Below are positions 1 through 20,131 of a DNA stretch of 20,131 nt, piece after piece (position 1 is the first letter of the stretch; the number at the start of each line of letters is the position of its first letter). The position numbers and the translations under genes were made by a program. A model generated the notes under the pieces. The model made no database searches. It was given only the letters and a program-made list of their open reading frames with translations, and was not told where the DNA came from. The DNA is taken from positions 1 through 20,131 of IMG/VR virus record IMGVR_UViG_3300025137_000408. One strand, given 5' to 3'. The DNA comes from a virus.

Positions 1-12
1 TTGTGTTCTCAT
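1..12 (-). CDS. 5' end of a gene running off the left edge
   Basis: Only four codons (M-R-T-Q) are inside the window. The ATG sits 2 bases after the stop of the 59-residue gene to its right. It is preceded by AATAGAT, the same leader seen before the ATG at 482 and at 8901, which supports it as a real start. Nothing can be said about the product. Confidence 0.45.
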
Positions 13-14
13 AT

Positions 15-194
15 CTATTCTTTAATTAATTTTAAATTATACTCTTTGGCTACATAATTAATATGTTTCTGTGTTGTCATACTCCAATATCCTAATTGAT
101 GTAGTTTGTTTCCGTCTATTGTGGCAACGTGCGTACTATAACTCCATACCTCATTGCCTAATACTCTTAAATTTTGTTTATATCTGTCTAACAT
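15..194 (-). CDS. Small conserved-looking phage protein, 59 aa
   Basis: This 59-residue protein begins M-L-D-R-Y-K and has a central stretch with VWSYSTHVA, then LGYWSMTTQKHINYVA. I recognise this type of sequence from small uncharacterised phage proteins that keep a W-S-M-T-T-x-K-H-I-N-Y-V core, but no function is known to me. The ATG follows a TAAGAT leader, 6 bases after the stop of the 93-residue gene, and the stop is 2 bases before the next ATG, so it sits in a tight operon. There is no signal peptide or membrane segment. Aromatic and charged residues suggest a small soluble protein. The existence of the gene is well supported by spacing; the function is unknown. Confidence 0.7.
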   Translation of the reverse strand: MLDRYKQNLRVLGNEVWSYSTHVATIDGNKLHQLGYWSMTTQKHINYVAKEYNLKLIKE

Positions 195-200
195 ATCTTA

Positions 201-482
201 TTATCTATAATTAAAATAAACTTTACTATTTTCTAAAGTGTTAATCTTATCTCTAAAGCTACCTAATAGCTTACCACAAAGAGGAATACATTCTGTCATA
301 ACCTTTGTACCTTTCTTTAGCTTCTTCTTTTTATAAGACCAATCATCTGGTAAGATAAATTCTCTCCTGCCAGAATAACCAAAAGTTTCTCTATCTGGTT
401 CTGTCATTCTAATACTGCCATAATACTTCCCTCGATAATATATCTCGAAATCGTATCCTAAAATTTCATAATGTTGTGTCAT
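201..482 (-). CDS. Hypothetical protein, 93 aa
   Basis: I do not recognise this 93-residue basic, tyrosine-rich protein. It begins with MTQHYEILGYDFEIYYRG and has a lysine-rich stretch at about residues 51-60 (KKKKLKKGTK). Two cysteines lie near residues 65-69. There is no membrane segment. It is the first gene after the terminase block and has its own promoter-like sequence at 498-528, with a short leader ending in AATAGAT before the ATG. That makes it the likely first gene of a separate small-gene operon that continues off the left edge. The lysine-rich patch could fit nucleic-acid binding, but this is a guess. Confidence 0.65.
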   Translation of the reverse strand: MTQHYEILGYDFEIYYRGKYYGSIRMTEPDRETFGYSGRREFILPDDWSYKKKKLKKGTKVMTECIPLCGKLLGSFRDKINTLENSKVYFNYR

Positions 483-497
483 ATCTATTATTTACCT

Positions 498-528
498 TAA
501 ATATAATTAAAATTATTTAATAAAACAA
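498..528 (-). promoter_or_regulatory. Candidate Bacteroidota-type promoter for the 93-aa gene
   Basis: Read on the minus strand, TTG (preceded by C) is followed after 20 bases by TATATTTA. This resembles the Bacteroidota vegetative promoter (-33 TTTG or TTG, about 19-20 bases, -7 TAnnTTTG), except that the last -7 base is A. It lies in the 53-base gap after the large terminase gene, about 16 bases before the ATG at 482. The same arrangement recurs at 8929-8959, 12470-12501 and 13202-13232. In so AT-rich a sequence a chance match is possible. Confidence 0.4.
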
Positions 529-535
529 GAAATAG

Positions 536-1696
536 TTAATTTATAAAGTACCTACCATATTGTGGTTTGCCTAATTTATTTACTATTGAATATCTAAGTG
601 CGTCTAATGTGTGATTGAAAGCATCTATTGGTTTGTTAGTTAATTGTCCGTTCTTGTCCTCTATATATTTATAGTTCCTAAGCTCTTTAATCATATTAAT
701 ACTGTCCTCTGTAACACACAATTTATATCTTCTAATCATATCTATACTAATATTAATTGCTCCTTTGTATGTTCGTTTGGTATTGAATCCCATTCTATGA
801 ATCTCCTCGATACTTTTTGGCTCGGCTGAATCACACCACAGTTCATCTCTCCTATCCAATCCTATCCTTTGTAACTCCTTACCTATATCTTGATTAGTCA
901 TTCCAGTACGATAAATTAACTCCCTTGTGTACATAGTGTCTCCCTCAATATAAGTTTCAACCAAAGCAGAGGGGTCATTGCTAAAACCAAAATCAAGACC
1001 TCTACCGATTAGTTTTGCAGTTGGTGGCACATTGGGTACGATTTGAAAATTAAATACAAGAGAGCGGCTCTTACCACGCTCTCCTAAGCCATATACCCTC
1101 CAATAGTTCTCATCAATATCTCTTAGCCTTTCTATTTCTTCTATTAATGTCTTTTCTAAAAAAGGATTATCTCTATAAGTTGTTTGATAAAAGGCAACAT
1201 CTTCCCTTGTTAATACTTTATCATATATCCAATGGAATTCATCAGACGGATTATAATCAATAATGATTTGTTCTGTGGTACGGAATATTAGTTGTTGCCA
1301 ATCCTCAAAGTTTAATTCGTTGGCTTCATTAATAAATAGTAAATCTCTTTTTCTACCTCGTATCTTAGTTGGTTGGTCTAATGATATAAACTCAATCATA
1401 TTGCCATTTAGATAGTATTCGTGTGTACTCTTTGAATGTAACTCCTCATAATATAGTCCACCCTTTTTGAGTATATCAAAGAAATCTCTCATAACAGTTC
1501 CCCTCACAGACGGAAAGGTTTTACGAACTACTGTTATAGTTTTAGAAGTATTTTTAGTGCAGTAATAATATATTATCCATAGCAGTATGTTATAAGTTTT
1601 ACCACTACGAGTACCTCCCTGCTCAACAATTATTTTTTTATCATTGTTTGTTAGGTGTTCATATACTATATTACTCTTTATTGTCTGATTCGGCAT
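536..1696 (-). CDS. terL: Terminase large subunit
   Basis: This 386-residue protein is the DNA-packaging motor of a tailed phage; it translocates DNA into the prohead and cuts it. The ATPase half has Walker A GGTRSGKT at 27-34 and Walker B LLFINEAN at 119-126, with a coupling-type DYNP near 147-150. The nuclease half has GLDFGFSNDPSAL, with Asp235 as the likely first metal ligand, Asp289 in WCDSAEP, and a final acidic motif in PIDAFNHTLDALRY at 357-370. Length and motifs fit the PBSX/terminase_3 type. The start overlaps the small-subunit gene by 26 bases. The two subunits sit at the end of the long operon that also carries the DNA-modification genes. The family is clear; the exact packaging mode is not. 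Confidence 0.95.
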   Translation of the reverse strand: MPNQTIKSNIVYEHLTNNDKKIIVEQGGTRSGKTYNILLWIIYYYCTKNTSKTITVVRKTFPSVRGTVMRDFFDILKKGGLYYEELHSKSTHEYYLNGNMIEFISLDQPTKIRGRKRDLLFINEANELNFEDWQQLIFRTTEQIIIDYNPSDEFHWIYDKVLTREDVAFYQTTYRDNPFLEKTLIEEIERLRDIDENYWRVYGLGERGKSRSLVFNFQIVPNVPPTAKLIGRGLDFGFSNDPSALVETYIEGDTMYTRELIYRTGMTNQDIGKELQRIGLDRRDELWCDSAEPKSIEEIHRMGFNTKRTYKGAINISIDMIRRYKLCVTEDSINMIKELRNYKYIEDKNGQLTNKPIDAFNHTLDALRYSIVNKLGKPQYGRYFIN

Positions 1697-2033
1697 TCCT
1701 AACTATTTCAATGTCAAATAATTTAGTACCCTCAAACCCAGTATGTTCCAATCTTTCAACATAACCTCTTTTCTTTCCTTTGGTTTTTAAATAGAATATT
1801 GTTGCACTTGTGCTACCCTCCAGTATCTGTTTATGCAACTGGCTCTCTGCCATATCTAAAGCAATGTTTTGTATATCATCTACTTGTTTCTTAAACTCCT
1901 CATCGTCTTTACACCATTGGTAAAATTGTGTTCTACTTATTTGTGCATTTTTACAAGCAGTTGTTACTACACCAAATGATTTCTCCAATGCAATTAGTAC
2001 TCCTTTTTTATTGTGTTCGGTTTGTTCGGTCAT
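1671..2033 (-). CDS. terS: Probable terminase small subunit
   Basis: This 120-residue protein has an N-terminal helix-turn-helix: residues 8-40 read as helices around LEKSFGVVTTACKNAQISRTQFYQWCKDD, split by turns. That is typical of terminase small subunits that recognise the packaging site. The middle (about 43-75) is helical, with MAESQLHKQILEGSTSATIFYLK, a pattern common in small terminases just before the C-terminal portal- or large-subunit-contacting tail. It lies directly upstream of terL with a 26-base overlap, and its ATG overlaps the stop of the FolE fusion gene as ATGA. Position and motifs agree. A different HTH protein is possible but less likely. Confidence 0.88.
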   Translation of the reverse strand: MTEQTEHNKKGVLIALEKSFGVVTTACKNAQISRTQFYQWCKDDEEFKKQVDDIQNIALDMAESQLHKQILEGSTSATIFYLKTKGKKRGYVERLEHTGFEGTKLFDIEIVRNAESDNKE

Positions 2034-2866
2034 CTTCTAATACTATTTAAAAATTCTGCTCTTACTGTTGGGTCTGTTTTAAACTTACCTAACAATTTAG
2101 TTGTGGTTGTATTTGTGTCGTGCTTCTTAACTCCTCGCATTTCCATACACATATGTTTTGCAGTTAATTGTACCGCTACTCCTATTGGGTCTAACTCCTC
2201 CCAAAGAAACTCTGCAACTTGTGTTGTGATTCTTTCTTGATTCTGTAATCGTCTGGCAAATGTTTCTAATGTTCTTGCCAATTTACTTAATCCTACTATT
2301 CTTTTATTAGGAAGATAAGCTATTGTTCCAGTACCAAAGAATGGAGCTATGTGGTGTTCACATAAACTATGAAAAGGTATTCCAGTTTGCACTATCATTT
2401 CATCATATCCCTCTCCCTCAAAACTCGTACAAGTCCAATCTGGTGGATTTAAAAACTCTGTAAAGAACTTAATGTATCTTTTAGGTGTGTCTAATAAACC
2501 CTCTCTATTTACATCTTCACCAAAGTATTGTAGTAATCTTCTCACATTATCCTCTACTGTTTCGGTTGTGTCTTGCTCTTTAGATTCCCAAGGAAACACT
2601 AACCAATCATCTTTCTTTTCAAATCTTTTATCAATTAATGCTATAAATGGTTTGTTATGTTTTGCATATCTCTCCATTGTTTTACCACTATCAATAAGGT
2701 CATCAATAATTACATCTGCTTCTTCAATGTTATTTGTTGGGTTTCCAGTTAGTCCTGCAACTATTACACCACCTCTTGGTACTCCATAGTATTTGGTGTC
2801 TTTATTGTAATCGTTTGTTATTTTATTTAGCCTTGAAAAAACTTCTTCCCAATGAACGAACTCCAT
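2030..2866 (-). CDS. folE: Gpt-like phosphoribosyltransferase fused to GTP cyclohydrolase I (FolE)
   Basis: This 278-residue protein has two domains. Residues 1-95 resemble a type I phosphoribosyltransferase: YGVPRGG at 27-33, the PRPP loop VIIDDLIDSGKT at 52-63, and WLVFPWE at 88-94, which parallels the base-contacting WIEQPWD segment of E. coli xanthine-guanine phosphoribosyltransferase. Residues 100-278 are GTP cyclohydrolase I: CEHH at 169-172 and HMC at 238-240 supply the zinc ligands (C169, H172, C240 by family analogy) and the C-terminal helical tail is complete. FolE turns GTP into dihydroneopterin triphosphate, the first step to 7-deazaguanines. The start at 2866 gives the full transferase fold. 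The gene is flanked by terS (ATGA) and a tiny membrane-protein gene that overlaps by 44 bases. FolE activity is likely; the substrate of the fused transferase is inferred. Confidence 0.92.
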   Translation of the reverse strand: MEFVHWEEVFSRLNKITNDYNKDTKYYGVPRGGVIVAGLTGNPTNNIEEADVIIDDLIDSGKTMERYAKHNKPFIALIDKRFEKKDDWLVFPWESKEQDTTETVEDNVRRLLQYFGEDVNREGLLDTPKRYIKFFTEFLNPPDWTCTSFEGEGYDEMIVQTGIPFHSLCEHHIAPFFGTGTIAYLPNKRIVGLSKLARTLETFARRLQNQERITTQVAEFLWEELDPIGVAVQLTAKHMCMEMRGVKKHDTNTTTTKLLGKFKTDPTVRAEFLNSIRR

Positions 2867-2957
2867 ATTTTAAAATTATAATTAGTAGAATAAATGTGTA
2901 AATGTTTATATGACTTTCGCCACATAATCCAAATAAGTGTTTAATTGTTTCTGTCAT
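2823..2957 (-). CDS. Tiny single-span membrane protein, 44 aa
   Basis: This 44-residue protein starts MTETIKHLFGLCGESH and then has a hydrophobic stretch at about residues 17-30 (INIYTFILLIIILK), followed by a basic C-terminal tail. The pattern L-F-G-L-C-x-E/D-x-H followed by one membrane span recalls tiny phage inner-membrane proteins of unknown role. The ATG overlaps the stop of the 47-residue gene as ATGA, which supports translation. The last 14 codons overlap the start of the FolE fusion gene in another frame, so the tail may be shaped by that overlap. Function unknown. Confidence 0.6.
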   Translation of the reverse strand: MTETIKHLFGLCGESHINIYTFILLIIILKYGVRSLGRSFFKAK

Positions 2958-3097
2958 TTTTTATCTTTATTAATTAACCAGTTTTTTAGTTTGTCTATTA
3001 ATACCAATACCTCGTCTGGCTCCATTGTTATTGCACAACATTCGTTTAAATTTTCTTCTATTTCTAATACTATTTGTAATGCTTCTTGGTTTGTCAT
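2954..3097 (-). CDS. Small hypothetical protein, 47 aa
   Basis: This 47-residue, mostly helical protein begins MTNQEALQIVLEIEENLNEC and ends with a lysine-rich tail. It has an acidic amphipathic N-terminal helix, a C-C pair at residues 20-21 and a second helix around VLVLIDKLKNWL. It is joined at both ends by ATGA overlaps, to queE upstream and to the tiny membrane-protein gene downstream, so it is very likely translated. I recognise no family. A small helical adaptor or regulator would fit, but nothing shows it. Confidence 0.65.
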   Translation of the reverse strand: MTNQEALQIVLEIEENLNECCAITMEPDEVLVLIDKLKNWLINKDKK

Positions 3098-3882
3098 ACT
3101 TCCCTTTTATCTTCAAATGCAATAATGTGTGGTCGCCAAGTCATTCTATATCCATTATCCCTTACCCAATTAAATAAACGAGGATAAGATTTATATAATG
3201 CTTTTCTTGTATCGCCTGCAGGCATAAACCATACTTTGTCTTTTGGCACGTTTAAAGTACTTATGCACATTAATATTTCTGTTAATGCTTTTGAATCTAA
3301 TCCGTCCCATACTGGTTTAATATGATAGTCGGAATGATACTCTATACTTTTTTTAATCGCATCATAATTTAATCTAAGTTTGTTATGTTGCTTTATCATT
3401 CTTTCGTCTGTAATATTTCCTTGTGGAGTTTCTACGCCAAGTACTGGAACGCTATTGCTAAACTTAGGACTAATAGATAACAAATTAATAGGATAATCTG
3501 TGGCGATAAAGTGTGAGCCCTCCGTTTCAATAGTGATAAAAATTTTATTATCATAAGCAAAGTGTGTTAATTCATTTACTAATTTTTTGTGCATTGTCGG
3601 ACTACCACCAGTAAGCATCATTTCTTTTATGTGTGGATTATTCTTATATGCTTTTATTATATCATTAAAATTATATTGTCCTTTCTCTGGGTGGATACTT
3701 GTGTACCAAGAGTCGCACCAACCCCCCTCCCCAAAGTAACATCTATGAGTGCAACCAGTTGTTCTTATTACTATGGTTGGAAAACCTGCCCTTGAACCCT
3801 CGGATTGTACTGCAGTATAAACTTCTACAATAGGTAAGTTTTTATTATAATCTTCTATTCTACCTACTAATTGGTTGCTCAT
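3094..3882 (-). CDS. queE: 7-carboxy-7-deazaguanine synthase (QueE), radical SAM enzyme
   Basis: QueE turns 6-carboxytetrahydropterin into 7-carboxy-7-deazaguanine using S-adenosylmethionine and a 4Fe-4S cluster. With the start I prefer, at 3882 (MSNQLVGRIE), the protein has 262 residues. A start at 3912 is possible but would extend the overlap with queD from 23 to 53 bases. Visible motifs are QSEGSRAGFP at 26-35 near the N-terminus, the cluster ligands C44, C48 and C56 in a C-x3-C-x7-C spacing within TTGCTHRCYFGEGGWCDSWY, and the SAM-binding TGGSP at 91-95. The insert between the second and third cysteines differs from the usual radical SAM CxxxCxxC. The gene sits between queD and folE, the other two enzymes of the pathway, which supports the call strongly. 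Confidence 0.92.
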   Translation of the reverse strand: MSNQLVGRIEDYNKNLPIVEVYTAVQSEGSRAGFPTIVIRTTGCTHRCYFGEGGWCDSWYTSIHPEKGQYNFNDIIKAYKNNPHIKEMMLTGGSPTMHKKLVNELTHFAYDNKIFITIETEGSHFIATDYPINLLSISPKFSNSVPVLGVETPQGNITDERMIKQHNKLRLNYDAIKKSIEYHSDYHIKPVWDGLDSKALTEILMCISTLNVPKDKVWFMPAGDTRKALYKSYPRLFNWVRDNGYRMTWRPHIIAFEDKREV

Positions 3883-4267
3883 ATATAACCTTACTTGATT
3901 TTGTTTCTGCAAATTCTATTTTAACTATTGGCATTTTAGCTTCGTTTCTTATTCTATTAAACAACCATATTGCCATATTCTCTGCACTTGTTTCAAAAGG
4001 AACAACTTTATATTCTTCTCCTGCTAATTCTAACAACTCTACCAAAGGGTCGTCTTGACTTAATAAAAAATGGTGGTCGTACTCTTTTATTATTGGCTCT
4101 ACATTTTTATCAATATCACTAAATAACATTGTTACTCCATTTGTCATAGTATCAAATTCAAATGTACAAGTAACATCATAGGTGTGTCCGTGAGGTCTTC
4201 CACATTTTATTCCTGCTTCTTTGTTTCTGTGTCCTGCATAGAAGTAATATTTTTTTTCTATTTTCAT
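3860..4267 (-). CDS. queD: 6-carboxytetrahydropterin synthase (QueD)
   Basis: QueD converts dihydroneopterin triphosphate, the FolE product, to 6-carboxytetrahydropterin, the QueE substrate. This 135-residue protein has the complete site: zinc ligands H13, H26 and H28 (the last two in PHGHTYDV), a likely catalytic C22 in KCGRPHGH, D64-H65 in EYDHHFLL, and TSAENMA at 93-99 with E96, plus E121 near the C-terminus for pterin binding. Length is normal for the family. Its ATG overlaps the stop of the glycosyltransferase gene as ATGA, and its 3' end overlaps queE. A eukaryote-like PTPS activity is possible in principle but the neighbours make QueD far more likely. Confidence 0.93.
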   Translation of the reverse strand: MKIEKKYYFYAGHRNKEAGIKCGRPHGHTYDVTCTFEFDTMTNGVTMLFSDIDKNVEPIIKEYDHHFLLSQDDPLVELLELAGEEYKVVPFETSAENMAIWLFNRIRNEAKMPIVKIEFAETKSSKVIYEQPISR

Positions 4268-5265
4268 ATTAAATAATTTAACATATTTTCAAAACTATTA
4301 TTATATAAATTCTTATACCTTTCATCTATCTTATAATCATCAGATAAATATTTTTTTATTGTTTCTATATCCTCTCTTTCAAATAAACATTTTTCTGGTA
4401 ACATTTCTGGATAACACAAAGCATTAGGCACAACTACTCTACAATTATATATTAAGGCTTCTCGCAAGGTATAACCAAATGTTTCTTGATATGCAGTAGA
4501 TAAATAATATTTAGAATCAGATAGTAGAGAATAATATTCTGCCTTTGTTAGATTGTTTAAATATGTTGCGTTAATAGGTAATTCATATCCACAATCTTTG
4601 TTAGAAGATGAGGTAATAAGAAAATCTTTTTCTGGCATAGCTTCAACAATTTTTAAAAAATCAGACACACCTTTTTCTTTTGCCATTCTGTGTGGAAAAA
4701 TTACCACATCTTTTTTAGGATTAATTATTGGATAAACTTTATATGCTTCTTCATTATTCCAAACACAACCAGTAACCTTAATTTTATCCTCATCTATCAT
4801 AAAATAATTCATAACATTTTCTTTATGAAACTGACTGCCAACAAAAATAATATCACATACTGAATGCCAAGCTCTTTCAACAACATTACTCCAAGCCTTT
4901 AATTTTTGAACGAAATCAAACTTATCAGCTCTACCTGCGTGATTAAATGCCGCTACTTTAACATTTATATCTTGTAGCTCTGCCATATATTTAACTGCAT
5001 CTAAACCACTAAAGAATATATCAGCAAAGAAAAACCAATCGCCATTATTTACTTCTCCTCTTTGAAACGCTTGACTTATCATTTGTAATTGCCTTGCCTT
5101 AAATTCAATAGTTCTTTCAATATCTAAAAACTCTCCTTTTGATATTTGTTTCTGTTCCCAGTTATTAGGATAATAGCTTTTTACTTTTCCGCTTTTATTT
5201 ACTATGTTATTCATTAACACAGTATATCTTTCTTCTAAATTTTCTAATGGTATAAAATGTATCAT
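4264..5265 (-). CDS. GT-B glycosyltransferase (GT4-like)
   Basis: This 333-residue protein has a GT-B layout. The C-terminal half carries the nucleotide-sugar domain: VVIFPHRMAKEKG at 187-199 (the usual R-x-x-x-E-K-G element), then YLSTAYQETFGYTLREAL at 254-271, in which E261 and E269 make the E-x7-E motif of GT4-type retaining enzymes. The N-terminal half (about 75-175) has the alternating strand-helix pattern of the acceptor domain, including AAFNHAG and IIFVGSQFHKENV. It is held between the small QueD-like gene and queD by ATGA overlaps on both sides. That placement suggests it acts on the modified base in phage DNA, but a role on a virion or host glycan cannot be excluded. Acceptor and sugar are unknown. 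Confidence 0.85.
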   Translation of the reverse strand: MIHFIPLENLEERYTVLMNNIVNKSGKVKSYYPNNWEQKQISKGEFLDIERTIEFKARQLQMISQAFQRGEVNNGDWFFFADIFFSGLDAVKYMAELQDINVKVAAFNHAGRADKFDFVQKLKAWSNVVERAWHSVCDIIFVGSQFHKENVMNYFMIDEDKIKVTGCVWNNEEAYKVYPIINPKKDVVIFPHRMAKEKGVSDFLKIVEAMPEKDFLITSSSNKDCGYELPINATYLNNLTKAEYYSLLSDSKYYLSTAYQETFGYTLREALIYNCRVVVPNALCYPEMLPEKCLFEREDIETIKKYLSDDYKIDERYKNLYNNSFENMLNYLI

Positions 5266-5600
5266 TCTGTAATTATTGCTCCGTTTTCGTTATCTTCTAA
5301 TACCTCAACTGAATAAGCATTAAATGTATTTAAAATGTCCTCTGCTATATCCTCACAACTTTTGCCACAAAAACAATGTGTTCTTAAATCCTCATCATAA
5401 TAAGCTATCTTTAAATAATCTATTATATCGTGTTTAAGTTTTATTATTTCTATATCTCTGTCATTGTGTGTTACTTCTTTTTCTAACCTTATGTAAAACA
5501 TATGTCTGTGTAGGCTTGATAAATAAAGCACTTCTTCTATTTGACAACTCTCCCACAAGTGTGTGCCCTCAACTCTTAAATTTACTATTATTCGTTTCAT
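5262..5600 (-). CDS. Small protein with a QueD/T-fold-like residue pattern, 112 aa
   Basis: This 112-residue protein has LRVEGTHLWESC near the N-terminus, LHRHMFYIRLEKEV at 30-43, then DRDIEIIKLKHDIIDYL, a cysteine pair CFC at 76-78, SCEDIAEDIL at 81-90, and a final strand with VEVLEDNENGAI. I recall similar small phage proteins with H-R-H and S-C-E-x-I-A motifs, without a known function. The order H14, H31-x-H33, E83-x-x-A86, E102 parallels H13, H26-x-H28, E96-x-x-A99, E121 of the QueD two genes away, so a diverged T-fold pterin or purine enzyme is a reasonable inference. No clear match to the catalytic Cys22 or Asp64-His65 is seen. ATGA overlaps join it to dpdA and the glycosyltransferase. 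Confidence 0.75.
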   Translation of the reverse strand: MKRIIVNLRVEGTHLWESCQIEEVLYLSSLHRHMFYIRLEKEVTHNDRDIEIIKLKHDIIDYLKIAYYDEDLRTHCFCGKSCEDIAEDILNTFNAYSVEVLEDNENGAIITE

Positions 5601-6508
5601 AGTTTTACTTTTTTATAGTTATCATATATTAAAGTATCATTACATAGGTGTTCATTTATGTATAATATTTGATTAGCTTGTAAGGAATTAGCTATTGCTA
5701 AAAATAAATTAAGACCTAATCTCTTTGCATACTTTTGATATTCAATATATGCCATTGTATTAATTATTGTAGCTATACTTTTAGAACCTTTATGGTTTTC
5801 TAAATCACTAAATTCTTTAGGAGTAATTTTTAATTTTTCTAATATCATTTTTAATTTTAAAGGTATCTTCTTTTTTCTTTGAAGTATATCTCTGTGGGCA
5901 ATTCCTTTAATGCCATTATCAAAATATGAAATAATACCATATACTTGTGATGCTTGTACCCAACTACTACTATCAACAGAATGTAATGGCACCCTAAAAA
6001 TATCATTGTATTGTACAAAACCAAGTGCGTGAATATCAGCTTGTGTTTTTAAATAAACATCTTGATACCTTTTCAACATCCAATCTCCCCTATTTGTTAC
6101 ACCACCTGCAACACACAAATGTTTCTGATTCTGTACTGCCTCTTTAACATAACTCCAATCCTTATCATATTCTGTAAAAACAAACATAGGATTAAATCCT
6201 CTTTTTAACATTGTCTGATAATTACTTTTTGTTTTGGCTTCATCTTTAACAACATCTAACATAACATACTTCTCCACCTTGTGTGCATTGTGTTCTAAAT
6301 ATTCACAGTAGCTATCTAAGTTAAGTTTGCTTATTGTTTTAGAATTGTAAATAGTAAAGGCACCGCTATCTATCATTACATTCACGTTGCCCTTTAAACT
6401 TTCGTTTACCACCAAGTCGTTAAACCCTTTACTTTTTCCTGCATAGGCATAACTTATTAATATGTTTAAATATGTATCATTTGATTTCACACCCAAGATA
6501 GTTTTCAT
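5597..6508 (-). CDS. dpdA: DpdA-like DNA deazaguanine transglycosylase
   Basis: DpdA enzymes are relatives of tRNA-guanine transglycosylase that exchange guanine in DNA for a 7-deazaguanine base. This 303-residue protein shows the TGT-type active-site elements in order: MIDSGAFT at 45-52 (compare T-D-S-G-G-F/Y-Q), YVMLDVV at 81-87 with D85, CVAGGV at 132-137, HALGF at 160-164 and SVDSSSW at 177-183, where D179 is the candidate nucleophile. The few cysteines do not form the C-terminal zinc site of tRNA enzymes. The last 90 residues are helical and unlike TGT. It overlaps the ParB-like gene by 32 bases and the next gene as ATGA. The neighbouring folE, queD and queE make a DNA role far more likely than tRNA. 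Confidence 0.85.
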   Translation of the reverse strand: MKTILGVKSNDTYLNILISYAYAGKSKGFNDLVVNESLKGNVNVMIDSGAFTIYNSKTISKLNLDSYCEYLEHNAHKVEKYVMLDVVKDEAKTKSNYQTMLKRGFNPMFVFTEYDKDWSYVKEAVQNQKHLCVAGGVTNRGDWMLKRYQDVYLKTQADIHALGFVQYNDIFRVPLHSVDSSSWVQASQVYGIISYFDNGIKGIAHRDILQRKKKIPLKLKMILEKLKITPKEFSDLENHKGSKSIATIINTMAYIEYQKYAKRLGLNLFLAIANSLQANQILYINEHLCNDTLIYDNYKKVKL

Positions 6509-7007
6509 TTAACCAATTAGATAATTTTTCTGTTATTTCAGATTTTATCTTTGCGTTTTCTGTGTCTAATGATATAACTATTTTGTCTTCTGCTACTTGT
6601 TTTTTCTCTGCTTCTTCTATATAATCTAAATCGTCCCAATCGTGTTTAATTGCATCTAATCCCCAATCTTCCAGTTGGTCGTATTCATACTGGTTGCCTA
6701 ATAAATCCCAATCCCATTCGCCGAAACCTACATTGTCTTTTATAACAAACTCTCTTTGTTGTTCTTGTGTTAGGTTATTGGCTCTTACTATATACACTTC
6801 ATTTAAACCTGCTTCGATTGATGCCTTGTATCTCATATTACCACCGAGTATAACATTCTTGTCATTTACTACTATTGGTCTTATTTCCAACATTTGAGGA
6901 AACTCCCTAATACTTTTCACAAGTTTAGAGAACTTATAATCTTTAATGATTCTTGGATTATCTGGATTCAGTACGATTTCTGATATAGATAGTTTTTCTA
7001 TTTCCAT
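6477..7007 (-). CDS. ParB-like domain protein, possible DpdB-type partner of DpdA
   Basis: This 176-residue protein begins with a ParB/sulfiredoxin-like domain: LSISEIVLNPDNPR at 6-19, RPIVVNDKNVILGGNMRYKASIEAG around 43-67 with the G-G-N-M-R-Y-K box, then TQEQQREFVIKDNVGFGEWDWDLL. Such domains bind and hydrolyse nucleotides in some families and often occur near phage DNA methylases. The C-terminal 60 residues are acidic and have no methylase motif. The gene directly precedes and overlaps dpdA. In bacterial dpd clusters a ParB-like protein, DpdB, works with DpdA, so the pairing points to a role in base insertion. That link is inference; sequence similarity to DpdB was not tested. Confidence 0.8.
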   Translation of the reverse strand: MEIEKLSISEIVLNPDNPRIIKDYKFSKLVKSIREFPQMLEIRPIVVNDKNVILGGNMRYKASIEAGLNEVYIVRANNLTQEQQREFVIKDNVGFGEWDWDLLGNQYEYDQLEDWGLDAIKHDWDDLDYIEEAEKKQVAEDKIVISLDTENAKIKSEITEKLSNWLNENYLGCEIK

Positions 7008-7025
7008 AACTATATAACGATAAAT

Positions 7026-7463
7026 TTAATTAATTTTTGATTCCTCTAATTCTTGTAAGTCCTCAATCACTTGTTTTTCATACTCTAACAGTACGTTGTT
7101 ATGTATATTACTTACCTTATCACTTGACAATCTCGGTACTGTGTTTTTAATATATTGTATCTTATCTCTATCATTATTGAAATGACCTAATACTGCTTTT
7201 AACACATCATCTAACTTTGGATTATACTTACAATATACTGGTTGTAATTTAATTGAATGAAATATAGTTGCGTGATTTATTTTCCAACCACAATGATTGT
7301 GAATTAACCTTGAAATACCTAATAAACTTATTTTTTCAAATGTGTATAAATAGTAAATTAAAGTTGCTCTTGCTTCTACATATTTTCTTTTTCGCGTTTT
7401 CTTTAAAATATCAAAACCAAATTCAGCTTCAAATATTTTTACTAATTTTTTAATATTTTTCAT
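7026..7463 (-). CDS. Protein with a DnaA domain IV-like DNA-binding region, 145 aa
   Basis: Residues 24-75 resemble the C-terminal duplex-DNA-binding domain of DnaA: RKRKYVEARATLIYYLY at 25-41 matches the helix that starts with V-x-A-R, LLGISRLI at 47-54 matches the L-x-x-I-G-x-x-x motif, and INHATIFHSI at 62-71 matches the signature D-H-S-T-V-x-x-A. There is no AAA+ ATPase part, so it cannot act as a full initiator. The C-terminal 70 residues are helical and charged. It might bind phage or host origin-like boxes, or act as a transcription factor as DnaA can. ATGA links it to the nuclease gene. The domain call is good; the role is open. Confidence 0.75.
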   Translation of the reverse strand: MKNIKKLVKIFEAEFGFDILKKTRKRKYVEARATLIYYLYTFEKISLLGISRLIHNHCGWKINHATIFHSIKLQPVYCKYNPKLDDVLKAVLGHFNNDRDKIQYIKNTVPRLSSDKVSNIHNNVLLEYEKQVIEDLQELEESKIN

Positions 7464-8245
7464 AAAGTTCCAGTTATTACATAATCATTTACTTCTACCT
7501 CTTGTTTTAAGAAGTACTCTACATAAGTGTCTATTCCTTGTCTTACTTTTTGTTCTCCACTTAAATAAAATTCCTCGCTACAATCCCAAATGCCTACATC
7601 TAAACTTGCTTTATCTATTACTAAAAATTTAAAATCAAAATACTGTACACCAAATAGATTACAATACAAATATACTTGAACATCGTAACCATATTTTTTT
7701 GCACTATATGGAAACGCTTTTATATCAGCACAAGTCTTAATGTCGCAAATACTACCATTGTTGCTTAGTATATCAGCTTTGCCACGAAAGGGCATACCCA
7801 TTACCTCTCCAATGATTGGCACCTCAAATTGACTATCTTGTAATAACCTTAAAGCACTTTCATTCTTTAGTATAGCATCTGCTAATCGTTCTGCATCTGA
7901 TTTTTCTTTTGCAGTATATACTGTTCCGTGTTCTTCTACTGCTTCTTTATACTTTTTGGTATTTTTACTTTGTACATCTACAAATATTTGTTCGTGAAAC
8001 TTTTCTGGTTCTAACAATAAACAATGTAACAACCAACCGTCTCTTAATCCTTGTGAAGATTTATTACCATATTTAGTAATGTAATAATATTTCTTAGGAC
8101 TATCATATAACATTTTAATACTACTGCTACTTAAAGCAATTTTATTTAATTCTCCATAGTAATATTCATCGTCATACATTTTTTTAATTAAATCATCTTT
8201 AATGTATTCTTTATCGTCTAATAAAGTTATTTTATTCAAGGTCAT
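7460..8245 (-). CDS. RecE/Cas4-type PD-(D/E)XK exonuclease
   Basis: This 261-residue protein matches the phage exodeoxyribonuclease VIII-like PD-(D/E)XK group. Residues 38-50 (LSSSSIKMLYDSP) match the conserved S-x-S-x-x-x-x-L-x-x-S-P start, GWLLHCLLLEPEKF at 70-83 carries H74, and the core is MPFRGKAD at 151-158 with D158, then ICDIKT at 166-171 with D168 and K170, followed by Q190 in YDVQVYLY. These are the metal ligands and the usual Q/Y motif. Such enzymes resect double-stranded DNA ends for recombination with an annealing protein. No annealase is evident next door; the single-strand-binding-like proteins at 11680-12314 might serve. ATGA joins it to the DnaA-like gene upstream of it in translation order. 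Confidence 0.85.
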   Translation of the reverse strand: MTLNKITLLDDKEYIKDDLIKKMYDDEYYYGELNKIALSSSSIKMLYDSPKKYYYITKYGNKSSQGLRDGWLLHCLLLEPEKFHEQIFVDVQSKNTKKYKEAVEEHGTVYTAKEKSDAERLADAILKNESALRLLQDSQFEVPIIGEVMGMPFRGKADILSNNGSICDIKTCADIKAFPYSAKKYGYDVQVYLYCNLFGVQYFDFKFLVIDKASLDVGIWDCSEEFYLSGEQKVRQGIDTYVEYFLKQEVEVNDYVITGTL

Positions 8246-8342
8246 AATTATAACAATTTCTGGAGCAATAAGTTTCTCCGTTAGTTTCTGTTTCGCAAGT
8301 TCTACAATAAGTTATTTCGTCTGGTTCGTCCCAATAATCCAT
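8232..8342 (-). CDS. Tiny zinc-ribbon-like protein, 36 aa
   Basis: This 36-residue acidic protein has four cysteines, C13, C16, C26 and C30, in the spacing C-x2-C-x9-C-x3-C (YCRTC and YCSRNC), the pattern of a small zinc-binding knuckle. It starts 2 bases after the stop of the coiled-coil gene and its last codons overlap the nuclease start by 14 bases. It has no other domain and may be an adaptor or a small inhibitor. The cysteine spacing and tight placement support it as a real gene. Confidence 0.65.
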   Translation of the reverse strand: MDYWDEPDEITYCRTCETETNGETYCSRNCYNYDLE

Positions 8343-8344
8343 AT

Positions 8345-8650
8345 TTATATTTGTTTAAAGATATTAAATTTTTTTAATTTTACTTCTAATTCTTCTATTT
8401 TTTCTTCAGCCTTTCTGGCTCTGGCAATAGCTCTATTCTTTTCATTGCGAGAATCAAACATACTTTGATTATACATAGTTTTTTCTAATCGCATATCAAC
8501 AACATATAAATGAATATTATTAATTGTTTCTGCCATTTTACTAAGTTGTTCACTTGGTTTATTCTTAATTGCATCTAATACAGTAGAGCTTAAATATTGT
8601 AAATCAGAGTAATATTCTAAGTCCTTTAAGTTTTCTATCTTCTTATTCAT
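8345..8650 (-). CDS. Coiled-coil hypothetical protein, 101 aa
   Basis: This 101-residue protein is helical throughout. Residues 65-95 (from about FDSRNEKNRAIARARKAEEK onward) form a likely coiled coil rich in E, K and R with regular hydrophobic positions. There is no membrane segment or cysteine. ATGA overlaps join it to the 84-residue gene upstream. I do not recognise a family; oligomerisation through the C-terminal helix is likely. Confidence 0.7.
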   Translation of the reverse strand: MNKKIENLKDLEYYSDLQYLSSTVLDAIKNKPSEQLSKMAETINNIHLYVVDMRLEKTMYNQSMFDSRNEKNRAIARARKAEEKIEELEVKLKKFNIFKQI

Positions 8651-8901
8651 CTTTCGGTATTATCTTTTAGTGCTCTTTCTTTATTATAATTCACGTCCTC
8701 AACACTTTCATAAAACATATCAAATGGGTGTTCTAAATAAGGCATCAACAACTTTGCTAACCCCCAAGTTTTCCAAGTCATATCTCCTACATATTCTAAT
8801 TCACATAAAGCATCTTCTAAATCCTCTACAAGTGCTGGGTACTTTACCGCTTCATAAGACAACTTATCCTTATGCTCTCCTTTTAATCTATCTATTAACA
8901 T
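8647..8901 (-). CDS. Hypothetical protein, 84 aa, first gene of the modification/packaging operon
   Basis: I do not recognise this 84-residue acidic protein. Features are MLIDRLKGEHKDKLSYEAVK at the N-terminus, an acidic helix LVEDLEDALCELEYVGD at 24-40, and WKTWGLAKLLMPYLEHPFDM in the middle. There is no membrane span. It follows a promoter-like sequence (8929-8959) with a short AATAGAT leader before the ATG, so it is probably the first gene of the long operon that ends with terL. ATGA couples it to the coiled-coil gene. A role in early regulation would fit the position but is not shown. Confidence 0.7.
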   Translation of the reverse strand: MLIDRLKGEHKDKLSYEAVKYPALVEDLEDALCELEYVGDMTWKTWGLAKLLMPYLEHPFDMFYESVEDVNYNKERALKDNTER

Positions 8902-8928
8902 ATCTATTTTTTATTGATTAATATAATA

Positions 8929-8959
8929 TAAATATAAGATAAATTATATAGTTATCAAA
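8929..8959 (-). promoter_or_regulatory. Candidate promoter of the long modification/packaging operon
   Basis: On the minus strand TTTG is followed after 19 bases by TATATTTA, close to the Bacteroidota promoter pattern TTTG-N19-TAnnTTTG with A in place of the last G. It fills the 63-base gap between the genes ending at 8965 and starting at 8901, leaving a leader of about 20 bases. This is the best-placed promoter in the window because there is no coding overlap and no other gap of this size until 536. Not tested experimentally. Confidence 0.5.
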
Positions 8960-8964
8960 ATAAT

Positions 8965-9381
8965 TTAATTAATAGTTACAATACTTGCTAAATCTTCTGA
9001 AAGTAAATATATCTCTTTGTTTATTTTTTTGCCACCCCAATGTGTAGTAGTAGGGCACTTTTTTTCCAACACTTTCATATCATTAAGTTTATCTAACCAA
9101 AACCAATAGTTACCTTTGGGGTCAGATACAAAATAAATCTTAACAATATCGTTAGGAAGTTTCATTAAAGCATCATACTTTTTTTTTTCGAGTAATTTGC
9201 TTTCGTAATATTTGTTTCTAATTTTAAACTCTACTACACACTTCAAACCTTTAGGAGTATAACCTTTTGCATCATAGCACAAATTAAGGTCGCCTACCCA
9301 TTCTAATTTCCAATCATCAAATGTATTTAGTAAAACTACTAATGCTTTTTCTAATTCATTAGTTTTTTGTATTCGGCTCAT
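8965..9381 (-). CDS. PD-(D/E)XK nuclease-like protein, 138 aa
   Basis: This 138-residue protein has the core of a restriction-type nuclease fold: WVGDLNLCYDAKG at 28-40 with D31 or D37, KCVVEFKIRNKYY at 47-59 with E51-x-K53, and a following helix KKKYDALMKL. That is the D...E-x-K arrangement seen in resolvase- and endonuclease-like phage proteins. After it come strands VKIYFVSD and YWFWLD. It might process recombination or modified-DNA intermediates. It ends the operon that starts with the helicase; the next gene has its own promoter-like site. It overlaps the 68-residue gene by 23 bases. The fold call is moderate; no specific activity is visible. Confidence 0.65.
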   Translation of the reverse strand: MSRIQKTNELEKALVVLLNTFDDWKLEWVGDLNLCYDAKGYTPKGLKCVVEFKIRNKYYESKLLEKKKYDALMKLPNDIVKIYFVSDPKGNYWFWLDKLNDMKVLEKKCPTTTHWGGKKINKEIYLLSEDLASIVTIN

Positions 9382-9565
9382 ATATATCGTTGATTTGAGC
9401 TATCCATTGCTTGATTGTCGTCTTCCTGCAAGTGCAAGGTTCATAATAACTATGCTTATAATACTTTGAATGTAATTGACATATCATTAGGTATTCGTTC
9501 CTTGTAACTTTATTTGAATTTCTATTAATAAAATTATACCAATCTATTTGGTCGATTTTTTCCAT
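9359..9565 (-). CDS. Small conserved-looking phage protein, 68 aa
   Basis: This 68-residue protein has the pattern LHSKYYKHSYYEPCTC at 31-46, then TTIKQWIAQINDIY. I have seen L-H-x-x-Y-x-H-x-x-Y-x-P-C-x-C followed by I-x-x-W-I-x-x-I/L in small proteins of Bacteroidota phages, with no function assigned. The C-x-C and histidines could bind a metal. It overlaps its two neighbours by 22-23 bases, and both overlaps are in different frames. No membrane span. Confidence 0.7.
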   Translation of the reverse strand: MEKIDQIDWYNFINRNSNKVTRNEYLMICQLHSKYYKHSYYEPCTCRKTTIKQWIAQINDIYEPNTKN

Positions 9566-9702
9566 TTATCAGATAAATTAATTTCTATGTCATTCCATTC
9601 CTCTCTGCGTTTATCACAACCGCAATTAGGATTTATTTTTTTCCAAAGCCACCTTATACCAGTGTAGTAAGTAAAGTAATATACTATATCTCCTAATTTC
9701 AT
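9544..9702 (-). CDS. Tiny phage protein with an NCGCDKRRE motif, 52 aa
   Basis: This 52-residue protein starts MKLGDIVYYFTYYTGIRWLW, an aromatic, partly hydrophobic segment, followed by NPNCGCDKRREEWN at about 25-37 and a basic tail. The C-G-C-D-x-R-R-E motif is a hallmark of short uncharacterised phage proteins that I recognise by sight. The ATG overlaps the stop of the nuclease-like gene to its right as ATGA, which strongly supports it. Possible metal binding by C27 and C29; function unknown. Confidence 0.75.
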   Translation of the reverse strand: MKLGDIVYYFTYYTGIRWLWKKINPNCGCDKRREEWNDIEINLSDKWKKSTK

Positions 9703-10043
9703 AATATTTCATTTAATGGTAAAAGTATTCCTTTTGAGGTATTATTATCTCCTCCTTTGACATCTCTGTCAGTATCAATATATTTTCTACACTTTTCTTT
9801 TAATATTTTTGTTGGTATCAAATGTAATGTTTCTCCAAATGCAAAACAATAGTATTCAGCTTGTGAGGTAGATATACCAGATTTTTTATTTCTGGATTCA
9901 TATTCAACAAACACATTGTTAGTTTTTAATGCTTTTAAATCATATTTAACTTCTATTTTCTTATTAGCAAGAATATCAGATAATTCTTTTTCTTTTATCT
10001 GTCCTACCTTTAAGTCATATTTGAAGTCATTATTAAAATTCAT
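9699..10043 (-). CDS. PD-(D/E)XK endonuclease-like protein, 114 aa
   Basis: This 114-residue protein shows KIEVKYD at 29-35 with E31-x-K33, after an N-terminal acidic helix (KEKELSDILA), and then NVFVEYESRNKKSGI at 43-57 followed by STSQAEYYCFAF. The last element matches the strand E-x-E-x-x-x-K-x-S-G-I and the helix T-x-A-x-Y-Y of small phage PD-(D/E)XK nucleases and Holliday-junction-resolvase-like proteins. It likely cuts DNA in recombination or replication. ATGA overlaps couple it to the sigma-like gene and to the 52-residue gene. The fold is fairly sure; the substrate is not known. Confidence 0.75.
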   Translation of the reverse strand: MNFNNDFKYDLKVGQIKEKELSDILANKKIEVKYDLKALKTNNVFVEYESRNKKSGISTSQAEYYCFAFGETLHLIPTKILKEKCRKYIDTDRDVKGGDNNTSKGILLPLNEIL

Positions 10044-10531
10044 TTCTTTATTCTGCCTTTCAAATTTTTTTCTATTTTGTTTTTTGTTCTGTAAATAGAA
10101 TAATAATCAATGCCAGTTTGTTTGCTTAACTCTAACATACTATATCCCTCTAAATAAATAAGTTCATATACTTTTCTATCATATAAGTGCCAAGATTTTA
10201 TTTCATTATTAATTAATTCTAATTGCTCCTTATGTTCGTATGATATGTCTGATATTGATGGTTCATAAAAAGTATTCTCGAACCGAGTTGTTTTGTTTTT
10301 TTTTCGTGTCTTATCTAAAAATAAGTTTCTTAATACCTTAAAAATAAAATAAGTATTAATTTCAGTTTCATTAAACATTAAAGTTCTATCATACTTACCT
10401 TTCCAGTCATTAATTTTAAGATACATATCTTGAACTAAATCTTCTGCATCATTAGTTAATCCAAAAGATTTGGATATTCTTAGCCATTTCTTATGGCTTT
10501 TTGCTATAATGCTTAAAACTTCTACCGCCAT
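10040..10531 (-). CDS. Sigma-70-family-like protein (region 2 and region 4)
   Basis: This 163-residue protein has a region-2-like part at 11-78, including TNDAEDLVQDMYLKI at 26-40 (compare D-A-E-D-L-V-Q-E-x-F-L-K in ECF sigma factors) and the helix INTYFIFKVLRNLFLDKTRKK. The region-4-like part at 101-158 has DRKVYELIYLEGYSMLELSKQ and then a helix-turn-helix GIDYYSIYRTKNKIEKNLK. So it may direct host RNA polymerase to phage promoters. Such proteins in Bacteroidota phages may also serve other DNA-binding roles. It follows a 45-residue gene with a 10-base overlap and is coupled by ATGA to the nuclease gene. The domain call is strong; the promoter target is unknown. Confidence 0.82.
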   Translation of the reverse strand: MAVEVLSIIAKSHKKWLRISKSFGLTNDAEDLVQDMYLKINDWKGKYDRTLMFNETEINTYFIFKVLRNLFLDKTRKKNKTTRFENTFYEPSISDISYEHKEQLELINNEIKSWHLYDRKVYELIYLEGYSMLELSKQTGIDYYSIYRTKNKIEKNLKGRIKK

Positions 10532-10659
10532 TTAATACTTAAACCAAAAAATGAAAGTGCTAATATTATTTCATTGTAATTTTCTTCTTCATATGTTGAG
10601 GTTAAAAAACCAAATATAATTCCGTCAATGTAAATAAAATCAATCTGCACTTCATTCAT
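10522..10659 (-). CDS. Tiny hydrophobic protein, 45 aa
   Basis: This 45-residue protein reads MNEVQIDFIYIDGIIFGFLT at the N-terminus, then an acidic YEEENYNEIIL, and a hydrophobic C-terminal ALSFFGLSIKWR. I recognise this strand-like F-I-Y-I-D-G-x-x-F-G motif from tiny phage proteins of unknown function. It starts 3 bases after the stop of the helicase-like gene and overlaps the sigma-like gene by 10 bases. A small beta-rich or membrane-associated protein is likely. Confidence 0.65.
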   Translation of the reverse strand: MNEVQIDFIYIDGIIFGFLTSTYEEENYNEIILALSFFGLSIKWR

Positions 10660-10662
10660 ATT

Positions 10663-11577
10663 CTAAAAAGGTATTGTTGATTGCTCTTTTAAAGGTTTGT
10701 CAAGTATCTTTACTCCGTTAATTTCAAATCCTACATTACCAATTAAACTTCTTAATTTTATTGGCTCGTCCATTGGTGTAGGTCTTCCACCAGTTTCTAT
10801 TTCTTTTACTTTTCTAATATGGATATGATTTATCATCCATTCCGTAGGGTGTTGTATATATCTATGTATTACTAAAAAATCATCAGCTCTATTTACAAAC
10901 TTTCCACCTCCCTCTACGTCTCCTGCTAATGGTGGTATTGGGTGTCCTACATATTCGTGTCCTAATGGGTGTTTTATTCTCAAAGCATTTGTATTAGCGT
11001 GTGTGTTTAACCAAACTGTTACATTATTTTTTTTAGCAAACAACCTTATTTCTGTTGTCGCTTGATAATCATACTCGTGTCCACCAATACTTTTACTTAA
11101 TTCTGGGTCTTTAATTAAACTATTGTAAGGGTCTATTAATAATCCGTGGTAATCCCAAGCATCTTTAACCGCTTTACTTAATTCAATTAATCTTCTATAT
11201 GTATATAACGTACTTGAATCAATTATTTTAAAATGTTCGTTAATAAATTCCATATGATTATCAAAATCACTGTCTTGTATTCTATTAATTGGCTCTTGTT
11301 CTAAAAACTCAATTAACTTTCTAAACAAACTATGTGGCTCATTTTCACTACTAAATATTAACCACCTCTTTCCTAACCTTTTTGCATAAACTAACATTAA
11401 ATATAAAATAACTGTTGTCTTACCAACATTTGCGTGTCCTAATATAACATTAAAGTTTCCCTCTTTAAATCTTAGGTACTCATCTATTTCATCTATGTTA
11501 ATTTTTTCTCCCTCTTTAATTTTTCCAGACCTAATGTCTTTTAATTTGTCTTTAATTTTGTCATATTCTATTATCAT
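10663..11577 (-). CDS. DnaB/RecA-type ATPase, probable replicative helicase
   Basis: This 304-residue protein is a RecA-fold ATPase resembling the C-terminal domain of DnaB or RepA-type helicases. Walker A GHANVGKT lies at 47-54, FSSENEP at 75-81 carries the acidic residue after strand 2 typical of DnaB-type enzymes, Walker B is GLLIDPYNS at 145-153, and VTVWLNTHAN at 186-195 is the sensor strand with Asn/His. There is no N-terminal DnaB or primase domain, so it is short compared with DnaB (about 470). It heads the operon leading to the sigma-like factor and nucleases, follows a terminator hairpin, and is preceded by a CAAGAT leader. It likely moves on single-stranded DNA at the phage fork. 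ATPase certain, helicase inferred. Confidence 0.85.
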   Translation of the reverse strand: MIIEYDKIKDKLKDIRSGKIKEGEKINIDEIDEYLRFKEGNFNVILGHANVGKTTVILYLMLVYAKRLGKRWLIFSSENEPHSLFRKLIEFLEQEPINRIQDSDFDNHMEFINEHFKIIDSSTLYTYRRLIELSKAVKDAWDYHGLLIDPYNSLIKDPELSKSIGGHEYDYQATTEIRLFAKKNNVTVWLNTHANTNALRIKHPLGHEYVGHPIPPLAGDVEGGGKFVNRADDFLVIHRYIQHPTEWMINHIHIRKVKEIETGGRPTPMDEPIKLRSLIGNVGFEINGVKILDKPLKEQSTIPF

Positions 11578-11591
11578 ATCTTGTCTTTGTA

Positions 11592-11599
11592 TAAAAGTA
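11592..11599 (-). promoter_or_regulatory. Weak candidate -7 element upstream of the helicase-like gene
   Basis: TACTTTTA on the minus strand fits TAnnTTTA and lies 15 bases before the ATG, in the 102-base gap after a terminator hairpin, where a promoter is expected. No TTG is seen 19-20 bases upstream, only a T run, so the match is weaker than at the other sites. Confidence 0.25.
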
Positions 11600-11629
11600 T
11601 TAAAAAATTTTGATTAAAAAAAATGGAAT

Positions 11630-11659
11630 AAAAAAAAGGACACTAAAATAGCATCCTTT
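11630..11659 (-). terminator. Rho-independent terminator after the SSB-like gene
   Basis: On the minus strand AAAGGATGC and GTGTCCTTT can form a 9-base-pair stem (two G-U pairs) around the 7-base loop TATTTTA, followed directly by a run of eight Ts (counting those at the stem end). It starts 21 bases after the stop of the 100-residue gene, the right place to end the short operon of single-strand-binding-like genes. Confidence 0.65.
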
Positions 11660-11679
11660 AATTCTCTTAGTCAACCAAA

Positions 11680-11982
11680 CTAAAAGGGCAAGTCCGTTTC
11701 TTCGAGGTGTGTTTTTGTTACACTTTCAAGCTCTCTGGATTTCATATGTTCATTATGAGTAGTTTTTTGTTGTGGTTTATAAGTACTTAAACTTCCATAA
11801 AGTTTTCCACTTTTACTTAAACAAACATCTATTCTTCCTTTTCCTTTATTTGCATCAAATACGTCTTTGTGGTTTATAAGCATTTGACTAAATTCTTTGA
11901 CATCAAATTCCATTCTGAATTTTACCCATTCAACATCGCCCTCTTTGACGTACATTCCTTTTACTAATTCGTTATTTTTCAT
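11680..11982 (-). CDS. SSB-like protein with an acidic DLPF tail, 100 aa
   Basis: This 100-residue protein starts with a strand-rich part, GMYVKEGDVEWVKFRMEFDV, followed by the helix FSQMLINHKDVF and a strand GRIDVCLSKSGKLYGSLS. It ends in EETDLPF, which mimics the acidic C-terminal tip D-D-I/L-P-F by which bacterial SSB recruits replication proteins. The N-terminal half is shorter than a full OB-fold SSB and I see no clear family match, so a single-strand-binding or SSB-mimicking role is inferred mainly from the tail. It is coupled by ATGA to the 111-residue gene and followed by a terminator hairpin. Confidence 0.7.
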   Translation of the reverse strand: MKNNELVKGMYVKEGDVEWVKFRMEFDVKEFSQMLINHKDVFDANKGKGRIDVCLSKSGKLYGSLSTYKPQQKTTHNEHMKSRELESVTKTHLEETDLPF

Positions 11983-12314
11983 TGTTTTAAAATTTTATAA
12001 AATTCATTTGTATAGTTTTCAATATCTTTTATTGTTGCACATTCGTGTGTTACCAATTCAATAGCTCCTTTGAAAGCTACTTGTCTTAATATTAAATCAT
12101 CTTTAGAAACAAATGCAGGTCTGTCTGATTGTATTTTACCTATATTATATTTCTCGTTTGTGATTTCATAATTTATAGTGTCTCCTACTTCTTTTCTAAA
12201 ACCCTCCTTACTAAAAAAAGTTAAACTATCTCCATTGTCGATATTTACTTTCCACTTGTTAAGTTCCTTATAAGTTCCGTCGCTTTTAATACTTGTTACT
12301 TTACCTGTTTTCAT
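11979..12314 (-). CDS. OB-fold-like phage protein, possible single-strand-binding protein, 111 aa
   Basis: Residues 1-60 of this 111-residue protein alternate short strands, MKTGKVTSIKSDGTYKELNK, then WKVNIDNGDSLTFFS and GDTINYEITNEKYNIGKI, as expected of an OB-fold. The C-terminal part ILRQVAFKGAIELVTHE followed by IENYTNEFYKIL is a helical pair that I recognise from phage single-strand-binding-like proteins (R-x-x-A-F-K-x-A-I-x-L and I-x-x-x-T-x-x-F-x-x-I-L). Together with the DLPF-tailed gene coupled by ATGA, it may form a two-gene single-strand-binding module for replication and recombination. The fold is inferred by eye. Confidence 0.65.
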   Translation of the reverse strand: MKTGKVTSIKSDGTYKELNKWKVNIDNGDSLTFFSKEGFRKEVGDTINYEITNEKYNIGKIQSDRPAFVSKDDLILRQVAFKGAIELVTHECATIKDIENYTNEFYKILKQ

Positions 12315-12450
12315 ACATTAAGTTATTTTGTCGTTCAACTTCTATTTTTGCCTTAAGTTCCTCAATCTCTGATTGACACTTAAAAACTTCTTTTTGCAAG
12401 CAGTCTATTTGTGCTTGTTTTAATCTTAATAAATCGTCCATTGTTGTCAT
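12301..12450 (-). CDS. Small coiled-coil protein, 49 aa
   Basis: This 49-residue protein is one long helix: MTTMDDLLRLKQAQIDCLQK, then VFKCQSEIEELKAKIEVERQ, with heptad-like hydrophobic spacing, so it should form a coiled coil. A second ATG at codon 4 could also be used. The gene overlaps the OB-fold-like gene by 14 bases and is preceded by a strong promoter-like site and a perfect palindrome. The position as first gene of a short operon supports it as real. Function unknown; a regulator or adaptor is possible. Confidence 0.6.
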   Translation of the reverse strand: MTTMDDLLRLKQAQIDCLQKEVFKCQSEIEELKAKIEVERQNNLMYENR

Positions 12451-12461
12451 TTTTACATTGC

Positions 12462-12477
12462 TATCTTTATAAAGATA
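12462..12477. promoter_or_regulatory. Perfect 16-bp palindrome, possible operator
   Basis: The 16 bases TATCTTTATAAAGATA equal their own reverse complement. The site covers the -7 element TATCTTTA of the predicted promoter and the likely start of transcription, 12 bases from the ATG at 12450. That is a natural operator position. Chance palindromes are common in AT-rich DNA, and no second copy was noticed. Confidence 0.4.
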
Positions 12478-12501
12478 TTAAAAATAAATGATAAAAACAA
12501 A
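12470..12501 (-). promoter_or_regulatory. Candidate Bacteroidota-type promoter for the SSB-like operon
   Basis: On the minus strand TTTG is followed after 20 bases by TATCTTTA, matching TTTG-N19/20-TAnnTTT. It lies 20 bases before the ATG at 12450, immediately after (and slightly overlapping the T-run of) the terminator of the preceding gene. The -7 half is part of a perfect palindrome. Confidence 0.5.
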
Positions 12502-12530
12502 AAAAGAGGCTAAACTTTCGCTTAAACCTC
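12499..12530 (-). terminator. Rho-independent terminator with a GAAA loop after the NinG-like gene
   Basis: On the minus strand GAGGTTTAAGC pairs with GTTTAGCCTC across a GAAA tetraloop (one bulged T and G-U pairs allowed), followed by seven Ts. It lies about 50 bases after the stop of the NinG-like gene and would end its transcript. The same Ts carry the -33 box of the next promoter, a compact arrangement. Confidence 0.7.
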
Positions 12531-12580
12531 CTTTTAACAAGTAATAGATAACTTAATAGACAATCAAATATAACAATTTT

Positions 12581-12973
12581 TTATAACTCTGCAACTTTTT
12601 TTTTGTAATGATTAATTAATTCTAAAATTTCTACATTACTATACTTTAATATTTGTCGGCTTTTTGTTTCTAATGCGTTTGCAGTACCAGTACCTAATTC
12701 AATATCTAAATTTCTACCAAACTTATATTGCTCTCCATACCTAAACACATTACAACCTGCACATTGTACTTGGCAATTTGTTTCGTCCCAACGAGTAGAA
12801 TAATGTTTCCTGCTCATAAAATGACCACATTGTAAACTTTTCCAATGGTCTTTTTTTCCACAAGTAAAACATTCTGCTATACCACTATGGGTTGCATATC
12901 GTCTTCTAATATATTGAGAGAAAATATTGTCAGCTTTTTTTACTAACGTACTACGCTTTGGTTTTCTTGCCAT
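12581..12973 (-). CDS. ninG: NinG/Rap-like recombination nuclease
   Basis: This 130-residue protein resembles lambda NinG (Rap), a structure-specific endonuclease that acts on recombination intermediates such as Holliday junctions and D-loops. Visible motifs are a basic N-terminus (ARKPKRSTLVKKAD), ECFTCGK at 34-40, LQCGHFMSRKH at 47-57, WDETNCQVQCAGCN at 62-75, and FGRNLDIELG. The Cys and His residues (C35, C38, C49, H51, C71, C74) form the HNH-like zinc site of this family. It is shorter than lambda NinG, lacking part of its N-terminal region. It starts by TAATG overlap after the 56-residue gene and is followed by a clear terminator. Confidence 0.85.
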   Translation of the reverse strand: MARKPKRSTLVKKADNIFSQYIRRRYATHSGIAECFTCGKKDHWKSLQCGHFMSRKHYSTRWDETNCQVQCAGCNVFRYGEQYKFGRNLDIELGTGTANALETKSRQILKYSNVEILELINHYKKKVAEL

Positions 12974-13143
12974 TAGATAATGACATTGTCGAGTATTTGT
13001 ATAATATGACGAATTTCTGACCTTTCAAATTTACCAGTTACTTCTGCATTATAGGTCTTAAATGTTAAATGATACATATCTTTATCTGCATCGTGTTTTA
13101 ATTCTTTTTTACCTAAATGTTTAATTTGTAAATCAAAATTCAT
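12973..13143 (-). CDS. Small hypothetical protein, 56 aa
   Basis: This 56-residue protein begins MNFDLQIKHLGKKELKHDAD, has a strand DMYHLTFKTYNAEVTG and ends with the helix FERSEIRHIIQILDNVII. It looks like a small soluble alpha/beta protein. Its stop overlaps the ATG of the NinG-like gene by one base (TAATG), so the two are translated together. A promoter-like site lies 59 bases or more upstream. I recognise no family. Confidence 0.65.
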   Translation of the reverse strand: MNFDLQIKHLGKKELKHDADKDMYHLTFKTYNAEVTGKFERSEIRHIIQILDNVII

Positions 13144-13201
13144 AATTATAGTTTTATGGCTTAATTATATTTTATAACATTTTTGCCTTTTTGCTAACTG
13201 C

Positions 13202-13232
13202 AAAATTTATATTAAAATATTATAATATCCAA
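13202..13232 (-). promoter_or_regulatory. Candidate promoter in the 134-base gap before the NinG operon
   Basis: On the minus strand TTG (in ACTTGG) is followed after 20 bases by TAAATTTT and then G, near the Bacteroidota TTG-N20-TAnnTTTG pattern. The gap 13144-13277 holds no gene I can support. It leaves a leader of about 55 bases before the ATG at 13143, longer than at the other sites. No convincing terminator is seen in the gap for the holin gene. Confidence 0.35.
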
Positions 13233-13277
13233 GTTATATTAAATATCTGATAAAATCAAGTATTTTTATAAAAAGGT

Positions 13278-13733
13278 TTACTTTTTCCAGTTTTTTGTTA
13301 TTTTTTCAGCAGAACGCATACCAAAATAACCTCCATAAACTAATAATAGTAATGATGATAATAAATCTATCCAATTTGAATCTATTGAAAATCCCTCAAC
13401 AGAACTGTCAAGTATAATGTAAATAAATAAAGTAGAAGTTAAAAAAGCTAATGTTAAAGGTCTTATGTTCCTTGTTAAATAACTATCAGTTTTGTTATCA
13501 CTTACCCAACGTCTGGTAACTTCTTCCATTTCCTTATTCTGTTGGTCGTGGATAAGTTGTTGAAGTTTAATTTTATCGTCCGTAGGTATGTTGGACTTTG
13601 TTATTTCACTAATTGCTTCGGTTGGAGATATGACACCCTCTAACACTTCTCCTAATGCTGGATTAATTACTTTTGCAGCACCTAACAATAACTTGCCTAA
13701 TGTGGTGTCTTTAAATTTTTTTTTATCTGGCAT
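13278..13733 (-). CDS. GTA-type (3TM) phage holin
   Basis: This 151-residue protein has an N-terminal amphipathic helix (LGKLLLGAAKVINPALGEVL) with a short acidic linker, then RWVSDNKTDSYLTRNIRPL at 75-93, and two membrane segments: about 94-108 (TLAFLTSTLFIYIIL) and 122-140 (IDLLSSLLLLVYGGYFGMR), ending in a basic tail. The W-x-x-D-x-x-x-x-S-x-L-x-x-x-x-R-P pattern before the first span and G-Y-F-G-x-R-x-x-E-K after the second are typical of GTA_holin_3TM proteins. It would make membrane holes that release the amidase. It lies right after the amidase gene, joined by a one-base overlap. Confidence 0.8.
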   Translation of the reverse strand: MPDKKKFKDTTLGKLLLGAAKVINPALGEVLEGVISPTEAISEITKSNIPTDDKIKLQQLIHDQQNKEMEEVTRRWVSDNKTDSYLTRNIRPLTLAFLTSTLFIYIILDSSVEGFSIDSNWIDLLSSLLLLVYGGYFGMRSAEKITKNWKK

Positions 13734-14167
13734 TAATATCTGTTGCTTATGTTTTCGTATTCTTTTGTAGCATCAAAACTAGGACAAGCCTTTGAAGAAA
13801 AATCTCTGTGTCCGTATATAATAGCTTTAGGATATGAATCCTTTAATTGACATAATAAATCAACCAAAGAATCTTTTTGTTCCTCTGTTCTGGTATCTTT
13901 AGCTATCCATTTACCATTTTGTTTTTTCGCTTCTACTCCTCCTGCATAACAAATACCTATACTATCCCAGTTATGTCCTTTAGTGTGAGCCCCAGACATT
14001 TCTATTGGTCTGCCCTCCTCTACTTCTCCGTCCAATCTAATAACAAAATGATAGCCAACATCTTTCCAACCCTTTCGTAAATGCACCTTACGACACCATT
14101 CAACTCCTATATCTCTACCCTCTTGGGTGGCAGTACAATGGACTATTATTTTATTTATTTTTCTCAT
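13733..14167 (-). CDS. N-acetylmuramoyl-L-alanine amidase endolysin (T7-lysozyme type)
   Basis: This enzyme cuts the amide bond between muramic acid and the stem peptide. I prefer the start at 14167 (MRKINKIIVH, 144 residues) over 14200. The first 11 codons of the longer form are not part of the fold, and the shorter start overlaps the holin-like gene by only 17 bases. The Amidase_2 site is complete: zinc ligands H10 (IIVHCTAT), H120 (YGHRD) and C128 (SKACPSFDA), plus Y39 in VGYHFVI and K126, matching Y46 and K128 of T7 lysozyme. There is no signal peptide, so it needs a holin, and holin genes lie on both sides. It is the main lysis enzyme. Confidence 0.92.
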   Translation of the reverse strand: MRKINKIIVHCTATQEGRDIGVEWCRKVHLRKGWKDVGYHFVIRLDGEVEEGRPIEMSGAHTKGHNWDSIGICYAGGVEAKKQNGKWIAKDTRTEEQKDSLVDLLCQLKDSYPKAIIYGHRDFSSKACPSFDATKEYENISNRY

Positions 14168-14306
14168 TGTTTTGATAAATTTTTTGTACCGTATAGACAA
14201 TAGAAGCTAAAAGTAATATAACCTTTAAACTATTTTCAACCGCAGTAAAACTTACACTTAGGGCTATCCCATTGAACAACCCTATTTTTAAATCTTCTAA
14301 GCTCAT
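14151..14306 (-). CDS. Small holin-like membrane protein, 51 aa
   Basis: This 51-residue protein starts MSLEDLKIGLFNGIALSVSF and has a hydrophobic stretch at about 25-42 (SLKVILLLASIVYTVQKI) with a short charged tail (YQNNEKNK). One span preceded by a weakly hydrophobic amphipathic part is typical of small holins. It is joined by ATGA to the 32-residue gene, and its end overlaps the amidase gene by 17 bases, so it belongs to the lysis cassette. A regulator of lysis timing (antiholin) is an alternative. No sequence family recognised. Confidence 0.7.
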   Translation of the reverse strand: MSLEDLKIGLFNGIALSVSFTAVENSLKVILLLASIVYTVQKIYQNNEKNK

Positions 14307-14401
14307 AATTTCATTCTATCAAGAAATCTATTCCATAGCGATATAAGATAAAAATTAAAGGATTCTAAACCATTAGCTATCCACCTCAATAATCTTACCA
14401 C
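14303..14401 (-). CDS. Tiny membrane-peptide-like protein with a GTG start, 32 aa
   Basis: This 32-residue protein, VVRLLRWIANGLESFNFYLI followed by SLWNRFLDRMKL, is basic and amphipathic. The GTG at 14401 shares its G with the TAG stop of the gene before (TAGTG), and its TGA overlaps the next ATG (ATGA). That double coupling is good evidence for translation. It sits in the lysis block and recalls tiny lysis-associated membrane peptides. An ATG start is not available in this frame. Function unknown. Confidence 0.5.
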   Translation of the reverse strand: MVRLLRWIANGLESFNFYLISLWNRFLDRMKL

Positions 14402-14535
14402 TATTTCTTTTCTTCTTCTTTCTCCACCGATTCATTTAACACTTTTACAATTTCTTGTGCTTGTGCTAATACTGCAATAGGTAGTGTGTTAATAATTGCG
14501 TTTACTTTAGCGATTTGTTCTTTTGTAATTTCCAT
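14401..14535 (-). CDS. Small helical protein, 44 aa
   Basis: This 44-residue protein is MEITKEQIAKVNAIINTLPI followed by AVLAQAQEIVKVLNESVEKE and an acidic-lysine tail. It forms two amphipathic helices around a Pro. I recall similar M-E-I-T-K-E-Q-x-x-x-x small proteins near phage lysis or tail genes, without known function. It is coupled to the 32-residue gene by TAGTG and is the first gene after the fibre block. Confidence 0.65.
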   Translation of the reverse strand: MEITKEQIAKVNAIINTLPIAVLAQAQEIVKVLNESVEKEEEKK

Positions 14536-14571
14536 AATTAAATTTTTTTAGTTATTATGTAAATATACAAA

Positions 14572-14850
14572 TTATTCTGGCAAATCTTCATATTCGTCTT
14601 CATAGTCGCTTGGCAGATGTGATTCTATTTCTGTAATAGTTTCAGCATCTAAAGCATCTTTATAAACATCGTTAGCCAATAGAAACAGAAAATGTCTTTT
14701 AATACTATCTGTTTGTAACTCGTCATTAACATCAACTAATTGTTTTTCAACTTGTGCTAAAATTGCTTCTCTTATTTCCTCATCATAAAATTCAGCGGTA
14801 ATAGTATTTCTCCTAATTTTAGTGTTTTGTTCTGGTATTATTATACTCAT
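14572..14850 (-). CDS. Hypothetical acidic protein, 92 aa, after the fibre gene
   Basis: I do not recognise this 92-residue protein. It starts MSIIIPEQNTKIRRNTITAE and is helical and acidic after residue 20, ending in DYEDEYEDLPE. The segment RHFLFLLANDVYKDALDAE at about 52-70 looks like a helical core. Its ATG shares one base with the fibre stop (position 14850), which suggests translation together. Such small genes directly after a tail fibre gene often encode a fibre assembly helper, but that is only a position argument here. Confidence 0.6.
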   Translation of the reverse strand: MSIIIPEQNTKIRRNTITAEFYDEEIREAILAQVEKQLVDVNDELQTDSIKRHFLFLLANDVYKDALDAETITEIESHLPSDYEDEYEDLPE

Positions 14851-17075
14851 TATTTTGCTTTTAATAATTCAACTTCTTCTTTTAATTCTTGTATTGCTTT
14901 TACTAATATCGGCACAATTTTTCCGTAACTTAATTCTAATTTATCTTCGTTTTCTGAATAAACTAATCTTAAAGTATCGTTGTCTAACTCTTGAACTTCT
15001 TGTGCTATAAACCCAAAGTCCTTTTTGCCTTTATTTGCTGAATAAAATTCTACTTCTGTTTCGTTATTATCTTCATCAACTTCTGTTCTTGTTTCTGCTC
15101 TATTATCCCACACAAACTCTCTTGGTTGTAAAGCATCAATAAAAGCTAATCCATATTCTAAATCTTTTATTTCTGATTTATCTCTTTCGTCAGACAATGA
15201 TGTTATAGATGTAACTGCACAACGTAAAGCAGTAATATTTGAATCTCCTAAAGTTATTTCATTATCAACGCTTCCAGATGACGGAGCGGCATTTCTACCG
15301 ATTACAATTTGATTTTCTCCAGTAAGATTTCCAGCTCCATTCCCAGTTTGATGACCTAAATATGTGCAACCAAAAGCATATTGTCCAGTATATGCTAAAC
15401 CTCGAATCATATTACCAGCTCTATAACCTATTAATGTATTTTGTTTCGCGTCTGTTGAACTAACCCCAAAGGCTTGCCCAGCTTCATAACCAATGAAAGT
15501 GTTATGACTTGAGTTCACATTTCTCCCCGCTCTCGTACCTATTTGGGTTGTATAACTATAAACATTTATATAACCAGCTTGATAACCTATTATAGTACTA
15601 CCGTCATTATTTGCCATAGCATTTCCTGCATCTATTCCAATAACAACATTTTCAGTAGCGTTTGCACTATTAAGATTAGATGGAACATTACCAATAAAAG
15701 CATTACCAGTTCCAACAGTAGTACAATCTGAAAGACCATTTAAACTAGATGCTCCACCACCACCTGCAGCGGCTAATTCTAATTTACCTAAAGAAGCATT
15801 GTAAGTTAAAACATCGCCATTACTTGCACCACTTTGAATACCTGGTATTTGTAAAGTTGTATGACTTGAATTACCTAATACAATAAAATTACTTTGTCCG
15901 ATTGGACTTGTTGCTCCGTCTTTACCTATTATTATAGTATTGTTCCAAGCACCAGTATCGTCTCCTGCTCCATAGCCAACTAAAACATTATCTACTCCAG
16001 TTGTTTGTTGTCCTGCATTAACACCAATAGCAACATTTCTATCTCCTGCACTTGCTGCAGATAAAGCACTTTGACCTATTGCAACACAATCATCAGCACC
16101 AGAACAATTTACCATTGCTTGGTGTCCTATGGCAGTACTTCTTGCCCCATCGTTTGCCATCATTGCATTAGACCCAACCGCAACATTTAACATTCCAGTT
16201 CCCATTGACATAGCTTGATAACCTATACCAGTTGAAAACTGCCCAGTATGAGACCTCCCAGACCTCCAACCAAGCATTGTTCTGTATCCAGAAGTCGTAT
16301 TAGTTAAACCACTTTCAAACCCTATATATGTAGAACCAACTCCGCTTGTGTGTGCTCTACCTGCAGTATATCCAACCGCAGTACAACCCTCAACAGTTGC
16401 ATTTTGTAAAGCACCGCCACCGATAGCAGTACAACTAATTCCGCTTACGTCTGCTCCTGCTCCACCAACGTAAAACGAACCACCTAAAGCAGTTAAGTTT
16501 CCACCAGTTGCTCCATCACCCGCTTGCCAGCCTACGGCAGTTATTGCCGAGCCAGTAGCATTTGCACCAGCTCTATAACCAACCGCGACAGAGTCAAAAC
16601 CTGAACCAGTAGACATTGCTTGATATCCAATAGCGACATTACTATAAGTATTCGATAAATTTTTTCCCGCTTGATTTCCTATAAAAACATTGTATTGAAC
16701 TTGCAAAGTTGATAATTGACAAGCCTCGTATCCAATGACAACGTTATTATCTCTTGCGTTATCACTTGTAGTTTTAAAGGAATCAAATCCAATAGCTATA
16801 TTTTTAGGCGAGCCGACTACTGAATTTCCTGCATTTTCTCCAATAAATAAACATCCAGTTGCTCCAGATATTCCACTTGGTATATTGATAAAGAAAGCAT
16901 TATCGTTTGTTAAATCTATGCTTACATCACTAAGTCCGTTTAAATCTGATGCACCACCACTACTTAAGTTAGACGGAGCTATTCGTACGTTATCCGTACC
17001 ATTATATCCAACGACAAATTGAACATCTGTCGAGTTTGTTTTTAAGTCAAATTGACTAAATTTCTTGTTTGCCAT
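14850..17075 (-). CDS. Tail fibre with AIG repeats and C-terminal peptidase S74 chaperone
   Basis: This 741-residue protein is a probable receptor-binding fibre. Residues 1-45 form an N-terminal attachment part. Residues about 70-610 contain more than 20 imperfect repeats around V/A-A/I-I/V-G-x-x-A-G/M (for example VAIGYQAM, VAVGYRAG, TAVGWQAG), like the YadA-type head and trimeric beta-helix. Residues 628-741 are a peptidase S74 domain: S628 in LSDERDK with K633 as the dyad, then GFIAQEVQEL and YGKIVPILVKAIQELK, ending in a coiled coil. S74 domains help trimer folding and cleave themselves off before that Ser. The N-terminal LNGLSD module recurs near residue 445. The fold is clear; the receptor is not known. 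Confidence 0.9.
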   Translation of the reverse strand: MANKKFSQFDLKTNSTDVQFVVGYNGTDNVRIAPSNLSSGGASDLNGLSDVSIDLTNDNAFFINIPSGISGATGCLFIGENAGNSVVGSPKNIAIGFDSFKTTSDNARDNNVVIGYEACQLSTLQVQYNVFIGNQAGKNLSNTYSNVAIGYQAMSTGSGFDSVAVGYRAGANATGSAITAVGWQAGDGATGGNLTALGGSFYVGGAGADVSGISCTAIGGGALQNATVEGCTAVGYTAGRAHTSGVGSTYIGFESGLTNTTSGYRTMLGWRSGRSHTGQFSTGIGYQAMSMGTGMLNVAVGSNAMMANDGARSTAIGHQAMVNCSGADDCVAIGQSALSAASAGDRNVAIGVNAGQQTTGVDNVLVGYGAGDDTGAWNNTIIIGKDGATSPIGQSNFIVLGNSSHTTLQIPGIQSGASNGDVLTYNASLGKLELAAAGGGGASSLNGLSDCTTVGTGNAFIGNVPSNLNSANATENVVIGIDAGNAMANNDGSTIIGYQAGYINVYSYTTQIGTRAGRNVNSSHNTFIGYEAGQAFGVSSTDAKQNTLIGYRAGNMIRGLAYTGQYAFGCTYLGHQTGNGAGNLTGENQIVIGRNAAPSSGSVDNEITLGDSNITALRCAVTSITSLSDERDKSEIKDLEYGLAFIDALQPREFVWDNRAETRTEVDEDNNETEVEFYSANKGKKDFGFIAQEVQELDNDTLRLVYSENEDKLELSYGKIVPILVKAIQELKEEVELLKAK
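15240..16880 (-). repeat. AIG-type protein repeats within the fibre gene
   Basis: The coding sequence has many diverged copies of a unit of about 20-25 codons, with the core A/V-x-G-x-x-A-G and a turn of N/S/T/G. The DNA copies are only weakly alike, so this is an old protein-level repeat rather than a recent tandem duplication. The LNGLSD cap and the following glycine/serine linker appear twice, near 16930-16965 and near 15735-15765 (plus-strand coordinates), which divides the fibre into two modules. Confidence 0.75.
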
Positions 17076-17083
17076 TTTTTATA

Positions 17084-17257
17084 TTATTCTGTTGTTATGT
17101 TTATGTTATTTTCCGTTAATAAGTAATCTCCGTTTTCTGCTAATAATTCAAAGAAAGGAGTAGGGTCTGGAAATTTATAGTTGTAGTAATCTCCTCCCCA
17201 ACCATTTTCTTGTACCAATCCCCAATCTGTTTTTACATATATGCTTCCCCAACCCAT
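17084..17257 (-). CDS. Small aromatic protein before the fibre gene, 57 aa
   Basis: This 57-residue protein starts MGWGSIYVKTDWGLVQENGW and has GGDYYNYKFPDPTPFFELLA, ending in an acidic threonine/asparagine tail. The M-G-W-G-x-I/V-Y-x-K-T-x-W-G motif is one I recognise from small proteins next to tail-fibre genes of Bacteroidota phages. It is glycine- and tryptophan-rich, without a membrane span, and probably a virion or fibre-associated protein. It starts 3 bases after the stop of the 110-residue gene. Role unknown. Confidence 0.65.
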   Translation of the reverse strand: MGWGSIYVKTDWGLVQENGWGGDYYNYKFPDPTPFFELLAENGDYLLTENNINITTE

Positions 17258-17259
17258 AG

Positions 17260-17592
17260 TTATATTTTATTTGTTTCGTAATCTATTCCGTAAAAAGTAT
17301 GTATTCCGTTATCGATAGGAGTTACTGCATAACTTTTCCAACCATAAGGGTGGTCCTCTAAATCATTCCACATAACATCTACGTGATATTTGTTGCTTAA
17401 TACTTCTTCTTTTATTATACTACCCTCATCATCATATTCAGCATCTTCAATAATTATTTTACCTATTTTTATTACTGCGTGTGAGTGTGTAGGGTGTTCG
17501 TTTTCTTCCTCATCAATATCATAACCTAATGCTTTAATTTTTTTTATAGCACTTGTTTCGTCCACAAATTCATATTTGCCAATCTTTATCAT
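17260..17592 (-). CDS. Hypothetical structural-block protein, 110 aa
   Basis: This 110-residue acidic protein has MIKIGKYEFVDETSAIKKIK at the start, a histidine-rich spot ENEHPTHSHAVIKIG at about 30-45, and VDVMWNDLEDHPYGWKSYAV. It looks like a compact alpha/beta fold. I do not recognise a family by certain motif, although similar short proteins occur among tail genes of Bacteroidota phages. It is joined to the lectin-like gene by ATGA. Confidence 0.65.
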   Translation of the reverse strand: MIKIGKYEFVDETSAIKKIKALGYDIDEEENEHPTHSHAVIKIGKIIIEDAEYDDEGSIIKEEVLSNKYHVDVMWNDLEDHPYGWKSYAVTPIDNGIHTFYGIDYETNKI

Positions 17593-18875
17593 ATAGTTAA
17601 ATTTAATGCTTCGGTTGTTGTTAATGCTTGATTGTAAACTCTAAAATCGTATAGTTTAGTAGAAGCTCTTTCTGTACTATTACCAAAATCGTTTTGTATA
17701 TTAATTCCTTTTAAAATGTTAGCTACACCACCTAAATCGCCAGATTTAACACTTACACCATTAACATATATTTCATATAATTGACCATTAGTAATTCTAA
17801 CTGCAAATTTATTTCTAGAATAAAAAGGTAGCAAAATTTCTCCAAAATTTATTAAATATATTGTTTGACCTCCAACACTAAATCTTGACCTAAAATAATA
17901 TTGACCTCCACTTTCATAAGATATTAAATCAAAAAAATCTTGGAAACCTGAATCTCTAATTAAAAAAGTTGATTTAAAATTTCCGTCAAAAGAATATGCT
18001 TCAAAATCAAAAAATAAAGTAACATTTTCTCCTAATGTGTAAGCAGTTGTACATTCAAGATTGTCTAAGTTTCTTGTTGCTATTTGACTTGTTGTAGGTA
18101 TATAACTTGTTGCTCCAGTACCCTCCTCTATTTGACAACCCCATACATAAGCAAACGCAGTTGATGACGTATCGTTAGCATCAATAGTTCCACTTGTACT
18201 TCTTGGACTAAAAAGACCAGATACAGTTGTATTTGCATCTGTGTTAAATGTTACAGATAATCTGTACCAACCATTTCCATAATTTTCTACTTTCTTCTTT
18301 ATAAAAGAAAAGGTATTTGTAGGATTTGTGCCTGGAATACTTGTAGTTATTGTGTTTGTACTAAATTGATATATTGCTTCTCCTCTTTGTGGGTATGCAC
18401 CTTGCATCCTCATAGCAAAATAATCTCCCTCTCCTTGTTTAACAAATAAAGAAAAATTAACGTCCATTTGTGTTGCTGATGATTTGGTAGCACCACTTGA
18501 AACATAATTAGCAGAAGTTGATGTCCTTGTTATTTTATCAGCATTTAATTCTCCACTTGGGGAAATAATTTGGTCTGTTGTTACTGTAATACCAACCTTG
18601 GAATATGATGTATTTGATAAATCTTCTGAGTTTCTTAATCTATTTACTCTTTCAGCCTCTGTTAAAACAGACGGACAATTTGTATTTAACCAATCTAATC
18701 TTGGAACATTTGAACTTACTTCCTCAATTAATCCGTCCTTGCGAACTCTTGTTGCATTTCCAGTCCTTATTACTCCAAAATCTTGGCTTCCGTCATTAGG
18801 AAGAATGGTGTATAGTGTAGAGGGCGATTCTTTATATCCGCTTGGTATTAACGCTATGTCTGGACTTTTGCTCAT
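17589..18875 (-). CDS. Lectin/LamG-like virion protein, 428 aa
   Basis: With the start at 18875 (MSKSPDIALIPSGYKES) the protein has 428 residues; that ATG shares one base with the stop of the upstream gene, while 18917 would give a 43-base overlap. The N-terminal IPSGYKES ... RVRKDGLIEEV segment recurs in Bacteroidota phage virion proteins. The rest is beta-rich: one sandwich at about 90-260 (residues with NGWYRLSVTF and YVWGCQIEEGTGATSYIPT), and a second at 270-428, with NKFAVRITNGQLYEIYVNGV and KLYDFRVYNQALTTTEA, a typical LamG/concanavalin-like ending. It probably binds a cell-surface polysaccharide or decorates the virion. Confidence 0.78.
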   Translation of the reverse strand: MSKSPDIALIPSGYKESPSTLYTILPNDGSQDFGVIRTGNATRVRKDGLIEEVSSNVPRLDWLNTNCPSVLTEAERVNRLRNSEDLSNTSYSKVGITVTTDQIISPSGELNADKITRTSTSANYVSSGATKSSATQMDVNFSLFVKQGEGDYFAMRMQGAYPQRGEAIYQFSTNTITTSIPGTNPTNTFSFIKKKVENYGNGWYRLSVTFNTDANTTVSGLFSPRSTSGTIDANDTSSTAFAYVWGCQIEEGTGATSYIPTTSQIATRNLDNLECTTAYTLGENVTLFFDFEAYSFDGNFKSTFLIRDSGFQDFFDLISYESGGQYYFRSRFSVGGQTIYLINFGEILLPFYSRNKFAVRITNGQLYEIYVNGVSVKSGDLGGVANILKGINIQNDFGNSTERASTKLYDFRVYNQALTTTEALNLTI

Positions 18876-19324
18876 TATCTTTGTACTATTATAATAGAAG
18901 TTGCCATATAACCCCAAATGCCATTTGCTTGAAAACGTAAAGATGCTTTTTCATTAGCATTTATAGGAGCTGATTCCTCAAAATTAAAATCTAATACCAT
19001 ACCCTCACTTGGTGTATAGGTTAAAGTTTTCGTAGTTACTAAGGTGTTTAATCCTTTGTATATAGAAATAGTAGCACTTGTACCAGTAGGTGTACCATAT
19101 GTAAGATATTTGTTAGCAGTTATAGTAACACTTTGTATGTAACAATTAAAAGGCAAAGGTATCGTACCATAAGAAAATGGAAAATCTGTTGATAATCCAG
19201 TATCATATAGTGTAAAGGTTGAGGTTGCATCGTGAAAATGTCTCCAATTTAAGAACATTTTTTCCGAAGTGTTTCCTCTCCTAACGCTTTGGTTTGATAT
19301 TGCTTGTGTCGTTGTTTCTAACAT
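18875..19324 (-). CDS. Beta-rich structural-block protein, 149 aa
   Basis: This 149-residue protein is mostly strands: FTLYDTGLSTDFPFSYGTIP, then YIQSVTITANKYLTYG, ATISIYKGLNTLVTTKTLTY and MVLDFNFEES, ending in WGYMATSIIIVQR. The arrangement suggests a beta-sandwich found in phage surface proteins. The N-terminal MLETTTQAISNQSVRRGNTS is flexible. It lies between the connector-like gene and the lectin-like gene and is joined to the latter by TAATG. No enzyme motif is seen. Likely virion or fibre component. Confidence 0.7.
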   Translation of the reverse strand: MLETTTQAISNQSVRRGNTSEKMFLNWRHFHDATSTFTLYDTGLSTDFPFSYGTIPLPFNCYIQSVTITANKYLTYGTPTGTSATISIYKGLNTLVTTKTLTYTPSEGMVLDFNFEESAPINANEKASLRFQANGIWGYMATSIIIVQR

Positions 19325-19439
19325 TCTTTATTTTACTAAGAAATTCATTTAATAAATTAACATTCTTAGGTTTCGGTTTACTATTTCTATTTTTTTTTGC
19401 TTTTAAAATTTCTATTCCATTATTCATAAAGTGATTCAT
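19281..19439 (-). CDS. Small basic protein, 52 aa
   Basis: This 52-residue protein starts MNHFMNNGIEILKAKKNRNS and continues KPKPKNVNLLNEFLSKIKNV, very basic with a lysine-proline stretch. Its ATG (19439) overlaps the connector-like gene stop as ATGA; a second in-frame ATG lies four codons on. Its 3' end overlaps the beta-rich gene by 44 bases. The coupling favours a real gene, the large overlap argues some caution. It could bind DNA or act in assembly; nothing more can be said. Confidence 0.5.
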   Translation of the reverse strand: MNHFMNNGIEILKAKKNRNSKPKPKNVNLLNEFLSKIKNVRNNDTSNIKPKR

Positions 19440-19936
19440 AATACCCAGCCAGTAAAATTAGATTCCTTATCTGGATACATATCGTCATTAATATTAGAAC
19501 TGTATTCTGGATAAAGAGTACTATTAAAATTCATATAATCAATAAATCTGCGAGTATAAAACTGTGCAAATTGTCTATGCTTTTCAGCAAGTGTATCTAT
19601 TTCTGATTTTGTTGCATTAGAACTGTTTTCGCTATTATGTTTGAATACTCCACCATTAGCAACTTGATAAGCCGAAAAAGGTAGGTAATCCACCATAGCA
19701 AAATGTATTAACATATCTTTTATATAGTCAGTAACTAAAGTTAAATAATTACCACTTAAACTTCCTGCTATAATATCTGCACTTATCTTATCATATAACT
19801 TAGAACCTAAGTAATTTTGTATATGTATTTCTTGTGCTATTTTAATGAATTGTATAAACTTATCCGTATCAACGTTTCCGTCAATTAGCGAATTTTGTTT
19901 CAAATCCTTTGGTGTAATAAATAATGCTGTTGCCAT
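19436..19936 (-). CDS. Probable head-tail connector-type protein, 166 aa
   Basis: This 166-residue helical protein begins MATALFITPKDLKQNSLIDG with the pattern DKFIQFIKIAQEIHIQNYLG and SKLYDKISADI, then ITDYIKDMLIHFAMVDYLP-like helices and a C-terminal RQFAQFYTRRFIDYMNFN. The start I-T-x-x-D-L-K-x-x-S-x-I-x-G-N-V-D, with I-x-x-A-Q-E-x-x-I-Q-x-x-L-G, is common in Bacteroidota phage structural proteins that resemble head-completion or neck proteins (DUF6712-like in my judgement). The position, in the structural block before fibre genes, fits. Function inferred from pattern and place. Confidence 0.65.
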   Translation of the reverse strand: MATALFITPKDLKQNSLIDGNVDTDKFIQFIKIAQEIHIQNYLGSKLYDKISADIIAGSLSGNYLTLVTDYIKDMLIHFAMVDYLPFSAYQVANGGVFKHNSENSSNATKSEIDTLAEKHRQFAQFYTRRFIDYMNFNSTLYPEYSSNINDDMYPDKESNFTGWVL

Positions 19937-19939
19937 AAG

Positions 19940-20131
19940 TTAATTTTCAAATCCCATTTTATCCCAATACTCCTTGGTGTAACCTGCGTATTCCATATTT
20001 TTAGGAGCAATAGAAACTAACCTATCATTTGCCTTTGGTCTAAATCCACGTTTTATAGCTTGTGTTGTACTTATTGCTTGTCCTAAACTTCTACCTCCTT
20101 TTCTTGCATATAATCTCCTAGTCCATCTGTG
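19940..20131 (-). CDS. 3' part of a gene cut by the right edge
   Basis: The last 63 codons are open from the window edge, ending with TAA at 19940. The visible peptide is very basic, with RRLYARKGGRSLGQAISTTQ and FRPKANDRLVSIAPKNMEYA, and a tail KEYWDKMGFEN. It ends 3 bases before the connector-like gene starts. The start and family are outside the window, so the role cannot be stated; a structural protein is likely from position. Confidence 0.65.
   Translation of the reverse strand, partial: HRWTRRLYARKGGRSLGQAISTTQAIKRGFRPKANDRLVSIAPKNMEYAGYTKEYWDKMGFEN

Follow-up and report, generated by a model that had tools for sequence, protein, structure and literature searches.

A phosphoribosyltransferase domain fused to FolE in phage 7-deazaguanine DNA modification cassettes: a candidate sink for the guanine released by DpdA

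The window, i.e., the whole stretch of 20,131 bases analyzed here, is IMG/VR record IMGVR_UViG_3300025137_000408, a fragment of a virus genome. Its minus strand, on which all features below lie, carries in this order genes for a ParB-like protein, a DpdA-like protein, a protein of 112 amino acids, a glycosyltransferase, QueD, QueE and a 278-aa fusion protein, followed by terminase genes. The ParB-N-like protein (6477..7007; PF02195, 9.5e-7) is a usual neighbor of the cassette, found in 43 of 87 sequences. The DpdA-like DNA-guanine transglycosylase (5597..6508) matches phrog_887 (6.6e-27), and our DpdA profile A6 matches the DNA-guanine transglycosylase of PDB entry 7ui4 (4.1e-5). Next come the 112-aa protein (5262..5600; phrog_17812), which by locus counts stands in the place of QueC, a family-1 glycosyltransferase within the cassette (4264..5265; PF00534, 1.9e-8), a QueD-like 6-carboxytetrahydropterin synthase (3860..4267; PF01242, 1.4e-23, and phrog_2389) and a QueE-like radical SAM protein (3094..3912; phrog_2076, 5.4e-50). 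Phage 7-deazaguanine DNA modification cassettes are composed of FolE, QueD, QueE, QueC and DpdA (Hutinet et al. 2019, PMC6884629). The window likewise has FolE, QueD, QueE and the DpdA transglycosylase, all adjacent, whereas it differs in the 112-aa gene, the glycosyltransferase, an added phosphoribosyltransferase (PRTase) and the absence of QueC. No match to QueC was found in the window; as the record is a 20-kb fragment, QueC may lie elsewhere in the phage.

The added PRTase is the N-terminal part of the fusion protein (2030..2866). The C-terminal part, residues 105 to 276 (2030..2566), is a GTP cyclohydrolase I (FolE) domain (PF01227, 2.7e-62; phrog_2197, 7.7e-62), in agreement with the earlier note, which had proposed a Gpt-like PRTase fused to FolE from the sequence alone. 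It is a full PF01227 domain like FolE of the preQ0 pathway, with the metal and catalytic residues in C169-E-H-H172 and H238-M-C240, of which C169, H171, H172, H238 and C240 are invariant among the fusion homologues. FolE of phages 9g, Vid5, R7M and Dp-1, in contrast, has no such N-terminal domain.

The N-terminal domain (residues 1 to about 97; 2576..2866) gave only sub-threshold PRTase matches in single-sequence searches of Pfam and PDB (for PF00156, E = 0.009, under the Pfam cut-off), and its identity was settled by profile, fold and intermediate sequences. A profile of 51 such domains matched xanthine PRTases (7.9e-5) and E. coli XGPRT (1.6e-3) in the PDB, aligning in two blocks with the middle absent. 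The AF2 model of residues 1 to 100 (pLDDT 94.4, pTM 0.85) has the type I PRTase fold, and its best Foldseek matches in the PDB were 6-oxopurine PRTases of the HGXPRT/XGPRT kind (prob 1.00, TMq 0.61-0.68, E 1.0e-3 to 2.4e-3), including Sulfolobus HGXPRT with GMP (E = 1.0e-3), E. coli XPRT with GMP (TMq 0.68, prob 1.00) and H. pylori XGHPRT; PyrR structures were also among the matches. The best viral model was the phosphoribosyl transferase of Cellulophaga phage phiST. A family of unfused phage PRTases aligned with the fused domain at E = 2.5e-23 in hhalign, and unfused relatives, the protein of Flavobacterium phage immuto among them, clear the PF00156 cut-off (35.1 and 35.9 bits versus 26.3). 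Profile and model thus confirm a purine-type PRTase domain, for which enzymatic activity is predicted.

Conservation was counted over 86 fusion homologues. The PPi loop R31-G32-G33 (2768..2776; P-R-G-G at residues 30 to 33) has R31 and G33 in 100% and G32 in 97% of them and aligns with R37-G39 of E. coli Gpt. The PRPP loop I-D-D-L-I-D-S-G-K-T (residues 54 to 63, 2678..2707; the full motif I-I-D-D-L-I-D-S-G-K-T spans residues 53 to 63), with its two acidic residues, keeps D55, D56, D59 and T63 in 100%. The purine-contact segment W88-L-V-F-P-W-E94 (2585..2605), aligned with W134-I-E-Q-P-W-D140 of Gpt, has W88 and E94 in 100%, P92 in 99% and W93 in 95%, and K80 (2627-2629), aligned with Gpt K115, is kept in 92% and replaced in about 8%. 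Altogether R31, G33, D55, D56, D59, T63, W88 and E94 align with R37, G39, D88, D89, D92, T96, W134 and D140 of Gpt, in which D92, K115 and W134 are established contacts of the purine, D92 at N7. The PRPP loop and the W-x-x-x-P-W-E segment, both pointed out in the earlier note and the latter likened there to that of XGPRT, are therefore nearly invariant, and conservation of the motifs across 86 homologues rules out chance. The comparison of a predicted structure with Gpt, which had been suggested as a check, likewise gave a purine-type PRTase model with the pocket residues conserved.

In fold, PPi loop, PRPP loop, catalytic Asp, Lys and the W-x-x-x-P-W-D/E pocket the domain resembles XGPRT/Gpt. 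It differs in its fusion to FolE and in its size (about 97 residues versus 152), having lost the flexible loop and some of the C-terminal region. The loss of the flexible catalytic loop, which lies between strands 2 and 3, had been missed in the earlier note: PPi loop and PRPP loop are about 20 residues apart in the fusion versus 46 in Gpt, and the same stretch has 23 to 29 residues in unfused PRTases of the immuto type, which also lack the loop. This loop is thought to be important for type I PRTases, and activity can therefore not be assumed for a domain that lacks it. The median dN/dS of the PRT domain was 0.27 over 1,415 pairs and that of FolE 0.11, values that are approximate because synonymous sites are near saturation in many pairs. 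The PRT domain is under purifying selection, and together with the retained base-contact residues this argues that it probably still binds a purine.

The fused domain was found in 33 of 50,697 phage records, from Vibrio, Pseudomonas, Xanthomonas, Stenotrophomonas, Variovorax and Sphingomonas phages, where the fusion is mostly annotated as GTP cyclohydrolase, and a scan of viral contigs in IMG/VR yielded 80 full-length fusions. In genome contigs, a scan with the N-terminal domain gave 11 matches, of which one, in a Lewinella MAG, looks like a piece of the fusion and the rest are more distant. In all five phage regions examined the fusion sits between queD and dpdA. The remaining fusion records among the 60 dpdA matches listed also have dpdA; two Vibrio siblings of 1.207.B were left out of this separate check. 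As PF01702 and phrog_887 fail to pick up most phage DpdA proteins when whole records are searched, a lack of matches to them was not read as absence of DpdA, and our own profiles were used. DpdA is encoded at 67 of the 86 fusion loci, and the other 19 contigs end within 2.3 kb (≤2.3 kb) on the upstream side; among loci with a sufficiently long flank, none had the fusion without dpdA. The link to DpdA, drawn in the earlier note from this single locus, thus proved stronger than that note could know: other phages with dpdA and the fusion exist, and the wide occurrence in phages without dpdA that would have spoken against the idea was not seen. A FolE tree, which left out FolE of phages with an unfused PRTase because the CEHH motif filter missed them, is compatible with one fusion event or up to four. 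In the annotation of Pseudomonas phage PaMx25 the PRTase domain is split off (L002:8862-9236): the annotated folE begins at an internal start of the open reading frame, and the region of the PRTase domain is assigned to a hypothetical protein in a different frame.

The PRTase also occurs as a separate gene. Flavobacterium phage immuto carries queD, queE, the PRTase gene, folE, a MazG-like gene, dpdA, a formyltransferase gene and queF in one stretch; its PRTase (gp211) has the same pocket as the fusion, is also loop-less and lies next to FolE, but is a gene of its own. A scan with the immuto PRTase yielded 133 relatives, and 80 loci were retained from them. FolE is encoded in 71 of 81 stretches with an unfused PRTase, on the same strand in all 71, and the two genes are adjacent in 62 of these 71 loci; the PRTase gene immediately precedes that of FolE in 28 and immediately follows it in 34. 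The 25 whole records with an unfused PRTase include 24 with FolE, 17 with DpdA and 4 with another TGT-like protein; the last 4 of the 25, without a DpdA or TGT-like protein, are fragments. Four loci (L158:7379-8641, L166:4121-5374, L175:6366-7565 and L176:3786-5063) encode TGT-like proteins of a third type, about 400 to 420 aa long, downstream of their unfused PRTase. One of the four matches PF01702 at E = 6e-4, under the cut-off, and the other three are its homologues; possibly the type is DpdA2-like. A MazG-like nucleotide pyrophosphohydrolase is encoded near PRTase and FolE in 42 of the 81 unfused loci (e.g., L098:10326-10850), and in phiST the MazG-like gene overlaps that for FolE. This protein may act on guanine nucleotides of the deazaguanine pathway.

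Gpt-like PRTases accompany the pathway in further phage lineages. In Brevundimonas phage MaInes, FolE is immediately followed by a loop-bearing XPRT, and a DpdA-like ORF (8.9e-10) is present; Pseudomonas jumbo phage MIJ3 has gpt adjoining queE and a TGT-like ORF (3e-21). In Synechococcus phage BUCT-ZZ01, QueE, XGPRT, QueD and FolE are clustered, with a weak TGT-like ORF (1.7e-4). Cellulophaga phage phiST encodes a PRTase, FolE, QueD, QueE and a DpdA-like ORF (3.7e-33); its PRTase (M4T1R9) has the same pocket as the fusion, but is a separate gene away from FolE with a longer loop region. Campylobacter phage CC_R7 combines a PRTase and FolE with a DpdA-like ORF (6.9e-10). The latter is a hypothetical protein of 277 aa (L202:2324-3157, i.e., 177823-178656 on the minus strand; hhalign 93.7%); Campylobacter phages with dADG have been given as lacking DpdA, with another insertion route supposed (PMC6884629). 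With E. coli Gpt as the query, tblastn against the 50,697 phage records returned 16 matches, of which 11 belong to Cellulophaga, Flavobacterium and Brevundimonas phages of this kind, with a Gpt-like PRTase, FolE and a DpdA- or TGT-like protein. The other five are two nearly identical small contigs resembling E. coli, a Salmonella record and two fecal contigs without annotation, all either poorly documented or host-like. Within the sensitivity of tblastn, a Gpt-like PRTase in an isolated phage thus comes close to marking the deazaguanine pathway.

The reverse does not hold. In the dpdA phages 9g, Vid5, R7M, ART, R26L, Pan1, Dp-1 and R29Z no annotated PRTase was found within flanks of up to 8 kb, and FolE of these phages lacks a PRTase domain. 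The PRTase is an accessory of dpdA systems, unless it is encoded elsewhere in the PRTase-negative dpdA genomes. As many dpdA phages have no PRTase nearby, the exchange does not depend on a guanine loop. The interpretation in the earlier note, a closed loop driving the exchange by returning freed guanine to FolE as GTP, was supported in part: the domain identity and the tie to DpdA stand, whereas the PRTase activity, its substrate and the closed loop are putative.

TGT-type enzymes exchange bases without energy input, and FolE, the first enzyme of deazaguanine synthesis, uses GTP. We consider it reasonably probable that the N-terminal domain is a minimal guanine (6-oxopurine) PRTase serving DNA base exchange, which recaptures the guanine released by DpdA as GMP, keeps the exchange going forward and feeds the GTP pool of FolE. 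For each 7-deazaguanine base inserted by DpdA one guanine is freed, and the PRTase would convert it with PRPP to GMP. The leaving guanine, otherwise able to re-enter by reverse exchange, would thereby be removed at the cost of PRPP. Host kinases would turn GMP into GTP, supplying FolE, and the fusion would set both activities at 1:1 in the same place. Domain identity, the conserved pocket, purifying selection and the genomic linkage with FolE and DpdA in several lineages, both fused and unfused, are the data on which this proposal rests; from them we infer that the domain is catalytic, that guanine is its substrate, that it acts as a sink and that host kinases return GMP to GTP. In human TGT, preQ0 can be displaced by guanine whereas preQ1 and queuine cannot, and the replacement of N7 by C7 is described as a critical recognition element barring 7-deazaguanines from salvage by HPRT (PMC8136771). 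If DpdA behaves like human TGT, free guanine would reverse a preQ0-type modification, and these findings fit a need to remove guanine.

Several points count against the guanine sink. The flexible loop is deleted in fused and immuto-type PRTases, K80 is replaced in about 8%, and several dpdA phages have no PRTase in the region examined. Hosts generally have purine salvage PRTases of their own, and GMP is two kinase steps short of GTP; no kinases for these steps were seen in the cassette of the window. Linkage with FolE is also tighter than that with DpdA, and FolE rather than DpdA could be the primary partner.

This last point is what would be expected of general purine salvage that raises GTP for FolE, with guanine coming from any source, such as breakdown of host DNA or RNA, and the leaving base of DpdA not being special: FolE is the closest and most constant partner of the PRTase (encoded in 24 of the 25 whole records and next to the PRTase in 62 of 71 loci). 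With a DpdA or TGT-like protein accompanying the PRTase in nearly every sufficiently complete record, we nevertheless regard such a role as rather improbable. The presence of the PRTase in deazaguanine cassettes, including those of Campylobacter phages given as lacking DpdA, would also suit an enzyme that converts the 7-deazaguanine base to a nucleotide for DNA polymerase to insert, whether in place of DpdA or in addition to it. The Asp aligned with the N7-contacting D92 of Gpt is invariant, however, which points to guanine rather than a deazaguanine as the substrate; C7 for N7 is reported to be critical in excluding 7-deazaguanines from HPRT (PMC8136771), and PRTase phages have DpdA, a DpdA-like ORF being present even in CC_R7. 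Action on deazaguanines was hence rejected as very unlikely.

The lost loop is the reason for retaining, as unlikely, a non-catalytic domain that would modulate FolE upon binding PRPP or a purine nucleotide, in the manner of the PRTase-fold regulators PurR or PyrR. The dN/dS of the PRT domain, above that of FolE, and the PyrR structures among the Foldseek matches would fit such a sensor. The nucleobase-contact residues D59, K80, W88 and P92-W93-E94, however, are kept besides the PRPP residues, and cassettes of this kind also contain unfused and loop-bearing Gpt-like copies, contrary to what would be expected of a regulator bound to FolE. These unfused copies, in both gene orders, are equally difficult to explain by a neutral fusion that hitch-hikes with FolE and has no function, as are the Gpt-like copies in other lineages and the purifying selection; although many dpdA phages do without a PRTase, we give this explanation hardly any credence.

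Within the guanine sink proposal, the constant partner FolE favors GTP supply and the near-constant DpdA favors the sink, and the best reading is that both matter. More tentatively, and somewhat short of probable in our judgment, a dedicated guanine PRTase may be a recurrent, so far unremarked accessory of transglycosylase-based phage DNA modification, a sink that makes a reversible exchange go all the way and returns the leaving base to the pathway producing the incoming one. It would have arisen repeatedly, both as a gene of its own and fused to FolE, with one large lineage working without the flexible loop. In the open-access literature we found no description of a PRTase-FolE fusion or of guanine salvage in deazaguanine phages, and the accounts of phage 7-deazaguanine found there leave the fate of the guanine released by DpdA untreated, a question raised by these cassettes. 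If there is such a sink dedicated to guanine, how far and in which direction DNA modification proceeds would hinge on purine salvage, and a compact PRTase without the flexible loop would be a useful enzymological exception.

Apart from the PRTase, the fusion cassettes vary at the position of QueC, which is needed for preQ0 and its derivatives. Among the fusion-cassette loci, 34 have only queC, 28 only the 112-aa gene (phrog_17812) and none both (Fisher p = 1e-14, with loci treated without regard to relatedness). The 112-aa protein may act on 7-carboxy-7-deazaguanine instead of QueC. Further phage 7-deazaguanine derivatives were reportedly described by Cui et al. in 2023. A sugar on the deazaguanine base, added by the cassette glycosyltransferase, is conceivable; 13 of the 14 glycosyltransferase-bearing loci have the 112-aa gene and lack QueC.
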